Virus record (IMG/VR): IMGVR_UViG_3300036715_002535
Location: 1 to 64,000 of that record
DNA from: a virus
Reading direction: 5' to 3' (one strand)
Length of the DNA stretch: 64,000 nt
The number at the start of each line of letters is the position of its first letter. Positions within the stretch are counted from its first letter, which is position 1. Below the pieces are notes generated by a model. It was not told the DNA's origin. It saw only the letters and a program-made list of their open reading frames with translations, and did no database searches. Below are positions 1 through 64,000 of this stretch, in pieces. The position numbers and the translations under genes are program-made.

Positions 1-142
1 TAGTTCCATGACTCTGAAGTTTTAACTGTCTTCTATGGTAGGTCCATCGGACGTGAATATCTATCGAACTTCCTATGTAGGATTTACCGGTAATAGTATT
101 TAAAATTCGATAAATTCCACAAAGTATAGGTCTCTTTGTCAT
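1..142 (-). CDS. GIY-YIG homing endonuclease, N-terminal part (cut by window edge)
   Basis: The reading frame starts at an ATG (142 down to 140) and runs off the window. The visible 47 residues contain the GIY-YIG nuclease core: CGIYRILNTITGKSYIGSS, followed by an Arg of the next core helix (VRW). It closely resembles the complete endonuclease at 1279-2181 (GIYQILNTVTGKSYVGSS), so the two are probably recent paralogues or allelic homing genes. It lies directly downstream of the structural gene at 153-1292. Family role: site-specific DNA cleavage that drives the gene's own spread. The C-terminal DNA-binding part is not visible. Confidence 0.8.
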   Translation of the reverse strand, partial: MTKRPILCGIYRILNTITGKSYIGSSIDIHVRWTYHRRQLKLQSHGT

Positions 143-152
143 TTTTCACCAA

Positions 153-1292
153 TTAAACTAGGTATCTGTACGCAAGTTTCGTGTTTAACGTATTTAATTG
201 TAAATTAAACGCACGTTGCATGAGATCCACACGGCTCATGTTCTGATTGTAGAATTGGCGGCGTACACCAACGTGAGCTACATTCTGAATCTGGCGAAGC
301 ATTAACTCTTTTGCTTTAGGAAATTCTGTATTAATTTGATTTAGAAGCGTTTCGATCGTTCCACCGATTGCCGAATCAGGAGCATAATCCAAAGTCACGG
401 TCTGGCCGCTGAACTGGAAGCCAAGCTCGCCGTACATCACAATTTGGGACTGTAAACCCCAACACGCCGCAGCGCTTACGAGGTAGCCAGAGATGTCGAA
501 GGTACCGTTATGGGAACCAGGAAAGCTGTTGATGTTCCATTGCGTGATCTGAGGTGGTACCAGATTGAGCATGGAGATACCCTTGCTCAGGTACTCGTAC
601 AGATCAGACATACTATACGACTGAACAAGTTGGCCAGGCTTGCGAACCTTATCCATGTACATCTGAAGCTGGGGCACGTAGAACCAGAAGTAGTTGGGAA
701 CGATTCTGGCAACGACGATTTCCACGTAGGTCTGACGGATGTTCGGGATCTTAGCACGAACCCGAATCATGTAGTCGCCGTTTGGGTAGGGTGTCGTATC
801 GAAGGGTAATCCGTAGATGTACCCCTTAATGGTTGAAGTGGTTTCGAAGTCCTGTAGGTTCGTTGTGGAGTACACCACGGTATCCATGTAGTTCAGAATC
901 TCGAACTCAATGCTGGACGCTTTATCCGGCAGGACAAACTCGATGGTTTCCTTACTCTTCGTGCTCAGGATTAGGGTTCTGGGTGGTAGCTCGTTGTCAT
1001 CTTCCACCACATCGAATTCTGTGATGATATCAAGGATCTGGGTACCACTCTGGAAACTCCAGTCGATTGTCCAAGAGTGCTCTACCGTGGAGAAGGGAGC
1101 ATTCGCAGGAACTACGAAGTTGTAATCGTATAATCCTGACTCGAGATTCTTGAACGCAGTACCTTGGGAGACTATATTCTGACCAGGATCTAGAATTCGA
1201 GCGTTGACCGGAACACTAAGTCCTGGCTCGACACCAGTGGAATCCTTAATATTTTTGGAAAAGACTACACTCTGGCCCCTACACAATTTCAC
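153..1292 (-). CDS. Putative virion structural protein (379 aa)
   Basis: I do not recognise the family. The start is a GTG at 1292 with AAAGGAG about seven bases upstream, inside the 3' end of the homing endonuclease. The first half (about residues 1-200) is rich in beta-strand patterns with repeated modules ending in Y-D-Y or Y-M-I-R-V-R, as in Ig-like virion proteins. The second half is more helical and rich in Gln and Leu. Length, composition and position beside the packaging genes suggest a head, neck or baseplate component, but this is inference. It is flanked on both sides by GIY-YIG genes. Confidence 0.4.
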   Translation of the reverse strand: MKLCRGQSVVFSKNIKDSTGVEPGLSVPVNARILDPGQNIVSQGTAFKNLESGLYDYNFVVPANAPFSTVEHSWTIDWSFQSGTQILDIITEFDVVEDDNELPPRTLILSTKSKETIEFVLPDKASSIEFEILNYMDTVVYSTTNLQDFETTSTIKGYIYGLPFDTTPYPNGDYMIRVRAKIPNIRQTYVEIVVARIVPNYFWFYVPQLQMYMDKVRKPGQLVQSYSMSDLYEYLSKGISMLNLVPPQITQWNINSFPGSHNGTFDISGYLVSAAACWGLQSQIVMYGELGFQFSGQTVTLDYAPDSAIGGTIETLLNQINTEFPKAKELMLRQIQNVAHVGVRRQFYNQNMSRVDLMQRAFNLQLNTLNTKLAYRYLV

Positions 1293-2181
1293 TGGAGGCT
1301 CCTTTAACTTTTCTAGGGTAATGCTTACCTACATTTCTACCTTTGGCTGCAAGCCCTATTTTCTTCCTGGTTTCTTCAGAGACCACCCTTCCTCGCATCT
1401 TCTCTTTAGATTCTTCTGTCCTCTTTTTCCCTTTATGGGCCATTCTCACCGCGTCCTTATGGCCCTCGGATAGTTTTCGGCCTTTACTGGCTTCACCGAT
1501 TTTTTTCTTATGTTCTTCTGAAAGTTTTCTGCCTGTTAAAGCTTGACGGACTTTTGCGACCTGCTCTGGAGACTTGGGGGATCTCATTTTTTCTTTAGCT
1601 TCTTCGGATAATTTCCTTCCAGTGCTTGAAAGTCTCCTAGCTTCCTTTTGATCATCGGTTAGAACTTTCCCACGCATTTTTGCTCTGGTTTCTTCTGAGT
1701 GTCTTTTGAGCCTCATCTTCGATCTCTGCTCTTCTGAAACCGGTTGGCCCTTTCTATACCCCATCATCTTTCGAGTCTCGGGATCTTTTAGCATCTCTAG
1801 TCTGGTCTTGCTCATCTTTGCTCTAGCTTCCGCAGATTTCGGTTTTCTCATCTTCTGCCTAGTCTCTTCTGTAGCTCGTCGACGAACCAATCCATCTTCA
1901 AGCGTTAGAACCGTGCAGTTGTAACCATCCACGACAGAATTTAGACGATCCATCCAAAACGCCTCTAAAAAATTCAATCTTTCTTCTGTGCACTCTTGTA
2001 GAATTTTAAAATCCCACGAATCCTTACCGTATAAATCCCAGGAGTGCTGTAACTTTGGTGATGGATGTTTCTTGCACTTCAGCTGCCATTTATGATTCGC
2101 CCAACGATCTCGAATATTCACAGAACTGCCAACGTAACTTTTCCCAGTCACGGTGTTCAGTATCTGGTAAATTCCAATCAT
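1279..2181 (-). CDS. GIY-YIG homing endonuclease with NUMOD3-like repeats (300 aa)
   Basis: The N-terminal nuclease domain shows GIYQILNTVTGKSYVGSS (residues 3-20), an Arg helix (IRDRW) and a Glu in LEAFWMDRLN (about residue 73). From about residue 100 there is a long run of Lys/Arg-rich repeats of the type S-E-E-T/H-R-x-K-M/I plus G-R-K-L-S-E-E, typical of NUMOD3 DNA-binding motifs. It is free-standing: its ATG overlaps the stop of the upstream gene (ATGA at 2181-2178), and its last 14 bases overlap the next gene while supplying that gene's ribosome site. It is therefore inserted without breaking the operon. Confidence 0.93.
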   Translation of the reverse strand: MIGIYQILNTVTGKSYVGSSVNIRDRWANHKWQLKCKKHPSPKLQHSWDLYGKDSWDFKILQECTEERLNFLEAFWMDRLNSVVDGYNCTVLTLEDGLVRRRATEETRQKMRKPKSAEARAKMSKTRLEMLKDPETRKMMGYRKGQPVSEEQRSKMRLKRHSEETRAKMRGKVLTDDQKEARRLSSTGRKLSEEAKEKMRSPKSPEQVAKVRQALTGRKLSEEHKKKIGEASKGRKLSEGHKDAVRMAHKGKKRTEESKEKMRGRVVSEETRKKIGLAAKGRNVGKHYPRKVKGASSEIV

Positions 2182-2687
2182 TTTGTGACTCTCAATTTGA
2201 TCTTGATAGAGGATCTATGTAGACCGCTTTCCTTCTCTTTCAACCACTCTTCGAACCGGGGAACTGTCACATAGTCCGGGGCAACTTCTAAAAGTCGCTC
2301 CCATTCTTCCCGATCTCGCTCGAGTTGCGTTTTACGATTACGCTCAGAGATCATCCAACGTGTACCATTCTGGGTAATGTAACCTGCGGAGACCAATTCT
2401 TCCAGGGCCTCGAGGATCTCTGGATCCTGGTTGTCCTCGCCATCGATGTTGAGAAGGTGTTGAATCTCCTCTAGTCGCATGCCTTCACTCTTCAGGAGCT
2501 TGGGAATCTTGCGGATCAGATCTGGAATGTCTGAATAAGTTGTCGTACCAGCCTTAGCCATAATTCCTCCCGGTGGGGGTGGCACCTTCTGTGCCAACTC
2601 GAAAGTAGGAATCACCTCTTCCGTCAACGCCTTGGTGGGGTCGATCGGAATAATATAGGTGGGCCTTGTCTTGACGAAGATTTTCAC
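2178..2687 (-). CDS. Hypothetical protein (169 aa), winged-helix-like middle
   Basis: Not recognised. It begins with MKIFVKTRPT, a variant of the MK-hydrophobic N-terminus shared by several small proteins of this window. Residues 60-115 (PDLIRKIPKLLKSEGM, then LEALEELVSAGYITQNGTRW) look like a helix-turn-helix/wing arrangement. The C-terminus is charged and helical. The start overlaps the upstream stop by ATGA (2687-2684), so it is translationally coupled to 2684-3037. Confidence 0.6.
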   Translation of the reverse strand: MKIFVKTRPTYIIPIDPTKALTEEVIPTFELAQKVPPPPGGIMAKAGTTTYSDIPDLIRKIPKLLKSEGMRLEEIQHLLNIDGEDNQDPEILEALEELVSAGYITQNGTRWMISERNRKTQLERDREEWERLLEVAPDYVTVPRFEEWLKEKESGLHRSSIKIKLRVTK

Positions 2688-3037
2688 AGGTTGCGTCCGT
2701 GATGGTCACTACCACGTGCCCACTCATGGGCAGGTACATCTTCGTAGTCATGAGAGTTTTCATTCAGGAAGGCAACATAGTCGCCGGATGTCTTGCAGAG
2801 AATGCCTTCTTCAAGTTCCTGATCGAAGTGACCGAAGATGTCGGCATCCTCTTCGTTTGGTACTCCTTCGATTGCGTAGACAGTTAGATCATCATCGGCG
2901 CTAGGACCATTCTCAGCCACGAACATTGAAGTTTTCAGGCCACGTGCCAAAACTGCCTGCTTCCAAGATTTGTAGTCCTGGAAGGTTTCGCGGTCATTCG
3001 CTCGTCTCCAGAGATTGGCGGTTACACGGAGCTTCAT
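2684..3037 (-). CDS. Hypothetical protein (117 aa) with MKLRVTA N-terminus
   Basis: Not recognised. It starts at ATG 3037 with a strong GGGAGGTGATCT ribosome site just upstream. The N-terminus MKLRVTANLWRRAND belongs to the recurrent MK-[LF]-x-[IV]-x-A family of starts in this window. The remainder is acidic. It is the first gene of the leftward operon and is divergent from the terminase; the 46 bases between them (3038-3083) must hold both promoters. Confidence 0.6.
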   Translation of the reverse strand: MKLRVTANLWRRANDRETFQDYKSWKQAVLARGLKTSMFVAENGPSADDDLTVYAIEGVPNEEDADIFGHFDQELEEGILCKTSGDYVAFLNENSHDYEDVPAHEWARGSDHHGRNL

Positions 3038-3083
3038 AGATCACCTCCCTATCCATTCTAACCGAAAAAGGTTATCAATACAT

Positions 3084-5420
3084 ATGGCGCGAAGAGAAGT
3101 AGATCCCGTAGACCTTATTGAAAAAGCATTATCGGCGAACTGGGATACGAGTGAATTAGACTCGATGAAGCTGGACATCGAGGAAGCACCGAACTCAATT
3201 CAGTACATGGTGGGATCTCAATTCCATGGTATGTCCCCGTGGCCTCGGCAGATTGAGTTCGCTCTAAAAACCTTTGAAGACTATTGTCCATACTGTAGCG
3301 ACATGACAGTAGTCAACGATTGTTGGGGTAGGTCCCTCGACTCGATTCGAAACCGGGTCCAATTCCTCGAGTTCGGTAAGTGTCCAAAATGTCGAAGAAC
3401 CCGAATTGACTTCTGGAAAGAAGAACTCCATCAGGGTCGCCAAGAACTGATTGGTGTTGCCGGGCAGAGATGCTTGGACCCAGACCTCCTGGTTCGAATG
3501 GCAGACGGCATCTTGGTGTCCCTGGCCCTTCTTAAAAAGGGGGATCTACTCCAGGATCGGAATGGTACAGTCACAGAGGTTACGAAGGTCTGGCCGGTCC
3601 AGGAGCCGGGCTACTTCGTGGTCTTTATGAATCTACCTGATGGAAAGACTATCCCTATCAAGTGTGGACATGAGCATGCCTGGGTAACCGATCGTGGAGT
3701 CATAGCCACAACCGAACTATGCTACGAGGATCGGATTGAGTTTGGTGAGAGCTGGGCAACTGTTCGTATCATCAAGAAGTACCCCGGTAAGCCAGTCAAT
3801 CTGATTGACATCGAAACCACCTCCGGAACCTTTCTCCATGTGTCCGGTCTCACTCTTCACAACTCAGGTAAGACCCTAATCACCGCAGTTTTCTCTTCGT
3901 ACATTCTCCACAAATACCTGAGCATGGATGGTCTGCCATGTAGTCGGTACGGCCTACGTAACACGGTTCTGATGGGAACCTTCATCGCAGCGGACAACAA
4001 GCAGGTATCTGAAACCACCTGGGGACAATTCGCGGCTGAAATTGAATCGTCCCCGTGGTACAAGACGTACTTCGCTTTGCTGAAGGAAGAGGAAAAGCGA
4101 ACCGGTACCGAAATGTACAAGTTCAAGCCAGAGTACGCTCTGGCGTTCATGAACAAGAAGCTTCTATTCTCCCACGCAACAGGTGACTACACTGGACTAC
4201 GTGGACGTACGAGAATCCTGGGAAGCATCGATGAGTTGGGTTGGTTCGAGAGCAACGAACGTGCTAAGAGACGAGCCGGCCTCGAAATCTACACCTCCCT
4301 GAACAACTCCCTTAAGACGATCCGTTCTGCAGCAGATCATAAGCGTATGGAAGGTCAGTACGATCTACCTACCGCGTACATGTTCAATGTATCTTCTCCA
4401 GCAGCGGAAGATGATCCGATCATGACCCTCAAGTCTAAAGCTGGTACCGCGAAGAAGACTTTCTGCTTCCATCTTCCGACCTGGGAAATCAATCCCGGTA
4501 TCTCCCTCGAGGACTTCGAGGATGATATGAAGAAGGATCCAGTTAAGATCATGAGAGACTTTGGTGCCCAGCCGGGTGCCGGTCGTAACATCTATTTGCC
4601 AAACGCAGAGATCATTCTGGCATCTGTGGATGAGAAGCGTGAGAGTGGAATGAAGTTCCACAAGGAGTTCTTGGAAATCGACATCAAGAACACGCCCTAC
4701 ACCTACGTGTATCCCAAGCTAGACCACATCATGCTGGATCGTACTACCCCTTACATTCTCGCAGGTGACGCAGGAGAGTCCGGTAACAGCTTCTCCCTGA
4801 TGCTTTGTAGCTTGGATGAGAACGTGACCATCGTGAATGCGGGTGTGGTTGTTCAGCCGGTGGGTCTTGCTTCAGGTAAGATTGCAACGGTTCACTTCCC
4901 CTCAGTTCTACAGTTCATTCTGGATCTGCGTAGGCATATCACTCTTCGTAAGGTTGTCTTTGATCGTTGGCAGTCCACTTTCGTGATCCAAGCTCTACGT
5001 GATCAGGATATTGATGCAGAGAAGTTCTCTCTTCGTTATGAACACTTCAAGCTATTTAAGCAGAGATTCTACGAAGAAAGATTCAGACTACCCAAGCCAG
5101 AAGTCAGCTTCGACAAGATTATGTTACAGCATTTAGACGACAAACAACCTTCGGCTCTGTTGATCAAGCAGCTGAGAACTGTGAGGGATAATGGTCGTCA
5201 GGTCATGAAGCCCGCTGCGGAAGATGACGATCTCTTCCGTTGCCTAGTATTGGCGGACAAGTTCCTGCAGGAGGATCCGGAGGCTTTCAGAAAGATCGAT
5301 GTGCTTCGTGGTCGTGGTGGTCACTTCGCAACCTATTCTTCGAAGGAGATCCCGAAACAGAAGTTCAATATCCAATTGAACACCGGTCGGACGTTCATCC
5401 AGAAGAAAAAGACAAGATGA
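3084..5420 (+). CDS. terL: Terminase large subunit (DNA packaging ATPase/nuclease) interrupted by a mini-intein
   Basis: The phage DNA packaging motor. The ATPase Walker A loop is AGQR/SGKT, split after Arg by an intein at 3471-3863. Walker B is RILGSIDE. The RNase H-like nuclease domain shows candidate acidic residues in ILAGDAGESGN, VVFDRWQS and DDDLFRCLVLADKF. The preprotein is 778 residues and the spliced protein would be 647, normal for this family. An early zinc-type pair of CxxC motifs (YCPYC and KCPKC, about residues 69-115) precedes the ATPase. I chose ATG 3084 (MARREVD) over in-frame starts upstream because those lie in the divergent promoter region and over the opposite gene. Confidence 0.95.
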   Translation: MARREVDPVDLIEKALSANWDTSELDSMKLDIEEAPNSIQYMVGSQFHGMSPWPRQIEFALKTFEDYCPYCSDMTVVNDCWGRSLDSIRNRVQFLEFGKCPKCRRTRIDFWKEELHQGRQELIGVAGQRCLDPDLLVRMADGILVSLALLKKGDLLQDRNGTVTEVTKVWPVQEPGYFVVFMNLPDGKTIPIKCGHEHAWVTDRGVIATTELCYEDRIEFGESWATVRIIKKYPGKPVNLIDIETTSGTFLHVSGLTLHNSGKTLITAVFSSYILHKYLSMDGLPCSRYGLRNTVLMGTFIAADNKQVSETTWGQFAAEIESSPWYKTYFALLKEEEKRTGTEMYKFKPEYALAFMNKKLLFSHATGDYTGLRGRTRILGSIDELGWFESNERAKRRAGLEIYTSLNNSLKTIRSAADHKRMEGQYDLPTAYMFNVSSPAAEDDPIMTLKSKAGTAKKTFCFHLPTWEINPGISLEDFEDDMKKDPVKIMRDFGAQPGAGRNIYLPNAEIILASVDEKRESGMKFHKEFLEIDIKNTPYTYVYPKLDHIMLDRTTPYILAGDAGESGNSFSLMLCSLDENVTIVNAGVVVQPVGLASGKIATVHFPSVLQFILDLRRHITLRKVVFDRWQSTFVIQALRDQDIDAEKFSLRYEHFKLFKQRFYEERFRLPKPEVSFDKIMLQHLDDKQPSALLIKQLRTVRDNGRQVMKPAAEDDDLFRCLVLADKFLQEDPEAFRKIDVLRGRGGHFATYSSKEIPKQKFNIQLNTGRTFIQKKKTR
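3471..3863 (+). other. Mini-intein (131 aa) in the terminase Walker A motif
   Basis: The insertion begins with Cys130 (CLDPD) and ends with His259-Asn260. The +1 extein residue is Ser261 of SGKT, so the splice joins AGQR to SGKT and restores the P-loop. Block A is CLDPDLLVRMADG; the block B His lies in CGHEHAW; block F/G is HVSGLTLHN. At 131 residues there is no room for a homing endonuclease domain, so it is a minimal splicing-only intein. Splicing would be required for terminase activity. Confidence 0.93.
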
Positions 5421-5425
5421 CTACC

Positions 5426-5431
5426 TATAAT
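5426..5431 (+). promoter_or_regulatory. TATAATT-type promoter -10 candidate
   Basis: A TATAAT followed by T lies 6 bases after the terminase stop and about 20 bases before the GGAGGG ribosome site of the next gene. No TTGACA is visible at 16-18 bp upstream. It matches a set of isolated TATAATT boxes seen elsewhere in the window. Confidence 0.35.
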
Positions 5432-5451
5432 TAAGAGACCGGAGGGTTGCG

Positions 5452-6006
5452 ATGAAGTTACTGAAAGCAGTTTGGGCCGAGATGACCATCAAGGGCAAGT
5501 TCAAGGGTTCGCTCCAAGAGTTCGCGATTCGCAACGTGGACCATGGCAACAAGGTGTTCGCTGGACCCAAGCAGGTCACCAGCACCTTCGAAGCAATGGC
5601 CCTCGATCCGAACAAACTGTTCATCGATGAAGTAACCATGACCTGCTGCGAACCTAAGATCGCGGGGGAGCAAACTACTCGTGTTGGATGCGATAAAAGA
5701 GATGAAATAAAGAAGGATAAAAAGACTTCAGCTTTCAAGCCAGATGCCTCACTAAAGAAAACCGCTGGCTCTTCCATCGCAGACATCTTCTTCAACCCTG
5801 CTCAGCAGACCATCGACTGTCCTCACTGCCACCTGCCCATGAAGACCGCAACTCTGAATGGTGGCATGGGATCTCTCTTCTGCCCCAACTGCCGCCACGT
5901 AGACTACGAAGACAAAGTGAAGTCAACCGTGAATGCTGGATCCCCAAGCGTGGACAAGTCTCTTCAGTTCAAGTGCCTGGATTCTGGCAATTGCCAAATT
6001 GTATAA
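5452..6006 (+). CDS. Zinc-ribbon hypothetical protein (184 aa)
   Basis: Not recognised as a family. A C-terminal zinc ribbon is clear: C123-P-H-C126 and C144-P-N-C147. The middle is Lys-rich and probably disordered (residues 85-105). The start is ATG 5452 with GGAGGG upstream. It lies between the terminase and a tail-fibre-like gene in the late gene block. The job is unknown; a structural or assembly role is only inferred from position. Confidence 0.7.
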   Translation: MKLLKAVWAEMTIKGKFKGSLQEFAIRNVDHGNKVFAGPKQVTSTFEAMALDPNKLFIDEVTMTCCEPKIAGEQTTRVGCDKRDEIKKDKKTSAFKPDASLKKTAGSSIADIFFNPAQQTIDCPHCHLPMKTATLNGGMGSLFCPNCRHVDYEDKVKSTVNAGSPSVDKSLQFKCLDSGNCQIV

Positions 6007-6023
6007 GAGAGGGTTAGAATCTC

Positions 6024-6443
6024 ATGGCAGACTTCCAAGTTCGTCCCGTTCTAACTGACCTCGCAAGAACCAATCTTGGTTCCATGCTTGATGTCGGCTA
6101 CCCAGCATTTCAGATTACGGACTTCGCGGTCGGACTTGGTGGCTACTCTCCAGCAAATCCAACGGTGGCATTCCCACCAGACCCTTCCGCAACCGGCCTG
6201 ATCAATGAAATCTTCCGCAGCGTAAACGTATCGCGGGAGAACTTGGATCAGTTCAGCAAGGTCTTCATCGGAAATCTGGATCAGTCTGAGGGTGTAGGTG
6301 AGCTTGGAGAGGTTGGTTTATTCGCGACCTACCTCAGTGGGCCGCTTGCTGGACAGAAGTTCCTGTTCGGAAAAGCGAACTTCCCCATGAAAGTCAAGAC
6401 GGCACAAGACAAGATTAGATTCCTGATGGTGGTTCTACTGTGA
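6024..6443 (+). CDS. Tail-collar/fibre N-terminal-like protein (139 aa)
   Basis: The pattern FAVGLGG, then GLINEIFRSVNV, then GELGEVGLFA, then LFGKANFPMKVK and IRFLMVV resembles the N-terminal domain of phage tail-collar fibre proteins (DUF3751-like), which anchors fibres to the baseplate. The protein is 139 residues and holds only this module. It overlaps the portal start by four bases (GTGA), so the two are co-translated. The family assignment is from pattern memory. Confidence 0.5.
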   Translation: MADFQVRPVLTDLARTNLGSMLDVGYPAFQITDFAVGLGGYSPANPTVAFPPDPSATGLINEIFRSVNVSRENLDQFSKVFIGNLDQSEGVGELGEVGLFATYLSGPLAGQKFLFGKANFPMKVKTAQDKIRFLMVVLL

Positions 6444-8512
6444 AGTCTCCCCTACCAGTAAGTGCCTCTAAGAGAAAGTTCACCTTAGAAGGCATCAACT
6501 CGGCGGTAAGTGGGTCTGAGAAGACCCAGCCTACTTTTCATGTAAAATCTTCCCTCGCTGCGAAGGCAGCAGGTCAGGCCGGTGGGTCTGGAATGGGTGG
6601 CACAGTCTTCGCCCCTATGTACCAGGATTTGCTGTACAACAACATTGCAGCGTACCAGATCCCCAAGAATAAAAAGGCCCACAACAAGCTGATGTCCCAG
6701 ATCTATCACTTCGATCCCATTGCGGGACCGGCAGTTGATCTGTACGCTGAGATGCCTTGGAGTGGATTCGATCTGACCGGAATCGATGATCCGGCAATCC
6801 GCCACATCTACGAAGATGCGTTCAGCAACCTGAGGATGGAATACTACTTCCCTCAGATGACTGCGAACTATCTGGTGTACGGAAGAATCTGCTTGCACCT
6901 TCTCTTTGATCAGACAAAAGGCATCTGGACCAACTTCATTCTACACAACGATGATGATGTCGAGATCGTGCCAGTGCCATTCTTCAACGAAGATCCGCTG
7001 GTCAATTTTCTGCCTCCCCCAGAGACGAAGGAATTCATTCTTTCGAAGGATCCCCGTACGCAGGTGTATCTCCAGAACATTCCTGCGAGCATGATCCAGA
7101 TGATCAAGAGTGGTAAGTCGATTCCACTTGATGTCAGTAACACCCTTTATCTCCCACGACGCACGCTGATCAATGATCCCTCTGGAACGTCCCTGTTCTC
7201 TCGCATTATTGGCCTGATCACCCTCGAGCGCGCTTTGATGAATGCCTCGACCGTGAAGGCCCAGAGAAATGCTGGACCCATCCGCGTACTGAAGATGGGT
7301 AAAGAGGGCTGGCTCCCCACGGACGAAGAGATGGCAAACGCCATCTCGAGCATCATGATGGCAGAAGAAGATCCTGTTGCCGCAGTCGTGGGCTTCAAGG
7401 GTCAGGATACCTCCATCGATCTTATGTCTGGTTCGGGTCAGGATGGTCTCTGGAAGATCTCCGAGGAATACGATTTCATCCAGAATGCGAAGTTCAAGGC
7501 CCTGGGTATCTCCGAGCAGATGATGGCGGGTGATGCCACCTACAACAACATGGAACAGGCCCTCTCGATCTTCCTGGAGAGAATCAAGACCCTCCGTCAA
7601 AGATTCGAGCGGAAGATCCTCATTGAGAAGGTCTGCGAACCTCTTGCAAAGGCTCACGGGTTCTACAAGAAGCAGAAGGTTCTCAATCCTCGGCTCAAAC
7701 AGTCGGATACTAGAAATCTACAAGAAACTTCGGACGCTCAGTTGATTCTGCCTACCATTGGATGGCACAAGCCTCTCGAACCTCGTATGGATCAGAGCCT
7801 CGTGGATCTGTACAAAGCCGCCGAAGAAGTTGGTCTGCCGGTCACCATGCGCCAGTGGGGTGCTGCAACCGGTATCAGCCTCTCCGACATGGGTCAGAAT
7901 CTGGAAGACGATCTTCTGGTTCGCAAACAGATCAAGCAGTGGAAAGATCAGGTCGATGAAGATGGACTTGGTTCTGCTGACCTGGGTACCAGCGAAGACT
8001 TCGGTGGTGGTGACCTGGGCGGTGGCGGAGACATGGGAGATCTGGGTGGACCGGATGAAGGTGGTGGACCCGGCGGAATGGAAGATGGTAAGCCGGTAAT
8101 GGAAAAGGTCACTCCCGAAGACACCTCGGTTGTAGACAACATCCCACCCCCACCAACTGAGAGCTCCTACACCAAGTTCAAATCTTCCAGTCTGAAGGGT
8201 CATCCACTTCTTAGTGGCAGCAGATTCGGAAACGTTGCTCTGGCTAGAATCCGTGAGATTGAGGGTTTCGGACTTGCAAAGGTACGGACCTACCTGGCCG
8301 AAACAGAACTGAACTCCGTTGAAAAGGCTTGGATCAAGTACGCTGCGAGCTATTCAGATCTACGCATCACCTTGGACAAGAAGGAGATCCAACACATCGC
8401 GAGAGAACTGGCAAGACATAAGGTTCTTCGCAATAACAAAAACGTTACGCATCTGGCTCGGTTGAGTGCGATCAGCCCCGAAGCCTCACTTAATTTACTT
8501 TCAGGAAAATGA
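6440..8512 (+). CDS. Portal (head-tail connector) protein (690 aa)
   Basis: The portal ring protein through which DNA enters and leaves the capsid. Size, its position near the terminase, and the signature MMAGDATYNNMEQALSIF followed by a long helix with LERIKTLRQRFERKI (about residues 358-390) fit T4 gp20-like portals. Residues about 515-545 form a Gly/Asp-rich flexible segment, and the C-terminus is basic and helical. GTG 6440 overlaps the preceding stop. Confidence 0.85.
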   Translation: MKSPLPVSASKRKFTLEGINSAVSGSEKTQPTFHVKSSLAAKAAGQAGGSGMGGTVFAPMYQDLLYNNIAAYQIPKNKKAHNKLMSQIYHFDPIAGPAVDLYAEMPWSGFDLTGIDDPAIRHIYEDAFSNLRMEYYFPQMTANYLVYGRICLHLLFDQTKGIWTNFILHNDDDVEIVPVPFFNEDPLVNFLPPPETKEFILSKDPRTQVYLQNIPASMIQMIKSGKSIPLDVSNTLYLPRRTLINDPSGTSLFSRIIGLITLERALMNASTVKAQRNAGPIRVLKMGKEGWLPTDEEMANAISSIMMAEEDPVAAVVGFKGQDTSIDLMSGSGQDGLWKISEEYDFIQNAKFKALGISEQMMAGDATYNNMEQALSIFLERIKTLRQRFERKILIEKVCEPLAKAHGFYKKQKVLNPRLKQSDTRNLQETSDAQLILPTIGWHKPLEPRMDQSLVDLYKAAEEVGLPVTMRQWGAATGISLSDMGQNLEDDLLVRKQIKQWKDQVDEDGLGSADLGTSEDFGGGDLGGGGDMGDLGGPDEGGGPGGMEDGKPVMEKVTPEDTSVVDNIPPPPTESSYTKFKSSSLKGHPLLSGSRFGNVALARIREIEGFGLAKVRTYLAETELNSVEKAWIKYAASYSDLRITLDKKEIQHIARELARHKVLRNNKNVTHLARLSAISPEASLNLLSGK

Positions 8513-8539
8513 ACATTAGAATAAACCTGGGAGTACCCG

Positions 8540-9409
8540 ATGCTTAATTGGAAGAGAAAAATCGCTGCCCTGTTGGAATCGGAACCACTCAAAGCGCGTA
8601 CTTACTTCTTCGCCCAGGAAAAGATCGAAGCTCTCTCACCAGTGTTCGATGGTTTGCCGGAGGATACAAATCCTCAAGCGATTTTGACTGCCAGCGTTGA
8701 GATTGAAGCAATGATGGGTAAGGAAGGGATCTCTTTGAAGGAACTCCTGGAGAAGAAGTACCAGGAAGTCCAGAAGATTCTTCCGGTCATGGCACCCAAG
8801 ATCAAGAACGTGCTGATGAATGAAGTGACCGATGTGGATGGTCTTCAGAAGAATCTGAAGACTGTCACAGATACCCTCACCCAGAACGAAGAACAGAACG
8901 CTTCGGAATTCAAGTACACCAAGAAGAACACCAATTCAATCGCACTTTCCAACATGGCGAAATCCGTGGTGGATGGTGCAGCAGCCCAGTACCGGGACAT
9001 GATTGAGGAAATGACAGACAAGAAAGAACGTGTTCGCTTATTCCTCAGTCTTTTGGAGGACGAAGTGGTGAAGATCCTGGACGAGTTGGAACCGGCTCTT
9101 CGGGACATCTTCAACGTTAGAGTGAAAGAATTTGCAAAACAGGTCGTGATGGAACCCACATTCAGCGCTTCAAAGAACGTTCGTGCTTCCCTCAAGAAGA
9201 AAGCCATGAAGAACGTTCGTGCTTCCCTCAAGAAGAAAGCCATCAATGATATGCTCCTGGAGAACTGCTCCGGCAGTGTTGAAGGTGAAGCAGAGATCAC
9301 AGAGATTCGTGAGACTCGTCCAAGGTTCCTGGTAACCTCTCCCAAGTCCCCTCGTAAGTGGCCCAAGAAAGTCAAGCGTGGAGAGTTCAAGGAGGATCCC
9401 ATTGAGTAA
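8540..9409 (+). CDS. Hypothetical late protein (289 aa), coiled-coil rich, with internal tandem duplication
   Basis: Not recognised. The start is ATG 8540 with GGGAG upstream. The sequence is mostly charged helix (residues 50-210). Residues 212-235 are two copies of a 12-residue basic unit (KNVRASLKKKAM, then the same with a final Ile), encoded by a near-perfect 36-bp tandem repeat. The position between portal and protease, plus helicity, would fit a scaffold or core protein, but this is inference. Confidence 0.6.
   Translation: MLNWKRKIAALLESEPLKARTYFFAQEKIEALSPVFDGLPEDTNPQAILTASVEIEAMMGKEGISLKELLEKKYQEVQKILPVMAPKIKNVLMNEVTDVDGLQKNLKTVTDTLTQNEEQNASEFKYTKKNTNSIALSNMAKSVVDGAAAQYRDMIEEMTDKKERVRLFLSLLEDEVVKILDELEPALRDIFNVRVKEFAKQVVMEPTFSASKNVRASLKKKAMKNVRASLKKKAINDMLLENCSGSVEGEAEITEIRETRPRFLVTSPKSPRKWPKKVKRGEFKEDPIE
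9173..9244 (+). repeat. 36-bp tandem duplication, two copies
   Basis: Two adjacent in-frame 36-bp units (9173-9208 and 9209-9244) differ only in the last codon (ATG versus ATC). The near-identity at third positions indicates a recent duplication, so copy number may vary between isolates. Confidence 0.95.
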
Positions 9410-9782
9410 CTTTCGAAAGATCGCTGAACAGCTTCCTGGCTTTGGTCAGGACGAAAATCCAATCAAGAATTTCGCAGATCAGAACGGTCTGGAAGTCGTC
9501 ACCGGGCGCCCAATGCAGATCGGAGATATAGTTCTTCTCCCTTCGGTACCCTGCGTAATGGACTTCGAAGAGCCAAACGGTCACGTTGCCATGGCGGCTC
9601 TCAAGATCGAAGTAGACAAGAACTGGATGATGGAAGGGGAGGACGGTTTACTCTACCTCGTAGTTTCCCCTAACGAAATTCAGTCCTTCGCGGATTCCCT
9701 CAAGATCCTGGCCCGCAAGGCATACAAGATCGATGAGAGACTGAAAGCCGATCCAGAAATCACCCACGCGGATGATCTATGA
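9402..9782 (+). CDS. Hypothetical protein (126 aa)
   Basis: Not recognised. I chose the TTG at 9402, which gives MSNFRKIAEQ, because an AAGGAGG sits six bases upstream and the TTGAGTAA overlap with the preceding stop indicates coupling. An upstream in-frame GTG at 9378 has no comparable site. The middle (MQIGDIVLLPSVPC, then LLYLVVSPNEI) looks like a small beta barrel. It overlaps the next gene by ATGA. Confidence 0.65.
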   Translation: MSNFRKIAEQLPGFGQDENPIKNFADQNGLEVVTGRPMQIGDIVLLPSVPCVMDFEEPNGHVAMAALKIEVDKNWMMEGEDGLLYLVVSPNEIQSFADSLKILARKAYKIDERLKADPEITHADDL

Positions 9783-10141
9783 TTCACCGCCGGTTCCTCG
9801 CCTCCGAAGATCTCCTGGAACCAGGAGAAATTGATATTCTCCGAGAAGCATTCGAGGATGGGGATGCTGCGGAGCACGTTGACTTCTTGATTGATCAGTA
9901 CGTCCCTCTGGAAGATCTCTATACCAAGTTCGAGGATTACGCAAGGCTCCCCGGATTCTGGGAAGACGTTCCAAACGTTCACTTTCTGGCAATCAAGCTC
10001 TTCTATAAGTTGGTTCGCGAAGTTCCGGTCCTAGATGTAAACGGGGATTTGGATTCAAGCGTAACCTACTGGGCAAACCAAGCAAGTCCGATACTTTCCA
10101 AAATCTTGGCAGACAAGTCCCATCTGGCTTCAGTGAGGTAG
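9779..10141 (+). CDS. Hypothetical acidic helical protein (120 aa)
   Basis: Not recognised. It is coupled to the preceding gene by an ATGA overlap. The composition is acidic and mostly helical (EDLLEPGEIDILREAFEDGD at the start), with no motif. It lies in the head-gene block between portal and protease. Confidence 0.6.
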   Translation: MIHRRFLASEDLLEPGEIDILREAFEDGDAAEHVDFLIDQYVPLEDLYTKFEDYARLPGFWEDVPNVHFLAIKLFYKLVREVPVLDVNGDLDSSVTYWANQASPILSKILADKSHLASVR

Positions 10142-10143
10142 AC

Positions 10144-10269
10144 ATGGCATTTCAGAAGTTCGGTGATGCAGTCAAACAAGACAATACGTTCGAACTGAAA
10201 GAGAAAGACGAGAAGGTCAAGACCTCTACTTCCAAGGACGAGGAAGACAAGAAAAAGAAAGAGAAGTGA
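10144..10269 (+). CDS. Small highly charged protein (41 aa)
   Basis: ATG 10144 to TGA 10269 gives MAFQKFGDAVKQDNTFEL followed by a tail of Lys, Glu and Asp (25 of the last 27 residues are charged, Thr, Ser or Val). It starts three bases after the preceding stop. Its place directly before the homing endonuclease and the protease-like gene suggests a small head-core protein; function unknown. Confidence 0.6.
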   Translation: MAFQKFGDAVKQDNTFELKEKDEKVKTSTSKDEEDKKKKEK

Positions 10270-10273
10270 CCCT

Positions 10274-10939
10274 TTGTTCTACATCGTTTATAAAACTACC
10301 AATCTGGTGAACGGTAAGTTCTATATCGGTGTACATGGAACTTCGAAAATCGAGGATGGCTACTTAGGTTCGGGTCTATTCATACTTCGTGCGATCAAGA
10401 AGTATGGTAGAGAAAATTTCAAACGGGAAGTTCTCTTTAGCTTTACAGACCCAAACGAAGCTTTTAGAAAAGAATCCGAACTCGTTGTTGTAGGTCATCA
10501 GAGTTACAATTTATCCCCTGGTGGTCTTGGTGGGGTAGGTAAAAAACTAACCCCGGAGCATCGAAGAAAAATTAGTGAAGGGTGCAAAAATCCTTCTTTG
10601 GAAACTCGAAGAAGAATTGGAGAGTCTGCGAAGGCTAGGTACTCTGAAGAGGATCTCAAAAGACTTCTCGAAGCCAGCAAAAGGTATACCAAGTCGGATG
10701 AAAATCGAAAAAGAATCTCAAAGATGTGGACCGGACGAACTCATTCTGAAGAGACAAAAAGAAAAATATCCGAAGCTAAGACCAACCCACCAGAAGAAAC
10801 CCGGAAGAAAATGCGTGAAGCAAAACTAGGCACTACCAAATCTGCAGAGACTCGTAGAAAGATGAGTGAGTCGCAGAAGGAAAGACAGAAAAGAAGCCGA
10901 GAATTAAAGGACCTGGAGGTTAGAAGTGTCATTTTATAG
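10274..10939 (+). CDS. GIY-YIG homing endonuclease with NUMOD3-like repeats (221 aa)
   Basis: The nuclease core is FYIVYKTTNLVNGKFYIGVH with a later Glu in EAFRKESELV. After about residue 85 come repeats of the type P-E-x-R-R-K-I-S-E and S-E-E-T-K-R-K-I-S-E (NUMOD3-like DNA binding). It starts at TTG 10274 just after the small charged gene, and its last 14 bases overlap the protease-like gene. The GGAGG ribosome site of that gene (10915-10919) is inside this endonuclease, so it sits in the operon without disrupting expression. It is distinct in sequence from the 1279-2181 enzyme. Confidence 0.92.
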   Translation: MFYIVYKTTNLVNGKFYIGVHGTSKIEDGYLGSGLFILRAIKKYGRENFKREVLFSFTDPNEAFRKESELVVVGHQSYNLSPGGLGGVGKKLTPEHRRKISEGCKNPSLETRRRIGESAKARYSEEDLKRLLEASKRYTKSDENRKRISKMWTGRTHSEETKRKISEAKTNPPEETRKKMREAKLGTTKSAETRRKMSESQKERQKRSRELKDLEVRSVIL

Positions 10940-11642
10940 AACAGGTTCCTGGGGTACTGGTAGACAAGATGAGAGAACCTTCGGAGCGAAGGATGTCTTT
11001 GGTATCAACCGCCATGCAGCTTTGAACACCCCGATAGGGGAAGTTGATGTAAGTTGGTTGGAAGGGGCATCTGCCGAGTACAAGATCTCTCCCAATCCGT
11101 ACGATTATGTGTTCAGCATCAATCGAATTGTGGTAGCGGACCTTCCAAACCGCAACATGGATGCGTTCCCAAAAGCAGAGCTGCATAGGTTTAACCTAAC
11201 TGTGGGTAAGCCCACGTGGCAGACTTTCATGGGAAAGCCTCTGTATTTTGAGCACAACCAGGTGCCGACTGATGCTCGCGGGGTAATTTTCAAATCCTAC
11301 GTGCAGCCTGAAGGACCCTACCACATGATCGTCAATCTCGTGGGTGCGGATAAGAAAAAGGATCCGGATCTTGCAAACGCAATCGCAACGAACCAGCGCC
11401 CCTTCTTCAGTATGGGTTGCACCGCCGATTACGTCCGTTGCTCCATCTGCAACAAGACCGCATCTGAAACCAGGGAGTTCTGCTATCACCTGGCGAATCA
11501 GCTTGGTCAGCTTCTCAATGGCCGCTTGGTCTATGAGAACCTTCTTGCCATCACATTCATTGAGCAGTCGAGCGTAGCCGCCCCCGCCTATCTGGGCGCT
11601 GGTAAGGGCAATCTGAACTTAGTAAACAACATGGCACAGTGA
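10926..11642 (+). CDS. Putative prohead core maturation protease with Cys-rich insert (238 aa)
   Basis: The order GKPLYFEHNQVPTDARG (about residues 100-116, candidate His), then FFSMGC (about 157-162, candidate Ser), resembles phage prohead serine proteases that cut scaffold and head proteins. A Cys cluster follows: VRCSICNKTA then EFCYH, a probable zinc site. GTG 10926 has GGAGG seven bases upstream. The location downstream of the portal agrees with T4-like gene order. The assignment rests on short motifs. Confidence 0.5.
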   Translation: MSFYRTGSWGTGRQDERTFGAKDVFGINRHAALNTPIGEVDVSWLEGASAEYKISPNPYDYVFSINRIVVADLPNRNMDAFPKAELHRFNLTVGKPTWQTFMGKPLYFEHNQVPTDARGVIFKSYVQPEGPYHMIVNLVGADKKKDPDLANAIATNQRPFFSMGCTADYVRCSICNKTASETREFCYHLANQLGQLLNGRLVYENLLAITFIEQSSVAAPAYLGAGKGNLNLVNNMAQ

Positions 11643-11651
11643 GGAGAAATT

Positions 11652-12356
11652 ATGACTAAGCTAACGATTCGAATTGCTGCACCTCGCAGAGAGTTCAAAA
11701 TCGATCTGCCCACCATCCTTCAGCACAAGGATATCCACGATTTTATCGACTGGGTGAAGAAGTATAAAGAGGGAGGTCGGGCTCTTGGCGAAGCCATCGA
11801 AGCTCTGAACGATCACCAGCGCAAAGAGTACGAAGATCTCTTCCGCGAGAACGCAACAATCTTGGCTAATACCTTCCCAGGTTGCAACAACTACAGCGAC
11901 GGACCTGGCAGCTGTAGCATGGGTGTGCCATACCCTCTCGCTCCTTCATATCTAGCGAGTTCGGATATCAAAGTTCCAGCAGATTACATCTGTCAGCTTG
12001 GAATCGCTGAGATGATGGACGAATACTTTGGAATCTGCTATGTTCCAAGGCGGATTACACAGCGGTTCCAAGATGCGGATATCAAACAGAGACTTGCCGA
12101 TGCCATTCGCCATCAGACTGCTGGCCCTGAGAACCTCAACACTGTCTTCATGGGTAATGCCACAGCTCAGGATTTGATTGATCTCTATGGTCGCCAGCAG
12201 GTCAAGCAGTGGTGGCGCCGAGTGGACGAGGATCATCTGCGTAACCTCGCAGATAGCTGCCCCAACCTCTACGATGGTCTCGTGGAGATGTTTGGCGGTG
12301 GCCTGGAAGAGGATGAGGACACCATTGGTGGTCCACGTCCTCGAGTGGAGGATTAA
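11652..12356 (+). CDS. Hypothetical late protein (234 aa)
   Basis: Not recognised. It starts at ATG 11652 with GAGGAGA close upstream. It contains a Cys-containing segment (FPGCNN, then GSCSMGV) near residues 76-90, and an acidic C-terminus. It is immediately followed by ATG 12357 after its TAA. In gene order it sits where scaffold or major capsid genes often lie, but no capsid signature was seen. Confidence 0.55.
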   Translation: MTKLTIRIAAPRREFKIDLPTILQHKDIHDFIDWVKKYKEGGRALGEAIEALNDHQRKEYEDLFRENATILANTFPGCNNYSDGPGSCSMGVPYPLAPSYLASSDIKVPADYICQLGIAEMMDEYFGICYVPRRITQRFQDADIKQRLADAIRHQTAGPENLNTVFMGNATAQDLIDLYGRQQVKQWWRRVDEDHLRNLADSCPNLYDGLVEMFGGGLEEDEDTIGGPRPRVED

Positions 12357-12659
12357 ATGAAGTTCAAGGTCGTAACAAGTTTCGATCCTATCGCGGAACC
12401 CAACCATCGAATCGGAATGGCAATCAAAGATGAGAGCCACTACATCTGGTACGAGTACACCGGAAGTGACTCAGTTCTGCTTCGAACCAAGAACGGTAAG
12501 CGCGAAGAGAACATCGTTGCTGGTTCAAAATTCGGAGTTCGAACTTCATCGAACGGTCGGGACATTCGCCTGATCACCGAGAACCTGGGACCCACCATTG
12601 TCTTCACAATAGACTTTTCGGTCTACGGAAAACTGATCAATTCGTCCAAGGAATCCTAG
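12357..12659 (+). CDS. Hypothetical protein (100 aa) with MKFKVV N-terminus
   Basis: Not recognised. The stop of the previous gene and this ATG are adjacent (TAAATG). The N-terminus MKFKVVTSFDP is a member of the recurrent MK-[LF]-x-[IV] group in this window. The rest looks like small beta-strand-rich domains. Confidence 0.6.
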   Translation: MKFKVVTSFDPIAEPNHRIGMAIKDESHYIWYEYTGSDSVLLRTKNGKREENIVAGSKFGVRTSSNGRDIRLITENLGPTIVFTIDFSVYGKLINSSKES

Positions 12660-13192
12660 TGCGGTATGTACCAACCGTAACGAGGATCTGGAGGAGATTA
12701 GACTTAACTGGGGTGGAAGAAGTTCTTCTTACCCCAGTTGATACTGATTTACCGAAAGAACCCTCAAGTATCCTTATAGATAATGGATGTTTTAGCATCA
12801 ACCGTGATCTGAGTCTACACCCTAAGTTGAACGATCATATCGAACGTTGCCTCGAACTGAAAAAAGATCCCAGATGTATCTTCGTTCTTCCGGACATTCG
12901 ACATAGCAAAAATCTGGCAATTCACTACATCAATGTTTTCATAGAACGCGTTAGACCCAAGAAATTCGTGCTTGTAGATGTGCCACATATTCTAGAGAAC
13001 TACAAGCACCTGATTGACGACGCGGAATTCCTTGCAATTCCCTCCAACCGTGAAAAACATGCTAGTTTTGATCTGAAAAGATACCACCTCTTTGGTAGAA
13101 ATCCAACGTTTACCATGGCTAGATCCTGGGATGATCTGCTGTTCGATGCCACCCTCCCACTAAAAGATCAGGTTTTACTTCGATCTCGTTAA
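12659..13192 (+). CDS. Hypothetical protein (177 aa), TIM-barrel pieces reminiscent of TGT/DpdA
   Basis: GTG 12659 overlaps the previous stop. Order of motifs: ILIDNGCFSI (residues 40-49), CIFVLPDIRHS (about 74-84), KKFVLVDVPH (about 100-109), AEFLAIPSNRE (about 121-131), KRYHLFGRN (about 140-148). This spacing of an Asp-Gly loop, a V-x-P-D strand and a final H-L-x-G strand resembles the tRNA-guanine transglycosylase fold used by phage DpdA enzymes. At 177 residues it is too short for a full TGT. With queC at 55698 a 7-deazaguanine link is possible but unproven. Confidence 0.3.
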   Translation: MRYVPTVTRIWRRLDLTGVEEVLLTPVDTDLPKEPSSILIDNGCFSINRDLSLHPKLNDHIERCLELKKDPRCIFVLPDIRHSKNLAIHYINVFIERVRPKKFVLVDVPHILENYKHLIDDAEFLAIPSNREKHASFDLKRYHLFGRNPTFTMARSWDDLLFDATLPLKDQVLLRSR

Positions 13193-13198
13193 TAATTC

Positions 13199-14080
13199 AT
13201 GAAGCACATTCTCCATAAACTCATCCTCGATCCTCTGGATTTCCTAGAGTACTTCTGTCCCAACGAAGATATAGATCTTGGCACGATCCTCTTTGGATAT
13301 AGAGGTCTCAAAGACGCCCTAAAGTTCCATACCTTGGGTAAGGAGTACGCGGAGAACCTTGCGAAGAAGTACGGTTTGACCCTGGAAAGATCTTACGAAG
13401 TGGATCAAGAGGATCTCAAACGGTTCATCCACCTATGCAGTCAGAACCTTGAGGCCGTGGCCCCTTACCTAGAAGAACGGGGCTTTCCGCTCGAGTTGGC
13501 TTCTAAGTATGACTTGGGCGGCTTTTGCTTCAACACCTTTAAAAACGAAGATTTGGGAACCTTAGGTCCCTACATTCTATTCAATGGGGATGAGCTAGAT
13601 TACATCAATCACCAGATTCGTCAACAGTGCCGGTTCACCGTTGACATTAAAGAGTGTAGGTTCCTCTTGTGTCCCAGTTACGATCGAACTGGGAAAGTGA
13701 ACAATCTAGCATTTCGGGTAATCAATCCGGCCCTGGAAACTCTCGCAAAGTGGGTGTTTGCAATGGGTCGTCAGGCTACCTTTGGTCTTCAATGGGTAGA
13801 TCCAAGAGAAGAGACTTGGGTCGTGGAGGGATTTTTCGATCAGGTAGCCTGTTACGAGTGTGGAATTCAAAGTGTGGGTCTAGGATCCGCTTTTATGTCT
13901 GAGGCTCACTTAGCCTATCTGAAAGATTTGAAACTTGCCTATTTATTCGATTCGGATGAAACCGGTCGAAAATATTCGGAGATTCTAGAAAAGGATCATC
14001 ACAAAGTACTCAGACTCAGTAAGGAGTTCAAGGATCCGTGGGAGTCTTGGACTCAAACTCAACAAATTCATTTAGAATAG
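13199..14080 (+). CDS. DnaG-type primase-like protein with TOPRIM domain (293 aa)
   Basis: The C-terminal half carries TOPRIM motifs: the Glu in WVVEGFFDQVACYECGI (about residues 204-220), then a Gly-rich LGSAFMS, then the DxD motif of AYLFDSDETGRKY (about 246-258). TOPRIM domains of primases bind Mg and catalyse RNA primer synthesis. The N-terminal half (LYGLTLERSYEVD-type helices, then CRFLLCPSYDRTGKVNNLAFR) resembles the DnaG catalytic N-subdomain. There is no zinc-binding or helicase domain, so it may act with partners or be a TOPRIM primase relative of reduced size. Confidence 0.65.
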   Translation: MKHILHKLILDPLDFLEYFCPNEDIDLGTILFGYRGLKDALKFHTLGKEYAENLAKKYGLTLERSYEVDQEDLKRFIHLCSQNLEAVAPYLEERGFPLELASKYDLGGFCFNTFKNEDLGTLGPYILFNGDELDYINHQIRQQCRFTVDIKECRFLLCPSYDRTGKVNNLAFRVINPALETLAKWVFAMGRQATFGLQWVDPREETWVVEGFFDQVACYECGIQSVGLGSAFMSEAHLAYLKDLKLAYLFDSDETGRKYSEILEKDHHKVLRLSKEFKDPWESWTQTQQIHLE

Positions 14081-14097
14081 GTATAGTGGGGGTTCGT

Positions 14098-14553
14098 ATG
14101 AAATTCCATGTTGCCACAGAAAAAGAAGCTGCGACTCCTGGTGTTTACGAGAGGCTTTGTGTAGGTCTGGAGATTGTTGCCCGGACAAACGCGCTCACCT
14201 ACCCCAGTCTAATCTCAGAAAAAGCCAGACTGGCAGTTGTTCTTCCCATCCAAATTCGTAAAGAAGACTTCGATCCGGAAGACTGGGAATTCGAGATGAA
14301 GGATGCGGATACCTTCCGCTGGATCAAATTAGATCTCAATCTGAGTGGGGATATGGCGGAAGTCTTTCTTCGTACCCCACAGATCAAAGACATCAGCTGG
14401 ATCGAAGATTGGTATATCTCTAGAGCGGAACAGCCACCGAGTCTCCTGCAACCGGAAGGGCACGCAGATTGGGATGACTCCCCCATTCTTACTTCAGAGC
14501 TGCCGAACCTGGATCTTCGACAACTAGTTGAATTCGAATTCTTTAGAGCCTAG
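14098..14553 (+). CDS. Hypothetical protein (151 aa) with MKFHVA N-terminus
   Basis: Not recognised. I chose ATG 14098 (MKFHVATEKEA) because GGGGG lies just upstream and the start matches the MK-[LF]-x-[IV]-x-A pattern. The last residues are Leu, Phe and Glu rich. It ends just before the fibre genes. Confidence 0.55.
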   Translation: MKFHVATEKEAATPGVYERLCVGLEIVARTNALTYPSLISEKARLAVVLPIQIRKEDFDPEDWEFEMKDADTFRWIKLDLNLSGDMAEVFLRTPQIKDISWIEDWYISRAEQPPSLLQPEGHADWDDSPILTSELPNLDLRQLVEFEFFRA

Positions 14554-14560
14554 GTCCAGA

Positions 14561-15211
14561 ATGAAGGTTCTCTCCCCCGTAATTCTAAGCGGTCTGACAA
14601 ATCGAAAATTCGATAGACAGCATCATGTTGATGTTGTTGATTCGAATTACACGATTACGGCAACAGACATCGTGGTTGCGGTTCGCTCAATTACGGGCCT
14701 AAGAACCTTCTCCCTTCCAGCCATCAGCGCTTGCCCAGAACAAATTCTCTGGGTAATTGATTACTCCGGTCAAGTAAATATAACGAATACCGTTCAAATC
14801 CTCGCAAACGGTACAGATCTGATCCAGGATGGATCAACTTACAACATGATGAGCCCCTTCGGTGCCGTCTGTCTTCGTAACGATGGTGTCGGTATCTGGT
14901 CTGTTCTATCTGCGAATGACGTTTCTTCTGCAGTCAAAAAACCAATTCTTCGTACTACTGCCAGCTATACGGTAACAGGTGTGGACTCCACAATCATTTG
15001 TGATGCAACAAACAACAGTATTGCAATCTTCCTGCCTGCGAATCCTGCAGCAGGGCACTATGTAACAATCAAAAAAGTTGACTCTACTTCCCACTCCATT
15101 ACCGTTGATGGAAATGGTAAACAGATTGACGGCCTGTCTTCTGTAATCATATCTAATCAATACGTATCCTACGTGCTCCAATACGATGGGCTCGTCTGGA
15201 ACATCTTATAA
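14561..15211 (+). CDS. Tail-fibre-type protein, two beta modules (216 aa)
   Basis: Start ATG 14561 (MKVLSPVILSG) with AGG nearby. It contains two copies of a roughly 85-residue module: about 25-110 (SNYTITATDIVVAVRS to GIWSVLS) and about 130-216 (ASYTVTGVDSTIICDA to YDGLVWNIL). The same module forms the C-terminus of the next fibre gene (ANYTVTATDYTILVDATA to GTAWYIM). Such terminal modules are common in phage fibres and exposed virion decorations. Its location suggests the adsorption apparatus. Confidence 0.65.
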   Translation: MKVLSPVILSGLTNRKFDRQHHVDVVDSNYTITATDIVVAVRSITGLRTFSLPAISACPEQILWVIDYSGQVNITNTVQILANGTDLIQDGSTYNMMSPFGAVCLRNDGVGIWSVLSANDVSSAVKKPILRTTASYTVTGVDSTIICDATNNSIAIFLPANPAAGHYVTIKKVDSTSHSITVDGNGKQIDGLSSVIISNQYVSYVLQYDGLVWNIL

Positions 15212-15232
15212 TTTCCGAGGGAGGAAAGTAGA

Positions 15233-17377
15233 ATGTCGTACATCTTAAACTCACCTGCGTTTACGGGCACCCCAACTGGCCCAACGCCGGCAACCGCGGA
15301 TAATACCACCAAGCTCGCGACGACTGCGTTCGTCAAGGCTCAGGGGTATCTGACCGGGAATCAGAACATCACATTCAGTGGAGATGCAACTGGTTCTGGT
15401 ACGACTGCCGTAACCCTCACCCTCGCAGCAAGCGGTGTCACTGCCGGTACTTACAAGTCCGTAACTGTGAACGCAAAGGGTCTGGTAACTGCCGGAACAA
15501 ACCCCACCACGCTCGCAGGATATGGAATCACTGACGCAGTGAATTCATCCCTACTGGGTGTAGCAAACGGAGTGGCAACTCTGGACGCAACCGGTAAGGT
15601 ACCGGTCGCACAGTTGCCTTCTTCGGTCCTGGGTGGGATGACCTACCAGGGAACTTGGAACGCAACTACGAATACTCCAGCGCTTGCTTCTGGTGTTGGA
15701 ACCAAGGGATGGTACTACAAGGTAGCAACTGCGGGTACAACCTCCATCGATGGCAATGCCAACTGGACCCTCGGGGATCTGATCGTCTTTGATGGAACGG
15801 TTTGGGAACAAGTACAGGGTGGTAGCTCTGATGTGGTTTCCGTAGCCGGCAAGGTTGGTGTGGTAACCCTGGTCGTGGGTGATGTGAGTGGTGCAGCTCC
15901 TCTGGCTTCCCCCACCTTCACCGGCACAGTCACTGCACCGACCTTCGTGGGCGCCTTGACTGGAACCGCTTCCAATGCCTCGCAGTTGAATGGTCAGTCG
16001 GCTTCGTACTACACTTCGACGACCAACATCACTGAGGGCACCAACCTCTACTTCACCAACGCTCGCGCAATCGGTGCTACACTGACCGGTTTCAGTGCAA
16101 CGGCAGGTGGTAACGTTGCGGCAACGGATACAATTCTTCAGGGCCTACAGAAGCACGAGTTCCGCCTGAACAATATCGTATCTGGTGTCTCCAGCGTCAA
16201 TGGTAGCACTGGTGCCGTGACCCTCACTACTGCAAACGTAGCTGAGAACACAAACCTGTACTTCACCAACGCTCGTGGCATCGCCGCTACCCTGACTGGC
16301 TTCATTGCCACCTCCGGAACCGTAGCAGCAACCGACTCCGTGCTGACTGCCATTCAGAAGTTGGCTTACTCAGTCAACAATGCAGTCACCGGTGTTGCCA
16401 GCGTCAATGGTGCCACCGGCGTTGTGACCCTCACTACAACGAACATTGCAGAGGGGTCCAACCTTTACTTCACCACCGGAAGAGCCCAAGCAGCTATCAC
16501 CGGAACAGCTCCGATCTCCGTCGCCGCTGGTGTGGTGAGCATTTCCCAGTCGAGCAGCACGACCAACGGTTACCTAAGTTCGACCGACTGGAGCACCTTC
16601 AATGCCAAGGCTCCTACCGCAAGCCCCACCTTCACGGGAACCCCGGTAGCACCCACAGCAGCAGTCGATACTAACACCACGCAGCTCGCCACCACCGCGT
16701 TTGTGATCGGTCAGGGTTACCTGAAGTCCTCCGTGGCTTCTACCACCTACGCACCTATCGCATCCCCGGTCTTCACTGGCACCCCGGCAGCTCCCACTCC
16801 AACTGCCGGTGATAGCTCCACCAAGCTGGCGACCACTGCGTTCGTAGCAACATCCTACGCACCTCTGGCTTCCCCGGCCCTCACTGGCAACCCAACCGCA
16901 CCGACTCCTACCGCAGGGGACAATGACACTAGCATCGCAACCACCGCGTTCGTAACCGGCGGAATTGCAACTGCGATCGCTCCTCTGGCGCCTATCGCTT
17001 CCCCGGCTCTTACCGGTAACCCCACGGCACCAACTCCTGCTGCTGGTGACAATGACACTAGCATCGCAACCACCGCGTTCGTAACTGCTGCCATTGCAGT
17101 CAACAGTAAGTCGATCGTTACCAAGAGTGCAAACTACACCGTAACGGCAACGGACTACACCATCCTGGTGGATGCAACCGCAGGCGCAGTAACCCTCACC
17201 TTGCCAGCCTCCCCACTAGTTGGTCAGGAATTGAACATCAAGAAGGTAGACTCTTCGGCCAATGCGGTAACCATCACCACAACCGCAACGATCGACGGCG
17301 CCTCCAGCTTGATCATTCCTGCCCAGTGGCAAGCCTACTACATGCAGTGGAGCGGTACTGCCTGGTACATCATGTAA
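15233..17377 (+). CDS. Large repetitive tail fibre (714 aa)
   Basis: It is made of repeats of about 30 residues of the form S-P-x-F-T-G-T-P-x-A-P-T-P, a D-N/T-x-T linker, then LATTAFV, present at least five times. Between them lies a central module containing WTLGDLIVFDG and repeated NLYFTNARAIGATLTGF segments, as in long collagen-like or beta-stacked fibres. The C-terminus is the TAWYIM module shared with 14561-15211. AGGAAAG precedes ATG 15233. Role: host recognition or long fibre shaft at the tail tip. Confidence 0.9.
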   Translation: MSYILNSPAFTGTPTGPTPATADNTTKLATTAFVKAQGYLTGNQNITFSGDATGSGTTAVTLTLAASGVTAGTYKSVTVNAKGLVTAGTNPTTLAGYGITDAVNSSLLGVANGVATLDATGKVPVAQLPSSVLGGMTYQGTWNATTNTPALASGVGTKGWYYKVATAGTTSIDGNANWTLGDLIVFDGTVWEQVQGGSSDVVSVAGKVGVVTLVVGDVSGAAPLASPTFTGTVTAPTFVGALTGTASNASQLNGQSASYYTSTTNITEGTNLYFTNARAIGATLTGFSATAGGNVAATDTILQGLQKHEFRLNNIVSGVSSVNGSTGAVTLTTANVAENTNLYFTNARGIAATLTGFIATSGTVAATDSVLTAIQKLAYSVNNAVTGVASVNGATGVVTLTTTNIAEGSNLYFTTGRAQAAITGTAPISVAAGVVSISQSSSTTNGYLSSTDWSTFNAKAPTASPTFTGTPVAPTAAVDTNTTQLATTAFVIGQGYLKSSVASTTYAPIASPVFTGTPAAPTPTAGDSSTKLATTAFVATSYAPLASPALTGNPTAPTPTAGDNDTSIATTAFVTGGIATAIAPLAPIASPALTGNPTAPTPAAGDNDTSIATTAFVTAAIAVNSKSIVTKSANYTVTATDYTILVDATAGAVTLTLPASPLVGQELNIKKVDSSANAVTITTTATIDGASSLIIPAQWQAYYMQWSGTAWYIM

Positions 17378-17392
17378 TAGGAAGGACAGTCA

Positions 17393-19429
17393 ATGACTTA
17401 CCTGGAAGACAAAACTTCTCCAGCGTTTCTGGGATCCCCTACCGCGCCAACACCGCCGGTAGGGGATAACTCCACGCGCTTAGCCACAACGGCTTTCGTA
17501 AAGAGCCAAGGTTATGCGAGTGGAACTACCTGCTGGAGTCTTTCCGGTAACGCAGGCACCACCTCAGCCAACTTCGTCGGAACTACTGATGCCCAGCCAA
17601 TCCGTTTCCGGGTCAATAACGTTGAGCAAGGTTGGCTAGATACCAATGGTGCACTTCGTCTTGGTAACCCCACGGTCGCTGGCATCAGTGGTTCCGAACG
17701 ACTTATTCTCAATGATGCAACTGGTAACTTCTCTGACTATTCCTTCGCGGTAGCTGGAAATGGTTGGCCGGTCATCAATCTGGGATCTTCGAACGGAACC
17801 CCTACGGCAAGAACTGCTTCAGCTGCAAACGGAAATCTGGGAACTTACAACTGGTGGGGCTACGATGGCACCACCTGGATTTCTGTTGCACAGTTCAACG
17901 TAAAAACAATTACGGTTGCCGCAGGATCTATCCCTTCTCAGGGTATCTGGACAATCAACGGCACTACGGTAATGACCATGACTTCGAGCTTGGTCAACTT
18001 CCCAGTGACCGCAACTGCCACTACCCCAGCAACTTCAGATAACACAACCAAGATTGCAACAACGGCATTCGTTAAGGATCAAGGGTACCTGACTGCGAAC
18101 CAGAGCATTACTCTTACAGGGGATGCTTCCGGTACAGGTACAACTACAATCCCAGTAGTTCTAGCAAACACCGGGGTAACTGCTGGAACTTATCAAGCGG
18201 TTACAGTAGACAGTAAAGGTCGGGTAACCGCTGGATCCAACCCAACCACGCTTGCAGGATATGGAATCACTGACGCAGTCTCCACCGCCTCCCCGGCTTT
18301 TACCGGAACTCCTACTGCACCTACTGCTGCGGTTGATACCAACACTACCCAGCTTGCAACAACGGCATTCGTAATTGCTCAGGTTGCAAGTGAAGGAATA
18401 AATCAGCCGATCGGGCAAATTGTTTTTGGTAATGCAACAAGTACCGGCCTTACTAGTTCTTCTAGCTTTACATGGAACGGTACAACCGGCCTTACCGCCG
18501 CGGGAAATGCAACCTTTGGTGGAACTGGAACCTTCTTCGGTGACTTGACCATCGGCGGTAAGCTCAAGCTACCTGCCATTGCAGACCCTTCCCCAGCACC
18601 GGCAGGTTCGGGTTACCTCTACGCAAAAACAGTTGCAGGTAGAGTCGTACCCAAGTGGATTGGACCTGCTGGAATTGATGAGATTCTTCAAGCTCACATT
18701 GGTCAGGACAAGATCAATACCTGGAGCCCTGCAGGTAACTCTACTGCGGTCTCAAACCTGTTCGGTGGTGCGGTTGCCTTTACTGCGGTGGGTACTGCAA
18801 CTGCCCGGAACGTGGCAACCACCAACATGGCAACCAGAACGAGGAGACTGGGCTATGTATCCTCAACAAGTGTGGGGTCCCTTACATCCATTCGAACTGC
18901 GGCAGCTCAGTACACTCTAGGAGTTCCAGGAACTCCAAACCTGGGCGGCTTCTTCCTGATCATCCGGTTCGTACCTTCAAATCCATCGGGACAAACCGGA
19001 GAAAGATTCTTTGCGGGTCTGTGGGCAACAACTTCAGCTCCCACAAACATTGAACCCAGCACCCAGACGAACTGCATTGGAGTTGCGCAGCTTTCCTCCT
19101 CAACCAACCTTCAAATAGTGTATGGTGGTTCAGTAGCTCAAGCAGCAATAGACCTCGGTTCGAATTTCCCTGGAAATACCCTTTCAGCGGATCTTTATGA
19201 GCTGATTCTCTTCACACCACCTAACGCCAACAATACGGTCTACTACAAGGTATCTCGTCTCAATACTGCGTTCGTTGCAGAGGGATCCTTAACAGCGGCA
19301 ACTCCAGGAACTCAGTTGCCACTCAATACCACTTTACTTTCAGGTCCGGTGATCTGGAAGTCAAATAATGCGCAGAGCGGTGCGGTTGCATTTGATTTGG
19401 TTAGTGCCTATATTGGAACGGATCAATAA
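17393..19429 (+). CDS. Second repetitive tail fibre (678 aa)
   Basis: It shares with the preceding fibre the N-terminal S-P-A-F-x-G-x-P-T-A-P-T-P ... LATTAFVKSQGY unit and the module GVTAGTYQAVTVDSKGRV. The C-terminal about 230 residues are unique and look like a globular receptor-binding or capping domain (GGFFLIIRFVPSNPSG, then DLYELILFTP). AAGGACAG precedes ATG 17393. It is the likely distal fibre, with the shared N-terminus as attachment and the unique end as specificity. Confidence 0.88.
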   Translation: MTYLEDKTSPAFLGSPTAPTPPVGDNSTRLATTAFVKSQGYASGTTCWSLSGNAGTTSANFVGTTDAQPIRFRVNNVEQGWLDTNGALRLGNPTVAGISGSERLILNDATGNFSDYSFAVAGNGWPVINLGSSNGTPTARTASAANGNLGTYNWWGYDGTTWISVAQFNVKTITVAAGSIPSQGIWTINGTTVMTMTSSLVNFPVTATATTPATSDNTTKIATTAFVKDQGYLTANQSITLTGDASGTGTTTIPVVLANTGVTAGTYQAVTVDSKGRVTAGSNPTTLAGYGITDAVSTASPAFTGTPTAPTAAVDTNTTQLATTAFVIAQVASEGINQPIGQIVFGNATSTGLTSSSSFTWNGTTGLTAAGNATFGGTGTFFGDLTIGGKLKLPAIADPSPAPAGSGYLYAKTVAGRVVPKWIGPAGIDEILQAHIGQDKINTWSPAGNSTAVSNLFGGAVAFTAVGTATARNVATTNMATRTRRLGYVSSTSVGSLTSIRTAAAQYTLGVPGTPNLGGFFLIIRFVPSNPSGQTGERFFAGLWATTSAPTNIEPSTQTNCIGVAQLSSSTNLQIVYGGSVAQAAIDLGSNFPGNTLSADLYELILFTPPNANNTVYYKVSRLNTAFVAEGSLTAATPGTQLPLNTTLLSGPVIWKSNNAQSGAVAFDLVSAYIGTDQ

Positions 19430-19857
19430 TGACCTACTCATACTTCCCAGACTACGGCTCGGTGATTAGAGATTCAGACCAGAAACTCATCACACCCTGT
19501 CAGAGTACTGCAGACCAGGATTTTCTGGACTATAAAGCGTGGGTTGATGCAGGAAATTCTCCGGCACCCCCACCGCCTGCATCCGAACTGGGTGCTGCGA
19601 AAGAAACCATCATTTCAGCAGTTCAAGCTCATATGGACTACACCGCAAGTCTTCGTGGATACGATTCCATCCTTTCTCTTTGCACCTACGCGAACTCCTC
19701 CATCCCACAGTTCAAGGCTGAAGGTCAGGCGGGGGTCAACTGGAGAGATCAGTGCTGGGCAATCGGATACGGCATCATGGCCGATGTGCTTCAAGGTAGG
19801 AGAGCAATGCCCACAGCCGAGCAAGTTCTAGCTGAGATGCCATCCATTGTCTGGTAA
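19429..19857 (+). CDS. Fibre-associated protein, possible fibre assembly factor (142 aa)
   Basis: It starts at ATG 19429, overlapping the fibre stop. The N-terminus is aromatic (MTYSYFPDYGSVI), then a Pro-rich linker (SPAPPPPASE), then a helical domain (MDYTASLRGYDSILSLCTYA, then GYGIMADVLQGRRAMPTAEQ). The C-terminal domain resembles the DUF4376-like region of phage fibre accessory proteins. Coupling to fibre genes supports an assembly or chaperone role. Confidence 0.55.
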   Translation: MTYSYFPDYGSVIRDSDQKLITPCQSTADQDFLDYKAWVDAGNSPAPPPPASELGAAKETIISAVQAHMDYTASLRGYDSILSLCTYANSSIPQFKAEGQAGVNWRDQCWAIGYGIMADVLQGRRAMPTAEQVLAEMPSIVW

Positions 19858-19867
19858 GGAGTTAGAA

Positions 19868-20899
19868 GTGAGCAACTACTCAGTTCTGCTATACAAGAAT
19901 ACGGATAACCCAGACGGCATTCCTGGGGATTGGCCGGCAACAGTGCAGCTTCTTCCGGATGATGTTCATACGGTAGATCCTCCACATCAGATCATGTCCG
20001 ATACCGAGTACAACGAGTATATCAACAGCCCCTTTCTGGCTTCTGCAATGGCTTCTTGGAAGAATGCCGAACAGGGTATTTTTAACCCCGTAGCGAAGAT
20101 TGTTGTAACAGAAGTTACTTGCGGACTTCCAAGCTCGAATCCAGCTTTTCCAATGTTTAAGTATGAGCCTAATACTGAAAGTTGTAAAGCTTCAAAAGTT
20201 CAGATGCTCGAGAATATGCCAGTCACGGTCAAAATTCTTATCCGGGATTTAACCGACAGCTACACTCTTCCAATTACAGATGGTTTCGCTCTACCAGTTC
20301 TGGGAGAGGGGATGCCAACCCAGCTTCTTTTCGTTTCCTTCGTGAACGGAGAAGCTATGGTTAACCTCGACCTTTCAAAAACGGGTGTTTACGAAATCAC
20401 CCAAGATGATCTGAATCGTGAACTCCCTTCGGATTCAACTTTTGCGTTTGATGGCATGAAGATCTACGTTCTGAAATCTACGGCACTGGTTGACAACCAA
20501 TCTCCAACATCCTTCATTATCACAGAAGAGATTGTTTGCGAGTTGCCGGAAGGGGATCCACGAAAAGCGGTCTTCTCCTTTACCCACACCGCAGAGAATA
20601 TTCCAGACGTAGTCAAGATGCTGGAAGGTACCCCGATCGTTGTTACCGTGGCTATCAAGGATCCAACTGGAACATCCATCATTCCAGTAAATGATAGCTT
20701 TGCGCTACCTATTACAGGTGAGGGTGTTCCAACTCAATTGATTCTTGTTCGTTTCGTTGATGGAATTGCAAGAATTAATCTCAAACTAGATGTTACAGGA
20801 TTGTACGAGATCAACCAGGACATCATCAATCGAGAGTTACCTGCAGGAGCCCATTTCAAATTCTGTGGTGTGAAACTTTATGTTCTCAAGGCCGGCTGA
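19868..20899 (+). CDS. Fibre-region protein with two internal repeats (343 aa)
   Basis: GTG 19868 has AAGGAG upstream. After an N-terminal fibre-accessory-like region (about residues 1-75) there are two tandem domains of about 115 residues. They share the patterns FALP[VI][LT]GEG[MV]PTQL, YEI[TN]QD and NRELP, and end with K-[IL]-YVLK. The second copy ends the protein. The duplication is old at DNA level. Not recognised as a named family; probably a tail or fibre component. Confidence 0.6.
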   Translation: MSNYSVLLYKNTDNPDGIPGDWPATVQLLPDDVHTVDPPHQIMSDTEYNEYINSPFLASAMASWKNAEQGIFNPVAKIVVTEVTCGLPSSNPAFPMFKYEPNTESCKASKVQMLENMPVTVKILIRDLTDSYTLPITDGFALPVLGEGMPTQLLFVSFVNGEAMVNLDLSKTGVYEITQDDLNRELPSDSTFAFDGMKIYVLKSTALVDNQSPTSFIITEEIVCELPEGDPRKAVFSFTHTAENIPDVVKMLEGTPIVVTVAIKDPTGTSIIPVNDSFALPITGEGVPTQLILVRFVDGIARINLKLDVTGLYEINQDIINRELPAGAHFKFCGVKLYVLKAG

Positions 20900-20907
20900 G
20901 GTAAACC

Positions 20908-21306
20908 ATGATTGCTAAAGAAACTCCAGCTGCAGTTCTGGCAAACGTGCTGAATGTGATCAAAGAGAGGGAAGTTCGAATCAAGGTCATGAAGGAACTC
21001 AAGTCCTTGGTCAAGCCGGATGCTCCAATCTTCATTCAGGTCTACGAAGGTAACCGAACCGGAGTAGGGGTTGTCACTTCGAAGGGTTGGCAGGAGAACC
21101 GCCCTCTCAAGGATTACGAATCTGAAATCCACGAAGCGTTCGGCGGTGGCCGCAAGACGAATGGAATGTTCGTAATCAATGCCAGCTCAAAGGTCTGCAA
21201 GAGAAACGAAGATGGAACCGTCACGATCCAGCTTCCCTCTGGTAAGACGAAGGTCAGTTACCAGTTTGCAAGAGATCTGGTCATCGGTCTCATTGATGTC
21301 CTGTAA
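20908..21306 (+). CDS. Hypothetical protein (132 aa)
   Basis: Not recognised. ATG 20908 follows the previous stop by 8 bases. It is a small mixed alpha/beta protein with FIQVYEGNRTGVGVVTSKGW in the middle. It ends with a helix followed by Val-Leu, just before the HNH gene. Confidence 0.55.
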   Translation: MIAKETPAAVLANVLNVIKEREVRIKVMKELKSLVKPDAPIFIQVYEGNRTGVGVVTSKGWQENRPLKDYESEIHEAFGGGRKTNGMFVINASSKVCKRNEDGTVTIQLPSGKTKVSYQFARDLVIGLIDVL

Positions 21307-21315
21307 AGGGAAGAG

Positions 21316-21696
21316 ATGCTCAAGCATATTCTCAATGTTGCAAAATCCTTAGTTCGAGAACACATCACTAAGGCTACCACCCGTAGCAATGCTTGGGCCT
21401 CTATTCGTAAAGCCCATCTGAAGAAAAACCCTACCTGCGCAGCGTGCGGTGGAACCCAATTTCTTCAGGTTCATCACAAAGAACCTTTTCACCTGGATCC
21501 TTCAAAAGAATTGGATCTGACAAATCTCATCACTCTGTGTATGGGTGAATACGAGTGCCACTTGAAGATTGGTCATGGGGATAATTTCAAAGCGTATAAT
21601 CCAACGGTTGAGCCAGATTCAGAAACAGTCCGGACCCGTCCGGACAGGCGTTTCGAGATTAATGAGTTAGCAGAGAAGAATAGAAAGACTCTCTAA
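21316..21696 (+). CDS. HNH endonuclease (126 aa)
   Basis: HNH nuclease with structural zinc: CAACGG (about residues 40-45), then LQVHHKEPF (catalytic His pair), LDLTNLITLC (Asn) and ECHLKIGHG (last His). The N-terminus is a basic helix. Free-standing HNH genes in phages are either homing nucleases or packaging-associated nucleases. Here it is between fibre and nucleotide-metabolism genes, far from the terminase, so a homing or intergenic role is more likely. Confidence 0.88.
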   Translation: MLKHILNVAKSLVREHITKATTRSNAWASIRKAHLKKNPTCAACGGTQFLQVHHKEPFHLDPSKELDLTNLITLCMGEYECHLKIGHGDNFKAYNPTVEPDSETVRTRPDRRFEINELAEKNRKTL

Positions 21697-21714
21697 GATC
21701 TCGGTTAAATACTC

Positions 21715-22119
21715 ATGCGAATATACTTGAGCCAGCCTTTTGCCGGGTACACTAACTTCTCCGGTCTCCTCTCTCAGTTCAAACGATTCATCGAAAATCA
21801 GGGTGGGTGGGAAACCTCGGACCCTTTGGATTTCGACATCACCGGCTTGACTGACGGTCAAGTCGTACAGTTAGATGTGGACCACGTTTCCAACTGCGAT
21901 CTCATCCTAGTTGATCTCTCTACCCCTAATTTGGGTGGTGGAGTTTGGGGTGAACTGTACCACGCTTACAAGCTGGGGATTCCTATCGTGGTGATCTGCC
22001 CAGACAATGCGTGGGATAGTCCCTGGATTCGATTCCACTCAACCCATAGATTCAGAACCGGAGATACTTTCGTAGAGGAAATCTTCGAAGTCTGCAAGAA
22101 GCTCACGGAGAAAAAGTGA
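21715..22119 (+). CDS. Nucleoside 2-deoxyribosyltransferase-like protein (134 aa)
   Basis: It begins MRIYLSQPFAGYTNF, with the usual beta-strand plus loop for nucleoside binding. The catalytic-region pattern CDLILVDLSTPNLGGGVWGELYHAYKLG has the D-L-S and G-x-W-G-E elements of the nucleoside 2-deoxyribosyltransferase family (the Glu is the usual nucleophile), then IPIVVICPDN. Such enzymes swap bases on deoxynucleosides. It overlaps the dNMP-kinase-like gene by four bases, suggesting joint action in nucleotide supply or modified-base handling. Confidence 0.65.
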   Translation: MRIYLSQPFAGYTNFSGLLSQFKRFIENQGGWETSDPLDFDITGLTDGQVVQLDVDHVSNCDLILVDLSTPNLGGGVWGELYHAYKLGIPIVVICPDNAWDSPWIRFHSTHRFRTGDTFVEEIFEVCKKLTEKK

Positions 22120-22625
22120 AGATTGGATTCATTGGACAGATGCGGGCCGGCAAGGATACCGCAGCAGACTACCTTCGTGACATGCACCACGGTCAGATCA
22201 TGAAATTCGCAGATCCGATCTACGAGATTCAGAACTTTGCTTACAAGGTCACTGGCTTCCCGAAGGAGAAGGACCGCCATCTTCTTCAGTGGATTGGAAC
22301 CGAGTGGGGCAGGACCAAGGATCCAGACATCTGGGTCAAAGTTCTAGAGCGTCGTCTGAATGTTATGAGAGATGATTGCGAAGTGTATATTACGGATGTT
22401 CGCTTCCCGAATGAGATCACCATGCTCAAGAAGCAGGGTTTTACCATAGTGATGATCTACGCAGATGATGAGATCCGGGTGGCACGTGGAGCTACCCACG
22501 AAACCCATGTCTCAGAAGCATATTCTCGTACCTGCGAGGACTATGATTTCCGGATTGAAAATAATGGAACGAGGGAAGAATTCTATAGCAGACTGGAAGG
22601 TCTGCTGAAGGAGTTAGCAGCATGA
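22116..22625 (+). CDS. Deoxynucleoside monophosphate kinase-like P-loop protein (169 aa)
   Basis: The P-loop GQMRAGKDT (residues 7-15) is followed by FADPIYEI (nucleobase/lid-region type) and TDVRFPNEI (about 88-96), all characteristic of phage dNMP kinases of the T4 gp1 type. GTG 22116 overlaps the previous stop. It would phosphorylate dNMPs to dNDPs, possibly including a modified nucleotide. Confidence 0.7.
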   Translation: MKIGFIGQMRAGKDTAADYLRDMHHGQIMKFADPIYEIQNFAYKVTGFPKEKDRHLLQWIGTEWGRTKDPDIWVKVLERRLNVMRDDCEVYITDVRFPNEITMLKKQGFTIVMIYADDEIRVARGATHETHVSEAYSRTCEDYDFRIENNGTREEFYSRLEGLLKELAA

Positions 22626-23698
22626 CCGCCTTCTATGCGAACGACCTACCAGAATCCAAGGCGATGTTCTGGGAACTTGATTCCTATCTTGAGGGAATCG
22701 AACTGAATGAACTGGAACTGGAAGCCGGGAACCTCCTCCTGCAATCCTTTGGCTCCCGTTCCATCTACCCGGCTATCTCTAGCATCCTCGAAGGTAAGAT
22801 GGTGGAAGATGATCGAGCCGATCGTGGTGAGCATCCAGCTGATCTAGTGATCCTAGGCTACAGCCAGCATAACAGTTGGCTGGAAGAAAGAATCATCGCA
22901 ATGACTTTCCGCTACAAGGAAATTCGGAAACACTTCAGCAAGTATCAAATGGATGGTTTCCTTCAACACTACTTCGCTTTACATGCTTTCTACCTTACCC
23001 GTATGATGGGACTGCAGATTCGTCTCAGCCAGTTTCTTCTGCAGGTTGAGGACTACATGGAGACCCCTTCTGCAATCCATACCCTCAAGTCGATGGATGA
23101 CCTCCTGGGGAATCAGATCTCCTGTTCGACCTCCAAAGAGGCGATCAGCAACCTCCTTCGAATTTTCTATGGCAACGCCCTGATCATGGGACTTCGGTTC
23201 ATTGGCTATTTCGAGAAGAATGAGGTTGAAGAGTCCTTCCAGTTCTTCCTCAATAACCTACCCGAAACCGAAGAGTCTGAATCAAAATTGGCTTTGGCAC
23301 ACCTAGATACCCTTCCCATCTTCCGTAAATGGTACCGTGATGAAGGTGAGAACCCCTTTAGTCAGGGACTTCTGAACAACGTTGTAAAGGCCATCCCCAC
23401 TCCCACCTTGCCCCTAGTACTAGACCTGGAAAGGGTGGTACCTGCCAGTGATCCGGATGGAACCGAACGGAAAACCCAGCCGGCTCCAAAGCCCAAGCCA
23501 GAAAAGAAGGCCGCAGCTAAACCAGGACCAAAGCCCAAACCAAAGAAGGAAGAGAAGCCCCATGTGGAAGAGGTAGTGGTAACCCATTCAAGTGAACCTC
23601 TAGCTGTAACCCCACCTCTTGCACCTGGTCAAGAGATGACCGTTACCGTTGAACCTCCAGCAGAGAACTTTCTGGCTTGGATGGCGACTCAAGGATGA
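22622..23698 (+). CDS. Hypothetical helical protein with Pro/Lys-rich tail (358 aa)
   Basis: Not recognised. It is coupled to the kinase gene by ATGA. Residues 1-255 are predicted helical and acidic. Residues about 280-320 are a low-complexity Pro/Lys/Glu segment (KPKPEKKAAAKPGPKPKPKK). The C-terminal end is a short conserved-looking LAWMATQG. A flexible linker with a terminal peptide suggests binding to a partner; function unknown. Confidence 0.6.
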   Translation: MTAFYANDLPESKAMFWELDSYLEGIELNELELEAGNLLLQSFGSRSIYPAISSILEGKMVEDDRADRGEHPADLVILGYSQHNSWLEERIIAMTFRYKEIRKHFSKYQMDGFLQHYFALHAFYLTRMMGLQIRLSQFLLQVEDYMETPSAIHTLKSMDDLLGNQISCSTSKEAISNLLRIFYGNALIMGLRFIGYFEKNEVEESFQFFLNNLPETEESESKLALAHLDTLPIFRKWYRDEGENPFSQGLLNNVVKAIPTPTLPLVLDLERVVPASDPDGTERKTQPAPKPKPEKKAAAKPGPKPKPKKEEKPHVEEVVVTHSSEPLAVTPPLAPGQEMTVTVEPPAENFLAWMATQG

Positions 23699-23722
23699 AC
23701 CTTCAACTCCACATCTGTAATC

Positions 23723-23728
23723 TATAAT
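23723..23728 (+). promoter_or_regulatory. TATAAT -10 box candidate
   Basis: TATAAT lies 18 bases before ATG 23746, in the short intergenic gap after 23698. A TTCAAC at 23702-23707 is 15 bp upstream and could be a poor -35. Confidence 0.35.
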
Positions 23729-23745
23729 AGAAGGGTGGAGTGACA

Positions 23746-24525
23746 ATGGACCCGAAATCTCTAAAGGTCAATTTTCAGTTACAGACCTTTGCGTATGGTC
23801 AGTACATCGAGAACGATTATTCGGTCAAGACACGCGTTCTTCGTTTGGATCTACGTCTGCCTTGGTCCTCGACTCAAAACGACATCGAAACCGATGCCCT
23901 ATACTATCTGAACCTTGCAACGAACTACATCCCTGAAGCGAACTTCAGCATGGGTATTTGGTATTCGGACAATGCAATCGTTCGAGTGGAAGCGGGTCTC
24001 ATTCAGCTCAAGACCAAGAACATGCCCCAACAGATGCAGCCCATGAATAGCATTCGTGGTCGCATGTCGAATCTTTCCATCGACCGCCATTTGACTAAGG
24101 GCATAGTACCTAGCACCTTAAACACTCCAAGTGGTCACACACCAGGCGCCAGGGAAGTAAGTGCTTACCAGGTCCCCTTCTCCTTTCAACTGAAACCCTA
24201 TCTTATGACCCTTGAATTAGAGTTCAAAGATTCGTGGTGGAAATTGAGCGATGAAAAGAAGAACAAGTTCCTCGTTGGACTTGATGAATACGCTGACAAG
24301 AATATGCCGGAAGTCAATACAGTTCTGGTTGATACCCCACTATCGTCCACGCCCCATACCCTCTGCATCTATGCAAATCACTACACGGATCTTCAGATTT
24401 TTGCGGCAGCAATTAGATCCTTACCTATCGCAGAACATCTAGTAGATCCAACAAAGATCCTTATTTGCAACCACACCAAGGTCCAGGTCATTGAGAGACC
24501 GCATGAGTGGGTACGAAGAGGATAG
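23746..24525 (+). CDS. Hypothetical protein (259 aa)
   Basis: Not recognised. I chose ATG 23746 with GGTGGAG upstream. The protein looks beta-rich in its first half (VLRLDLRLPW) and contains SWWKLSDEKKNKFLVGLDEYA near residue 165. It is the penultimate gene of the rightward late block. Confidence 0.5.
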   Translation: MDPKSLKVNFQLQTFAYGQYIENDYSVKTRVLRLDLRLPWSSTQNDIETDALYYLNLATNYIPEANFSMGIWYSDNAIVRVEAGLIQLKTKNMPQQMQPMNSIRGRMSNLSIDRHLTKGIVPSTLNTPSGHTPGAREVSAYQVPFSFQLKPYLMTLELEFKDSWWKLSDEKKNKFLVGLDEYADKNMPEVNTVLVDTPLSSTPHTLCIYANHYTDLQIFAAAIRSLPIAEHLVDPTKILICNHTKVQVIERPHEWVRRG

Positions 24526-24571
24526 AAAAAAGTTACTCTAAAATAATTTGTGGATCCTCATTTTTACTAGT

Positions 24572-24577
24572 TATAAT
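24572..24577 (+). promoter_or_regulatory. TATAATT-type -10 box candidate
   Basis: TATAAT followed by T, 19 bases before ATG 24596, between two rightward genes. TTGTGG at 24548-24553 with an 18-bp spacer may serve as a weak -35. Confidence 0.35.
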
Positions 24578-24595
24578 TCTAATGAGGATTTATTC

Positions 24596-25276
24596 ATGTC
24601 GGTTCGTATTCGAATCCATCTCGCAACGGACCTCCCACCGGTGGTCTTGCAGACGGTTAAAGAATGCCTTCGACTTCTAGGCGCAACAGATCTGTACGTT
24701 CCTCGGTTCCGAATTGCGAACCATCTTCACGTAAAGTGGAATGGTCTCTGCACTCACATTCAAGATGAACCTACAACTACCATCACTCTTCAAAAGAGAA
24801 TCCTGAACGATGAGAGAACCTGCGCGAGAGTGGTAGCTCACGAGATGTGCCATCACGTGGAGTTCCTTCGGGATCCTATGCTGAGGGAAGAGGGGCACGG
24901 ACCTACCTTCTTGAAGTACGCAGAGATCATCAACGCGGCTCTGGGTGCGAATTTCGTCACAACCGAATCCGACAAAGACTACGTGATCAACAATACGAAG
25001 GACTTTTACGTTCTCATCTTCCCAGTTCAAGATGGAAAGTTCGCTTGGCAGGTGGCAGGTCGTTTGACCAAGGACATGGAAGACTACGTTCGCATGTGCA
25101 AGTTCCGGTACGTGTGTAAGTTCTTCAAGACGAAAGATCGTCGTCTCTGGAGAACCCCGAACCTCGGAGCAGACAAGAACTATCTCACGATGCAGAACAA
25201 CTCCGAGATCCAGAAGATCCTAAAAGATCTGTACGGTGCAAGAGTTATGAGCGGGGTAGATCCGGACGCAGCCTAA
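24596..25276 (+). CDS. SprT/zincin-like metalloprotein (226 aa)
   Basis: The zinc-protease motif is VAHEMCHHVEF (HExxH, about residues 79-85), followed by EEGHGPTFLKYA containing a third His, the layout of SprT-like and WLM-type metalloproteins. The C-terminal part contains two Cys (about 164 and 172) in MCKFRYVCKFF, weaker than a usual zinc ribbon. ATG 24596 has GAGGA upstream. A role in protein turnover or in opening DNA-protein crosslinks is known for the family; the phage role is unknown. Confidence 0.7.
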   Translation: MSVRIRIHLATDLPPVVLQTVKECLRLLGATDLYVPRFRIANHLHVKWNGLCTHIQDEPTTTITLQKRILNDERTCARVVAHEMCHHVEFLRDPMLREEGHGPTFLKYAEIINAALGANFVTTESDKDYVINNTKDFYVLIFPVQDGKFAWQVAGRLTKDMEDYVRMCKFRYVCKFFKTKDRRLWRTPNLGADKNYLTMQNNSEIQKILKDLYGARVMSGVDPDAA

Positions 25277-25291
25277 AGAATTTTGAACAGG

Positions 25292-25328
25292 AAAAGGGAG
25301 GATCTTTCGATCCCCCCTTTTTTTTCTT
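25292..25328. terminator. Bidirectional intrinsic terminator between convergent genes
   Basis: A stem of GGGAGGATC (25296-25304) and GATCCCCCC (25309-25317), one mismatch, with a four-base loop. Eight T follow on the plus strand and four T on the minus strand. Read from the minus strand the loop is GAAA, a stable tetraloop. It sits 16 bases after the rightward gene and touches the end of the leftward fibre gene. Confidence 0.9.
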
Positions 25329-28311
25329 AGTTCACGGTTTCGATCTTGATCATATTGTGGGCCGGGTATTCTCCAGCAACGTATACGTGACCGTTGTCCA
25401 TCGTGAGATGATAGACATCCACGTATTCTTCCATGGGCCTGACTTCGAGAACCTTGACAGCTTCCAGAGTATTGAGTTCCATGTTATGCCACAGAATCGA
25501 ATCCCCGGTTGCCAAATCTCTTGCCGATGGGTAAGAGGGTTCGCCGTCCACCACCTTGGTGAGGCGATGGTCGTGAGAGCAAACCAGTGAGCTCTTGTCC
25601 GTAACGATGGTGAAGAGCTGACGGTTCTCGTACTTGAACGTTGCAGTAACTGTCGCAAAGATAGGTTCGAGGGTGTGCTCGTCGAATCCAATAGCAACAT
25701 CTCCAACCTTCAGGAGTTCGACTGGGATATAGCCAGTAGATGTGAGGATGAGAGTTCCTGCCGGTACGCAACCACCGCCTCCACCGCCTCCACCGCCTCC
25801 TCCACCACCGCCACTGGAGTAGACCAATTCCGAGATGGAAATTGTCTTGCTTACCGAAGTGGATCCCACGCAATTCAAAGTAACCGTTACGGTATAGGGG
25901 AAAGTTCCAAGAGCTGTAGTGCTGAAGGTCATGTTGAGCGTAGAACCGGTGATGGATGCTCCAGGTAGATTACCACCTGATAGGGTCCAGGTAAGAGCAC
26001 TTCCATTTCCGCCAGTACCACTCAAAGGTAAGGTATAAACACCGGAAGAATTCTGGATGAATGAGAAGGTGTAAGCATCCAGGTTGGTGATGACAAGGGG
26101 CTGAGTAACGAACTGATTCACTGTTACAGAAATTCCCGTTGTTACCGTATGGAGAGAGTCCACGGCTTGTAAATTGACGGTATAGACATCTGGCACCGCG
26201 CCTGGATCCGGAACTGATGCGGTTAGAAGATTGCCGGCGACGGCGGCACCTGGAAGGGTAGTTCCTGCTAACAAAGACCAAGTGACGGGACCTTGTGCGT
26301 TTGTAGCTTGAAGTGGAATTACAATGGACCAGGGATAGGTAACGGAAGCATCCGCTTGGAAGTTCTCATTGAGATTGATAATCGTCAGTGTGGATGTTGG
26401 CGCGAGCTGACCGAGGTATTTGTGGCTAAAGTGAATCAGCTGCCACCAGTAGTAGTCGTGGTTGCAAGTGATGCACAGTTTGGCACCAGCGCCCAACCAT
26501 CCAATCCAGAGGGTTGGATGCGCACAGTCGACGGATTCTCCTGGGCTATGATTGATAGTTGCATCCGAATTTAGTCTTCCCCAAGTAGCTACTGGATCCA
26601 TCATAACGTTGATTTGGAGTGAAGTGTTTGAGTTACCACCAGAGTCTCTTCCATTGTTTATCATAAGAGAACTGAGTTCATAGATTCCGGCTTTGGCTAC
26701 AGTGAAGACTCCAGTTGCAGAATCATAATCAATGTTCACCCCGCTATGATACTGTTCGGAGAACTTTACCGGATTTGAAGTCAACTTCCATATATTTCCT
26801 TGACCGTTGATGTTCGTGTAGTAACCAACGGATGCGTAAGGTTCAATGATCTGATTAATAATATCGATCTTACGAACTACCCCGGCATCTACCAAAGGTG
26901 ACTGGTTTACCACAACGCTCTGATCAAAGGTCTTCGCACCAGCAATTGACTGAGCCGTGGACTTAGTAACAAAGTCCGCTACCCGTGCTGCAGTGAAGTA
27001 AAGATTAGACCCTTCTGGAATGTTCGTTGTCGAAAGACTTACCGCTCCGGTGAAAGTATTGACGCTGGTGACGCCTGCTGTGATGTGATTGACATTGTAA
27101 TCCAACTTCTGGATGGCCTGCAGGATAGTATCCGAAGCAGTCAAAGCACCTGAGGTCGAAGTGAAACCGGATAAAGTAGCGCCGATTGCAAGTTCATTTG
27201 TGAAGTATTGATTTCCACTTTCAGGAACGTTCGCAGTGGTAAGCGTAACCACTCCTGTTAGACCGTTCACTGAAAGAATGTCTGAACTACCACCCTGGAT
27301 GAGATCCCATTTCACTCCATCAAAGACGATCAGATCCCCGAGGGTCCAGTTGGCATTGCCATCGATGGAAGTTGTTCCGGGTGTTGCTACCTTGTAGTAG
27401 TATCCCTTCGTTCCAGTTCCAGAGGAAATTGTCGGAGTATTGGTTGCTGCGTCCCAGGTTCCCTGATAATTCATCGCACCCAGAACCGCATCCGGCAAGT
27501 AGGCTGTTGAGATCTTGGTATCTGCACCCAGTGGGACGATACCGCCAGGGCTACCAACCAGAAGGTGCTGCATGATGTCAGCATCAAGGTAAGGAAGACC
27601 ATAACCGGACCAGGTAGTTGGATGGGTCTGGAGAGCAGCAAAGTCCAAAGTCTGCCAGGTCTTATCCCCTCTCCAATACTGGGTTGCCGTCCCCATCGGA
27701 TGAAGAGGTTCCTTACCAGAATCCAGAGTTGCGAGGCTGGAATCTATTTTGTTCAGATCTGCATCTGTTGCGGATCTTGGAAGAAGGTAACGTGGAGAGA
27801 TATCCCCGGGTCCGATTGCAATTCCCTTGATGCTCACTGCAGTGACGGATGGAGCATCGATTCGAATCTTGAAAGCGTTTGTAGATGCAATTGAGAAGGA
27901 CTGAGCATTGAGAATGTACCCATCGGTCTCAGTTGGAGTAGCGTTCAGAAGGAAGTTCTTCGAAGGATTGGTATCCCCATCCAGAAGGGTGACTGTGATC
28001 CATTCTGCTGTTGCGGATGAGGGTTTGTAGAAAAGTGTGATGGTGTAGGAACTAATACCCAGACCAGCACCTGGATAGGAGAACGATTGGTCCGCTTCGA
28101 TCTGCTCTAGACGACCACCACCGGGATTCAGATTGATAGTGGCAGATTCTGGTGTAGAATCTGACTTGGATCCATTGGACAAAACCCAGCCATAGATCTG
28201 AGTCGGGTCCTGAAGGTTGTGACCGAAGAAAGGATTCGCGACCAGATTTACGTTACGGTATCTCTGTTCATCCTGTAAACCGTTTAAACTAAGGTTAACG
28301 AGGCTCTTCAT
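25327..28311 (-). CDS. Large tail fibre with C-terminal Hint (intein-like) domain (994 aa)
   Basis: A fibre containing the same modules as the 15233 fibre (YQGTWDAATNTP, DGNANWTLGDLIVFDG, NLYFTAAR; about residues 275-470). Two cadherin/Ig-like domains follow (about 650-830, PLVITNLDAYTFSF and similar), then a run of 14 Gly (residues 834-847), then a Hint domain from Cys848 to Asn986 and only eight further residues. The start is ATG 28311 with GGGAG upstream. The Hint end suggests self-cleavage or ligation of the fibre tip (see findings). Confidence 0.9.
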   Translation of the reverse strand: MKSLVNLSLNGLQDEQRYRNVNLVANPFFGHNLQDPTQIYGWVLSNGSKSDSTPESATINLNPGGGRLEQIEADQSFSYPGAGLGISSYTITLFYKPSSATAEWITVTLLDGDTNPSKNFLLNATPTETDGYILNAQSFSIASTNAFKIRIDAPSVTAVSIKGIAIGPGDISPRYLLPRSATDADLNKIDSSLATLDSGKEPLHPMGTATQYWRGDKTWQTLDFAALQTHPTTWSGYGLPYLDADIMQHLLVGSPGGIVPLGADTKISTAYLPDAVLGAMNYQGTWDAATNTPTISSGTGTKGYYYKVATPGTTSIDGNANWTLGDLIVFDGVKWDLIQGGSSDILSVNGLTGVVTLTTANVPESGNQYFTNELAIGATLSGFTSTSGALTASDTILQAIQKLDYNVNHITAGVTSVNTFTGAVSLSTTNIPEGSNLYFTAARVADFVTKSTAQSIAGAKTFDQSVVVNQSPLVDAGVVRKIDIINQIIEPYASVGYYTNINGQGNIWKLTSNPVKFSEQYHSGVNIDYDSATGVFTVAKAGIYELSSLMINNGRDSGGNSNTSLQINVMMDPVATWGRLNSDATINHSPGESVDCAHPTLWIGWLGAGAKLCITCNHDYYWWQLIHFSHKYLGQLAPTSTLTIINLNENFQADASVTYPWSIVIPLQATNAQGPVTWSLLAGTTLPGAAVAGNLLTASVPDPGAVPDVYTVNLQAVDSLHTVTTGISVTVNQFVTQPLVITNLDAYTFSFIQNSSGVYTLPLSGTGGNGSALTWTLSGGNLPGASITGSTLNMTFSTTALGTFPYTVTVTLNCVGSTSVSKTISISELVYSSGGGGGGGGGGGGGGCVPAGTLILTSTGYIPVELLKVGDVAIGFDEHTLEPIFATVTATFKYENRQLFTIVTDKSSLVCSHDHRLTKVVDGEPSYPSARDLATGDSILWHNMELNTLEAVKVLEVRPMEEYVDVYHLTMDNGHVYVAGEYPAHNMIKIETVN
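25354..25770 (-). other. Hint domain (bacterial-intein-like) at fibre C-terminus
   Basis: 139 residues: block A CVPAGTLILTSTGY (residues 848-861), GDVAIGFD, block B VCSHDHRLT (about 911-919), then block F/G VYVAGEYPAHN ending at Asn986. The next residue is Met, not Cys, Ser or Thr, so canonical splicing is not expected. This is the layout of bacterial-intein-like and hedgehog-type Hint domains that cleave or transfer the upstream chain. Confidence 0.88.
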
Positions 28312-28355
28312 GTTACTCCCATCTGGTATCCTATCCTAGAAATTATGCGATACTT
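28312..28355 (-). promoter_or_regulatory. Likely promoter region of the Hint fibre gene
   Basis: These 44 bases between tnpB and the fibre gene contain, on the minus strand, CATAATT about 25 bases before the GGGAGT ribosome site, similar to the TATAATT boxes elsewhere. The 3' end of a TnpB-associated guide RNA, if present, would also fall here. Confidence 0.3.
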
Positions 28356-29534
28356 TTAGGTTTCGGATTTCAACCGATCCTGCCCTTTGGTAAACTTTCG
28401 CCTACCACGAGGTCTTACAGATCGTCCATCCGCAGTAACCGGTTCGCCACCGGCCATAACTCTCTTACCCTCTTCTCGCAAGTTGATCGAAGCGTTGACA
28501 TCCCGATCATGCCTTTCACCACACTTGCTACATGTCCAGAATCGATCACTAAGTGACAATTTCTGTTGGTGGTAGCACCTGTGACAGAGCTGGCTGGAAG
28601 GGAACCAACGATCAACCTTGAGAACTACTTTACCAGTCCATCTGGCTTTGTACTGGCACATAGTAACGAAGGTTGACCAGCTTGAGTCCTGAATAGCTTT
28701 TGCTAAGCAATGGTTCTGCGTCATACCTTTCACGTTCAGATCCTCGAACACTAGAACTTGGTTCTCGTTCACTAGTTTCGTGGACAGTTTATGGAGAAAA
28801 TCCTTTCGAACATTCTGGATCTTCTCGTACACTTTTGCTACTTGAATTCTTGCTTTGTCCCTCCCTTTGGAACCTTTCCGTTTTCGTGCTAAATGTCTCT
28901 GTCTTCGTTTCAGAAGTTGTTCGTATCGTTTGATGTTGGGTTTGTTGAATTTGCTACCTTCCGAAGTAGCTACAAACGTAGTCAAGCCTAGGTCAAGTCC
29001 AATTACTCTACCGTGCGTAGAAGGGGTAGGTTCTGGTTGACCATCATCTACCAAGATGGATACGAAGTACCTTCCTGAAGGTTTCTTCCGTACTGTCACG
29101 GTTTTCATCTTTCCTTCAAAGGTTCGATCTTGTACGAACCGAACTTTCCCAATCCTAGGAATCTGAATCTTCTCCCCTTCGATCCTTACCCCTTGAGGGA
29201 ACTGGATACTTTGTTCGGAAGATTTTTTCTTAAATCTTGGGTATTTAGCACGTTTCTCGAAGAAATTTATATAGGCTTGACTAAGATTTCGGCAAGTCAT
29301 CTGAAGTGCTTGGGAGTAGGTTTCTTTCAACCAGGAAGTTTCTTCGTGCTTCTTCATTTCTGGAAGTAGGTTGATCAGATCAATCCAACTCAAACTTTTC
29401 CCAGTTTCCCTGTATGTCTTCTGAGATATCTCTAGACAATGATTCCATAGCCAACGGCAAGAACCAAAATTACTTTCTAACGAAGCTCTTTGAGCTTCGG
29501 TAGGATACATTCGATATTGATACGCTTTCAGCAC
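28356..29534 (-). CDS. tnpB: TnpB/IS605-OrfB RNA-guided nuclease (392 aa)
   Basis: Full-length TnpB. The RuvC-type active site is Asp181 (VIGLDLGL), Glu264 (VFEDLN) and Asp345 (HDRDVNAS). The zinc finger is C317-x2-C320 and C335-x2-C338 between the last two motifs. The N-terminal KAYQYRMYPT start and C-terminal basic tail are typical. GTG start at 29534. There is no tnpA in the window, so it would be a stand-alone element mobilised in trans or domesticated. TnpB cuts DNA guided by an omega RNA made from its own 3' end. Confidence 0.95.
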   Translation of the reverse strand: MLKAYQYRMYPTEAQRASLESNFGSCRWLWNHCLEISQKTYRETGKSLSWIDLINLLPEMKKHEETSWLKETYSQALQMTCRNLSQAYINFFEKRAKYPRFKKKSSEQSIQFPQGVRIEGEKIQIPRIGKVRFVQDRTFEGKMKTVTVRKKPSGRYFVSILVDDGQPEPTPSTHGRVIGLDLGLTTFVATSEGSKFNKPNIKRYEQLLKRRQRHLARKRKGSKGRDKARIQVAKVYEKIQNVRKDFLHKLSTKLVNENQVLVFEDLNVKGMTQNHCLAKAIQDSSWSTFVTMCQYKARWTGKVVLKVDRWFPSSQLCHRCYHQQKLSLSDRFWTCSKCGERHDRDVNASINLREEGKRVMAGGEPVTADGRSVRPRGRRKFTKGQDRLKSET

Positions 29535-29596
29535 TTTTTAATTATCAAAGACCAAACCTAATAAGAACTTTTACACTACCTCAACTTTTAACTACC

Positions 29597-29625
29597 TTGA
29601 CATTTTAAAGAATCTCCTGTATATT
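29597..29625 (+). promoter_or_regulatory. Sigma70-like promoter, family variant without dyad
   Basis: TTGACA (29597-29602) and TATATT (29620-29625) with a 17-bp spacer. The first bases (CCTTGACATTTTAA) match the repeated promoter family, but the right dyad arm is missing, so this one may escape the shared control. Confidence 0.75.
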
Positions 29626-29641
29626 TTTGAGTGGAGATGAC

Positions 29642-29902
29642 ATGGACCGCGCACCCTACTTTTTCTACGCAATCGAAGATCATGCGAAAGACAAGACGGA
29701 TCCAGTTTTCCTCAAGGGTGGGGTAGAAACCTACACGGTCTTTCGATTCAAGAAGAAACTCGAAATGACCCAGTTCGTCTCCCAAGGTGTTCGAAGAGAT
29801 TCGATTCCGGGTGCTAGCGCCCTAATCCAGAGGCAAGTACGACTTGAGTATGATTGGTTCCAAGCACCAGATGGTTTTGAATTCCTTCTCAAATCGGAGT
29901 AA
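29642..29902 (+). CDS. Hypothetical protein (86 aa)
   Basis: Not recognised. ATG 29642 has GTGGAG upstream; an in-frame TTG at 29627 lies over the promoter start region. The sequence is aromatic and basic (APYFFYAIEDHAKD, then TVFRFKKKLEM). It is the first gene of the accessory region and lies just before the bacteriohemerythrin. Confidence 0.6.
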   Translation: MDRAPYFFYAIEDHAKDKTDPVFLKGGVETYTVFRFKKKLEMTQFVSQGVRRDSIPGASALIQRQVRLEYDWFQAPDGFEFLLKSE

Positions 29903-29908
29903 ATCCGG

Positions 29909-29914
29909 TATAAT
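29909..29914 (+). promoter_or_regulatory. TATAATT-type -10 box candidate
   Basis: TATAAT followed by T, 18 bases before GTG 29932; no clear TTGACA upstream. It would drive the bacteriohemerythrin separately from the upstream promoter. Confidence 0.35.
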
Positions 29915-29931
29915 TTAGAGAAGGGTGACTC

Positions 29932-30315
29932 GTGACTGAACGTTTCAAACTGACTGGCAATGCCCAGATCGATGCGGATCACGATGAGATCTTCAAACTG
30001 TACGATGAGTACGTGGTGTTAGTGCAAGAAGGAAATTACGAGGAGATCAAGAGGGTATTCTACGAGCTCCTCGAATACCTAACTTTCCACTTTATAAGAG
30101 AAGAGGAATTGATGACCCTCATCTCCTACCCAGACATCTCAGATCATCGGCAACATCATTTTCAAATGCAAGAGATTTATCTGTCTCTTGTTCAGCCAGT
30201 TCTGAGTGGGAAAGAAACTAATGCTGAAGTACAAAAGTTCATGGAGCTGCTGAAATCCCACATCGAAAAGCAGGATTCGAAGATTTCAGAGTTCATAGAA
30301 GAACGAAACAAGTAG
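29932..30315 (+). CDS. Bacteriohemerythrin (127 aa)
   Basis: A four-helix O2-binding di-iron protein. All seven usual iron ligands are present: His17 (in DADHDEI), His53 and Glu57 (HFIRE), His72 and His76 (HRQHH), His110 and Asp115 (HIEKQD). The length equals a single-domain hemerythrin, with no attached signalling domain. GTG start with AAGGGTG upstream. The family binds O2 reversibly and may also handle NO or iron. A second, divergent copy is at 58141-58530. Confidence 0.9.
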   Translation: MTERFKLTGNAQIDADHDEIFKLYDEYVVLVQEGNYEEIKRVFYELLEYLTFHFIREEELMTLISYPDISDHRQHHFQMQEIYLSLVQPVLSGKETNAEVQKFMELLKSHIEKQDSKISEFIEERNK

Positions 30316-30360
30316 GTTAAATAGACTGAACCGTTTTAACCTCACCCTTCAAGGAGTGTC
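30316..30360 (+). other. Inverted repeat between hemerythrin and next gene
   Basis: AGGTTAAA and TTTAACCT form an 8-bp stem with a 13-base loop; no T tract follows. It may be a weak terminator or an RNA stability element. Confidence 0.3.
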
Positions 30361-30873
30361 ATGACTGATCTTGCAATCGTCCCCGCCGGTCCGGCCCACG
30401 TCTTTACCCTTCTGTGCGATGACATTCGGCAGGAGATGGGCGGCAAAACTTCCCTGATGGGACTCTACGATGCGCACGTGGTAGTTCCTCAGCTTCCCTT
30501 CACCCTCCCCAAGCTGTGCTTCTTCACCCGGTTCAAGAACCTCGAAGGCAACTGGGTCTTCTCCTTCTCCATCAAGTCTCCCAGCGGAGATGCCCGCAAG
30601 GTGATCGAGGGCTCCGAAGTCGTGATGCCCGAGGGTTCCAAGGACGGTACGTTCAACGTGGTAGCTTCCCCCTTCGAAGTGACCGAAGATGGCATCTACG
30701 AGGCCGAGATGGGTCTCCAGAGCGGTGAGGATCTCCATACCTTCGTCTTCAAGTTCGCTGTGAGCGATGCCAACCGCCTCCAGGCTGAGTACATGGCCGC
30801 TCAGACCAAGGTCCAGGAAGAAGATGATGTCGAGACCACTCCGGCTCCTGAAGCAGCTCCCACCGAAGCCTAA
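30361..30873 (+). CDS. DUF6941-like phage protein (170 aa)
   Basis: The start (VFTLLCDDIRQEMGGKTSLMG, with PQLPFTLPKLCFFTRF after it) matches a small family found in phages and bacteria that I recall as DUF6941. It forms a compact beta domain; the function is unknown. The C-terminal 25 residues are Glu/Pro/Ala rich. Codon use is more G/C at third positions than in neighbouring genes. AAGGAGTG precedes ATG 30361, and a terminator follows. Confidence 0.5.
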   Translation: MTDLAIVPAGPAHVFTLLCDDIRQEMGGKTSLMGLYDAHVVVPQLPFTLPKLCFFTRFKNLEGNWVFSFSIKSPSGDARKVIEGSEVVMPEGSKDGTFNVVASPFEVTEDGIYEAEMGLQSGEDLHTFVFKFAVSDANRLQAEYMAAQTKVQEEDDVETTPAPEAAPTEA

Positions 30874-30888
30874 GACCCCAGCGCCAAT

Positions 30889-30921
30889 GAAAACTCCCTG
30901 GAGATAATCCGGGGAGTTTTC
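30889..30921 (+). terminator. Intrinsic terminator-like hairpin
   Basis: GAAAACTCCC (30889-30898) pairs with GGGAGTTTTC (30912-30921) around a 13-base loop. The T tract is inside the 3' arm. It ends the 30361-30873 gene. Confidence 0.75.
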
Positions 30922-30924
30922 TTG

Positions 30925-30930
30925 TATAAT
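30925..30930 (+). promoter_or_regulatory. TATAATT-type -10 box directly after terminator
   Basis: TATAAT followed by T, three bases after the hairpin, and 42 bases before the next gene. No TTGACA upstream, since that region is the hairpin itself. Confidence 0.4.
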
Positions 30931-30936
30931 TGAATC

Positions 30937-30972
30937 ATGAGAAAAGTCGTCTGGCTGGGTGGGAACAACTAA
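30937..30972 (+). CDS. Possible 11-residue leader peptide
   Basis: ATG to TAA encodes MRKVVWLGGNN, and the TAA is directly followed by the next ATG (30973). There is no clear ribosome site for it. It may be a coupling leader or chance. Confidence 0.25.
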   Translation: MRKVVWLGGNN

Positions 30973-31716
30973 ATGAAACTTCGAATCGTTGCAAGGTACG
31001 AAGCGAAGAAGTACCGGACAAAAACTGGTCTTCCTTTGGACTTCTCTGTAATCTATGACAGCGAGGGTAACAAAAATCGAGGTTGGCAAGTAGATGAGTA
31101 TACCGCATCTATTAAAGGTTCGAAGGTTGGCTACCTCAAAGTCGCTTACATTCCAAGGAAAAGATTCGAAGAGCATTTTCCGAATCTGTTCTTCTGGCTT
31201 GACAAGATCAAAGGGTGGAGTCTTGGACTTCGAACTAGGTACGAAGCGGATGAACCCGATACCTTAGATCTTAAGAGTGAGGAATTCTGGAAACGTTTCG
31301 TGACCTACGCGGACCTCTGGGAATATCGGAATGGTCCGATTCCTGATCTTAAGATTCGAATGCAAGCGATTAAGAAGGTTGAAAAGAAATACAAAAAAGA
31401 GTTTCAACAGTTCATAGACTTCCACGTGGACAAGCCCCTGGTAGATTTCATTCGTACTCGGAACGATGTTCAGTGGGAAAGTAAAGAGTGGGGAGATCAA
31501 GAACGTAAGGACTGGAGACGAAATGGAATCTCCCTGGGCCTTTACGAGTACGCAGCAAGAGAGCTTGGAACTCGTGGGTTGGTTCTTTACGCATCTAGTC
31601 TACAGCAACCAGAAGCGGCAGCGGCCTGGGAAGCTATGAAAGAGAAGGGCTACCCAGTCAAGTCTGAGATGGGGCCTTACGGGAAGATGAGATTTTTCCT
31701 GGACTACCGGCAATAA
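30973..31716 (+). CDS. Hypothetical protein (247 aa) with MKLRIVA N-terminus
   Basis: Not recognised. It begins MKLRIVARYEAKKY (recurrent start motif). The middle has a conserved-looking FWKRFVTYADLWEY. The last third (ISLGLYEYAARELGTRGLVLYASSLQ) resembles an acetyltransferase-like fold: a helix, a strand, then PEAAAAWEAMKEKGYPVK. A GNAT-type C-terminal domain is possible but no acetyl-CoA loop was certain. Confidence 0.5.
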   Translation: MKLRIVARYEAKKYRTKTGLPLDFSVIYDSEGNKNRGWQVDEYTASIKGSKVGYLKVAYIPRKRFEEHFPNLFFWLDKIKGWSLGLRTRYEADEPDTLDLKSEEFWKRFVTYADLWEYRNGPIPDLKIRMQAIKKVEKKYKKEFQQFIDFHVDKPLVDFIRTRNDVQWESKEWGDQERKDWRRNGISLGLYEYAARELGTRGLVLYASSLQQPEAAAAWEAMKEKGYPVKSEMGPYGKMRFFLDYRQ

Positions 31717-31766
31717 TAAAGGCTACCCGAAGAAAAAGGTGGTTCTTAATTCTTGCTGGAGGTTTC

Positions 31767-32180
31767 ATGTCCTTGTTTGGACCGAATTTTTCCTTAGGTG
31801 GTGGGCTGTTCGGATTCGGTGGTGGGGACATCACTATCAAATCCAAGCTGTCTGAGATGGTTCCAGAACTGGGAGTCGGTAAAGCCTACAAGCTCTATCT
31901 CAAGCTCAAGGGCTTTGAGAAGATGGGCATCCGGTTCGCATCTGTTAGCGACAAAGAAGACAAACGGCGCCTGTGCATGACCCTCATCGATGGAGAGCTT
32001 CATCTCATCCAAGAAGGGAATCCGGACTTCAAACCAATCGACTGGGAATCTGAAGCGTTCGAACGGTTCCTCGAACCTGCCCTGGACGAAATCAATTCTC
32101 CTCTTCAGCAGGCACTCCTCGAAGATCTACTCACGAAAATGACTGCAGCGCATCTGAAAGAGCTTCTTCGCGACCTCTAA
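31767..32180 (+). CDS. Hypothetical protein (137 aa), Gly-rich N-terminus
   Basis: Not recognised. ATG 31767 has GGAGG upstream. The first 22 residues are Gly/Phe rich (FSLGGGLFGFGGG), then a helical acidic domain. The pattern of a Gly-rich start plus helices recalls some membrane-active or assembly proteins, but this is not conclusive. Confidence 0.5.
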   Translation: MSLFGPNFSLGGGLFGFGGGDITIKSKLSEMVPELGVGKAYKLYLKLKGFEKMGIRFASVSDKEDKRRLCMTLIDGELHLIQEGNPDFKPIDWESEAFERFLEPALDEINSPLQQALLEDLLTKMTAAHLKELLRDL

Positions 32181-32207
32181 AATAGAGCCTTCCAAATTCA
32201 GAAACTG

Positions 32208-32238
32208 CCCTTGACATTTAAATCGTCAGGGGTATATT
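32208..32238 (+). promoter_or_regulatory. Dyad promoter-operator, copy with imperfect right arm
   Basis: TTGACA 32211-32216, TATATT 32233-32238, spacer 16. Left arm CCCTTGACA; right arm CGTCAGGGG departs by two bases from the consensus. Drives the 32257 and 32462 genes. Confidence 0.85.
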
Positions 32239-32256
32239 TGTATCTGGAGGCCAACC

Positions 32257-32451
32257 ATGACTCATACCAAGACCGTGACCGTGACAGTCCGAATTGAAGC
32301 AGAAGATCTTCAGCAAGATATTACCCTCGATGTCCCCTTCCCAACCGCCTTCTCAGACCTGGAAATTCTGGTTCGCCAGAAGCTGGAGGCCACACTTCCG
32401 AACTTCACCTTCGAAACCCCGGCTCAGATCGAGCTACTTTCCGTCTCATAA
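32257..32451 (+). CDS. Hypothetical protein (64 aa)
   Basis: Not recognised. ATG 32257 with CTGGAGG upstream, 19 bases after the -10 box. It looks like a small beta-strand/helix protein (TVTVTVRIEAEDLQQDITLD). It lies ten bases before the lipoprotein gene, so it is likely co-transcribed with it. Confidence 0.6.
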   Translation: MTHTKTVTVTVRIEAEDLQQDITLDVPFPTAFSDLEILVRQKLEATLPNFTFETPAQIELLSVS

Positions 32452-32461
32452 AGGAGATCCC

Positions 32462-34072
32462 ATGAAAAATCTGTTCCTCGCACTTTCCATCATCGCCCTC
32501 ATCGCCTGCGGCGGAGGCGGTGGATCCACCCCTACCCCGACTCCCACGCCTACCCCGACCAAGGTTGGGGTGTTCCGCTTGCCCAAGGGAACCCCTTCGG
32601 CTTCCGTGCAGGCCAAGGAAAACGCCTACGTCGCTGCGGCCTCGGGCAATACTTCCATCCAGATGACCTACCCTCGGAAGAACCACAAGTCGGCTCTGCT
32701 CAAGCAGGGTCAGGTCCTTCTCCTGGGCGGCGAGTTCATCCTTCCTCCTGCTGGGTACGTGGGTGCCGGTCAGTACGAGGACAAGAGCTACGGAGACATC
32801 TTCGACAGCAAGACCGAGCTGTTCCATCCTTCCGCGGCCACCTTCGCCCTGAAGTACGTGTACGATCACGATACCTCCTTCGCAATGATCCCCCTTCCGG
32901 ATGGCCGGGTTGTCCTGGCGGGTGGTTCCAGCGTTCAGAATGGGGCCTACCAGAAAAATGGGTCCAACTCCATCGAGATCTACGATCCCTCGAGCGATAC
33001 TGCAACCGAGCTGACCAACGTGCTTCCGGATACAATCTGGAGTGTGGAGTCCGGCTACTACCTGAACGCTCACCAGGTGCTCCTGAATGGGTTGAAGAAG
33101 GCCAACTCGGATGAGTTCCTGACCTACTCCCTCCTGTTCGACCTCGACAGCCATAACGCAGTAACCAACGTCACCATGATCGACAATCCCTACACCTACG
33201 CGGATGGCATGAGCTTCCAGGATTCCAATGGGGATGTCTACTTCCTAGGCGGTCGGAAGTGGGATGCCTCAACCACCTACAGTGACATCGTGATGATCAG
33301 CGCTTCGGATGTCCATGCGGGTCGCGGCGCCTTCAATCGGGTCGGCAACCTCCTCACTCCCAAGTACGGCGCCGGCATTGTGGTCCTCAACAACAAGGAG
33401 GTAGGCATCTATGGTGGCTACCAGATTCAGTCTGGAACCGTCACGCGCTACGCTGAGGTTGAGGTCCTGAATACCAAGACCATGACTTCCACTTCCAAGA
33501 GTGCCCTCCTCTCCCAGGTGGGTTGGCTCACTTCCGTCCTGCTCCAGGGTGATGGCTATACCTTCCACGCTGGCGGTGTTGATGCTACCGGATTCACTGC
33601 CAACGCGGAATACGTCCACAATGCCGAGAAGAATATTTCTGGCTCGACTGGCACCATGGTGGAACCTCGCCGCTTCCATAACGTGGTCGCTCTGAACAAT
33701 GGTCAGGTGCTCATTACTGGTGGAGAAACCCAGCTGAACAACTCCAATGGGGTGGTCAGTCTGAAGAAGACCGCCGAGCTCTACGATCCCCAGTCCAAGC
33801 TCTACATCACCTTCCCCACCGACCAGATCCAGCAGAACACTACCACCCAGTTCCTTTGCGATGGTCAGCTGAACACCAATATCAACTGGTCAGTCGTTCG
33901 CGAGGATGGAGTCACCACTGGTAACGGTACGGGCACCATCGACACCAACGGCCTCTATACCGCTCCCTCGTCCGTGAGCCAGGACCGAGTGATTGTGGTG
34001 ACCGCCGCCCTCAAGGATGGTTCGTCTTCGGCTTCCATCCGCATCAAGCTGCTGGCCCCTGTCACCCTGTAA
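32462..34072 (+). CDS. Kelch-like beta-propeller lipoprotein (536 aa)
   Basis: ATG 32462 with AAAGGAG. The signal peptide MKNLFLALSIIALIAC ends in a lipobox (IALIAC) and is followed by GGGGGS and a Thr-Pro repeat linker. At least six kelch-type blades follow: GQVLLLGGEF, DGRVVLAGGSS, GDVYFLGGRK, KEVGIYGGYQ, YTFHAGGVD, GQVLITGGET. The C-terminal domain (about 450-536) is Ig-like (GTIDTNGLYTAPSS). It should be exported and lipid-anchored to the cell envelope, which for a phage suggests a receptor-masking or host-surface function. Its codons are more GC-rich than average. Confidence 0.8.
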   Translation: MKNLFLALSIIALIACGGGGGSTPTPTPTPTPTKVGVFRLPKGTPSASVQAKENAYVAAASGNTSIQMTYPRKNHKSALLKQGQVLLLGGEFILPPAGYVGAGQYEDKSYGDIFDSKTELFHPSAATFALKYVYDHDTSFAMIPLPDGRVVLAGGSSVQNGAYQKNGSNSIEIYDPSSDTATELTNVLPDTIWSVESGYYLNAHQVLLNGLKKANSDEFLTYSLLFDLDSHNAVTNVTMIDNPYTYADGMSFQDSNGDVYFLGGRKWDASTTYSDIVMISASDVHAGRGAFNRVGNLLTPKYGAGIVVLNNKEVGIYGGYQIQSGTVTRYAEVEVLNTKTMTSTSKSALLSQVGWLTSVLLQGDGYTFHAGGVDATGFTANAEYVHNAEKNISGSTGTMVEPRRFHNVVALNNGQVLITGGETQLNNSNGVVSLKKTAELYDPQSKLYITFPTDQIQQNTTTQFLCDGQLNTNINWSVVREDGVTTGNGTGTIDTNGLYTAPSSVSQDRVIVVTAALKDGSSSASIRIKLLAPVTL

Positions 34073-34093
34073 GACCCAGTTCCACAAAATATG

Positions 34094-34124
34094 CCCTTGA
34101 CATTTAAACCGTCAAGGGCATATT
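34094..34124 (+). promoter_or_regulatory. Dyad promoter-operator giving a near-leaderless start
   Basis: TTGACA 34097-34102, CATATT 34119-34124, spacer 16. Arms CCCTTGACA and CGTCAAGGG. The ATG at 34130 lies 5 bases after the -10 box. Confidence 0.85.
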
Positions 34125-34129
34125 TAATT

Positions 34130-35530
34130 ATGGTGAAATTAGAGAACGTCCAACCAGTCCTTGAAGCCATCCGGAACGCGGGTGGCATTCCTATGATCGT
34201 TGGCGGATTCGTTCGCGACCACGTGCTTGGAATAGACTCCAAAGACATCGATATCGAGGTTTACAAAATGACCTCGGACCAGCTTGCCGCCGTTTTAAGC
34301 CGGCATGGGAAGTCGGAAACCGTTGGTGCCTCATATGGGGTCATGAAGCTTTGGATGGATGGGCAGGACTACGACTTCACCCTTCCTCGGCGCGACAACA
34401 AGTGTGGTAGGAACCACAAGGACTTCACGGTCGAGATCGATCCAAATATGACATTCGAGGAGGCAGCTTCTCGACGGGACTTTACCTTCAATTCAATCTC
34501 CATGTGCCCCTTTGCCATGCGGGTCGAAGATCCTTTCAATGGCCTGGAGGATTTGGAGAAGGGTCTCATCCGTCATACTTCCATGGCCTTCGTTGAGGAC
34601 CCTCTTCGGGTTCTTCGTGGCATGCAGTTTGCTGGTCGGTTCGATTTCGAGGTGACTTCTGAAACTTCGAAACTCTGCCAGTCCATGTTCGATACCTACG
34701 ACGCTCTTGCCAAGGAGCGGGTGTGGGTCGAATGGGAAAAGTGGGCGACCAAGTCCATCAAGCCTTCCGCTGGAATTCGCTTCCTTGATCAGACTGGCTG
34801 GTTGAAGCACTTCCCTCAGATCGAAGCGCTCAAGGGTATCCCGCAGGATCCCATCTGGCACCCTGAAGGCGATGTCTTTGTGCACACCATGCACGTTGTG
34901 GATGCTGCAGCTCAGATCGCAAAGGACTTCGTTCCGGAAGAGCGCCTCATCACAGTCATGGCGGCTCTCTGCCACGACTTTGGAAAGGTCACCAACACCG
35001 CCTACTTCGGCAAGTTCTCAACCCGCGCTGATGGCACCCAGTTTGAGGTCGAAGGACCTCGTTTCCGTAGTCATGGGCACGAAGCTGCCGGTGAGGATCC
35101 CACTAAGGTGTTCCTCGAAGGTATCGGCGCTCCTCAGCACCTCATCGCAAAGATCGTCCCCCTCGTTACCAACCATCTGGCTCACTGCACCTTCCAAGGT
35201 GAAGCGCCTACTCCTCGGTCTGTTCGCCGGTTGGCCGTTCGACTTCATCCGGCTACCATCGATCAGCTCATCCCTGTCATCCACGCGGATGCCGCTGGGC
35301 GTCCACCCCTTTCGCAGGAACTCCCTACTACGGCAGTCCAGCTCCAGGAGATGGCAAAGCATGTAAGGGTCGCAGATGGTCAGCCGAAGCCGATCGTGAT
35401 GGGACGAGATCTCATCAAGGCCGGTATCAGGCCTGGACCTGAAATGGGACAGATCCTCTCCAAGTTGTACGAGTTGCAGCTTGATGGTGCCTTCGATAAC
35501 GTAGAAGACGGACTGACCTACGTTAAATAA
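34130..35530 (+). CDS. CCA-adding/poly(A) polymerase-like nucleotidyltransferase with HD domain (466 aa)
   Basis: The N-terminal nucleotidyltransferase has GGFVRDHVLG and DIDIEVY (metal-binding DxD), then RRDFTFNSI and EDPLRVLRGMQFAGRF, all class II tRNA nucleotidyltransferase motifs. The C-terminal part carries an HD phosphohydrolase motif (ALCHDFGKV). The overall size fits the multifunctional bacterial CCA enzyme. Role: repair or completion of tRNA 3' CCA ends, useful when host tRNAs are cleaved in defence. The ATG 34130 has no ribosome site and would be almost leaderless. Confidence 0.88.
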   Translation: MVKLENVQPVLEAIRNAGGIPMIVGGFVRDHVLGIDSKDIDIEVYKMTSDQLAAVLSRHGKSETVGASYGVMKLWMDGQDYDFTLPRRDNKCGRNHKDFTVEIDPNMTFEEAASRRDFTFNSISMCPFAMRVEDPFNGLEDLEKGLIRHTSMAFVEDPLRVLRGMQFAGRFDFEVTSETSKLCQSMFDTYDALAKERVWVEWEKWATKSIKPSAGIRFLDQTGWLKHFPQIEALKGIPQDPIWHPEGDVFVHTMHVVDAAAQIAKDFVPEERLITVMAALCHDFGKVTNTAYFGKFSTRADGTQFEVEGPRFRSHGHEAAGEDPTKVFLEGIGAPQHLIAKIVPLVTNHLAHCTFQGEAPTPRSVRRLAVRLHPATIDQLIPVIHADAAGRPPLSQELPTTAVQLQEMAKHVRVADGQPKPIVMGRDLIKAGIRPGPEMGQILSKLYELQLDGAFDNVEDGLTYVK

Positions 35531-35568
35531 TTTGAAGGTAACGTAGAATATGAAAGGGAGGTCCTCGA

Positions 35569-35901
35569 ATGGTAAGAACTGCTGAAGACTTCAAAAAAGC
35601 TTACAACAGATTTAAAGCTCTAAGGGACCAGAACGGATTCGAGTCCTGGTGGTCCATGTACGAAATTCCGGATATGAATTCTGTTGCATTTCCGGGAAAG
35701 TACAAAGTAGCCTACGTGGATCACTGGGGAGGAAGCCCTCCGGATTCTATCTTGGTTGAAAATCCAACTTGGATGGATCTCTGGAAGGCAGCGGATACGC
35801 TAATCAAAAAATCTGGAGATGCCCACCACATCTTCATAGAAGATTTTCGGCCCGAGGTGAAAGACAATGGTAACTTCCTCTTTCTAGTGACGGGGAGCTG
35901 A
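35569..35901 (+). CDS. Hypothetical protein (110 aa)
   Basis: Not recognised. ATG 35569 with GGGAGG upstream. Aromatic-rich (WWSMYEIPD, VDHWGGSPPD). First of a run of five tightly packed small genes leading to the SMR-like transporter. Confidence 0.6.
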   Translation: MVRTAEDFKKAYNRFKALRDQNGFESWWSMYEIPDMNSVAFPGKYKVAYVDHWGGSPPDSILVENPTWMDLWKAADTLIKKSGDAHHIFIEDFRPEVKDNGNFLFLVTGS

Positions 35902-35902
35902 G

Positions 35903-36103
35903 GTGAAATTCAAAGTTGTAGGAACTCGGAAGGTTGGAACTTGGGTAGTTCACCATGGCCCCATGAACATCGACAAGTTCAAGTCTGCAATGGATTCTAT
36001 CTTCGAAGAGTTCAAGAAGGAACACGAAGACAAGGAACTCTCATTCGATGACTGGATGCTCCGGTTTGAGAAGTGGCTCCGCAAGGAGGGACTTCTCCAG
36101 TGA
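35903..36103 (+). CDS. Hypothetical protein (66 aa) with MKFKVV N-terminus
   Basis: Not recognised. GTG start; MKFKVVGTRKVGTW at the N-terminus (recurrent motif), then an acidic helix and a basic C-terminal helix. It ends overlapping GTG 36100. Confidence 0.55.
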   Translation: MKFKVVGTRKVGTWVVHHGPMNIDKFKSAMDSIFEEFKKEHEDKELSFDDWMLRFEKWLRKEGLLQ

Positions 36104-36489
36104 AGCTTCGAATCGTCGCCAACCTCAAAAAGTCCACAGCGGAAATCCAATACGACTATATTGGTGGACCAAATGATGGCGACTGGATCTTCGATGTGGT
36201 TGATTCCCATCTCGAGGGTGGTTACGAAGTACCTGCCAGATTGCACGGTCACCCGGATTCCTGGGCACCTGCAGAAGGTAAAAATCCAACGGTTGATGCA
36301 ACTCTTCACCTTTGGGTGTGGCCTGAAGAGAAGCAGAACGTAGAGCCGGACCCCAACCGTCCAGATTACGTGATTGAAATCAAAGACGATCGAATCGTTC
36401 CAGATCGCGGTAAATATTACCCTAAAGGTGTGGAAGACTTTATCTACGAAACGATCATTCCAGGAATCATTCAAAAGGGTCTTCGATGA
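36100..36489 (+). CDS. Hypothetical protein (129 aa) with MKLRIVANLKK N-terminus
   Basis: Not recognised. GTG 36100 overlaps the previous stop; AAGGAGGG lies ten bases upstream. The start MKLRIVANLKKSTAEI is the clearest example of the recurrent N-terminal motif. The rest is mixed with an acidic middle. It overlaps the next ATG. Confidence 0.6.
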   Translation: MKLRIVANLKKSTAEIQYDYIGGPNDGDWIFDVVDSHLEGGYEVPARLHGHPDSWAPAEGKNPTVDATLHLWVWPEEKQNVEPDPNRPDYVIEIKDDRIVPDRGKYYPKGVEDFIYETIIPGIIQKGLR

Positions 36490-36836
36490 AACTCCACATC
36501 AAAGCCAAGTACGTAGCCAAGTCCCCTCGCAAGCCCAAGTGGGACCCTTCGATCAAGCACAAGAAGGAAACCAAGGTCATCCTACCTGACATCCAGATCA
36601 AGGGGATCTACCAGGACCTCGTGGCCGATGTGGTGCTGGATCCAACCTCCGGCGGTTACGATGCCGTGGTGGAGATCATGGGCACCAAGGTCAAGGGCTG
36701 GGGACTGAAGATCAAAGACGCGCAGAAGGCTCTGATCGAGAACGTTGAAGAGCTTTCGAAAGAGCTGGGTTGGGACAAGGCTCCCACGACTGCTGGAATG
36801 AAGGGCATCACCATCATCTTCCGCTACCACGAGTGA
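36486..36836 (+). CDS. Hypothetical protein (116 aa) with MKLHIKAKY N-terminus
   Basis: Not recognised. It is coupled by ATGA to the previous gene. The start MKLHIKAKYVAKSPRK belongs to the recurrent motif. Residues 60-115 are a compact alpha/beta domain. It overlaps the SMR-like gene by GTGA. Confidence 0.6.
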   Translation: MKLHIKAKYVAKSPRKPKWDPSIKHKKETKVILPDIQIKGIYQDLVADVVLDPTSGGYDAVVEIMGTKVKGWGLKIKDAQKALIENVEELSKELGWDKAPTTAGMKGITIIFRYHE

Positions 36837-37144
36837 TCCGCTGGTTCTGGCTTCTACTTGCAACGGCTCTTGAGGTCTTCGCAGATTATCTTTTGAAGCG
36901 TTGGTCTCTGGGAGCTGGAACCAAGTTTGCGATCTCTGGTTTCCTAATCTACGGAATCGGCGGTATCGGTTGGGGTTACTTGCTGCGGCATGAAACTCTT
37001 CAACGTGCCATTGTTCTGTTCGTTGCTGTAAACGTATTCGCGGTCATTGTAATGGGCCACTACGTCTTTGGCGAACGTATGTCGATCAAGGAGCTTGCTG
37101 CCGCCATTCTGGTAGTCCTAGCGGTAGCTTTGACAGAATATTAA
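36833..37144 (+). CDS. Small multidrug resistance (SMR)-like membrane protein (103 aa)
   Basis: Four hydrophobic segments. The first carries the hallmark Glu (LLLATALEVFADYLLK), the conserved site of proton/substrate exchange in SMR transporters. The last segment (LAAAILVVLAVALTEY) fits SMR C-terminal helices. GTG 36833 overlaps the preceding stop. SMR proteins pump cationic compounds or guanidinium; alternatively it may be an EamA-type fragment or a non-transport membrane protein. Confidence 0.6.
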   Translation: MIRWFWLLLATALEVFADYLLKRWSLGAGTKFAISGFLIYGIGGIGWGYLLRHETLQRAIVLFVAVNVFAVIVMGHYVFGERMSIKELAAAILVVLAVALTEY

Positions 37145-37157
37145 TTCTTCGGAATTG

Positions 37158-37188
37158 CCCTTGACATTTTTATTGTCAAGGGTATATT
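37158..37188 (+). promoter_or_regulatory. Dyad promoter-operator, perfect arms
   Basis: TTGACA 37161-37166, TATATT 37183-37188, spacer 16. Arms CCCTTGACA and TGTCAAGGG are exact reverse complements separated by 7 bases. Confidence 0.93.
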
Positions 37189-37205
37189 TTTATCTGGAGG
37201 GTTTA

Positions 37206-37436
37206 ATGTTCCGAAACGTTCCCAGGAAGCAAGGACAGAAGACGCCCAAGCCGAATCGGGATCCTCTCCGCGCCATCGTTGGTCGGGAGATGAGGGAACT
37301 GAGCCCTGGTGGAACGAGCGTACCCCATGAGATCCTTGAGTGTGGGCATGCTCAGCTCCCTGTCGAGGACTTCATTGGTAAGACCAATGCCGTGCGGCGC
37401 CGTTGCTGGCAGTGTGGGAGAAACGATGGGAAGTAG
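37206..37436 (+). CDS. Small zinc-ribbon-like protein (76 aa)
   Basis: ATG 37206 with CTGGAGG upstream. Basic, with Cys/His pairs ECGHAQL and RRRCWQCGRN, which could form a zinc site with one further ligand. Overlaps the next gene by 11 bases. Function unknown. Confidence 0.6.
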   Translation: MFRNVPRKQGQKTPKPNRDPLRAIVGREMRELSPGGTSVPHEILECGHAQLPVEDFIGKTNAVRRRCWQCGRNDGK

Positions 37437-37683
37437 GGTCATCGAACTCTCCGAAAAAGATAAGATCCGCATCTGCCGGGACCATCTCAGCAAGCTTGCA
37501 ATGATTCACCTGCGCCGTATGGAGAAGCAGTGCGGAATTGCTGACGATGAATTGCTTTCCAAGAAGTGCTATTTCTTTTACAAGGTCTCGGATCTGATCG
37601 AAACCAATTCGGAGCTTCGTAAGAGGGTTTTCAAGAAAGCCTTGGCGAAGCGCCTTTCCGATTCCTGTTACATTGACTACTGA
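37426..37683 (+). CDS. Hypothetical basic helical protein (85 aa)
   Basis: Not recognised. I chose ATG 37426 with GGGAG five bases upstream. The sequence is mostly helical and contains IRICRDHLSKLAMIHLRRME. It ends 8 bases before the next GTG. Confidence 0.55.
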   Translation: MGSRVIELSEKDKIRICRDHLSKLAMIHLRRMEKQCGIADDELLSKKCYFFYKVSDLIETNSELRKRVFKKALAKRLSDSCYIDY

Positions 37684-37690
37684 GGTCACC

Positions 37691-38326
37691 GTGAAACTTC
37701 TCGGCAACGGAATCTTCTCCTGGGGAGCGGAGGAGCGGAGGAGTAACCGCTATGGGTCATTCAACCTCTGTAGTGAGTCCTACAAGGGAGAGACCCCTGG
37801 CAAGGCGCCAGAGTTCACCTCGGATCTCCACCGCCTCGTCCACAAGCGGGTGAAGCTGATGGTTCGGGTCACCGAAACTCGGCAGAGCGGTCACGTTGGG
37901 GACCTGGCCCTGAGGATCAAGCCCACGACTCCTGAGGTCGGCCAAGAGTTCATCCTGGGCGTGGGCATTCTTCAGCTCGAGCCTTGCTCCTGGGATTCCC
38001 TTTCCAGTATCGCCCTGATTCCCAAGGACCGACGATCTGATCTGTGGATCGATCCCAGGATCCTCTACCAGATCCATGATCAAACTGTCGAGCTCTACGG
38101 GGAAGAGACCGAAGAGGATTTCCACGAAGCTCCTGGGATCGAATTTGAAGAGGGTGCTATCTCTCTTGGCGAGATCGGAATTCAGGCCAAGAAGATCTGT
38201 GCCATTTCAATTCCACCCAAGATCAAGGAAATGGGTCGGGGTATGCTTGCCGTCACCTATGAAGCACCTGCCGAAGGAACCAAGATGAGGAAGGCTTCAG
38301 ATGGCCGAATCACTTGGGAACCTTAG
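37691..38326 (+). CDS. Hypothetical protein (211 aa)
   Basis: Not recognised. GTG 37691 with GAGGT upstream (MKLLGNGIFSWG); the preceding codons overlap the previous gene. It is beta-rich with acidic segments, and the C-terminus is basic. Confidence 0.5.
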   Translation: MKLLGNGIFSWGAEERRSNRYGSFNLCSESYKGETPGKAPEFTSDLHRLVHKRVKLMVRVTETRQSGHVGDLALRIKPTTPEVGQEFILGVGILQLEPCSWDSLSSIALIPKDRRSDLWIDPRILYQIHDQTVELYGEETEEDFHEAPGIEFEEGAISLGEIGIQAKKICAISIPPKIKEMGRGMLAVTYEAPAEGTKMRKASDGRITWEP

Positions 38327-38627
38327 TAAATTCTTCAACACCCGGTTATCTAAAGTGCCAGAAACTGGCAATTCTACTTACGAGGTCACAGTGAGACTTC
38401 TTTGCGTTCTACAAGGTCATCGGTTTGAGACCCTCCGAGAAGAATGGATCAAGCCAGAAGATCCCAAGGGATTTACCTCCCTCCTTCGGTTCGATGAGTG
38501 CCGCCATTGCCACGATGTGCGAGCGACCATCACCCACCCCGAAGATCACAAGTCACGCTGGAGCATCGCCAACCGCGTGGATCATCGCACCATGACCGAC
38601 GACGAGAAGGGAATGGCACCAGCATGA
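38301..38627 (+). CDS. Hypothetical protein with CxxC (108 aa; possible shorter form from 38391)
   Basis: Not recognised. ATG 38301 overlaps the previous gene. A GTG at 38391 is preceded by GAGGTCACA, almost identical to the region before GTG 37691, and gives MRLLCVLQ. This could be the true start (78 aa). A DECRHCHDVRATITH motif suggests a metal site. Confidence 0.5.
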   Translation: MAESLGNLSKFFNTRLSKVPETGNSTYEVTVRLLCVLQGHRFETLREEWIKPEDPKGFTSLLRFDECRHCHDVRATITHPEDHKSRWSIANRVDHRTMTDDEKGMAPA

Positions 38628-38842
38628 CACGAGCAGAGAAGGTCGCGGAGCTCCTGGGTTTGGAGCACGGATTCCACTACTCCCACATCATTGGAGATGT
38701 CATCTGTGGTGTGAAGACTGATGGTGAACCCTTAGTCAAGGATCCCAAGATCTACGACTGGCTTGGAAAGAACAAGCTGAAGCTCCAGATTACCTGCCCA
38801 CGTATCGGCTTCGAGAACATTACGGTCGAAGACGATAAATAG
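38624..38842 (+). CDS. Hypothetical protein (72 aa)
   Basis: Not recognised. ATGA overlap with the previous gene. Compact alpha/beta (MTRAEKVAELLGLEHGF, then ITCPRIGFENITV). Its stop is directly followed by the next promoter-operator. Confidence 0.6.
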   Translation: MTRAEKVAELLGLEHGFHYSHIIGDVICGVKTDGEPLVKDPKIYDWLGKNKLKLQITCPRIGFENITVEDDK

Positions 38843-38873
38843 CCCTTGACATTTTAATCGTCAAGGGTATATT
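38843..38873 (+). promoter_or_regulatory. Dyad promoter-operator
   Basis: TTGACA 38846-38851, TATATT 38868-38873, spacer 16. Arms CCCTTGACA and CGTCAAGGG. It starts one base after a stop codon. Confidence 0.92.
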
Positions 38874-38892
38874 AGTGGGAAGGAGGTAATCC

Positions 38893-39045
38893 ATGCGTTT
38901 CCTTTTCACTCTCTTGCTGATGGCAGCTTGCACAGTCGCCGGTTACCAGTACGGAGTCAATCCCAAGTTCAATCAGAAGGTTCGCGAGAACGCTTACAAG
39001 GCCAAGGTCGCAACCAAGGCCAGCATCGACAAGATCTTCTCATGA
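38893..39045 (+). CDS. Small lipoprotein (50 aa)
   Basis: ATG 38893 with AAGGAGG upstream. MRFLFTLLLMAAC is a signal peptide with a lipobox ending at Cys13, leaving a mature peptide of 38 residues that is basic and helical (NQKVRENAYKAKVATKA). First gene after a strong operator-promoter. It may act at the inner or outer membrane, perhaps in exclusion or lysis; unknown. Confidence 0.7.
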   Translation: MRFLFTLLLMAACTVAGYQYGVNPKFNQKVRENAYKAKVATKASIDKIFS

Positions 39046-39284
39046 CCGCAAAAGAAGAATTCGCAAAGAAGTTCGGGATCACCCACCCATTCGTGCTGTC
39101 TCAGAAGAGCCGGTGCGATGAATGCAGTTTCTGGCGGGAGAACTACGAACCTGGCACTCAGTGCGCCGAAGGGCACCAACCCCGCTTCTACAAGCGTGGG
39201 ATGCTCAAGCCCGGTTGCATGAGGGTCTGCGAAGACTTCGATCCGATTAATCCGCCTGAAGGCGCCATCGTACATCCCATCTGA
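39042..39284 (+). CDS. Cys-rich hypothetical protein (80 aa)
   Basis: ATGA overlap with the lipoprotein gene. Cys/His ligands: CDECSFW, GTQCAEGH, PGCMRVCEDF, suggesting two metal sites. Function unknown. Confidence 0.6.
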   Translation: MTAKEEFAKKFGITHPFVLSQKSRCDECSFWRENYEPGTQCAEGHQPRFYKRGMLKPGCMRVCEDFDPINPPEGAIVHPI

Positions 39285-39291
39285 GGTTCCC

Positions 39292-39609
39292 ATGCGTCTT
39301 GCAAGTCCTTCCACCAAGTGGTTCCGCAAGTGGACAAAGAAGCATCTTTCCTGTGGTGGTGGGTTCCGCTCACGGCAGGAGAGACAGGATCTCATGTTCC
39401 GCGCTGCCGAACTCTATCGTTTGGGTTCGACTCCTGAGGCTGCAGGCAACGCGACTGCCAAAGAGCAGTTGCTAAGAGTGGCCTACGATGTCGCACAGCT
39501 TCGTGGAAGTCTCTACTTCGGCAAGAAGAACTGGTCGATGGCGAAGTGGAATGAGATCCCCTATCGTGGGGACATGATTCAGTCACAACTCCCGGGGTTG
39601 GAATGCTGA
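39292..39609 (+). CDS. Hypothetical basic protein (105 aa)
   Basis: Not recognised. ATG 39292 with AGGTTCC upstream. Strongly basic at the N-terminus (WFRKWTKKHLSCGG), then helical with AAELYRLGSTPEAAGNA. It may bind nucleic acid. It overlaps the next gene by 7 bases. Confidence 0.5.
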   Translation: MRLASPSTKWFRKWTKKHLSCGGGFRSRQERQDLMFRAAELYRLGSTPEAAGNATAKEQLLRVAYDVAQLRGSLYFGKKNWSMAKWNEIPYRGDMIQSQLPGLEC

Positions 39610-40064
39610 AGAACGTAACATCTATCAATCCAGAAACCATGAACTTGCTGAATAAGCAAGTCCTGATCACAACGAATCGCAACTCGAAGTACATCGGGAA
39701 GTTGGTTCGCTTGGGGAAAGAGAAGTTCGTCCTCATGAAGGTCACTGGTCTTTCTAAGGCCGGCACCTACAAGTTCATGGAAAGCAATAACCGATCTGGG
39801 AAACGGGAATTCAACTATTCCAGCACCATCGGAATGGTAGATGCCACGAACTACAAGGAACCTGAGTACGAAATCTTAGGCCGTCCAGTCGATCGTGCCG
39901 ACGCCTGCAAGATTCTTCGAGTGCGAGATCCGGAATTGATCGTCTTCCGTCACCTTCTGGAATGCGATTCCCCTGAGCAGTTCTTCGAAGATAACAAAAA
40001 TCTGGAACCGCAAATCTGGTTCGATACCCTGCGGTTCGTATTCATTCCAGTCAAGAGGTCGTAA
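39603..40064 (+). CDS. Hypothetical protein (153 aa)
   Basis: Not recognised. The N-terminal half is a small beta domain (LITTNRNSKYIGKLVRLGKE), similar in feel to SH3/Sm-like folds. The C-terminal half is helical with WFDTLRFVFIPVK. Its last base is the first base of the next ATG (TAATG). Confidence 0.5.
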   Translation: MLKNVTSINPETMNLLNKQVLITTNRNSKYIGKLVRLGKEKFVLMKVTGLSKAGTYKFMESNNRSGKREFNYSSTIGMVDATNYKEPEYEILGRPVDRADACKILRVRDPELIVFRHLLECDSPEQFFEDNKNLEPQIWFDTLRFVFIPVKRS

Positions 40065-40756
40065 TGCCCCTTCAGAAATTTTTCAATCTGGGTCTCCCCA
40101 AGTGGCCGTGCCTGGTCGTCGTGGGTTCGAAAGTCACCAAGGAACAGGCACAAGAGATCCTCGTTCGTACCGACAGCTGGCGCTTCATGTCAAACGACAA
40201 GGCGCTGGAGAAAGACCTTCATACTCTCGCAGGTCTTTCAGAGCCCTGGGAACCGGAACGGACACTCGCAGAGAGTCAAGCTGCCTGGGAAAAGGACGAA
40301 GAGGTCAAGAAGGTCCATGGAGTCCTGGAGCTCGAGTACCTGACCAACTCCCAGATCGTTTCCTGCTACGTGGGTGGTCCGCATGGCTGGTGCAACTGGG
40401 AAGGTGACATCTTCTGCAACAACTTCAACATTGGCAAGTGGCCTTCTACCGAAGAGGTCTACAACGAATGGTGCCTCATCGCCAAGACCTTCCCTTACCT
40501 GGATCTGCGTTGCCAGCTCATGAATGCGGAGTCCTGCGAAGAGGATCTTCGGCCGGTGATCGAGTACGTGGTGAAAGATGGCAAGGTCGAGATGCTGATT
40601 CCGACCAAGACAATCACAATTCCGGTTTCTCCAAACTTCGAAGAGCAGGCAATGAAGATTGCCTACATGTCCTCCAGAACGAGGGAGTTCGGTTGCACGA
40701 TGAGCGACTTCGCAACTGCCCTGGCTTTGACCCGTTTAAAGGTTTCGGAAGCCTAG
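40064..40756 (+). CDS. Hypothetical protein (230 aa)
   Basis: Not recognised. Start ATG 40064. The central segment is rich in Trp and Cys (CYVGGPHGWCNWEGDIFC). Residues 190-220 are helical. It may bind metal or nucleic acid; no family match by eye. Confidence 0.55.
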   Translation: MPLQKFFNLGLPKWPCLVVVGSKVTKEQAQEILVRTDSWRFMSNDKALEKDLHTLAGLSEPWEPERTLAESQAAWEKDEEVKKVHGVLELEYLTNSQIVSCYVGGPHGWCNWEGDIFCNNFNIGKWPSTEEVYNEWCLIAKTFPYLDLRCQLMNAESCEEDLRPVIEYVVKDGKVEMLIPTKTITIPVSPNFEEQAMKIAYMSSRTREFGCTMSDFATALALTRLKVSEA

Positions 40757-40764
40757 GGTCTACC

Positions 40765-40824
40765 ATGGTATGTTTCGCACTCAAAGCGGTCCCTACCGGC
40801 GAAAAACGTGGAGTATGGGCATGA
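40765..40824 (+). CDS. Possible 19-residue peptide
   Basis: ATG 40765 to TGA 40824 encodes MVCFALKAVPTGEKRGVWA and overlaps the next ATG by ATGA. AGGG lies upstream. Such tight coupling suggests it may be translated, but it is short. Confidence 0.35.
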   Translation: MVCFALKAVPTGEKRGVWA

Positions 40825-41139
40825 TTAGCGAACCCTTCTATGAAGCACTGAAGGTCGCCGCTGGTCCGGTCTCTACTCCACTTTTTTACGTGGATGGGAA
40901 TCCCCGAGCTATTTCCGAAACGATCCGGTAAGGTCGAAGCTCTTTTGAGCGTAGTTCGAGAGAAAAATTGGTCCACCCAGACCGCCCTTCATGGTGAGAG
41001 ATACTTCTTTCGACTGGAAAACGAAAGCCACCGCTTCACCGTTGTGATTGTTCAAGAAGATTTCGATCGAGCTCAGTACGATATCCTGGCCGAGGTTCTT
41101 TATCGTCTCTTACTCTCCTTGGACAATCTTCCGTTATAA
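40821..41139 (+). CDS. Frame-disrupted hypothetical protein (about 105 aa if a +1 shift occurs)
   Basis: ATG 40821 with GGAG upstream reads MISEPFYEALKVAAG up to SETIR and then a TAA (40929-40931). In the +1 frame from base 40930 the sequence continues as KVEALLSVVREKNWS and runs to 41139. Joining the two gives one smooth helix (ISETIR+KVEALLS). Alternatively two genes: the second could start at ATG 40894. Indel, recoding or two genes cannot be told apart here. Confidence 0.4.
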
Positions 41140-41140
41140 T
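41135..41140 (+). promoter_or_regulatory. TATAATT-type -10 box
   Basis: TATAAT followed by T, 18 bases before ATG 41158; no good -35. Its last bases overlap the stop of the preceding gene. Confidence 0.35.
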
Positions 41141-41157
41141 TGATCAAAGGTGATCCC

Positions 41158-41484
41158 ATGAAGCTGATTGTCAAAGCGAACCTGAAGAAGTCCGAAGTGG
41201 CTTGCGACATCAACATCAAGAGAGGGGACAAGGTCAAGTCCTACGATTTCCCTGAAAATCTTGAGTTGGATCCAGAACGTGCTGAGCGAAACTACGTGGT
41301 AGGCACCGTCACAGACATCGTAGAGAAACATGATTGCCAGCACTACAAGATTCTGGTCGAATACCGCGTAGTCAGTGGGGAGAAGGAAGAGACCCCTACT
41401 GGTCAGCTTCTCTTCGTTTACCCACCGGTCAATGGAACACCGACTTGGACCGATAAGACAACTTGCGGAGTTGTGAAAGTCTAA
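41158..41484 (+). CDS. Hypothetical protein (108 aa) with MKLIVKANLKK N-terminus
   Basis: Not recognised. ATG 41158 with AAAGGTG upstream. MKLIVKANLKKSEVA is nearly the same start as in 36100-36489. The rest is beta-strand rich (HYKILVEYRVVSG, then GQLLFVYPP). Confidence 0.6.
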   Translation: MKLIVKANLKKSEVACDINIKRGDKVKSYDFPENLELDPERAERNYVVGTVTDIVEKHDCQHYKILVEYRVVSGEKEETPTGQLLFVYPPVNGTPTWTDKTTCGVVKV

Positions 41485-41516
41485 AGACCATCTCCAAAGT
41501 TCGTGGAGGAGGTCTT
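41484..41516. terminator. Terminator-like hairpin between convergent genes
   Basis: AAGACC...CTCCA pairs with TGGAG...GGTCTT around AAGTTCG, with a 2x2 internal loop. There is no long T tract. It lies directly after the rightward gene and before the end of the leftward operon. Confidence 0.5.
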
Positions 41517-41557
41517 ACTGATTGCTATGAGCATGTAATTCTTGCAATGGCTCAAGC

Positions 41558-41701
41558 CTACGAACTCGTTCTTGGGTGGATAGTACTCCAGAAGCTGTTG
41601 AGCTTTGCTCGGTACTCGATGTACTGGGACATGGCACGGATTCGATCATCCGTTGACATCTCATTGAGCATTTTGTTCAGCTCACGATCCGCTGGATCCA
41701 T
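41558..41701 (-). CDS. Small helical protein (47 aa)
   Basis: ATG 41701 to TAG 41558. MDPADRELNKMLNEMSTD then IRAMSQYIEYRAKLNSFW: soluble, helical. AAGGTGGG lies upstream, inside the end of the membrane protein gene that it overlaps by 25 bases. Last gene of the leftward operon 43493-41558. Confidence 0.6.
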   Translation of the reverse strand: MDPADRELNKMLNEMSTDDRIRAMSQYIEYRAKLNSFWSTIHPRTSS

Positions 41702-41856
41702 GTTCCCACCTTCGGGAGGTATTGAGGTAGCAGAATGTATCCGGAGTAAAGTCCGAGGATTCCTAGAACTCCACTAAAAGTAACCGGAGACACAGCTTCA
41801 AATCCTAGCCGACGAACAATGAATCCAAGGAGCACGCAAACTAGAAAGATTTTCAA
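41677..41856 (-). CDS. Small membrane protein (59 aa)
   Basis: TTG 41856 to TGA 41677; the TTGA overlaps the preceding stop and GAGG lies upstream. Two hydrophobic segments (IFLVCVLLGFIV and VTFSGVLGILGLYSGYILL) are separated by a short basic loop. Probably an inner membrane protein; function unknown (exclusion or holin-like would be guesses). Confidence 0.6.
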   Translation of the reverse strand: MKIFLVCVLLGFIVRRLGFEAVSPVTFSGVLGILGLYSGYILLPQYLPKVGTWIQRIVS

Positions 41857-42203
41857 TGGAAGAACCTCAGCATCTCTGGCTGGTTGGGGAGTAGCCTAAG
41901 ACTCTGAAGGTAGTTCAAGAATGCTAGGTAAACTATTGTTGCTTCATTGGGACCTTGATCGACTTTGGTTCCTCGAACGTAGAACCCTTCAGGTGTGATG
42001 CGAACGTACTCTATGTCTGCGATTGTAAAAGAAATAGTCCTCTTCTTCTCTTCATCGGTCAAGGCATCCTGAATTGGAGCTTGCTCGTAGCAAATCGGAA
42101 ACTGGCCCATCGGTTCAGGTTCTGGTTGCCACTCGAACCCATCCAAAGCTGGTTGCACGTAAATCGGTTTGGGCCGTTCCTGGACGTACAGGGTCTGTGT
42201 CAT
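41853..42203 (-). CDS. Hypothetical protein (116 aa)
   Basis: Not recognised. It is coupled by ATGA to the preceding gene. Pro-rich N-terminus (RPKPIYVQPALDGFEWQPEPEP), then a small alpha/beta domain (TISFTIADIEYVRITPEGFYV). The TGA overlaps the TTG of the membrane gene. Confidence 0.6.
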   Translation of the reverse strand: MTQTLYVQERPKPIYVQPALDGFEWQPEPEPMGQFPICYEQAPIQDALTDEEKKRTISFTIADIEYVRITPEGFYVRGTKVDQGPNEATIVYLAFLNYLQSLRLLPNQPEMLRFFH

Positions 42204-42484
42204 TTCAGAAAATCCTTCTTGTAGGCTTCCGCCGTAGCCGGATCAACAGGTTGAAACGGACTTTCAACTGGTGGTTCATTTGTGGTCAAATCCTTGGTCC
42301 ACACCTTAGGAGCTTCCAGATAGACTGGCTCTTTATCCTCGAGGAGGGATAAGGCAAAGATCATCCCATTCGCCATTCCATGGAAGTAGGGATCGAAGTC
42401 CCAAGTTCCTTTCATGCAGGAGATCTCAGTCATCTTGCGAAGTTCTTCGATTTTACTCTTTAGAGTGGGCTTCGCTTTGGTCAT
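42200..42484 (-). CDS. Hypothetical protein (94 aa)
   Basis: Not recognised. ATGA overlaps on both sides. Basic N-terminus (MTKAKPTLKSKIEELRKM), then a hydrophobic helix (FHGMANGMIFALSLLEDKE), then an acidic tail. Confidence 0.6.
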   Translation of the reverse strand: MTKAKPTLKSKIEELRKMTEISCMKGTWDFDPYFHGMANGMIFALSLLEDKEPVYLEAPKVWTKDLTTNEPPVESPFQPVDPATAEAYKKDFLK

Positions 42485-42648
42485 GACTTCCCCTTGTACA
42501 CGTAGTTGATCCGAACCTCTTCACCCTTTTGTAGAACTGGATCGATCGTTATCAACCCATAGTCGTCTAGTTCTATTTCAACGTTTTTGTAAAGGAATGG
42601 CAGGCGAAACCCTAGAAACTTTCTTGGGATCTGCGCCTGGACCTTCAC
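42481..42648 (-). CDS. Small beta-rich protein (55 aa)
   Basis: GTG 42648 overlaps the preceding stop (GTGA) and its own TGA overlaps the next ATG. Reads MKVQAQIPRKFLGFRLPF then ELDDYGLITIDPVL and VRINYVYKGKS. The alternation and tight coupling support coding. Function unknown. Confidence 0.6.
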   Translation of the reverse strand: MKVQAQIPRKFLGFRLPFLYKNVEIELDDYGLITIDPVLQKGEEVRINYVYKGKS

Positions 42649-42821
42649 AGAACGTCCGTGGTCTCTAGAGTGACCTTGACGGTAACGGGAGGCTGATCCG
42701 GATTCGGGAAGACCCCGCGTGGGAAATAGAGACTCAGTTTGGGTTCCCCATCGTTTTCATACACGTGGGTACCTTTCGTTGATTTACCCAGCTTGAGAGA
42801 AGTAGAAAGGATCTGCATCAT
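42645..42821 (-). CDS. Small protein (58 aa)
   Basis: Tandem ATG at 42821/42818, the first overlapping the preceding stop; AAGAGGGC lies upstream. MMQILSTSLKLGKS then LSLYFPRGVFPNPDQPP and TVKVTLETTDVL. Beta-rich; function unknown. Confidence 0.6.
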   Translation of the reverse strand: MMQILSTSLKLGKSTKGTHVYENDGEPKLSLYFPRGVFPNPDQPPVTVKVTLETTDVL

Positions 42822-43039
42822 GCCCTCTTGGTGATAGTGATTGCGTGTTCTCGAGCGAATTGATGGAGTTCTTGTTCAGAATCGAAAGGCCCGTACTCAT
42901 GCAACTTCTCTTTAGTGTTGCTGTTGTACCCCTTGAGAACGTAGTGATCGATGTAGTGAGGTTGAAGTAGATTGTTCTCGCTGTGCCAGTATATCGGTAC
43001 AATCACCCAAGTCTCATTCGGGCTGATTCTCTTAGCCAA
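42818..43039 (-). CDS. Hypothetical protein (73 aa)
   Basis: Not recognised. It overlaps the preceding stop region by 8 bases. Aromatic strands (TWVIVPIYWHSENNLL) then GPFDSEQELHQFAREHAI, the pattern of small phage cofactor-like proteins. Confidence 0.6.
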   Translation of the reverse strand: MAKRISPNETWVIVPIYWHSENNLLQPHYIDHYVLKGYNSNTKEKLHEYGPFDSEQELHQFAREHAITITKRA

Positions 43040-43493
43040 GCATTTCTCCTTCTTTCATGTTTACCATTCCATCCAGAATTTCCGTGGAGGAGGGGCACCC
43101 TTTGAGATTGGGAAAGATTCCCATCATCTTCTCAATGTTACAAGTCAGATTTTGAGCGACTGCCATGGGATCTATCTGATCAAGATCCCATCCGTAGAGA
43201 TCGCTGCTCGACCAGGTTCCCTCTTCTACCTTCTTGTAGAGTTCCAGATGGAGTGGAGCACAAACCAGGATCGCCTTCACCAAGCAATCCCGAATATCCC
43301 TCATCGTTAGCCCTTCGACAAGAGTCTGCCCACGAAGACCATTGTCGGTCCAAGGTTGACCATCGTAAGGCCGTTCCCGATCATTCCTTCGAGCTGAAGG
43401 ACCCTCCGCAGCCCTCATCGCAAATTCTATGAAGGCGATGGGATCCTTCTGGAATTCTTCACCACCACTGTTCACTACCGGTAAGTTGTCCAT
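43032..43493 (-). CDS. Hypothetical protein (153 aa), first gene of an eight-gene leftward operon
   Basis: Not recognised. ATG 43493 (MDNLPVVNSGG). Helical with NDRERPYDGQPW then LTMRDIRDCLVKAILVC, and a C-terminal NLTCNIEKMMGIFPNLKGC. The genes down to 41558 all overlap, so the eight are one translational unit. Confidence 0.6.
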   Translation of the reverse strand: MDNLPVVNSGGEEFQKDPIAFIEFAMRAAEGPSARRNDRERPYDGQPWTDNGLRGQTLVEGLTMRDIRDCLVKAILVCAPLHLELYKKVEEGTWSSSDLYGWDLDQIDPMAVAQNLTCNIEKMMGIFPNLKGCPSSTEILDGMVNMKEGEMLG

Positions 43494-43647
43494 GGATTGT
43501 TAACCTACGAAGGCATCAATCCACATCTATTCTCGCGAGTAGCTTTCGAGCCTCGTTACAAATAGCACAATGACAAGCTTTTGATCCGACATCTTCACTG
43601 CCATTGTTAATTGTAGGTGATTTTACTATTCGTACAAATAATTCGGA
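43494..43647. other. Divergent intergenic region with a possible Cys-rich remnant
   Basis: 154 bases between the leftward operon and the next promoter. On the minus strand an open frame without a usual start reads SEDVGSKACHCAICNEARK and ends at a TGA near 43521. The CHCAIC block looks coding, so this may be a decayed or start-less small gene. No clear leftward promoter was found. Confidence 0.25.
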
Positions 43648-43676
43648 TTGACATTTTTATTCGTCAATAGTATATT
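43648..43676 (+). promoter_or_regulatory. Divergent member of the promoter-operator family
   Basis: TTGACA 43648-43653, TATATT 43671-43676, spacer 17. The dyad arms are shorter and altered (ATTGACA and CGTCAATA instead of CCCTTGACA and TGTCAAGGG). Confidence 0.8.
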
Positions 43677-43692
43677 GGTCTGAGGAGAATTT

Positions 43693-43977
43693 ATGCAGAC
43701 CTACCAAGTCAAATACCTTTCGTTCCGAGAAGCGCTCGAACGGTATTGCAATCAGACGAAGGAGGATCTGAAGGAAGTCACAGAACGCTGTAAAACTTGG
43801 CAGCGAAGGTTCCACGCGGAAACCGATGGCCTAATCGTTTTGATGAACAAGAAGGAATTCGTTCACTACCTCTACCAGCTTGGTAGCCAATGGATGATCG
43901 AGAGGGATATTCACCTCTACCTCGAAGTCTACCTGAAAGAAAAAGACGTTACTTATATTTCACTGGATCTTCAATGA
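43693..43977 (+). CDS. Hypothetical protein (94 aa)
   Basis: Not recognised. ATG 43693 with GAGGAG upstream. Helical and charged (EALERYCNQTKEDLKEVTE), with a Tyr-rich end. It ends 13 bases before the exonuclease gene. Confidence 0.6.
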   Translation: MQTYQVKYLSFREALERYCNQTKEDLKEVTERCKTWQRRFHAETDGLIVLMNKKEFVHYLYQLGSQWMIERDIHLYLEVYLKEKDVTYISLDLQ

Positions 43978-43990
43978 GAAAGGGTTTGAC

Positions 43991-44665
43991 ATGGAAATGA
44001 CCCCAACCATGAAGCATGAGGTCGAAGCAATCGAGGCGGCTTTCAACGATGGCTACATCTCTCGTTCGGAAGCAGATTCGGCAATCAAGAGGATTCGGAC
44101 CGAACCCTACCTTTTCATCTCGGTTGATGTGGAAGCGGATGGACCCATCCCTGGTCCCCATAATATGCTCTCCCTTGGAGCAGTCGCCTTCACCATCCAC
44201 AAGGGGAACTACAAGGAGCTGGACACCTTCGAGGTGAATCTAGAGCTCCTACCTGAATCCGAACCGATGGATCCTTCGACTGCAAAGTTCTGGAAGGACA
44301 ATCAGGCTGCGTATGATGCTACGCGAGTTAATCAGAAGTCACCCAAGCAATCGATGGAGGACTTCGTCAAGTGGATGGAGACCTTTGGCCGAAAGCCAAC
44401 CTTCATCGCATACCCAGCAGGGTTCGACTTCACCTTCGTGTACTGGTATTTGATGCGGTTCATGAAGAAGAGCCCCTTCAGCTTCAGCGCGCTGGATGTC
44501 AAGACCTTTGCGTGGGCAACCATGGGTGGTGCCTACCACTATGCCATCAAGCGAAACATGCCTAAGAAGTGGTTCGAGGGCTGTGGTGAGCATACCCACG
44601 TGGCAATCGAAGATGCCCGCGAGCAGGCAATCCTCTTCACCAACATCATGAAGGATTCCAAATAG
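43991..44665 (+). CDS. DEDDh 3'-5' exonuclease (224 aa)
   Basis: RNase T/DnaQ-like exonuclease. ExoI motif: Asp46 and Glu48 in LFISVDVEADG. ExoII: AYPAGFDFTFVYW. ExoIII: HTHVAIEDAREQ with His and Asp, giving the DEDDh set. The protein has a 40-residue helical N-terminal extension. Family members trim 3' ends of RNA or DNA. Followed directly by the next operator-promoter. Confidence 0.9.
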   Translation: MEMTPTMKHEVEAIEAAFNDGYISRSEADSAIKRIRTEPYLFISVDVEADGPIPGPHNMLSLGAVAFTIHKGNYKELDTFEVNLELLPESEPMDPSTAKFWKDNQAAYDATRVNQKSPKQSMEDFVKWMETFGRKPTFIAYPAGFDFTFVYWYLMRFMKKSPFSFSALDVKTFAWATMGGAYHYAIKRNMPKKWFEGCGEHTHVAIEDAREQAILFTNIMKDSK

Positions 44666-44696
44666 CCCTTGACAATTAATTCGTCAAGGGTATATT
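44666..44696 (+). promoter_or_regulatory. Dyad promoter-operator
   Basis: TTGACA 44669-44674, TATATT 44691-44696, spacer 16. Arms CCCTTGACA and CGTCAAGGG. It begins immediately after the exonuclease stop and drives the MESH1-like gene. Confidence 0.92.
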
Positions 44697-44714
44697 TGTG
44701 GGGAAGAGGATAAC

Positions 44715-45239
44715 ATGAAGTATACCGAAGCAGCATTCAAAGCTCTCCGCGAAAAGGCAATCAAGCTCGCGATGGAGAAGCACTTTGGTCAGACGTATGG
44801 CAAGGACAAGCCCTACACCTGGCACCTTCGGCATGTAGCTGACAACGCAATGAAGTGGGCACCTTTTCTTCCCTACGGTGCTCCAGTCGAAGCCATCGTC
44901 ATTGCTGCCTGGCTTCATGACATCATCGAGGACGCAGGATTCACCCGCGAAGAGATCGAGTTCCACTTCGGAAGTGAGGTCGCAGAGATCGTCTGGCGCG
45001 TAACGGATGAGGAAGGTGCCAACAGGGCAGAACGGCACGAGAAGACTTACCCGAAGATTCGTGGCTCGGTCTTCTCAGTCTACCTGAAGCTGATGGACCG
45101 AATCTCCAACATCGAAGCCGGCGGCAAGGCTGGGATGTACATCAAGGAGTTCCCGGGCTTCAAGGCGGCTCTCTATAAGGCTGGGGAGTTCGATCCCATC
45201 TGGGAACATCTCGAAATCATCTTGAAGGATGCTGCATGA
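44715..45239 (+). CDS. MESH1/SpoT-like HD hydrolase (174 aa)
   Basis: HD-domain residues in the order of SpoT/MESH1 hydrolases: TWHLRHVAD (first His), AAWLHDIIEDAGFTREEI (HD plus the ED pair typical of ppGpp hydrolases), VTDEEGANRAER, TYPKI, and LKLMDRISNIE (matching K-L-x-D-R-x-x-N of SpoT). It is a single domain, without synthetase, ACT or TGS parts. Expected activity: removal of the 3' pyrophosphate from (p)ppGpp or a related nucleotide. It overlaps the next gene by ATGA. Confidence 0.85.
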   Translation: MKYTEAAFKALREKAIKLAMEKHFGQTYGKDKPYTWHLRHVADNAMKWAPFLPYGAPVEAIVIAAWLHDIIEDAGFTREEIEFHFGSEVAEIVWRVTDEEGANRAERHEKTYPKIRGSVFSVYLKLMDRISNIEAGGKAGMYIKEFPGFKAALYKAGEFDPIWEHLEIILKDAA

Positions 45240-45607
45240 TCTTCGTATTCGGATCCAACCTCGCTGGTATGCACATGGCTGGCGCCGCTGCCTTCGCTGT
45301 TGAAAGGCACGGCGCCATCTTTGGTAAGAAGGATGGACGGCAGGGCAACTCCTACGCCATCCCAACCTGCGACAGCTTCATTGCTCCACTTACGCTGACG
45401 GAGATTCAGATGTACGTGGATGCGTTTATCAACTACACGGTCCAGATACCAGACGAAGAGTTCCAGATCACTCGAATTGGTTGCGGCATTGCCGGTTTCA
45501 CGGATGCTCAGATCGCACCACTATTCAAAGATGCGCCGGTGCTCAACTGCTTGATGCCTCCGGAGTGGGCATCCTACTACCCGAACCATCGTACCTGGAA
45601 GTTCTAG
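45236..45607 (+). CDS. Macro-like phage protein, A1S_2505-type (123 aa)
   Basis: MIFVFGSNLAGMHMAGAA at the N-terminus, then SYAIPT and ITRIGCGIAGFTDAQIAPLF: the strand-loop layout of a small macrodomain-like family frequent in phages (A1S_2505 family as I recall it). Macro proteins bind or hydrolyse ADP-ribose derivatives. Translationally coupled to the ppGpp-hydrolase-like gene. Confidence 0.65.
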   Translation: MIFVFGSNLAGMHMAGAAAFAVERHGAIFGKKDGRQGNSYAIPTCDSFIAPLTLTEIQMYVDAFINYTVQIPDEEFQITRIGCGIAGFTDAQIAPLFKDAPVLNCLMPPEWASYYPNHRTWKF

Positions 45608-45841
45608 CGCCTCCAGGCATCCTTCAATTGGTTCTTGTGGTACTCTTGTGCTAACGCCTTACCGATTGCATGTCTACGCCTTCGCTCTTCTTCGAAGACC
45701 TCACGTTGAGCATCCTTATCAAAGAATGGTTTGATAACTCCCTGTTGTTATGAAGAGTAGGAGAAATAGCGGTTGTAATAACATTACGAAGAAGGCTAGA
45801 AGTGACCAGGCCGCGATTCCTACAACGAGACCGTTCTGCAT
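45604..45841 (-). CDS. Small membrane protein with basic coiled tail, frame-disrupted
   Basis: ATG 45841 with GGAGGA upstream reads MQNGLVVGIAAWSLLAFF and LFLLLFITTGSYQTIL, stopping at 45719: a 40-residue hydrophobic protein. A second open frame, one base shifted (45738-45604), reads VIKPFFDKDAQREVFEEE then RRRRHAIGKALAQEYHK and has no usual start codon. A +1 shift in GGGAGTTATC would join a membrane anchor to a cytoplasmic helical tail (about 78 aa). Recoding, indel or two genes remain open. Confidence 0.45.
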
Positions 45842-46140
45842 TCTTCCTCCAGGATCTTGTACTCGACCAAAACTTTTCTGATCCTCGCAGCAAGATCTGG
45901 ATATAGAGAATCGAAGTCCCAGCACGTTATGAGAAACATTTGTATACTAAAGGATGGGTAAGTATCCAGAACCTTGAGGAATTCTTGAAAAGGGACTGCC
46001 TTCTCATTGAGTACTGCAAAGTGCTGGGCAATATCTAAAGCACACATTCTCGATCGATATACAAGATCGATTCTCCGGAGCATGATAGTACAGAGAACCA
46101 TTCCGATCAGGCAAAGAAAGAGAATCTTCTCTGAACTCAT
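45820..46140 (-). CDS. Membrane-anchored hypothetical protein (106 aa)
   Basis: Not recognised. The N-terminal segment ILFLCLIGMVLCTIMLRR is hydrophobic and ends with Arg. The rest is a soluble helical domain (FQEFLKVLDTYPSFSIQMFL). It overlaps the preceding gene by ATGA and the following small membrane gene by 22 bases. Confidence 0.6.
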   Translation of the reverse strand: MSSEKILFLCLIGMVLCTIMLRRIDLVYRSRMCALDIAQHFAVLNEKAVPFQEFLKVLDTYPSFSIQMFLITCWDFDSLYPDLAARIRKVLVEYKILEEECRTVSL

Positions 46141-46571
46141 TTCGCAGGCTCTGGGAAGATCAAACGCTGACCATCAGAGGTGATACCCGTCTCGTACCTT
46201 CTGGCCTGCAGCTTCTCGACCAGTTTCCGGTACCCTTCGTTGTCACCTTTTGCCATATCGCTAGCGGTATCGATGTCATCCAGCAGGCTGAAAAGAAATT
46301 CTGCCATCTCCTTGTGGGTCATCAAAGGGTTACCAGCAGGAGTGAAGAAGGTGACTCGAGCTGCCGAAGGTCTGGGAGGTGGTGGGCTTGGAAATTCCTT
46401 GATGAGAGCCTTGTTGAAGGATGGCCCGGCTTTTTCTTTACGTGCGAAAAGCAGTACGAATCCCTTTACTATGTTCGCGGACAAATCCACGCATGCAAGC
46501 GCTACCACGCAAGCAACGGGTGTTCCACAGAATGCGAACAGGTAAGGGTGTGCGAAAGCCCACGGAATCAT
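46137..46571 (-). CDS. Membrane-anchored hypothetical protein with Pro-rich linker (144 aa)
   Basis: Not recognised. Hydrophobic N-terminus (PYLFAFCGTPVACVVALACVDLSANIV), then a Pro-rich spacer (FPSPPPPRPSA), then a soluble C-terminal domain. Eight bases downstream of the radical SAM gene, in the same leftward operon. Confidence 0.6.
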   Translation of the reverse strand: MIPWAFAHPYLFAFCGTPVACVVALACVDLSANIVKGFVLLFARKEKAGPSFNKALIKEFPSPPPPRPSAARVTFFTPAGNPLMTHKEMAEFLFSLLDDIDTASDMAKGDNEGYRKLVEKLQARRYETGITSDGQRLIFPEPAK

Positions 46572-46579
46572 CGAATCTC

Positions 46580-48391
46580 CTAAGTAGAAAAGGGATCTGA
46601 CATTGGTATTGCTAAGGAGATAACCCGGTCTTTCTCTCTAAACATTAGTCCTAGATTTTCCAGTTTACGTAAAATTCCATCTACATCTCGGTAAGTAAAT
46701 CCATTCGAAAGAAGAATGGGATCCTCCGAAAGGCGGTCAAGTGAAACGATGTCCAAGCAGAGATGGTAGATGCGGCTTTCGTTTTCGTCCAAGGAGTACC
46801 GCGCGGATCTACCCGGTCTCTCATCCTCGACTACTACCTTCTCCCCAAGTCTGTAGTATCTTAGGAGCTTCTGTCCCTTCTTTTGCCGGTAGTTCTGGAT
46901 CCATTCCCTCACCACGCGAGTGAGTTCTAAACTGTAGGGTGCAGAATCAATCCCATCATAGTTGAACTTTGTCGCAATTCTATAGAGCTGTTCTCTATCA
47001 AGCGGGTACAGGAACTGGAAGATTGGTTCTGGATCTCGAATCACAATTCCATATTTCTCCGGGAAGTCGAAGAGCTGGGATCCCCTGGATAGGTAGTATT
47101 CGATCACACCATTCGGAGGATAGAGATGCTGAAGTTTGTAAGCTAGCTCGGCCATTCGCAGGTACTCAGTAGGATCCTCGGAATGGAATCCACGAATGAT
47201 GTTCCAAGTCAAAGGAATGTCCAACCACTTGCAGAACTTCAAAAATCGAACGTTCTGGATTGCTGAAACACCCTTAGAGATAAGCTCGAGGATGGGGGTA
47301 CTAAGACTTTCAATCCCTGGCTGAAGTACCCGCGCTCCGGCCCTCTTTAAAAGTTTCAGATCTTCTAGACCAGTGTTACTCTTGAGTTCGAAGAAGAGCT
47401 CTAGGTTGTACTTCGACTCAATCAACGATTCGAGAATCTTAGTCCCGTCCTTGTAATCGAGGATACTGTCGACTGCGTAGAACTTGTACACCCCATGCTG
47501 ATCTGCAAGACGAAGAACATCGGCTACAACCTTCTCCCAGTTCTTCCTTCGGTAAGGAGTAGTGAAGACATCTTCCGCACAGAATGTGCAAGGGTGCTTG
47601 AAACCCCACCAGCAACCACGACCGGTCTCGTACTGAATGTATACGTCCCGCTTGACCTCATCCAGTTTCAACCTATCGATACGTTCAAAGAACTCCTCGT
47701 GATTGGGATCCTCGAATTGATCACCCTCGACCTTGTTCGACAGGTCTGCAAAGTAGATTCCAAGATCCGAACGAATGGACGCACAGGGATGAGAGGTCAA
47801 ACCTGCCTGCAACCCCTTTACGAACTCCGGTAGAGCTACCTCAGCATCACCATGCCAGATCGCATCCAACCATCCGAAGTTTTCAAGTAGGGCTTCTCCT
47901 ACACCATGGACAAGTCCCGGTCCACCAAAGATGACCTTGATACGAGGATTCAGCTCTTTGATTCTCTTCGCCAGAACCAGGGAAGCAACGAACTGAGCAA
48001 GCACTATTGTGAAGCCCACAATCTTAGGATTTGATTCTACGATCTCAAGAGCCAGCTTCTCCACGAATTCCGGGGTTGCCGCTTTGATGTCGAAGTACAG
48101 ATCAGGAAGAATCTGCTGAAGGGTCTCAGAGTCGTCTATCCCTTTGAAGGTGGGGTTAGTGAAGACCCACTCCGCGTACTCCATGCTCTGACTGATCTCT
48201 AGGTACTGTAGCCTACTGGTTACAAGCTTTCGTTCGTACAGGAAAGAGTAGTAATCCAGGTTCGCGGAAAGAGACCCAACCTTGAGACCCGCTTTACTTA
48301 GAACGGTATGAACGATTCCAAGTTGAATACTTGGGTCCAGAGTAACCCACGGCATCGAAACCGTTAGGAAATCTAGATCCTTTGGGATCAT
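46580..48391 (-). CDS. Radical SAM protein of RiPP-maturation type (603 aa)
   Basis: Residues 1-200 resemble a B12-binding (Rossmann-like) domain, with IVGFTIVLAQFVASLVLA and VIFGGPGLVHGVGE. The radical SAM core begins at YETGRGCWWGFKHPCTFC: Cys260, Cys268 and Cys271 in a CX7CX2C arrangement, the unusual cluster motif of the RiPP-maturation radical SAM protein 1 group (TIGR03975-type). Later motifs ARVLQPGIESL and WNIIRGFHSEDP also fit. The C-terminal 150 residues may bind a peptide. TAATG overlap with the Cys-rich gene upstream. Confidence 0.75.
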   Translation of the reverse strand: MIPKDLDFLTVSMPWVTLDPSIQLGIVHTVLSKAGLKVGSLSANLDYYSFLYERKLVTSRLQYLEISQSMEYAEWVFTNPTFKGIDDSETLQQILPDLYFDIKAATPEFVEKLALEIVESNPKIVGFTIVLAQFVASLVLAKRIKELNPRIKVIFGGPGLVHGVGEALLENFGWLDAIWHGDAEVALPEFVKGLQAGLTSHPCASIRSDLGIYFADLSNKVEGDQFEDPNHEEFFERIDRLKLDEVKRDVYIQYETGRGCWWGFKHPCTFCAEDVFTTPYRRKNWEKVVADVLRLADQHGVYKFYAVDSILDYKDGTKILESLIESKYNLELFFELKSNTGLEDLKLLKRAGARVLQPGIESLSTPILELISKGVSAIQNVRFLKFCKWLDIPLTWNIIRGFHSEDPTEYLRMAELAYKLQHLYPPNGVIEYYLSRGSQLFDFPEKYGIVIRDPEPIFQFLYPLDREQLYRIATKFNYDGIDSAPYSLELTRVVREWIQNYRQKKGQKLLRYYRLGEKVVVEDERPGRSARYSLDENESRIYHLCLDIVSLDRLSEDPILLSNGFTYRDVDGILRKLENLGLMFREKDRVISLAIPMSDPFST

Positions 48392-48612
48392 TAGTAATCC
48401 TCGGATGGACCTATTGAAGGATGACCACCGAACTCAATAGTCGTTCCACCCTTTGGTTTGATGTCGGGGAACCGGTGTCGAAAGACTTCTGGAATTGCTA
48501 CAAGCCGTTCAATACACTCAAAGCAAAGAAGGGCATGGCGCTCCGCGTCTCCGATCAAAACGACCCGAGACTCCTGATGGCACTCACTGCACCAACCTTC
48601 AGTTACTCTCAA
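48391..48612 (-). CDS. Cys-rich small protein coupled to the radical SAM gene (73 aa)
   Basis: TTG 48612. Two CxxC pairs: WCSECHQ (Cys8, Cys11) and LLCFECIE (Cys30, Cys33), a treble-clef-like zinc site. The C-terminus is Gly/Pro rich (KPKGGTTIEFGGHPSIGP). The stop and the radical SAM ATG overlap (TAATG), so it is stoichiometrically co-made. It could be a partner, recognition module or substrate of the enzyme; not proven. Confidence 0.65.
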   Translation of the reverse strand: MRVTEGWCSECHQESRVVLIGDAERHALLCFECIERLVAIPEVFRHRFPDIKPKGGTTIEFGGHPSIGPSEDY

Positions 48613-48830
48613 TCAACAATCCTTCTACTGGAAGCAATCTCGTGATGAATGGACCTCCACGCATTACCAAAGTTTACGAGCAGTTCTTCAAGTCTACCTT
48701 GCCGAACCCACCACATTTTGAAGTCGTCTTCTGTGAGGGGTACATCGTTCTGAATGATTGTACGTTGATTGATTACCTCTGACTGAATAGGTTGGAAGCG
48801 ATCCTGAGAATCTTTCCCAGAGCGCCTCAC
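48609..48830 (-). CDS. Hypothetical protein (73 aa)
   Basis: Not recognised. GTG 48830. N-terminus basic and hydrophilic, then PLTEDDFKMWWVRQGRLEELL, helical. Its TGA overlaps the TTG of the Cys-rich gene. Confidence 0.55.
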   Translation of the reverse strand: MRRSGKDSQDRFQPIQSEVINQRTIIQNDVPLTEDDFKMWWVRQGRLEELLVNFGNAWRSIHHEIASSRRIVD

Positions 48831-48841
48831 GACCCTCGATC

Positions 48842-49135
48842 TTATATTCGGCCATTGTTGGGCTCGAGTTCTAAGTTGAGGACTCCAGTGACCGGAAGAC
48901 CCTTCCGAACCGCTTTACGATTGGCACGACGCTCTTCAGCACGCTGGCGCCTACGCTCCTGACGGTTGCCCTGATAGTGATCCAAGGGAACACGACGGGA
49001 CAGGACATGACCTTCGATCTTTAGTTCCTCAAGTCTTGCATCCATGGCTTCCCGAAGGGCGGTTTCGTTCGCAGCGTGAAAGACTTCCTGAAGGACCTTC
49101 TGTCCTTCAGTTGTGGTGTAGTGTGTCTCTTGCAT
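48842..49135 (-). CDS. Hypothetical basic helical protein (97 aa)
   Basis: Not recognised. Helical first half (VLQEVFHAANETALREAMDA), then a very basic segment (RQERRRQRAEERRANRKAVR) that may bind RNA or DNA, then a short strand. The ATG overlaps the preceding stop (TAATG). Confidence 0.6.
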   Translation of the reverse strand: MQETHYTTTEGQKVLQEVFHAANETALREAMDARLEELKIEGHVLSRRVPLDHYQGNRQERRRQRAEERRANRKAVRKGLPVTGVLNLELEPNNGRI

Positions 49136-49470
49136 TACTGTGCCTTTCCAAGGAAGCTGAGGATGCCCTTACGTGGTTTCTCTTGTTCGATATCAATCGT
49201 CTGAACCAGAGATCCGATCGAATTGAACTTGTAGTTTGGCTCCACACCCAGACACTCCTGAATGAGTGAAGGCACCGCGCCCCGAATCTCCTTCGGCATG
49301 TCCGCGAAATTGATGCAGTGAAGTGGATTCAGAATCCGATAGGCTTCGTTCTTGGGGTTGATATCTAGCATCGTAGCTACGCTATCGATTGTGCAGATAC
49401 TGAAATGCCCCTTCGACATCATGTTGTTCAGTGCAGTTATTGCTACAAGTTTTTTGATGTCGTCTGCCAT
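49135..49470 (-). CDS. Hypothetical protein (111 aa)
   Basis: Not recognised. MADDIKKLVAITALNNMMSKG then FSICTIDSVATMLDINPK: two helices and a helix-turn-helix-like middle. Coupled by TAATG to the next gene. Confidence 0.6.
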   Translation of the reverse strand: MADDIKKLVAITALNNMMSKGHFSICTIDSVATMLDINPKNEAYRILNPLHCINFADMPKEIRGAVPSLIQECLGVEPNYKFNSIGSLVQTIDIEQEKPRKGILSFLGKAQ

Positions 49471-49482
49471 GATCCCCTCTAA

Positions 49483-49647
49483 TTAGGGTTGAAACCCGGA
49501 AATATTCCGAGGTCCTACCAAAGTGCCTTGCGCATCTCGGTAGTAAACGAACGGCTGACCAGAATTTACGTAGCAGATCTCAAGGTTCTTGAGAGTCGCA
49601 GGGTCTGTTCCGGTTGCTTTCCACGTGTAAGGTGCAAGATCGAACAT
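49483..49647 (-). CDS. Small protein (54 aa)
   Basis: ATG 49647 to TAA 49483 with a strong AGGAGGT six bases upstream. MFDLAPYTWKATGTDPAT then LEICYVNSGQPFVYYRDA: small beta-strand protein. Strong ribosome site and tight operon spacing support it. Confidence 0.7.
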   Translation of the reverse strand: MFDLAPYTWKATGTDPATLKNLEICYVNSGQPFVYYRDAQGTLVGPRNISGFQP

Positions 49648-49664
49648 GAGAACCTCCTATCTTT

Positions 49665-49871
49665 CTAACCCATGATACCCTTGAGAGGCTCCTGAGGATT
49701 CTCAATATCATTGAGAATGAAAGTCAAGCGCTCGATTTCCTTCAGGGGACTGAATTCTTCTAGGCTATCGTAGTCCACACCTTTCAAGGGAAGGGTGAAG
49801 ATGTAACGGACCTCACCCTGAACCATACGAGGTCCAGACCAGTGTTTGGGGTCTAAGAAAGGATTTTCCAT
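49665..49871 (-). CDS. Hypothetical protein (68 aa)
   Basis: Not recognised. ATG 49871 (MENPFLDPKHWSG), alpha/beta with VRYIFTLPLKGVDYDSL. Sixteen bases downstream of the release factor gene. Confidence 0.6.
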   Translation of the reverse strand: MENPFLDPKHWSGPRMVQGEVRYIFTLPLKGVDYDSLEEFSPLKEIERLTFILNDIENPQEPLKGIMG

Positions 49872-49887
49872 ACTGGAGTAACCAAAA

Positions 49888-50542
49888 TTACTTTCCTTTC
49901 AACCAAGAATCAAGAGGAAATTTCTGTCCTGTACGATGATCCAGGATAAGATTGTCCTGAAACCGGTAAGTTCGGATCTTGTCTCCCCTTTGCCCAGAGC
50001 CAATCTTGTCTTTTCGTTCTCGATTGATGTCTGCGTGAGCATTATTCTTTACCAGCTCCTGAAGTTTCATCTCCAACAGCTCCAATGCAACTACACGATT
50101 CCGGATCTGAGACCTGCCATCGATCCGGACTTGAAGACCGGTCGGCTTGTGGGTCGCAATAACACAGGATTCTACCTTGTTGCGGTGCTGCCCTCCAGGA
50201 CCACTGCCCCGGGTAGTTCTAACGTCTATATCCCGCAAATTTAAAGATGCCGCGCGGTTCTGGAGCTCATAACAGGCCACGGTTATGGTAGAGGTGTGAA
50301 CTCTACCCTTCTTCTCTGTAGGTGGAATACGCTGGAAGCGATGTCCTCCACTCCCTTGAAGAAATTCACCGGCGCTATCACCCTTGATGAGAAGGGAAGC
50401 GAAGCCAGGCGCCTCTTCTAAGAGTTCGGTCTCAAAGTCCCCTCCGCTCCGTCCGACGTAAATAGGCTTTCAGTTGATCCCTGACGAGTAGGACTGCATC
50501 GTCCCCACCCTCAGCAGCTCGAATCTCAAGAATGAGTTCCAT
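49888..50542 (-). CDS. Peptide chain release factor-like protein, expressed by apparent +1 frameshift (217 aa)
   Basis: ATG 50542 with AAGGAGGTG four bases upstream reads MELILEIRAAEGGDDAVLL up to Leu36, then TGA (50434-50432). In the +1 frame the protein goes on without missing residues as ETELLEEAPGF, then PPTEKKGRVHTS, the peptidyl-hydrolase loop GSGPGGQHRN, and GSGQRGDKIRTYRFQDN. This aligns with class I release factors (RGFKTEIIEES region of RF2). Domain 1 is absent. The codon-recognition site resembles RF1 (P-x-T). The break carries the prfB signal (see next entry). First gene of the operon down to 45604. Confidence 0.85.
50432..50445 (-). promoter_or_regulatory. prfB-like +1 recoding signal
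   Basis: On the minus strand: GGAGG (50445-50441), spacer GGA, then CTT (50437-50435) and TGA (50434-50432) followed by G. Bacterial RF2 genes use an internal Shine-Dalgarno three bases before CUU-UGA to shift +1. Here the next base is G instead of the usual C. The position is in the middle of a conserved domain-2 helix instead of codon 26. Confidence 0.8.
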
Positions 50543-50560
50543 GCTGCACCTCCTTGAGCA

Positions 50561-50566
50561 ATTATA
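50561..50566 (-). promoter_or_regulatory. TATAATT-type -10 box for the release factor operon
   Basis: TATAAT followed by T on the minus strand, 19 bases before ATG 50542; no clear -35. It lies 21 bases from the divergent dyad promoter at 50587-50617, whose operator could affect both directions. Confidence 0.45.
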
Positions 50567-50586
50567 ACCCCAAGATCTAAGAATCC

Positions 50587-50617
50587 GCCTTGACAATTAA
50601 ATCGTCAAGGGTATATT
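50587..50617 (+). promoter_or_regulatory. Dyad promoter-operator
   Basis: TTGACA 50590-50595, TATATT 50612-50617, spacer 16. Arms GCCTTGACA and CGTCAAGGG. Divergent from the release factor operon. Confidence 0.9.
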
Positions 50618-50635
50618 TGATAGTGGGAGGAACGA

Positions 50636-51184
50636 ATGCTGACCATAGTGAGCTCCATCATCTGCAGCGAATTCCGGAAGGAGTTTCAATCTCCGGAGCG
50701 TCAGAAGAATGAGGGTTTCTTGTCCGAGCCCAACAAGGCCATGATGGTTCGCTTCAAGCTGACTCCGGATTTCGAAGTCGAGGAAGGCTACCGCAATCTG
50801 AGCATCCTGATCTTCGGCGCCGGCAGAAACTACATCACCGTGATGGCGAAGCTGGACTGGACCGTGATCCAGAACGAAGACATCAACGATGATGGTGAGG
50901 GGCTCAAGAAGGGCAAGGAATACACCGAGGGTGAAACCCCTTGGGTGCACTTCAGTTGCCATGACTCCTGCTGGACCTCGGACGGCGTGGAATCCATCAT
51001 CCAGATGTTCCGCAACCGGATCAACTGCATGGATTCGCGCTTCGATCGTTGGTACGAAACGATGACCCTGACTCCCGAACAGATCAAGGATTTCAATCAG
51101 ATCACTCGCGACACTCGCGAAGGCAAGCTCACCCATTCCCGCAAGTTCGAAACCCTCGAGTTCAAGTTCCCGGTGAAGAAATGA
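50636..51184 (+). CDS. Hypothetical protein (182 aa)
   Basis: Not recognised. ATG 50636 with GGGAGG upstream. Small alpha/beta protein with RFKLTPDFEVEEGYRNLSI and WVHFSCHDSCW. First gene of a rightward run of five. Confidence 0.6.
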   Translation: MLTIVSSIICSEFRKEFQSPERQKNEGFLSEPNKAMMVRFKLTPDFEVEEGYRNLSILIFGAGRNYITVMAKLDWTVIQNEDINDDGEGLKKGKEYTEGETPWVHFSCHDSCWTSDGVESIIQMFRNRINCMDSRFDRWYETMTLTPEQIKDFNQITRDTREGKLTHSRKFETLEFKFPVKK

Positions 51185-51351
51185 AGGCAGTCACCCGAGA
51201 AGCGGTCCACGCCTACCAAGAGAAGTATGGTTGTGGAATCGAAACCGCCAAGCGTGGGGTTGCACACCAGAATGCCATGGAAGCAATCGAATCCGCCACA
51301 ACCGTAGAAGATCTGAAGGGTGTTCTACTTTTCCTTCTGGAGACGAAATGA
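51181..51351 (+). CDS. Small helical protein (56 aa)
   Basis: ATGA overlap with the preceding gene. MKAVTREAVHAYQEKYGCG then AMEAIESATTVEDLKGVL. Helical throughout; small regulators have this shape but nothing specific is seen. Confidence 0.65.
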   Translation: MKAVTREAVHAYQEKYGCGIETAKRGVAHQNAMEAIESATTVEDLKGVLLFLLETK

Positions 51352-51659
51352 CCGCTCCCAAGTCGAACGAGCAGATCAGAACCAGGATCAAGAAGGTCTT
51401 CGAGAAAGTATGCCGGAACAATGGATGTACCATGGACGGACTCAGATTTTACTCTCCCAAACAGTGGAAGGAGAGGGGTGAGCGATACGGGCAGAACTCC
51501 GTCATGTCCACCATTTTCGAAGAGCATCAGGGGATGTACTACACGATGAACGCTATCGGATCCTTCAAGCTTCAGAATGAACTGGTGGAAGAGCTCGCAA
51601 AAATTGGTTACTGGTTTGAGCTGGGAAATTCCTGGTACCTGAGCATCTACGAACTGTAG
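51348..51659 (+). CDS. Hypothetical protein (103 aa)
   Basis: Not recognised. ATGA overlap. Basic helix at the N-terminus (QIRTRIKKVFEKVCRNNG), then alpha/beta with MNAIGSFKLQNELVEELA. Confidence 0.6.
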   Translation: MTAPKSNEQIRTRIKKVFEKVCRNNGCTMDGLRFYSPKQWKERGERYGQNSVMSTIFEEHQGMYYTMNAIGSFKLQNELVEELAKIGYWFELGNSWYLSIYEL

Positions 51660-51666
51660 GAGCGTT

Positions 51667-51969
51667 GTGGCAATCTTACCTCAGAGCGCCCCTTGGTTGG
51701 AGCAGTACTTTACGAATGGTCTTAAGGTGATTCGTCTGTACGCTCGTGCTTGGAAGACCGGGGAAGATCCTTACAAGGATGGTCTCTGGAGAGTCATTCT
51801 TCAACCGGTCAGCTCAAGTGGAGTGGTGCTTGCTGAACAGGCACAAGACTTCGAGTGGACCAAGAAGGACGACGCGATTCCCTGGGCTCAGAGCCAACTA
51901 GGTCCCTCCTTCAGACCCACCCATCAAAGAGTTCTCGGAAGGGCAGATCATGGTAACCGTCACCGATAA
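51667..51969 (+). CDS. Hypothetical protein (100 aa)
   Basis: Not recognised. GTG 51667, eight bases after the previous stop. Aromatic-rich (WLEQYFTNGLKVIRLYARAW). It overlaps the phosphatase-like gene by 20 bases; the extreme C-terminus (after about residue 85) is the overlapping part. Confidence 0.5.
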   Translation: MAILPQSAPWLEQYFTNGLKVIRLYARAWKTGEDPYKDGLWRVILQPVSSSGVVLAEQAQDFEWTKKDDAIPWAQSQLGPSFRPTHQRVLGRADHGNRHR

Positions 51970-52441
51970 AGAAAAAGCACTGGATCACTTCGATGAGTCG
52001 GATCTTTTCATTTCGATTCTCGATCCTGGTTTCAAGAAGTTTCCTCTCAAAGGATCTAAGGAGAAGCACTTTATTGCTCGATTCGAGGATACAGAACATC
52101 CCTCCGAACTAGAATGGATGAAGATGAACCGAGAGGTTCGATCAATTCTCTCATGGGTTCAACATAAGAAACCTTCTGTCGATACGAAAATTCTTGTACA
52201 TTGTCACGCTGGGGTTTCAAGATCATCCGCAATTGCGTGGCTAATCCTTATCATGCAGGGAAGAGAACCTCTTGAAGCCTTCCAATCTCTTTTCAAATCG
52301 AGATCTCAAATTTGGCCGAACTTAGTTGTGCTGGGTATAGGTTCCAAATTCCTGAACCTCGATCCCGGTTTCATGAAGCTCGCAATTCAGATCGATGAAG
52401 AAATTCGTGAAGGACGTGGTCAACTATTTGGATACTGCTGA
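51950..52441 (+). CDS. Dual-specificity/tyrosine phosphatase-like protein (163 aa)
   Basis: The P-loop ILVHCHAGVSRSSAIAW (about residues 82-98) is the HCxxGxxRS signature of cysteine-based phosphatases; Cys and Arg are both present. An upstream DESDLFISILDPGFKKF-type strand-loop could hold the general acid Asp. Substrate may be phosphoproteins or phosphoinositide/nucleotide; unusual for a phage. ATG 51950 has AGGGCAG upstream. Confidence 0.8.
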   Translation: MVTVTDKEKALDHFDESDLFISILDPGFKKFPLKGSKEKHFIARFEDTEHPSELEWMKMNREVRSILSWVQHKKPSVDTKILVHCHAGVSRSSAIAWLILIMQGREPLEAFQSLFKSRSQIWPNLVVLGIGSKFLNLDPGFMKLAIQIDEEIREGRGQLFGYC

Positions 52442-52469
52442 AGATTTCGGTTCAAAAATTTGGTAAACC

Positions 52470-52500
52470 ACCTTGACAATTTAATTGTCAAGGGTATATT
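52470..52500 (+). promoter_or_regulatory. Dyad promoter-operator
   Basis: TTGACA 52473-52478, TATATT 52495-52500, spacer 16. Arms ACCTTGACA and TGTCAAGGG, centre AATTTAAT. Drives the SWIM/J-domain genes. Confidence 0.92.
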
Positions 52501-52520
52501 TTAAAGCCTGGAGGTAATCC

Positions 52521-52763
52521 ATGGCGCTACCAGTTGTTACCCGCCCTCGTCAGTCCGTTGCCTTACCGGACAACAGCCAGTACACCAACCGTTTCGAGAT
52601 CCGCTCTGAGACTTCGAACCGGGTGTACCTCGTGGCGCAGCACAAAACCTCCCGTTGGTGGAGCTGCTCCTGCCCCGGTTGGATCCGGTTCCGCAAGTGC
52701 AAGCACCTCGCCGCCATTGGTCTTCCCGCCCAGCAGCGCCCCTACGAAGTGACGATGCGATGA
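52521..52763 (+). CDS. Minimal SWIM zinc-finger protein (80 aa)
   Basis: ATG 52521 with CTGGAGG. WWSCSCPGWIRFRKCKHL gives C49-x-C51-x8-C60-x-H62, the CxCxnCxH SWIM pattern for nucleic-acid or protein binding. The rest is basic. A stand-alone SWIM of this size is unusual. Confidence 0.8.
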   Translation: MALPVVTRPRQSVALPDNSQYTNRFEIRSETSNRVYLVAQHKTSRWWSCSCPGWIRFRKCKHLAAIGLPAQQRPYEVTMR

Positions 52764-52807
52764 ACTTTCTTCACTCCCCAATCCGCAGTTCAACAAGAGG
52801 AAGTAAC

Positions 52808-53143
52808 ATGAAAATCCCCGACGCCATCCGAACCCAGCACGATGCCATCATGAGCGTGAAACCCATCAGCTACCGCGGCTTCACCCTCAAGCCCCTGAGC
52901 CACATCAATCAGCCGCACTGGATCGAAGGCAAGTTCGTCTACTGGGGCTGGAACGTCTGCGATGCTTCCGGCTTCGTCAACATGGGACCTGGCTGTACCT
53001 GGGGTCGGACCATCGAGCAGGCCATGGAGATCGCTGACTGCATCCTGGAAGCCGGCACCCATCCCACCGCGTACGAAGAACTGGATTCCTGGAACCGTCG
53101 TTTCTGGACCCTCATGCGCAACCCTTCTCTTCGGGCAGTCTAA
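52808..53143 (+). CDS. Hypothetical protein (111 aa)
   Basis: Not recognised. ATG 52808 with AGAGGAAG upstream. Rich in Trp (HWIEGKFVYWGWNVCD, then TWGRTIEQAMEIADCI), like several small phage proteins of unknown function. TAATG coupling to the J-domain gene. GC-rich codon use. Confidence 0.55.
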   Translation: MKIPDAIRTQHDAIMSVKPISYRGFTLKPLSHINQPHWIEGKFVYWGWNVCDASGFVNMGPGCTWGRTIEQAMEIADCILEAGTHPTAYEELDSWNRRFWTLMRNPSLRAV

Positions 53144-53490
53144 TGGCTACCAAGAGCTGCTTCGCCGATCTGTTCGCCCAGTACAAGACCTACGATCCCA
53201 AGACGGAGGGTTACGGTAACGCCTCTGAGTGGTCCGAGACCTTTTATGAGCGGATGGGGTTCGAAGAGGCGGAAGAGATCCTGTTCCAGAACGATGGCAC
53301 TCCTCGCGGTATCCTGGGTGTGGGTCCGAAAGCGACCTGGCCTGAGATCAAGAAGGCTTTCCGCGCTCGGGTGATGGAAGTCCACCCTGACCGCTGCGCC
53401 ATCACCGGCCTGGATCCCAAGAAGGCATCTGATGAGTTCAAGAAGGTCACCGCGGCATTCACCATTCTCCAGAGGGAGTTCAAGAAATGA
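53143..53490 (+). CDS. J-domain (DnaJ-like) protein (115 aa)
   Basis: J-domain at residues about 58-112: ILGVGPKATWPEIKKAFR, VMEVHPDRC (HPD motif), then DEFKKVTAAFTILQ. It lacks G/F and zinc domains, so it would recruit host DnaK through the HPD loop for one specific task. N-terminal 55 residues unknown. Confidence 0.85.
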   Translation: MATKSCFADLFAQYKTYDPKTEGYGNASEWSETFYERMGFEEAEEILFQNDGTPRGILGVGPKATWPEIKKAFRARVMEVHPDRCAITGLDPKKASDEFKKVTAAFTILQREFKK

Positions 53491-53502
53491 CGCACCCAAG
53501 CC

Positions 53503-53733
53503 ATGACAGTACTTCCCAATACCCTCTGGAAAGACAAAGTGACCGGACGAATTGTCAGGGTTACTAAAGTCTACGTTCATACGTGGAACCGCTCTTCCTA
53601 CGTACAGATGTTCAACCTCACCTCCAAACGTTCCAGTGCAAAACGGTACGATTGGTTCATCAAGGAATTCGAGGAGTACCATGATCGACCCACAGACGAT
53701 GTCAGTGCAGGACTATCCTCAAGTCAAGGCTGA
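53503..53733 (+). CDS. Hypothetical protein (76 aa)
   Basis: Not recognised. MTVLPNTLWKDKVTGRIV then VQMFNLTSKRSSAKRYDW: small beta-barrel pattern with basic end. Its end overlaps the next gene by 53 bases, so the C-terminus is less certain. Confidence 0.45.
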   Translation: MTVLPNTLWKDKVTGRIVRVTKVYVHTWNRSSYVQMFNLTSKRSSAKRYDWFIKEFEEYHDRPTDDVSAGLSSSQG

Positions 53734-53923
53734 GCCCAAGAAGCACTTCCTGAACTTCTGCTTCTTGTTATACCATCCCTGGACTAAATGGACTTCACCC
53801 ATTCCGCGTACCTGGGGACACGACGATCCGTTCACCGGCCAGAAGGCATCAAGTGCTGTGTATCCCACCCAATTCCGGATGTGCCCTAATTGTGGCAAGC
53901 AACAAGCTCGGAAGGTTCGCTAA
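53681..53923 (+). CDS. Hypothetical protein with one CxxC (80 aa)
   Basis: ATG 53681 with GAGGAG upstream. LNFCFLLYHPWTKWTSPI then FRMCPNCGKQQARKVR: a half zinc ribbon at the C-terminus. Function unknown. Confidence 0.5.
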   Translation: MIDPQTMSVQDYPQVKAEPKKHFLNFCFLLYHPWTKWTSPIPRTWGHDDPFTGQKASSAVYPTQFRMCPNCGKQQARKVR

Positions 53924-53926
53924 CCA

Positions 53927-53957
53927 TCCTTGACATTTTAATTGTCAAGGGTATATT
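53927..53957 (+). promoter_or_regulatory. Dyad promoter-operator
   Basis: TTGACA 53930-53935, TATATT 53952-53957, spacer 16. Arms ATCCTTGACA and TGTCAAGGG. Confidence 0.92.
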
Positions 53958-53974
53958 GGTAAGTGGGAGTTATC

Positions 53975-54340
53975 TTGAGCGAGCAAACGAGAACGAAGAT
54001 TCTTCATACCCACGACCAACGGTTCGGCGGCTATCCAACCTACTGGAAGATCTACTTCAAGCTATGGGGAAAGATCTTCGACATCCCTTGGGAGACCCCT
54101 TGGAAGATGGCGAGGGTCCATTCCATCGTCGGTACGATCCTGAAGACTCCCTGGTGGCTGCTTATCAAGCCGCTGGGATGTCTATTCAAGCAACGAACGG
54201 TTCGTGATGGTGAGCACCTGAAGCTCGATGGCAAGCTCACCTCGTGGGACATTCGCAAGACCATTACCTGGTTCCTGGTAGGAATACCAGTAATGTGGTA
54301 TCGCTCGAAGATGACCGAGAAGGAGCTTGCGGAGCTATGA
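53975..54340 (+). CDS. Hypothetical protein (121 aa), basic and aromatic
   Basis: Not recognised. I chose TTG 53975 (MSEQTRTKILH) since GGGAG sits five bases upstream; a GTG at 53963 is inside the ribosome site region. Contains amphipathic aromatic segments (YWKIYFKLWGKIFDIPW, then WWLLIKPLGCLFK, ITWFLVGIPVMWYR), suggesting membrane association. Confidence 0.55.
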   Translation: MSEQTRTKILHTHDQRFGGYPTYWKIYFKLWGKIFDIPWETPWKMARVHSIVGTILKTPWWLLIKPLGCLFKQRTVRDGEHLKLDGKLTSWDIRKTITWFLVGIPVMWYRSKMTEKELAEL

Positions 54341-54591
54341 AATGGTTCGTGTACTTGGCTCGATGTGCTGATGGAAGCATCTACTGCGGCATCTCGAATG
54401 ATGTACCAGCCAGGATTGAAACGCACAATAAGGGTAAGGGAGCAAAATACACAAGAGCCCGGCTCCCCATTGAGTTAGTGTGGACGGAAGAACATCCGGA
54501 TAAGATTGCAGCGATGCAAAGGGAATACGTAGTTAAGAATCTCACAAGAATCAAGAAATTAGAGATGATTAATGAAAAAGCCCTTTCCTAG
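54337..54591 (+). CDS. YhbQ/UPF0213-type GIY-YIG protein (84 aa)
   Basis: WFVYLARCADGSIYCGISND with R-x-x-x-H-N and a later LVWTEEHPDKIAAMQRE (Glu) is the single-domain GIY-YIG of the YhbQ family, different from homing enzymes because there is no NUMOD3 tail. ATGA overlap with the preceding gene. Activity uncertain (possible DNA repair or structure-specific cleavage). Confidence 0.85.
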   Translation: MKWFVYLARCADGSIYCGISNDVPARIETHNKGKGAKYTRARLPIELVWTEEHPDKIAAMQREYVVKNLTRIKKLEMINEKALS

Positions 54592-54625
54592 AACCGTGAG
54601 TAGAGAAAATGAAAGAAGGTGAGAA

Positions 54626-54862
54626 ATGATCACAATGAACCTGAACGACACCATCTGGGTCAAGCCCACCAAGCATGGTCTGGAAGTCTACGTGAAGTAT
54701 TGGGAGAATCAGGGTGTCAAAAATCCTTGTCCTCTTAAAGTGGACTTCGAAGGTTGGGCGAAGATGCAGCTTTGGGAAGTGATGCAGACCTTCGGCCATG
54801 CAATGTACAATGGCGGTAAGGTTCCAATCGAAACCGAAATTCGTCTTACGAATGTGTACTGA
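54626..54862 (+). CDS. Hypothetical protein (78 aa)
   Basis: Not recognised. ATG 54626 with AAGGTGAG upstream. Contains LEVYVKYWENQG and WEVMQTFGHAMYNGG; small alpha/beta. It ends two bases before the next ATG. Confidence 0.55.
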   Translation: MITMNLNDTIWVKPTKHGLEVYVKYWENQGVKNPCPLKVDFEGWAKMQLWEVMQTFGHAMYNGGKVPIETEIRLTNVY

Positions 54863-54863
54863 C

Positions 54864-55237
54864 ATGCTAGACATCGGAAGACTCCTCGATGAAGTTCCTA
54901 CCCGGAATATGCCTGCAAGTACTGTGGACGTATTCGTAAAGATCGAACTACGAACTGCCTTTCATGTGGCGGACACCTAGCAGAGCTCTCAGAACCCTTC
55001 ATCAAGTCCCCGGAACCCTTTTCCGTCTACAAGTACACGACGGTCTTTGGTGGGGATGGCAAGAAGGACTACCAGCTCTTTCACAATCTCAATACCTTCA
55101 ATCTCCATTGGCAGATGAACTGTGAAGATGGTTCGATCGCAATCGTGGATCATTCCATGGACAAAGTCGATATGAATTCAGTCAGCCTCCACTTTGCCGA
55201 GCCACCTCCCAGACTGAAGATTCTTCTGTTCGGCTAA
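54864..55237 (+). pseudogene. Zinc-ribbon gene with apparent -1 frame change
   Basis: ATG 54864 reads MLDIGRLLDE. In the -1 frame, from base 54893 the sequence continues SSYPEYACKYCGRIRKDR then NCLSCGGHLAE (a complete CxxC/CxxC ribbon) and runs to TAA 55237 with no usual start codon in that frame (a TGA lies just before). The two parts join smoothly to about 124 residues. An indel, decay, or a -1 shift are the options. Confidence 0.45.
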
Positions 55238-55274
55238 AAAAACGGGTTGGATCTGGATGGAGGACTGATGGCCT

Positions 55275-55472
55275 GTGATAAGAGATGTTTGCAATTGCAA
55301 ATCTCACCTCCAGGACTTCCACCATTGCACAACAGTAGAAGGAAGAAAACCTTCCGAATGCTTTTGCGCGGATCCCAGAGGGTGGATCTGTACAACGGAT
55401 GGTTCCAGAGCACACTCCGGTTGGAGTGAACATGGTGAATGCGAACTCCACGATTGGAAGGGGAAGGTATGA
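55275..55472 (+). CDS. Cys-rich small protein (65 aa)
   Basis: GTG 55275 to TGA 55472, overlapping the next ATG (ATGA). GGAGG lies ten bases upstream. Pattern CNCKSHLQDFHHC, then SECFCADPRGWICTTD and EHGECE: eight Cys/His in order, suggesting two metal sites. Function unknown. Confidence 0.55.
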   Translation: MIRDVCNCKSHLQDFHHCTTVEGRKPSECFCADPRGWICTTDGSRAHSGWSEHGECELHDWKGKV

Positions 55473-55696
55473 GCTCTCGCAAGGATCTTCAGAAGACCAA
55501 GAACCGTCGTAAACGTGGAACTTCTTGGTTCCGTAAGCACTACATAGTCGTCAAGAATCTCACGACACTGTCCTACGAAATCTCACGAAAAGATAATATT
55601 TTCACCCTCAAAAACCAGATGGGTGAAGTGACCTACACCACCACCGGACGAGCTCCTAGTCATCCGGAACTCCAGAATATCAAACCAGGAGAGTAA
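55469..55696 (+). CDS. Hypothetical basic protein (75 aa)
   Basis: Not recognised. ATG 55469 with GGGAAGG. Strongly basic N-terminus (SSRKDLQKTKNRRKRGTSWF), then a small beta domain. It ends one base before queC, so probably co-translated. A nucleic-acid-binding role is possible. Confidence 0.6.
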   Translation: MSSRKDLQKTKNRRKRGTSWFRKHYIVVKNLTTLSYEISRKDNIFTLKNQMGEVTYTTTGRAPSHPELQNIKPGE

Positions 55697-55697
55697 C

Positions 55698-56366
55698 TTG
55701 GCAAAGGCAGTCGTTATCCTATCCGGCGGAATGGACTCAGTCGTTCTAGCCTACTTCCTCAAGAACCAAGGCTACGAACTCAGTTGCCTGTCGTTCAACT
55801 ACGGTCAGCGCCACGCGAAGGAACTCGGGTTCGCGGAGCAGTGCGCGAAGGATGTCCGGTCCCCTTGGCACCTGGTCGATCTCAGCACCATCCAGGGTCT
55901 TCTGCCTGGTTCATCTCTCACTGACAGCTCGATCGAGGTTCCCGAAGGGCACTTCGAAGCGGAGATCATGAAGGCCACGGTAGTGCCCAATCGGAATGCG
56001 ATCATGCTTTCGATTGCGTGGGGCCACGCAGTTGCCATCGGAGCGGATGTGGTAGCCTTTGGCGCTCACGCGGGTGACCATGCTATCTACCCTGATTGCC
56101 GTCCAGAGTTCTGGGAGAAGATCGAAGCCGGGTTCAAGTCTGGCAACGAGGGCTTTGGCAATCCAGAACTTCGACTGTACCCACCTTTCATCAAGATCAC
56201 CAAGGCGGATATCACCAAGCGTGGGTACGATCTGGGTGTCAACTACGCGTACACCTGGAGCTGCTACAAGGGTGGGGAGAAGCACTGTGGCAAGTGTGGA
56301 ACTTGCGTGGAGCGGAAGGAAGCCTTCGAGCTGGCAGGTGTTCCTGACCCAACGGTGTACGAATGA
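55698..56366 (+). CDS. queC: 7-cyano-7-deazaguanine synthase
   Basis: Converts CDG to preQ0 using ATP and ammonia. The ATP pyrophosphatase loop is LSGGMDSVVLA (residues 8-18). Zinc ligands near the C-terminus: WSCYKGGEKHCGKCGTC (about residues 189-205). Internal FNYGQRHAKE and VPNRNAIML match QueC. Length 222 is normal. TTG 55698 has AGGAGAG upstream. In phages this pathway feeds 7-deazaguanine DNA modification that blocks restriction. No queD, queE or folE was seen in this window. Confidence 0.95.
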   Translation: MAKAVVILSGGMDSVVLAYFLKNQGYELSCLSFNYGQRHAKELGFAEQCAKDVRSPWHLVDLSTIQGLLPGSSLTDSSIEVPEGHFEAEIMKATVVPNRNAIMLSIAWGHAVAIGADVVAFGAHAGDHAIYPDCRPEFWEKIEAGFKSGNEGFGNPELRLYPPFIKITKADITKRGYDLGVNYAYTWSCYKGGEKHCGKCGTCVERKEAFELAGVPDPTVYE

Positions 56367-56722
56367 TCCTGAAGATCCTGGTCGCAACAGATCTGATCTT
56401 GGTTCTATTGTTCCTTCTCTTCATGGTGGTGGCTTCCCTTTCACCTAAGATGCGTGCTGAGCAAGCGGACTTCAGCCTCAAAGGTCGTAAGGACTATCGA
56501 CTAGCAAGACAGTTGCTGACTGCGTTCCTCCCTTGGGTTATGATCGGTACCCTGATCAGGGTCGCTGGAATTGCTCAAGCCAAACACCCAAGGTTCGTAG
56601 TTCCTCTCTATATTGCAGATGTTCTGATATCCATCTTGGTTCTATGCTGCTTGCTCTGGTCAATCTACTGCATCTACTACAACGCCAACCTTCGGATGAA
56701 GCATGCCACCGGTCCTAGTTAA
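56363..56722 (+). CDS. Membrane protein (119 aa)
   Basis: Three hydrophobic segments: LILVLLFLLFMVVASL, LLTAFLPWVMIGTLI and IADVLISILVLCCLLWSIYCI. Coupled to queC by ATGA. Not recognised; membrane location is clear. Confidence 0.65.
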   Translation: MILKILVATDLILVLLFLLFMVVASLSPKMRAEQADFSLKGRKDYRLARQLLTAFLPWVMIGTLIRVAGIAQAKHPRFVVPLYIADVLISILVLCCLLWSIYCIYYNANLRMKHATGPS

Positions 56723-56897
56723 GTACATCGCAGTAGAAGACTATCAGGACGACATTGGTAACGGGGACTACCTCGATGCGGCAGAGTTCGATGAACTTGC
56801 CGCAGCAAAGGCTTACGCGAATGCAAATTCAAAGGTCACTCACCTCGATGCGATCAAAGTAGATGGTTGTCGCATCTACTACTGGAAGATCATCTGA
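56703..56897 (+). CDS. Hypothetical protein (64 aa)
   Basis: Not recognised. Overlaps the membrane gene by 20 bases. AAEFDELAAAKAYANANSK then KVDGCRIYYWKII: a small strand-helix-strand protein, as in short phage accessory proteins. TGATG coupling to the next gene. Confidence 0.55.
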   Translation: MPPVLVKYIAVEDYQDDIGNGDYLDAAEFDELAAAKAYANANSKVTHLDAIKVDGCRIYYWKII

Positions 56898-57175
56898 TGG
56901 GTAGAATGTACATGTGCGAGACCCACTCCTACGGTGGAAACCTTCCGTGCCCACTGTGCGCCCAACCCGTACACGTACCGTACATTCCCTACCAGCAGAA
57001 CATTCTCCCAGATCCACGTATCAGTGAGTTCGAGGATCTGTTCAATCAGATTAAGGATCGTCACAAACCCTACTGCTACATCTGCAAACGTTATGTGGAA
57101 GATGTCGAAAATGGTAAAGTAATTTACCCTGGAATGTCCCACGCGGAAGATTGCCTACTCAAGAAGTGCCCTTGA
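56897..57175 (+). CDS. Cys/His-rich protein (92 aa)
   Basis: MCETHSYGG, then CPLCAQPVH, then PYCYICKRY and HAEDCLLKKCP: two likely zinc fingers. The end of the gene overlaps the left part of the damaged promoter element. Function unknown. Confidence 0.65.
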   Translation: MGRMYMCETHSYGGNLPCPLCAQPVHVPYIPYQQNILPDPRISEFEDLFNQIKDRHKPYCYICKRYVEDVENGKVIYPGMSHAEDCLLKKCP

Positions 57176-57192
57176 CATTTTAATTGTATATT
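57169..57192 (+). promoter_or_regulatory. Promoter-operator copy with 7-bp deletion
   Basis: TTGACA 57172-57177 and TATATT 57187-57192 are only 9 bp apart. Relative to the intact family the segment TCAAGGG is missing, removing the right dyad arm. It should be inactive as a sigma70 promoter in this form. Confidence 0.85.
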
Positions 57193-57200
57193 GGACTTCT

Positions 57201-57941
57201 ATGAAACTTGGTTACTGCAGCGATGTTCACCTTGAACATCTGGACTCCATCAAACAGGTCCAGGAATATCTTCTTGCCTTGAAGCCAGAAGAGAAGCTGG
57301 ACGTGATGGTGTTCGCTGGTGACATCTGTAACATGATGGAGAAGCGTACCCTCTCTGCCATCATCAAGATCATCAAGATCTTCGCAACAACGGTCATCTA
57401 TGTAGATGGGAATCACGAATGGTATGGAACCAGTTCGGACTTGGATCGTTCAGTACATCTTCGACACCTCCAGAACCTTGGAGTTGTAGTTCTTTCTCGT
57501 TTCACGCAACCCGAGGTTACAATCTGTGGCCAGCATTTCTGTGGCACGATGTTCTGGTATCCCTGCAACGACCGGACACGGCTCGCGGTAGAAACCTGGT
57601 CCGACAATCGTGCTATCGACAGTTTCAAGAAATGGTGGCCGGGTGAGTACGAGATCGAACTGAAGATCTTGAACCGGATCGTCACAGACCAAAGTATTGT
57701 GGTGACCCACTGTCTTCCCTGCTGGGAAGCGATCCACCCAACCAAGGTTGCGAAACCTGACAACCACTTCTTCGTATCCCCTGCAATTGACATCATCCAG
57801 TGGAACGAACCCAAGGCGTGGATCTATGGGCACGCTCATACTCCCAACGAACAGACCGTCTTCAAAACGAATCTCCTGAGCAATCCCTTGGGGTACCCGA
57901 GCGAAGGGCAGGAAAGAAAGATCAAGGTGATTGAGCTATGA
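57201..57941 (+). CDS. Calcineurin-like metallophosphoesterase (246 aa)
   Basis: Metal-binding motifs in the classic order: YCSDVHLEHL (D-x-H), FAGDICN (GD), VDGNHEWY (GNHE), VVTHCLPCWE (H) and IYGHAHTPN (GHxH). A single-domain phosphoesterase; substrates in phages include RNA 2',3'-phosphates, lambda-type phosphoproteins or nucleotides. ATG 57201 is eight bases after the damaged promoter's TATATT and has no ribosome site. Confidence 0.92.
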   Translation: MKLGYCSDVHLEHLDSIKQVQEYLLALKPEEKLDVMVFAGDICNMMEKRTLSAIIKIIKIFATTVIYVDGNHEWYGTSSDLDRSVHLRHLQNLGVVVLSRFTQPEVTICGQHFCGTMFWYPCNDRTRLAVETWSDNRAIDSFKKWWPGEYEIELKILNRIVTDQSIVVTHCLPCWEAIHPTKVAKPDNHFFVSPAIDIIQWNEPKAWIYGHAHTPNEQTVFKTNLLSNPLGYPSEGQERKIKVIEL

Positions 57942-58140
57942 AGAAGTTCAAGACCTTCGAACGATGGAGAGTATTCTCATTCAGGCCCTGAAGAATTCCG
58001 GTTGCCAAGGATCGACCGCGTCAAGAGTCTTTCGTGATGGATCTCAAATACTCCCCTCTGGATGCGAAGTATACCTTCATGTCCATGTCAGTAGTCCACA
58101 ATCCGAAAAATCTCAAGTAGAATTAAAGCTGGGGGTATTC
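57942..58140 (+). other. 199-base interval before the second bacteriohemerythrin
   Basis: No convincing gene. An open frame in phase with the hemerythrin exists upstream (from 57964), rich in Ser and without a known motif; it could be an N-terminal extension, but the GGGGG before ATG 58141 and the exact family start MAFIDW argue against it. TAGAAT at 58118-58123 is a possible -10 box. Confidence 0.4.
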
Positions 58141-58530
58141 ATGGCTTTTATAGATTGGAATGACCGTTTTAGTGTAGGTCATGCTGAGATCGACAAACAG
58201 CACAAGAAACTCTTTAAGCTGGTCAACAACGTAGCTGACCTGGTGAAGATGGGAATTACTCCGGAACTGAAGAAAATTATCGCGGATCTTACCTCGTACA
58301 CCCTGGAGCACTTTCGTTTCGAAGAAAAGGTCATGCGGGATTCCGGCTACAAGGATCTCGCATCGCACATAAAGAAGCATGAAGATCTTGTCAAGGAAGT
58401 CTCGGCCCTACAGCTCAAACTCAAAGCCGGTGAGCGTGTGAGCATGATGTCCGTAACAAGATTCCTAGCGGATTGGCTGACGAACCACATCATGAAAGAA
58501 GATATGGAGTACAAGCCTTTCCTGAAATAG
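58141..58530 (+). CDS. Bacteriohemerythrin (129 aa)
   Basis: Textbook single-domain form: FIDWNDRFSVG at the N-terminus; iron ligands His21 (DKQHK), His57 and Glu61 (HFRFE), His76 and His80 (HIKKH), His116 and Asp121 (HIMKED). ATG 58141 with GGGGG upstream. It binds O2 at a di-iron centre. It differs strongly from the copy at 29932-30315, so the two were probably gained separately. Confidence 0.95.
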   Translation: MAFIDWNDRFSVGHAEIDKQHKKLFKLVNNVADLVKMGITPELKKIIADLTSYTLEHFRFEEKVMRDSGYKDLASHIKKHEDLVKEVSALQLKLKAGERVSMMSVTRFLADWLTNHIMKEDMEYKPFLK

Positions 58531-58558
58531 CCTCAGAAATCCAGGATTTCCAAATCTA

Positions 58559-58589
58559 CCCTTGACATTTTAATGGTCAAGGGTATATT
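58559..58589 (+). promoter_or_regulatory. Dyad promoter-operator
   Basis: TTGACA 58562-58567, TATATT 58584-58589, spacer 16. Arms CCCTTGACA and GGTCAAGGG. Confidence 0.92.
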
Positions 58590-58609
58590 TTTAATCCTGG
58601 GAGTTAGTA

Positions 58610-58822
58610 ATGAAAGCACTGAAGATCGAAAACGAAAAGTATTTCTTTGAGGTGGATGACTACGGTCTATTTTGCATGGATTCTAAAGGTGTAGTGTGCC
58701 CTGAGGAATCTGGCTTCCACGGTAGCATCCATAATCAATCAGATCGAATTGAACTGGCCCGCTTCCTCGCGGATGTTTCGTGTGCCTTGGCAACTCCTAA
58801 GAAGGGGAAATTAAATGTCTAA
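58610..58822 (+). CDS. Hypothetical protein (70 aa)
   Basis: Not recognised. ATG 58610 with GGGAG. KIENEKYFFEVDDYGLF then ELARFLADVSCALATPK: strand-strand-helix. It overlaps the next gene by 8 bases. Confidence 0.6.
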   Translation: MKALKIENEKYFFEVDDYGLFCMDSKGVVCPEESGFHGSIHNQSDRIELARFLADVSCALATPKKGKLNV

Positions 58823-59495
58823 CGATCGCGTTTTCGAATCGCACCCCTCGTACGGGATGATGGGTTTCTTTCGTACTCAGTCAAGCGGTCGTGGACCTCG
58901 GCTGTTCCAGTCGCATACCGACAACAGCACCTTCATTCACCTGGTCATCAAGCAAGCCGAGGTGAGCCACTATCTCGGTCGAGACCGGGTCCACGGCAAG
59001 GAAGTGGTCGTGGACGTGGCTCTGTCGGCTTCTCAGTTCGCAGAGCTGCTCACCACCATGAACATGGGTGATGGAGTTCCCTGCACTATCACGAATATTG
59101 GTGGGAAGTCCATTCCGAATCCCCCGACCAGCGCTTCAGTGGCTGCGAAGGTTCGTTCCAACTTCCGTAAGGAAGTGCGGACCCAGATGGAAGGTCTGGA
59201 AAGTCTTCAGACCGAGATCGCTTCGATCTTGAGCAAGCCCAACATCCTGAAGACCGACAAGGAAAAGATCTCTTCGAAGATGACGGAGTTGATAAACCTG
59301 TTCAGCTCTCACGCTCCCTTCATGCTGGATTCGTTCGAGGAGGCTACGGAGAAGGTTGTCTCTTCTGGCAAGGCAGAGTTTGATGCCTTCCTGACTCACG
59401 CCATCAACAAGGCCGGTTTGGAAGCCTTCAAGAACAATGCTCCTTCCCTGGCCATGGATGTGGAACCCATTCAGACCCTCGAGGAGAAGAAGTGA
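58815..59495 (+). CDS. Hypothetical protein (226 aa), helical C-terminal half
   Basis: Not recognised. First 100 residues are a beta domain (FIHLVIKQAEVSHYLGRD, then VVDVALSASQFAELLTTM), and about 115-210 form helices of coiled-coil type (RTQMEGLESLQTEIASILSK). ATG 58815. The abrupt domain change suggests a two-part adaptor. GTGA overlap with the next gene. Confidence 0.55.
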   Translation: MSNDRVFESHPSYGMMGFFRTQSSGRGPRLFQSHTDNSTFIHLVIKQAEVSHYLGRDRVHGKEVVVDVALSASQFAELLTTMNMGDGVPCTITNIGGKSIPNPPTSASVAAKVRSNFRKEVRTQMEGLESLQTEIASILSKPNILKTDKEKISSKMTELINLFSSHAPFMLDSFEEATEKVVSSGKAEFDAFLTHAINKAGLEAFKNNAPSLAMDVEPIQTLEEKK

Positions 59496-59629
59496 AGTGG
59501 TCTGTCTACTACCGAACACCAATTTCTTGGGGTTACATAGATGTCGTGGCCAGCTCGAAAGAAGCTGCCGAGGCTGAAGCCCTCAAGAAGAATCCCATGA
59601 TCATCTACTCCAAGGCGTCTGAAGTATGA
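59492..59629 (+). CDS. Small protein (45 aa)
   Basis: GTG 59492 overlaps the previous stop; GAGGAGAAG lies upstream. MKWSVYYRTPISWGYIDVVA then EAEALKKNPMIIYSKASEV. Strand-helix-strand; short but tightly coupled. Confidence 0.6.
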   Translation: MKWSVYYRTPISWGYIDVVASSKEAAEAEALKKNPMIIYSKASEV

Positions 59630-59680
59630 GGTTTCCAGTTGGGTGATCTATTCAATGCCGAACGAGGAGAAGGTCTCCTC

Positions 59681-59773
59681 ATGAAAGTGGTTCGAAGCTT
59701 GATTGCGCTTTGCATCGCGATTTCTTTTGCAGGGGTGATGTCCTGCGTCCATTCTACTTTGGGGTTTCAATAA
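59681..59773 (+). CDS. Tiny lipoprotein (30 aa)
   Basis: ATG 59681 to TAA 59773 with GAGGAGAAGG upstream. MKVVRSLIALCIAISFAGVMSC ends in a lipobox (GVMSC), leaving a nine-residue lipopeptide (CVHSTLGFQ). It is comparable in size to entericidin-like lipoproteins. TAATG overlap with the next gene. Confidence 0.55.
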   Translation: MKVVRSLIALCIAISFAGVMSCVHSTLGFQ

Positions 59774-59970
59774 TGCTTATCGAATCTCGCTTCGAACACA
59801 ACCTTCCGGTAGGTCAGTGGAAGATGCTTCGCAAACAGTTCTGTCACAATAATCCCAGGGTGACCGTTCGTATTGGGAGACGGTACGTCAATGTCTACGC
59901 GGACAACTTCGAAGCCTGCGAGGTTATGACCAATCTGATTCTGACTGCGCTTGCAGACTACACGAGGTAA
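59773..59970 (+). CDS. Hypothetical protein (65 aa)
   Basis: Not recognised. ATG 59773 overlapping the lipoprotein stop. MLIESRFEHNLPVGQWKML, then RVTVRIGRRYVNVYA: small basic alpha/beta protein. Confidence 0.6.
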   Translation: MLIESRFEHNLPVGQWKMLRKQFCHNNPRVTVRIGRRYVNVYADNFEACEVMTNLILTALADYTR

Positions 59971-59973
59971 CAA

Positions 59974-60309
59974 ATGAGAGATCTGGAATTCGAACTGAAC
60001 ATGGACCTCGTACGGCAGCGCGGGCTGACGGAGAAGGAGGTTCTTCATCTCTACGATCTGCACGAGGTTCGCGAGGAGCTATTCGAGCGCTTCGAGGCCA
60101 CAGCCGATCGGGAAGAGCTACGGGAGTTGGTCAACAAGCTGGAGACCCTCGAGTTCGAGATGCAGGTCGCGTGGAGGTTCCCAGTGGACCGCAACTTCCA
60201 CACCTGGTGGTACCGAGCGCCCAAGTGCCAGTGCCCTCAGATGGACAACATCGACGCCTTCGGCTCTGAACGCATCATCAACAAGCAGTGCCCTCTTCAC
60301 GGGGATTGA
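59974..60309 (+). CDS. Hypothetical protein (111 aa)
   Basis: Not recognised. Helical acidic first part (LTEKEVLHLYDLHEVREELF), then a Trp-rich strand (FPVDRNFHTWWYRAPKCQCPQ) and a Cys pair (CQCPQ, KQCPLHG) that may bind metal. GC-rich codons. Confidence 0.6.
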   Translation: MRDLEFELNMDLVRQRGLTEKEVLHLYDLHEVREELFERFEATADREELRELVNKLETLEFEMQVAWRFPVDRNFHTWWYRAPKCQCPQMDNIDAFGSERIINKQCPLHGD

Positions 60310-60310
60310 A

Positions 60311-60517
60311 ATGGAAATCGTTCGACCCACATCTGACGACATCCAACGCGGTTGGGTCACCATGCCAGATGGCATCCACGCCTTCATTACCAGCGCCAGG
60401 GTGAAGTTCGATCGTTCGCAGAACACCTTCTGCAAGGAATGTGACTGCTACACCCTCCCGATCACTGCCATCTTCGAGAATGCTGACGGTACTGTGAATC
60501 CTCTCAACGGACGGTGA
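60311..60517 (+). CDS. Hypothetical protein with Cys pair (68 aa)
   Basis: Not recognised. ATG 60311. MEIVRPTSDDIQRGWVTM then FCKECDCYTLPITAIF. Possible small zinc site (CKECDC). Confidence 0.55.
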   Translation: MEIVRPTSDDIQRGWVTMPDGIHAFITSARVKFDRSQNTFCKECDCYTLPITAIFENADGTVNPLNGR

Positions 60518-60521
60518 AGGT

Positions 60522-60767
60522 ATGACCAAGAAACTTAACAACGATGTCATCGTCTACGTGAATGGAGTCATCTACAAACCCAGCGAGAACTACGCCTACC
60601 AGCTAATCTGTACGAAGACTAGTGGGTGGGAGCTATTCACCCTGAAGGAGCTCAAGCACCTCGTGCGGCTCCTCGAACCCCTGGAAGAAGCTGGCACACT
60701 CAACGTCCCCGGCCTCGCGACCCTGAACGGCGCACGGAAGGCCATCACCGAGGCGGAGGCCAAGTAA
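60522..60767 (+). CDS. Hypothetical protein (81 aa)
   Basis: Not recognised. ATG 60522 with GAAGG. N-terminal strands (DVIVYVNGVIYKPSENY), then helices LVRLLEPLEEAG and NGARKAITEAEAK. Confidence 0.55.
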   Translation: MTKKLNNDVIVYVNGVIYKPSENYAYQLICTKTSGWELFTLKELKHLVRLLEPLEEAGTLNVPGLATLNGARKAITEAEAK

Positions 60768-60769
60768 CT

Positions 60770-61018
60770 ATGGCAAAATTGAAGTACATCAACTTCGAAC
60801 ACATCGGTCTGGTCATTTTCGAGACGGCCATCGGCCACGATACCATGAAGCAGCTCGTTGGTCATACTGCCATCTCCGCGGGTTTCTGCCAGTTCCCTCA
60901 TAAGGATGAATGCGGAAACGAAGCCTCGTGCTTTGGAGAATCTGTTTCCCTGAAACTCAAAGCAACAGACGAGGATACCAAGCTCCTCCAAAGGCGCCTC
61001 AACCCTTACGGTTGGTAG
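60770..61018 (+). CDS. Hypothetical protein (82 aa)
   Basis: Not recognised. ATG 60770 two bases after the previous stop. MAKLKYINFEHIGLVIF then HDTMKQLVGHTAISAGFC, with C-x-x-x-x-x-C-x-F: small alpha/beta protein. Confidence 0.6.
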   Translation: MAKLKYINFEHIGLVIFETAIGHDTMKQLVGHTAISAGFCQFPHKDECGNEASCFGESVSLKLKATDEDTKLLQRRLNPYGW

Positions 61019-61047
61019 GAATTTCGGGTTTCCATTAAGAGGTGTTT

Positions 61048-61626
61048 ATGGTCTGGCTGGAGCACGCATTCGATCTCGAAGATGCGAAGAAGAAGTTCTT
61101 CGAAGCTCGGGAAGCATACATCAAGGCCAAGGACTCTCCGGTCAACAAGCCCAACTACGTGCTGGATCTTCAGGAAACCGAAGAGAAGATGAAGCTGCAG
61201 TACGAAGAACTGCAGAAGTGGAAGAACAAGAAACCCCTGACCTTTGATGTCCTGGGTCAGCTTCGACAGAATGCCCTTTCGCACCCAGATCCCAAGGTTC
61301 GAGCCAACTGTCAGATGGCAATGGCAAGTGTGGCACAAGAAATTCTGAAGTCCAAGCCTCAGAGCTTCCAGGACGCAATCAAGATCCGAACCGACATCGG
61401 AATGCTTCACCTGATGAACCTGGGCAAGACCTGGGAAGAGATCGAAGCCAGTGCAACCGAACCGAAAGACAAGATCCTCATATTCATACGTAACTTCATC
61501 GTGAAATGTTCGGAGGAGTTCAAGAAGGACGATCCGAACTTCGAACTGACACCTCCCCTTGAAATTGCAATCATCGAACGTATGGCAGCGGATCCAGAAC
61601 TACTTCAAATCACCCTCAATCGCTAA
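61048..61626 (+). CDS. Hypothetical helical protein (192 aa)
   Basis: Not recognised. ATG 61048 with AAGAGG upstream. Long charged helices (FDLEDAKKKFFEAREAYIKA, then EEKMKLQYEELQKWKNKK) suggest a coiled coil; the second half has VRANCQMAMASVAQEIL. Could be an oligomeric scaffold-like protein. Confidence 0.6.
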   Translation: MVWLEHAFDLEDAKKKFFEAREAYIKAKDSPVNKPNYVLDLQETEEKMKLQYEELQKWKNKKPLTFDVLGQLRQNALSHPDPKVRANCQMAMASVAQEILKSKPQSFQDAIKIRTDIGMLHLMNLGKTWEEIEASATEPKDKILIFIRNFIVKCSEEFKKDDPNFELTPPLEIAIIERMAADPELLQITLNR

Positions 61627-61637
61627 AGGAGCGGATC

Positions 61638-62015
61638 ATGAAGGTCTTTCTCATCATCCTCGGAGTGCTGGTTGCCCTCGTGGGTCTGCCCTGGCTGATC
61701 CAGGGAAACGACTTCTACCTCACCAAGATGTTCGCACCCAAGATGGAACAGGTCCGGTACGACACCTTCAAGCAGAGCAAGAGCCACATCGAAGGCAACA
61801 TAGATGATCTGCGCCAGGACTACCGCATCTGGATCAAGGGTGATGCCGAACAGCGTTCCATGATCCGGACCGGAGTGATCCAGAAGATGGACAAGATCGA
61901 CGAGAAGACCCTTCCGTCTGATCTGTACGAGTGGGTCCAGAAGCTCCGTCAGGAACCCACCGGTCTCGGCCAGATCAAGCCGAACCCGGTCAAGCCTCTT
62001 CAGAAGGTGCAGTAA
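61638..62015 (+). CDS. Single-pass membrane protein (125 aa)
   Basis: N-terminal transmembrane segment VFLIILGVLVALVGLPWLI, then a soluble helical domain (YDTFKQSKSHIEGNIDDLRQ), then a Pro-rich tail (KPNPVKPLQ). AAAGGAG upstream. TAATG coupled to the lipoprotein gene, so the pair may form an envelope complex; an i-spanin/o-spanin-like arrangement is possible but not shown. Confidence 0.6.
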   Translation: MKVFLIILGVLVALVGLPWLIQGNDFYLTKMFAPKMEQVRYDTFKQSKSHIEGNIDDLRQDYRIWIKGDAEQRSMIRTGVIQKMDKIDEKTLPSDLYEWVQKLRQEPTGLGQIKPNPVKPLQKVQ

Positions 62016-62527
62016 TGCGTAAGGCCATTCCCCTTCGTTGCCTCACCTTCCTCCTGATCTATGGACTGGGTGTTCTGACCATCGGCTGTACCCAAACGGC
62101 AGATTCAAAAGAGCGGGACATTCAAGAAGACATCCAGGCCCAGCTCTCAGCCAAGATGGGTCTCCCCTCGGTCAAGAATGGCGCCGAGATGCGTCTGATG
62201 AATCGCATCATCGAACAGCGGGATCAGAACAAGGCCACCTACACCTACGTGTGGTGCACCATGCAGGGCAAGTTCCGCTTCGTGGGCAATACGGTCGGCT
62301 TCCCAGTCCCCTATGCCACGCAGAGAACCAACCCCATGAAAGCCAGTAGCAATGGGTATGCGCTCCCTCAAGCCGACCCCAGTGGCCTGTTTTACCCGGC
62401 TAGCGCCGAAGGAACCTGGATTCTGATGAAGGATCCCAACGGTAAAGATGTTGATCCTCAGTACTTCGAGGAACGGATGAACACCCTCACCTTCAAACTG
62501 CCTCCCCGGCTTGTCATTCAGGACTGA
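62015..62527 (+). CDS. Lipoprotein (170 aa)
   Basis: Signal peptide MRKAIPLRCLTFLLIYGLG with lipobox LTIGC (Cys25). The mature part is helical then beta-rich (KFRFVGNTVGFPVPYA, then NTLTFKLPPRLVIQD). Start overlaps the membrane protein stop. Unknown function; co-made with the preceding membrane protein. Confidence 0.65.
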   Translation: MRKAIPLRCLTFLLIYGLGVLTIGCTQTADSKERDIQEDIQAQLSAKMGLPSVKNGAEMRLMNRIIEQRDQNKATYTYVWCTMQGKFRFVGNTVGFPVPYATQRTNPMKASSNGYALPQADPSGLFYPASAEGTWILMKDPNGKDVDPQYFEERMNTLTFKLPPRLVIQD

Positions 62528-62705
62528 TCCTGATGTCAAGAAGGTTCTGGACTTCAATCTGAATACCCCTGTCGAGCTAACTGAGGAAACGAAGTTGGTG
62601 GATCTGCAGATGGATAGTCTGGACGACTTGGAAATGGTCATGGCCCTCGAAGAGAGGTTCGACATTCAGGTAGACGATCGGGATATAGAGAAGTTCGGGA
62701 CGTAG
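62511..62705 (+). CDS. Truncated acyl-carrier-protein-like protein (64 aa)
   Basis: LTEETKLVDLQMDSLDDLEM and VMALEERFDIQVDD carry the ACP DSL motif; the Ser (about residue 36) is the phosphopantetheine site. The protein ends at ...EKFGT, where ACPs normally go on with the fourth helix (about 12-15 residues more). TTG 62511 overlaps the lipoprotein gene and no good ribosome site is seen, so expression may depend on coupling. Confidence 0.7.
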   Translation: MSFRTDPDVKKVLDFNLNTPVELTEETKLVDLQMDSLDDLEMVMALEERFDIQVDDRDIEKFGT

Positions 62706-62727
62706 TGAACTGTCTTGCAAAACTCAC

Positions 62728-62745
62728 TTGACAATTAAATTGTCA
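62728..62745 (+). promoter_or_regulatory. Operator remnant of the promoter family, without -10
   Basis: TTGACA at 62728-62733 followed by AATTAAATTGTCA: TGACAATT and AATTGTCA form an 8-bp dyad. The -10 box is missing; TTGTCA is followed by TCCGTGGAGG, the ribosome site. It looks like a copy that has lost its right flank. Confidence 0.7.
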
Positions 62746-62763
62746 TCCGTGGAGGATCCAATC

Positions 62764-63054
62764 ATGGTATCCAGCAACAAGCGTGGTGTGATCGTACTGA
62801 ATGAGAAGTACGGCACACGTTACATCGAAGCGGATACTCCGGAACAGAAAGGTGAGGCAGCTTGCCGAATCATTCGTGAACGCATCACCAACAAGTGGTA
62901 CGATGAGCACGAAGTTGAAATGGCGAAGATGGTTCTTGACCTGGTCGATGTCGAGAAGCGCTATGCCCGTGCCTGGTCCTTCCTGAGCAAGCGAAATGGG
63001 TACGAGTACGAGGGAATCGAAATTGTTTTTCTCGAAACGGCATCGGGGGAATGA
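62764..63054 (+). CDS. Hypothetical protein (96 aa)
   Basis: Not recognised. ATG 62764 with GGAGG. GVIVLNEKYGTRYIEADT then helices (EVEMAKMVLDLVDVEKRYAR). It overlaps the next ATG by ATGATG. Confidence 0.6.
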   Translation: MVSSNKRGVIVLNEKYGTRYIEADTPEQKGEAACRIIRERITNKWYDEHEVEMAKMVLDLVDVEKRYARAWSFLSKRNGYEYEGIEIVFLETASGE

Positions 63055-63241
63055 TGTATCCCATGACCAGATTCCAGCAACGGTTGCTCAAGCGCATCTG
63101 TCGGAGACTGGTCGTACAAGGACCGGACCATCAGAAGAACATCATCATCAGATCATGGACCAAGCTGCCAAAGAGCAGTTCACAGAAGACAATGTCCCCA
63201 CCCTGAGAGGGTTCCTACATGAGTGTTTCATCCATACGTGA
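63051..63241 (+). pseudogene. Small conserved-type protein with apparent -1 frame change (about 62 aa)
   Basis: ATG 63051 reads MMYPMTRFQQRLLKRICRRL then VVQGPDHQKNII and stops at 63206. In the -1 frame the sequence goes on as HQIMDQAAKEQFTEDN then VPTLRGFLHECF to TGA 63241. Together these match my memory of a small phage protein family with ...QGPDHxxNI...EFTEDNxPTLxxFLxECF. The change falls in a CAT/ATC triplet repeat, where indel errors are common. Confidence 0.5.
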
Positions 63242-63665
63242 GAAGGTCCTCGAAGTTCTGAAGGATGGTCGTTATCGAACCACCGCTGGAGTGTGGTACG
63301 ATGGTAGGTTTCTCCCGCTCTTCCAACCAGCAGACATTCGCATTGAATTAAATCTGATGGTTGATGAGGGACTAATCTCAAAGGTTCGGGATAACTTCAT
63401 CGCCTACTTCTACATTCCCCAACCAGAGAAGCCCAAGAAAGTTCAGATCACCATCGCTGGCCTCACTGGATCCGGCAAGACCATCGTGGGGGCGATCATC
63501 GAGAAAGCACTCCGTGAAGCTGGGATCCAGGTTCAACCTTTCGTTTCCAAGGATGGAGATCAGGACTTCAAGAGGGATCTCCTCGAGGATGAGAGGATGA
63601 AAGAAGTCCTCCCCACTATCTCTGTGGTTATCGAAGAGAATCAGCTTCATAAGGGTCCTCAGTGA
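63219..63665 (+). CDS. P-loop protein with winged-helix N-terminus (148 aa)
   Basis: Residues 1-70 look like a winged helix (VLEVLKDGRYRTTAGVWYD, then RIELNLMVDEGLISKVRD). The second half has ITIAGLTGSGKTIVGAIIEK, a Walker A, then an Arg/Asp-rich region. Short for an ATPase. Known examples of such fusions act as regulators or kinases; not assigned here. Confidence 0.6.
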   Translation: MSVSSIREKVLEVLKDGRYRTTAGVWYDGRFLPLFQPADIRIELNLMVDEGLISKVRDNFIAYFYIPQPEKPKKVQITIAGLTGSGKTIVGAIIEKALREAGIQVQPFVSKDGDQDFKRDLLEDERMKEVLPTISVVIEENQLHKGPQ

Positions 63666-63883
63666 ACAAGCACCTTTCCGCAGATGTAGTCTGGTGGCTA
63701 CACGGAAAACCCATCTACGTTGATGGGGTTCAGATCGCGGAAGTGATTCGTAGTGCGGGTCACTTTACAATCCGTAACCTTCGTCCGAATGGTACAACTG
63801 GTGTCTGCTATACATCCAACACCAAGGAGGAGCTTCGTGGTTGGCTCGACAGCAACTATCCTGGTTGGAGTCAAGAGAAATGA
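63662..63883 (+). CDS. Hypothetical protein (73 aa)
   Basis: Not recognised. GTG 63662 overlaps the previous stop. VVWWLHGKPIYVDGVQIAEV then GVCYTSNTKEELRGWLDSNY: a compact beta-alpha protein. Confidence 0.55.
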   Translation: MNKHLSADVVWWLHGKPIYVDGVQIAEVIRSAGHFTIRNLRPNGTTGVCYTSNTKEELRGWLDSNYPGWSQEK

Positions 63884-63939
63884 CCTTCGCAGAGTTAGTT
63901 ACCACTCAAACCTGTTGTGGTTCCGCTCTCGAGGCCTAA
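63880..63939 (+). CDS. Possible 19-residue peptide at window end
   Basis: ATG 63880 overlaps the preceding TGA; reads MTFAELVTTQTCCGSALEA and stops. The ATGA coupling suggests translation, but it is very short. The last 61 bases of the window show nothing else. Confidence 0.25.
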   Translation: MTFAELVTTQTCCGSALEA

Positions 63940-64000
63940 GCGCTCTTCGACAACAGAGATCACTTTAGAACGAGATTCGTAAGGTCCAATCATCTTATCC

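Follow-up and report, generated by a model that had tools for sequence, protein, structure and literature searches.

Two short overlapping genes in a phage genome, one encoding a predicted relative of RelA/SpoT-type hydrolases and the other a macro-like protein, raise the question of what such a combination would do during infection and whether its two parts would work together. The original prediction was that the pair could remove signals carried by alarmones or ADP-ribose. The question is of wider interest because phage HD 'alarmone hydrolases' are widespread and a substrate has been tested for almost none of them. Phages were already known to carry both families, and each kind of role had been proposed earlier, counter-defence being suspected. 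What is new is the overlapping pair itself, a macro copy that lacks the catalytic lysine, and the gene context HD-Prs-macro-NadV of the nearest HD relatives.

The stretch of DNA that we analysed, referred to as the window, comprises 64 kb and is the first part of the 111,836-bp virus record IMGVR_UViG_3300036715_002535. The source virus is a large tailed phage with distant relatives only. The portal protein shares about 30% identity with those of Rhizobium and Pseudomonas phages, and a megablast search of the 12-kb neighbourhood against phages gave no match, for which reason we regard the phage as novel.

Organisation of the locus and its promoter

The HD and macro genes (Table 1) overlap as ATGA, the coupling that had originally been described. 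An origin by chance is excluded for the HD gene because its product matches PHROG 990, annotated as 'metal-dependent phosphohydrolase' (7e-30), and the RelA/SpoT model TIGR00691 (3e-12), and for the macro gene because its product matches NF049995 (A1S_2505; 1.4e-40 and 137.9 bits, with a curated cut-off of 45) and PHROG 2072 (1e-38). The upstream exonuclease gene stops just 5' of the promoter palindrome, so that the pair probably forms a separate transcription unit.

Table 1. Features of the HD-macro locus, with positions as numbered in the window.
Feature	Position	Strand	Basis
Rv2179c-like / RNase T-type 3'-5' exonuclease gene, upstream neighbour	43991..44665	+	PF16473 (4e-9), PF00929 (8.5e-7)
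Promoter with overlapping operator-like palindrome	44666..44696	+	Sequence; one of 13 strong sites
Ribosome-binding site of HD gene, AAGAGGA	44704-44710	+	Sequence
HD gene, predicted RSH-type HD hydrolase, 174 aa	44715..45239	+	Pfam, PHROG, TIGR00691, AlphaFold model
Ribosome-binding site of macro gene, AAGGA, within 3' end of HD gene	45225..45229	+	Sequence
Macro gene, A1S_2505 / N4-gp14 family, 123 aa	45236..45607	+	NF049995, PHROG 2072, AlphaFold model

The promoter carries a dyad, CCCTTGAC-N9-GTCAAGGG (44666-44690), which shares bases with the -35 box of a sigma-70 promoter scoring 11/12 (-35 TTGACA at 44669, a 16-nt spacer, and -10 TATATT at 44691-44696). The dyad promoter of the original prediction is therefore real, and it is not unique to this pair. 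Six near copies of the dyad occur in the window where none would be expected, and a 28-base palindrome, TTGACAnTTnAATnGTCAAGGGTATATT, was found with at most two mismatches at 13 sites in the whole 111.8-kb record. These sites are located in the window at 32211, 34097, 37161, 38846, 44669, 50590, 52473, 53930 and 58562, and beyond it at positions 64146, 70568, 75947 and 83795 of the virus record. The set looks like a phage regulon. Since the promoter-operator is recurrent, the HD-macro pair is probably one transcription unit of this phage-wide regulon and resembles accessory cargo. The palindrome is also present in one other IMG/VR phage, IMGVR_UViG_3300036715_002842; neither an HD nor a macro match was found in its loci with the same promoter family (L202-L204).

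The HD protein, its active site and its relatives

The HD protein consists of an HD domain only, without a synthetase domain, and also matches the Pfam models HD_4 and HD. Its relatives with solved structures are MESH1, SpoT, Rel and bacterial small alarmone hydrolases (SAHs). The HD, ED and DRxxN elements on which the original prediction was built are present as H68-D69, E72-D73 and D128-R-I-S-N132, and the catalytic and metal-binding set H...HD...ED...DxxxN is complete (H37, H68, D69, E72, D73, D128 and N132), with R104 and K125 also kept. Among 74 distinct relatives the metal and catalytic residues, all of them present in the window copy, are 97-100% conserved; there is no variation at H68, D69, D73, K125, D128 and N132, while E72 and R104 are kept in 99%. 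The AlphaFold model (pLDDT 93.5, pTM 0.89) has an RSH hydrolase fold with a complete metal site, and the solved SAHs and MESH1 rank first in comparisons with it (Z 17-20). The top match is the P. aeruginosa SAH (6yvc; Z 20.2), followed by MESH1 (Z 19.2) and C. glutamicum RelH (Z 17.9), the first two aligning over about 162 residues (Z 19-20) at 22-26% identity. SpoT/Rel folds score Z 13-17, and unrelated HD phosphohydrolases about 12 (YpgQ 12.4). Sequence and predicted fold both place the HD protein among the SpoT/MESH1-type small alarmone hydrolases, as had been proposed, and it is plausibly active.

One segment of the protein departs from the usual pattern. RelA/SpoT, MESH1 and the phage SAH PaSpo have Arg-Lys at a position (R44-K45 in RelSeq numbering) where the window protein has Y28-G29 and where Tyr-Gly or Tyr-Asp is found throughout the phage HD clade, 95% of the relatives in this clade having Tyr at position 28. 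Because of this replacement, the substrate cannot be read from family membership and may be other than ppGpp. The P. aeruginosa SAH, although the best fold match, likewise lacks the segment. We therefore regard Arg-Lys as usual rather than universal and do not treat it as defining SAHs, and alarmones are retained as candidate substrates on the same ground. The Tyr-Gly pair may shift the substrate preference without excluding alarmones.

These observations bear on a simple explanation, namely that the HD protein breaks down host (p)ppGpp and thereby keeps starvation signalling from slowing phage replication, and that the macro protein is an unrelated passenger. The RelA/SpoT family signal, the matches to SpoT/Rel folds, the complete HD/ED/DRxxN set and the lack of conservation of the pair (see below) agree with this explanation, whereas the Tyr that most of the clade has for the Arg of ppGpp hydrolases counts against it, though not decisively in view of the P. 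aeruginosa SAH. On balance we consider this explanation unlikely.

Two groups of phage proteins provide the closest comparison. The phage HD-alarmone hydrolases of PHROG 990 (for example those of Tenacibaculum phage PTm1 and the Caulobacter phiCbK group) belong to the same family and have the same stand-alone HD domain, but all of these records are less than 60% identical to the window protein and none has an overlapping macro gene. PaSpo, the toxSAS-neutralising protein of Salmonella phage SSU5, is likewise a phage-encoded stand-alone SAH. It shares the HDxxED, GxNRxxR and C-terminal KLxDxxxN elements with the window protein. The two are diverged homologues (34% over 87 aa), PaSpo keeping the basic Arg-Lys segment where the window protein has Tyr-Gly. 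SSU5_043, located beside the SSU5 ligase, was considered as the SAH of this phage and rejected; the SAH is SSU5_099.

The gene neighbourhoods of the HD relatives suggest a different role. The two nearest relatives (46% and 43%; loci L002 and L004) are found in related IMG/VR phages, in packed operons (L002:3959-7386 and L004:3968-8231) with the order HD, Prs-like (ribose-phosphate pyrophosphokinase-like), macro and NadV-like (nicotinamide phosphoribosyltransferase). The macro protein of these operons matches Pfam Macro, is nearest to DarG models, and belongs to a subfamily unlike that of the window macro. The arrangement is a possible NARP-type NAD+ module, and in the literature searched we found no description of it. 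It provides a concrete alternative to ppGpp, as it suggests a role in NAD+ or ADP-ribose metabolism. Other cases are the gene order HD-NadM-NadV in Mesorhizobium phage Cp1R7A-A1, NadM-NadV about 2.3 kb downstream of HD in Caulobacter and Brevundimonas phages, and a NAPRTase gene directly upstream of HD in locus L071.

The HD protein could accordingly act on a phosphorylated NAD-type nucleotide, for example by dephosphorylating NADP(H) or by trimming ADP-ribose phosphates, while the macro protein handles ADP-ribose, so that NAD+ is supported during an NADase defence. Besides the neighbourhoods just described, this explanation draws on the hydrolysis of NADPH by MESH1 and XccSAH (PMC9765508) and on the observation in PMC9503650 of HD phosphatases coupled to ADP-ribosylglycohydrolases. 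NAPRTase is encoded in 14 of 32 HD-bearing virus records, compared with 22-33% of medium and jumbo phages (PMC9503650), but lies far from HD in 13 of these 14. The adjacencies come from about four lineages and are, by a rough estimate, only modestly above chance, and the macro protein of the L002 and L004 operons is of a different subfamily. HD relatives thus occur with NARP-like genes, whereas a search of the 111.8-kb record of the window phage, which is possibly a fragment, found neither Prs-like nor NadV-like genes and hence none of those for NARP1/NARP2 NAD+ reconstitution (Adps/Prs and Namat/NadV). We regard an NAD+-directed role as possible but rather doubtful.

An ATP-dependent DNA ligase gene is located near HD in 21 of 62 tree rows (17 of 147 scanned neighbour proteins). 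This could indicate that the HD clade cleans up a nucleotide by-product of DNA ligation or replication and has no part in counter-defence. Yet the roughly 20 ligase-adjoining HD genes (L035-L037, L043, L092 and others) belong nearly all to one clade of the HD tree, so that descent from a common ancestor may be enough to account for the link. The window HD, which the tree places only approximately, lies outside this clade. Such a function is very improbable for the window protein. A gene of about 464 aa beside many HD genes was at one point considered as NadV; this assignment was rejected, as the gene encodes the DNA ligase.

The macro protein and its substituted residues

The Pfam Macro model did not recognise the macro protein, which is a clear member of the N4 gp14 / A1S_2505 family (NF049995, PHROG 2072). 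A profile search against the PDB by sequence gave spurious matches only, making a fold comparison necessary; the single sequence weakly picked up the SCO6735 loop. The best of the AlphaFold models (pLDDT 85.9; the remaining four 58-70) is similar to TARG1 (Z 10.2) and DarG (Z 9.8), which are also the top Foldseek matches. The predicted fold is a macrodomain of the TARG1/DarG type, consistent with the macro-like protein of the original prediction. In N4-like phages the gp14 gene belongs to the early region and is close to the genes for RNA polymerase, whereas the window macro gene adjoins the HD gene.

Two near-invariant residues of the family are replaced in the window copy, while N8 and T44 are kept. 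Of 81 distinct relatives, 76 (94%) have Lys at position 45 and 78 (96%) have Gly at loop position 14, where the window copy has Cys and Met, respectively. A profile alignment of the macro family with chromosomal DarG (L198-L201) places IPT-K/C on FPT-K, IGCGLAG on LGCGNGG, and SNLAG-HGAG on the Asn/MGKG loop of DarG; its score is weak (probability 11%, E 0.003), and the motifs coincide. By this alignment Cys45 corresponds to Lys80 of DarG, the counterpart of which in TARG1, likewise catalytic, is Lys84; with DarG and TARG1 the window macro shares the fold, the Asn and the glycine-loop motifs. Lys80 of DarG is catalytic, the K80A variant being inactive (PMC5179494). SCO6735 uses Gln there (PMC9411070), so that replacement of the lysine alone is no proof that activity has been lost. 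The C-terminal DarT-binding domain of DarG is absent from the window macro, which ends at 123 aa and has no PADLOC match; PADLOC gave nothing meaningful. Because of Cys45 and Met14, DarG-like catalysis by this copy, and with it the proposed erasure of ADP-ribose signals, is doubtful, whereas the HD half of that proposal stands as plausible. The macro protein probably binds an ADP-ribose-containing ligand.

The substituted copy bears on whether phage macrodomains can switch from enzymes to binders, a change already described for phage proteins with RyR domains (PMC13232231). A broader proposal connects it with the operons of the nearest HD relatives. SAH-type HD proteins and macrodomains would form a recurrent phage module that processes nucleotides derived from ADP-ribose or NAD(P) and not ppGpp, and the window would hold a reduced two-gene form in which the macro protein, lacking the catalytic lysine, serves as an ADP-ribose-type sponge. 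We consider this proposal quite improbable; if it were true, the full HD-Prs-macro-NadV form would extend the known NAD+-reconstitution anti-defence pathways.

Conservation of the pair, its possible role and other genes of the phage

The HD family (PHROG 990) occurs in 346 phage records and the macro family in 348. A search with the concatenated HD and macro sequences showed that in none of the 624 phage records with either gene are both adjacent in the window order, so that the search for similar pairs in phages, as suggested with the original prediction, found none. Of 90 IMG/VR macro loci, two have an HD gene close by, namely the window and L117, and in L117 the macro gene lies beside an HD gene of a different subfamily, in reversed order; this adjacency is about at chance level by a rough estimate, and we gave it no weight. 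Coupling of the two genes is rare and not conserved, for which reason a joint function may be absent.

The best, though still tentative, explanation for the pair, to which we give a little less than an even chance, is that it represents accessory counter-defence cargo whose HD protein undoes the products of host RelA/SpoT-type defence systems. It rests on the ranking of SAHs and MESH1 first by fold, well above other HD phosphohydrolases, on the complete set of catalytic residues, and on two precedents. These are PaSpo of SSU5, which frees tRNA from the modification made by the toxSAS FaRel2 (PMC11559606), and the 'HD-alarmone PDEase', for which a part as a counter-nucleotide weapon has been predicted in jumbo phages (PMC7824862). 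Speaking against it are the Tyr-Gly or Tyr-Asp segment of the clade, the lack of conservation of the pair, the closest HD relatives, which lie in NAD+-synthesis operons and not beside alarmone genes, and another large HD clade, which adjoins DNA ligase.

Under the counter-defence explanation, the two proteins would be produced together by transcription from one copy of the phage-wide promoter-operator and from their overlapping genes. The HD protein would be a stand-alone, metal-dependent SAH with broad 3'-(pyro)phosphohydrolase activity that removes (pyro)phosphate from a nucleotide at the 3' (or 2') position of its ribose. Most likely it would clear ppGpp or ppApp alarmones, or restore 3'-CCA ends of tRNA that a toxSAS has pyrophosphorylated, allowing translation to continue. 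With its Cys45, the macro protein would be less likely to hydrolyse ADP-ribosyl groups in the manner of DarG than to act as a binder (a sponge or decoy) or as an enzyme with an altered mechanism. The two genes, their families and predicted folds, the kept and lost residues, the overlap and the promoter family are observed, whereas enzyme activity and substrate, the use in counter-defence and any collaboration between the proteins are inferred.

The same phage encodes a CCA-adding-type nucleotidyltransferase with an HD domain (window 34091-35530; PolyA_pol 1.8e-20), located directly behind the palindromic promoter copy at 34097, and a stand-alone RF-1 (GGQ) domain protein resembling the ribosome-rescue factor ArfB (window 49888-50280). 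Together with the RNase T-like exonuclease upstream of the HD gene, these suggest a theme of tRNA and translation repair.

Several further genes of the phage were recorded in passing. A B12-radical-SAM RiPP maturation C-methyltransferase (TIGR03975, 7e-129) is encoded at 46580-48391 of the window, and a TnpB/OrfB_IS605-type RNA-guided nuclease gene lies at 28356-29534. A topoisomerase subunit A gene (L188:2542-5367, at about 86.5-89.4 kb of the virus record) is interrupted by an intein (Intein_splicing 1.3e-12). A terminase-like ORF (window 3015-5420) has a mini-intein-like insertion (CLDPDLLVRMADG...SGLTLHN) just before the Walker A motif SGKT, which was read by eye and has no Pfam match at 1e-4. 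A long tail-like protein (window 25327-28311) ends in a HINT domain (PT-HINT 3e-5), the start of which (TSTGYIPVELLKVGDVAIG) is repeated in a second short ORF at L188:1722-1925. Finally, QueC (9e-63), an enzyme of 7-deazaguanine synthesis, is encoded at 55698-56366 of the window and hints at the modification of DNA or tRNA bases.

What the first reader, a model, noticed from the sequence alone, without database searches (positions are those of the whole stretch)
46580..48612. Phage radical SAM enzyme with CX7CX2C motif and coupled candidate substrate or partner
The CWWGFKHPCTFC segment has the unusual CX7CX2C spacing of RiPP-maturation radical SAM protein 1 (TIGR03975 type) together with an N-terminal cobalamin-like domain. 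The upstream 73-residue protein overlaps its start (TAATG), has two CxxC pairs and a Gly-rich tail (KPKGGTTIEFGGHPSIGP), as expected of either a peptide-binding adaptor or a precursor with a cleavable core. A RiPP system in a phage would be new to me.
Basis: partly seen in the sequence, partly recalled or inferred. Interest (0 to 1): 0.8.

Follow-up and report, generated by a model that had tools for sequence, protein, structure and literature searches.

The report
Phage vitamin-B12 radical enzyme, substrate unknown
A large bacterial virus carries an intact gene for a vitamin-B12-dependent radical enzyme of the family that bacteria use to methylate ribosomally made peptides, complete with a peptide-gripping end domain; no other catalogued virus searched has one, but what it modifies is not known and the small neighbouring protein is only a candidate.

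Summary
The 603-aa ORF is a B12-dependent radical SAM enzyme. It scores 431 bits against TIGR03975 (cut-off 281.85), far above every rival profile, and CX7CX2C is the family's own spacing. The confident model (pLDDT 90.9) has a cobalamin domain and a radical SAM barrel like TokK, TsrM, OxsB and CysS. It should therefore grip its own peptide substrate and needs no separate adaptor. No relative was found among 50,697 phage records or 2.9 million viral contigs. It is diverged: the near-invariant CGLN after the last cluster cysteine reads CAED. The 73-aa protein is a real, coupled gene: an apparent small zinc-binding fold plus a disordered Gly-rich tail. It has no relatives, and no RiPP precursor family was recognised among the record's small ORFs. 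Enzyme identity is well supported, a peptide substrate is likely, and the 73-aa protein as substrate is possible but unproven.

The parts
46580..48391 (-). B12-dependent radical SAM enzyme, TIGR03975 (rSAM_ocin_1) family, 603 aa, intact
   Evidence: TIGR03975 431 bits, residues 11-595 of 603; AF2 model pLDDT 90.9; no internal stops
47792..48379 (-). Cobalamin-binding Rossmann-like domain, residues about 5-200
   Evidence: PF02310 at residues 106-190; VIA-align to OxsB/TokK/TsrM from residue 5
47072..47644 (-). Radical SAM barrel, residues about 250-440
   Evidence: PF04055 2e-10, residues 255-416; Foldseek
47579..47614 (-). [4Fe-4S]-binding motif C260-X7-C268-X2-C271 (CWWGFKHPCTFC), followed by AED where relatives have GLN
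46601..46879 (-). C-terminal PqqD/RRE-like domain, residues 505-597
   Evidence: profile-profile match to PqqD 97.6%, E 3.7e-12, with controls
48391..48612 (-). 73-aa small protein with two CxxC pairs, translationally coupled to the enzyme; candidate substrate or unrelated neighbour
   Evidence: ORF and SD; model pLDDT 69.8, residues 1-53 ordered; no relatives
48394..48453 (-). Predicted disordered Gly-rich tail of the 73-aa protein (residues 54-73); putative core if it is a precursor
   Evidence: pLDDT under 50 for residues 54-73
48609..48830 (-). 73-aa ORF (GTG) upstream, overlapping the small gene's start by 4 bases; unknown function
48842..49135 (-). 97-aa ORF in the same gene run; unknown function
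46137..46571 (-). 144-aa ORF downstream of the enzyme with a hydrophobic N-terminal stretch (seen in the sequence); unknown function
49888..50542 (-). Peptide-chain release factor gene at the head of the same gene run, read across an apparent +1 frameshift site
   Evidence: PF00472 2e-24

Best explanation
A large tailed phage encodes a cobalamin-dependent radical SAM enzyme of the TIGR03975 RiPP C-methyltransferase family. Shown by sequence and structure comparison: a cobalamin domain, a radical SAM barrel with a CX7CX2C cluster site, and a fused C-terminal PqqD-like domain. Inferred from the family: the C-terminal domain grips a leader segment of a peptide or small protein, SAM cleavage abstracts a hydrogen from a nearby residue, and methylcobalamin delivers a methyl group to that carbon. 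The substrate is most likely a small phage-encoded peptide or protein. The 73-aa zinc-type protein with a disordered tail, whose gene is translationally coupled to the enzyme, is the best single candidate, but that last step is a guess (about 0.2).
For: TIGR03975 431 bits against a 281.85 cut-off, with the next profile at 63. The phage protein keeps 58 of 72 near-invariant family positions, all cluster cysteines among them. Model pLDDT 90.9; top folds TokK, TsrM, OxsB, CysS and MgmA, all cobalamin radical SAM enzymes, with Z 18.9-22.1 against about 15-16 for MiaB/RimO. PqqD-like C-terminus with controls. Annotated cellular relatives sit beside RiPP precursors, epimerases and NHLP exporters. 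Precursor families are recognised beside L054 (Nif11) and L027 (Os1348), and the nearest relative L014 has a 14-residue-repeat ORF 48 bases downstream.
Against: No recognisable precursor, and no peptidase or exporter was identified in the parts annotated (the larger genes were not all scanned). The near-invariant GLN after the cluster motif is lost (AED) and the phage sequence has the longest branch of the tree (2.05), so chemistry or substrate may have changed. Many cellular members, such as the Nitrospinota/Nitrospirota clade, have no obvious precursor either, so family membership does not by itself prove a RiPP substrate. The catalytic outcome is inherited by analogy; nothing was measured.
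Confidence: 0.62

Rival explanations
1. The 73-aa protein is itself the substrate: its zinc-type domain (residues 1-53) acts as a folded leader and the enzyme modifies the 20-residue Gly-rich tail, a phage-made modified peptide or protein.
For: Translational coupling TAATG with SD sequences. Predicted ordered domain plus disordered tail. Cellular precursors beside relatives also join a leader part to Gly-rich or repeated C-terminal parts (L041, L060, L014).
Against: No similarity to any precursor. One gene among about ten packed in the same run. No peptidase found. Single-sequence model only (pLDDT 69.8).
Confidence: 0.2
2. The enzyme modifies a phage or host protein rather than a small excised peptide, for example one of translation or of the virion, as MgmA C-methylates methyl-coenzyme M reductase.
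For: MgmA is among the closest solved folds. No RiPP accessory genes seen. A release factor gene heads the same run of genes.
Against: The sequence profile places it with RiPP enzymes far above MgmA-type profiles (TIGR04014 27 bits). The PqqD-like domain points to leader-type recognition.
Confidence: 0.25
3. The 73-aa protein is a partner of the enzyme (adaptor or chaperone), not the substrate.
For: Coupled genes. Zinc-type folds often mediate protein contacts (general knowledge).
Against: The enzyme already carries an RRE-type domain. No comparable protein beside cellular relatives by sequence search.
Confidence: 0.15
4. The 73-aa protein is an unrelated neighbour, and the enzyme is a drifting acquisition of no lasting use to the phage.
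For: No other virus searched carries it. Family-typical residues lost at 14 of 72 positions against a cellular median of 2.
Against: Full-length intact frame with a good SD, all cluster cysteines kept, and GC near that of the phage (0.477 against 0.498), which does not suggest a recent foreign insertion.
Confidence: 0.15

Closest known systems
TIGR03975 rSAM_ocin_1, RiPP maturation radical SAM C-methyltransferase (for example the pheganomycin-type locus of Streptomyces globosus, L003)
   Same: Full-length profile match over the curated cut-off, CX7CX2C, cobalamin domain, PqqD-like C-terminus shared by the whole family alignment
   Different: Encoded by a phage; CGLN reads CAED; no recognisable precursor, epimerase or exporter beside it
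TsrM, TokK, CysS, OxsB, MgmA (solved cobalamin radical SAM enzymes)
   Same: Two-domain fold over residues about 5-508, Z 18.9-22.1
   Different: Only 10-17% identity; the matches end near residue 510, so the PqqD-like domain is not covered
PqqD / RiPP recognition element domains (PF05402)
   Same: C-terminal 93 residues align with PqqD over 74 columns
   Different: Fused to the enzyme; below detection by the Pfam profile in the phage protein itself
Biosynthetic gene clusters on phages (Dragos et al. 2021, cited in PMC11915812; PMC12360287)
   Same: A phage carrying an enzyme of peptide natural-product type
   Different: Here one enzyme of a B12 radical SAM family in a large tailed-phage record, without a recognisable cluster

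Membership tests
TIGR03975 rSAM_ocin_1 | Score over the curated cut-off of 281.85 bits across the full length | tested here: met
   431 bits, profile 4-606 of 606
TIGR03975 rSAM_ocin_1 | CX7CX2C cluster motif in an RGCWWG context | tested here: met
   RGCWWGFKHPCTFC
TIGR03975 rSAM_ocin_1 | GLN after the last cluster cysteine (near-invariant here, not a stated criterion of the model) | tested here: not met
   AED in the phage; GLN in 9 of 9 plasmid relatives found without using that motif
Cobalamin-dependent radical SAM methyltransferase | Cobalamin-binding domain plus radical SAM barrel | tested here: met
Cobalamin-dependent radical SAM methyltransferase | Cobalamin- and SAM-dependent methyl transfer to carbon | not testable with these tools
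   needs biochemistry
PqqD-like RRE domain | Profile similarity to PqqD beyond generic winged helices | tested here: met
   97.6% and E 3.7e-12 over 74 columns, against 86% MarR and 81% ArsR over about 50 columns; PqqD itself against MarR gives 91%
PqqD-like RRE domain | Binds a leader peptide as an added strand | not testable with these tools
   no co-folding or binding data
RiPP biosynthetic system | Recognisable precursor peptide gene in the locus | tested here: not met
   no NCBIfam precursor family among the 25 families shown (of 42) for 122 small ORFs of the record; the same library detected the precursors at L054 and L027. Unknown precursor types stay possible
RiPP biosynthetic system | Dedicated peptidase or exporter | tested here: inconclusive
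   none among genes scanned, but not all large genes of the record were scanned and the record may be a fragment
   BchE 41 bits against a cut-off of 481; MiaB not listed

The most novel reading that the evidence does not exclude
A large phage makes its own cobalamin-dependent, leader-guided carbon methylation of a phage-encoded small zinc-type protein (the 73-aa gene product or another operon protein): a virus-borne RiPP-style modification with a substrate class unlike known precursors, using an active site altered from the family's.
Probability: 0.2. Interest if true: 0.78.

Novelty: new variant of a known kind. Interest (0 to 1): 0.52.

Why it matters
TIGR03975 enzymes are known from bacterial chromosomes and plasmids. 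No phage record or viral contig searched here carries one. An intact, diverged copy with its own peptide-recognition domain in a large phage would mean that viruses can run B12-dependent peptide or protein methylation during infection, drawing on host cobalamin and SAM. It also gives a small, testable gene set in which to find an unusual substrate.

Tried and rejected
Relatives in viral contigs were sought with the protein, with the family alignment, with the nearest cellular relative and with a degenerate DNA signature of GCWWGx4CxFC; none confirmed. The signature hits 8 of the 9 plasmid loci, which were found without it. Records very near the window may be hidden by the tools. Phage records gave two other B12 radical SAM proteins (Streptomyces phage SF3 and a faecal fragment), but only at 24-25% identity to a cellular relative over about half its length, and not with the window protein as query. 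The PADLOC match PDC-M51A (1e-6) is partial and most likely reflects the shared cobalamin/radical SAM fold. Pfam did not name the C-terminal domain in the phage protein; only the family profile did. Fold search of the 73-aa model gave only weak hits to zinc-binding folds such as FusB, RING and PHD, none under E 0.1. By eye the CxxC spacing recalls the ClpX zinc domain, but Pfam did not report it, so this was dropped. VIA-align rows end near residue 510, so that search is silent on the last domain. The motif conservation in the 80 genome loci is partly by construction, because the retrieval patterns contained RGCWWG and CTFCGLN; the 9 plasmid loci are the unbiased check. One region fetch was made by mistake and not used.

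Full report
Observation. They share TAATG, and each has a Shine-Dalgarno-like sequence upstream. The enzyme frame has no internal stop. The CWWG-x4-CxFC DNA signature occurs once in the window and never in 100 shuffles. The two genes lie in a tightly packed minus-strand run of about ten genes from a release factor gene near 50542 down to 45820, several of them overlapping. Adjacency and coupling are therefore expected for most neighbours and are weak evidence of partnership.

What carries it. The window is the first 64 kb of a 111,836-base virus record. It has a terminase large subunit, portal, connector and tail-fibre proteins. Terminase and portal are about 30% identical to those of large phages such as Erwinia phages of the Alexandra kind, Rhizobium phage RHEph12, Pseudomonas phage PaBG and P. 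putida phages. The host is unknown. GC of the enzyme gene (0.477) is near that of the window (0.498), so it does not look like a recent GC-deviant insertion.

Enzyme identity. NCBIfam places it in TIGR03975, RiPP maturation radical SAM C-methyltransferase, at 431 bits over residues 11-595 against a cut-off of 281.85; the next profile scores 63 bits and BchE 41. Pfam finds the radical SAM domain and, just under its cut-off, the B12-binding domain; across 60 aligned members these hit 60 and 58. CX7CX2C is a general feature of the family, present in 9 plasmid relatives retrieved by protein similarity alone and in the genome loci, whose retrieval used that motif. The predicted structure is confident (mean pLDDT 90.9). 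Its best solved matches are TokK, TsrM, OxsB, CysS and MgmA; VIA-align Z is 18.9-22.1 for these against 15-16 for MiaB and RimO.

A fused peptide-recognition domain. Residues 505-597 form strands, helices and a final hairpin. I built a PqqD alignment from 32 PqqD-matching sequences fetched from the relatives' own genomes and compared it with this segment of the family alignment: probability 97.6%, E 3.7e-12 (for a single comparison), over 74 columns. Five other segments of the enzyme gave under 5%. Generic winged-helix controls built the same way gave 86% (MarR) and 81% (ArsR) over about 50 columns, while PqqD itself against MarR gives 91%. The phage sequence alone matches the cellular C-terminal profile at 99.1%, but PqqD only at 50%. 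The family, and by homology the phage enzyme, thus carries a PqqD-like domain of the kind that grips leader peptides. This is inference from homology; no binding was tested.

Relatives. No phage in INPHARED matches at 1e-5. No IMG/VR contig was confirmed by three protein-based scans or by the DNA signature; the signature finds 8 of 9 unbiased plasmid relatives. Near copies of the window may be hidden by the tools. PHROGs does hold a family of unknown function that matches (phrog_21079, 4e-55); its members could not be traced. In cells the family is broad: 523 of the pattern-matching stretches in genomes encode relatives. The tree groups the phage protein with an Acidobacteria MAG (L014, 36%) and Planctomycetota (SH-aLRT 95), but its branch is the longest (2.05) and its place is unsure.

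What relatives do. Annotated relatives sit beside a pheganomycin-type precursor, an Os1348 NHLP protein, an epimerase, or a Nif11 precursor with NHLP export genes. Among the genome loci, L054 has a Nif11 precursor and L027 an Os1348 one upstream. The nearest relative, L014, has an 86-aa ORF with three 14-residue repeats 48 bases downstream. Others, such as the Nitrospinota and Nitrospirota clade, show no obvious precursor, so the RiPP label is not proven for every branch.

Divergence. Of 72 positions conserved in at least 93% of the other members, the phage differs at 14; cellular members differ at a median of 2 and at most 10. Three of the 14 are consecutive: GLN directly after the last cluster cysteine reads AED. 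No other member examined loses all three. The residues lie next to the cluster site, so an altered substrate or reaction is plausible.

The 73-aa protein. No family in Pfam, NCBIfam, PHROGs or PADLOC reaches its cut-off; the weak hits are zinc fingers. No relative was found in phages, viral contigs or beside cellular relatives. A single-sequence model has an ordered part (residues 1-53, pLDDT about 80) and a disordered tail 54-73; fold search gives only weak zinc-fold hits. An ordered domain plus a short flexible Gly-rich tail is compatible with a leader and core, and also with an ordinary small phage zinc protein. Scanning 122 small proteins of the whole record against NCBIfam gave no RiPP precursor family among the 25 families shown of 42.

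Mechanism and confidence. Shown by comparison: family, three-domain build, cluster motif, coupling. Inferred from the family: leader gripping by the C-terminal domain, hydrogen abstraction, methyl transfer from methylcobalamin. Guess: the 73-aa protein as the substrate. I put 0.9 on the enzyme being a cobalamin radical SAM protein of this family, about 0.6 on a peptide or small-protein substrate, and 0.2 on the 73-aa protein being it.

Novelty. Phage-borne biosynthetic clusters have been reported (Dragos et al. 2021, known here only from reference lists in PMC11915812 and PMC10023795; PMC12360287), so a peptide-type enzyme in a phage is not new as a category. A TIGR03975 enzyme in a phage appears new in the collections searched, and its altered motif and lack of a recognisable precursor make it a variant.

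Noticed in passing
window 49888-50542 (-): A full-length release factor gene is split by frame: MELILEIRAAEGGDD...TERRGL ends at TGA and continues in the +1 frame to GSGPGGQHRNKVES. The junction GGAGG-GGA-CTT-TGA-G resembles the programmed +1 frameshift site of bacterial prfB (RF2; site recalled from general knowledge), which suggests an autoregulated phage release factor.
   Followed up: partly
window and rest of record (record coordinates): 2684-3037(-), 30973, 36100, 36486, 41158, 66353(-), 76729(-), 89510, 90412, 90936, 96331, 96809, 96994, 102744: At least 14 otherwise different proteins share an N-terminal M(V/G)KLRIxA-type leader; shuffled N-termini give 0.07 on average, at most 2. It is absent from the first 30 kb of RHEph12. 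It could be a capsid-targeting or other sorting leader; it could even be a leader for the enzyme's peptide-recognition domain, for which there is no evidence.
   Followed up: partly
window 29932-30315 (+) and 58141-58530 (+): Three small proteins of the record match bacteriohemerythrin models (best 3e-40); two probable ones, picked by sequence, are at these places. Oxygen-binding proteins in a phage look unusual.
   Followed up: no
window 34130-35530 (+): A CCA-adding tRNA nucleotidyltransferase is present although ARAGORN finds no tRNA gene in the window.
   Followed up: no
window 55698-56366 (+): QueC-like 7-deazaguanine synthesis protein.
   Followed up: no
L014:3332-3592: The nearest cellular relative has a candidate repeat-type precursor (three 42-nt repeats, VARIRQR motif) just downstream, matching no NCBIfam precursor family.
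   Followed up: partly
L065:5489-5899: A Nitrospirota relative also has small CxxC-type ORFs directly upstream of the enzyme; no match to the phage 73-aa protein by phmmer.
   Followed up: no
L028, L042, L052, L070, L072, L080: Several bacterial loci carry two copies of the TIGR03975 enzyme near each other.
   Followed up: no
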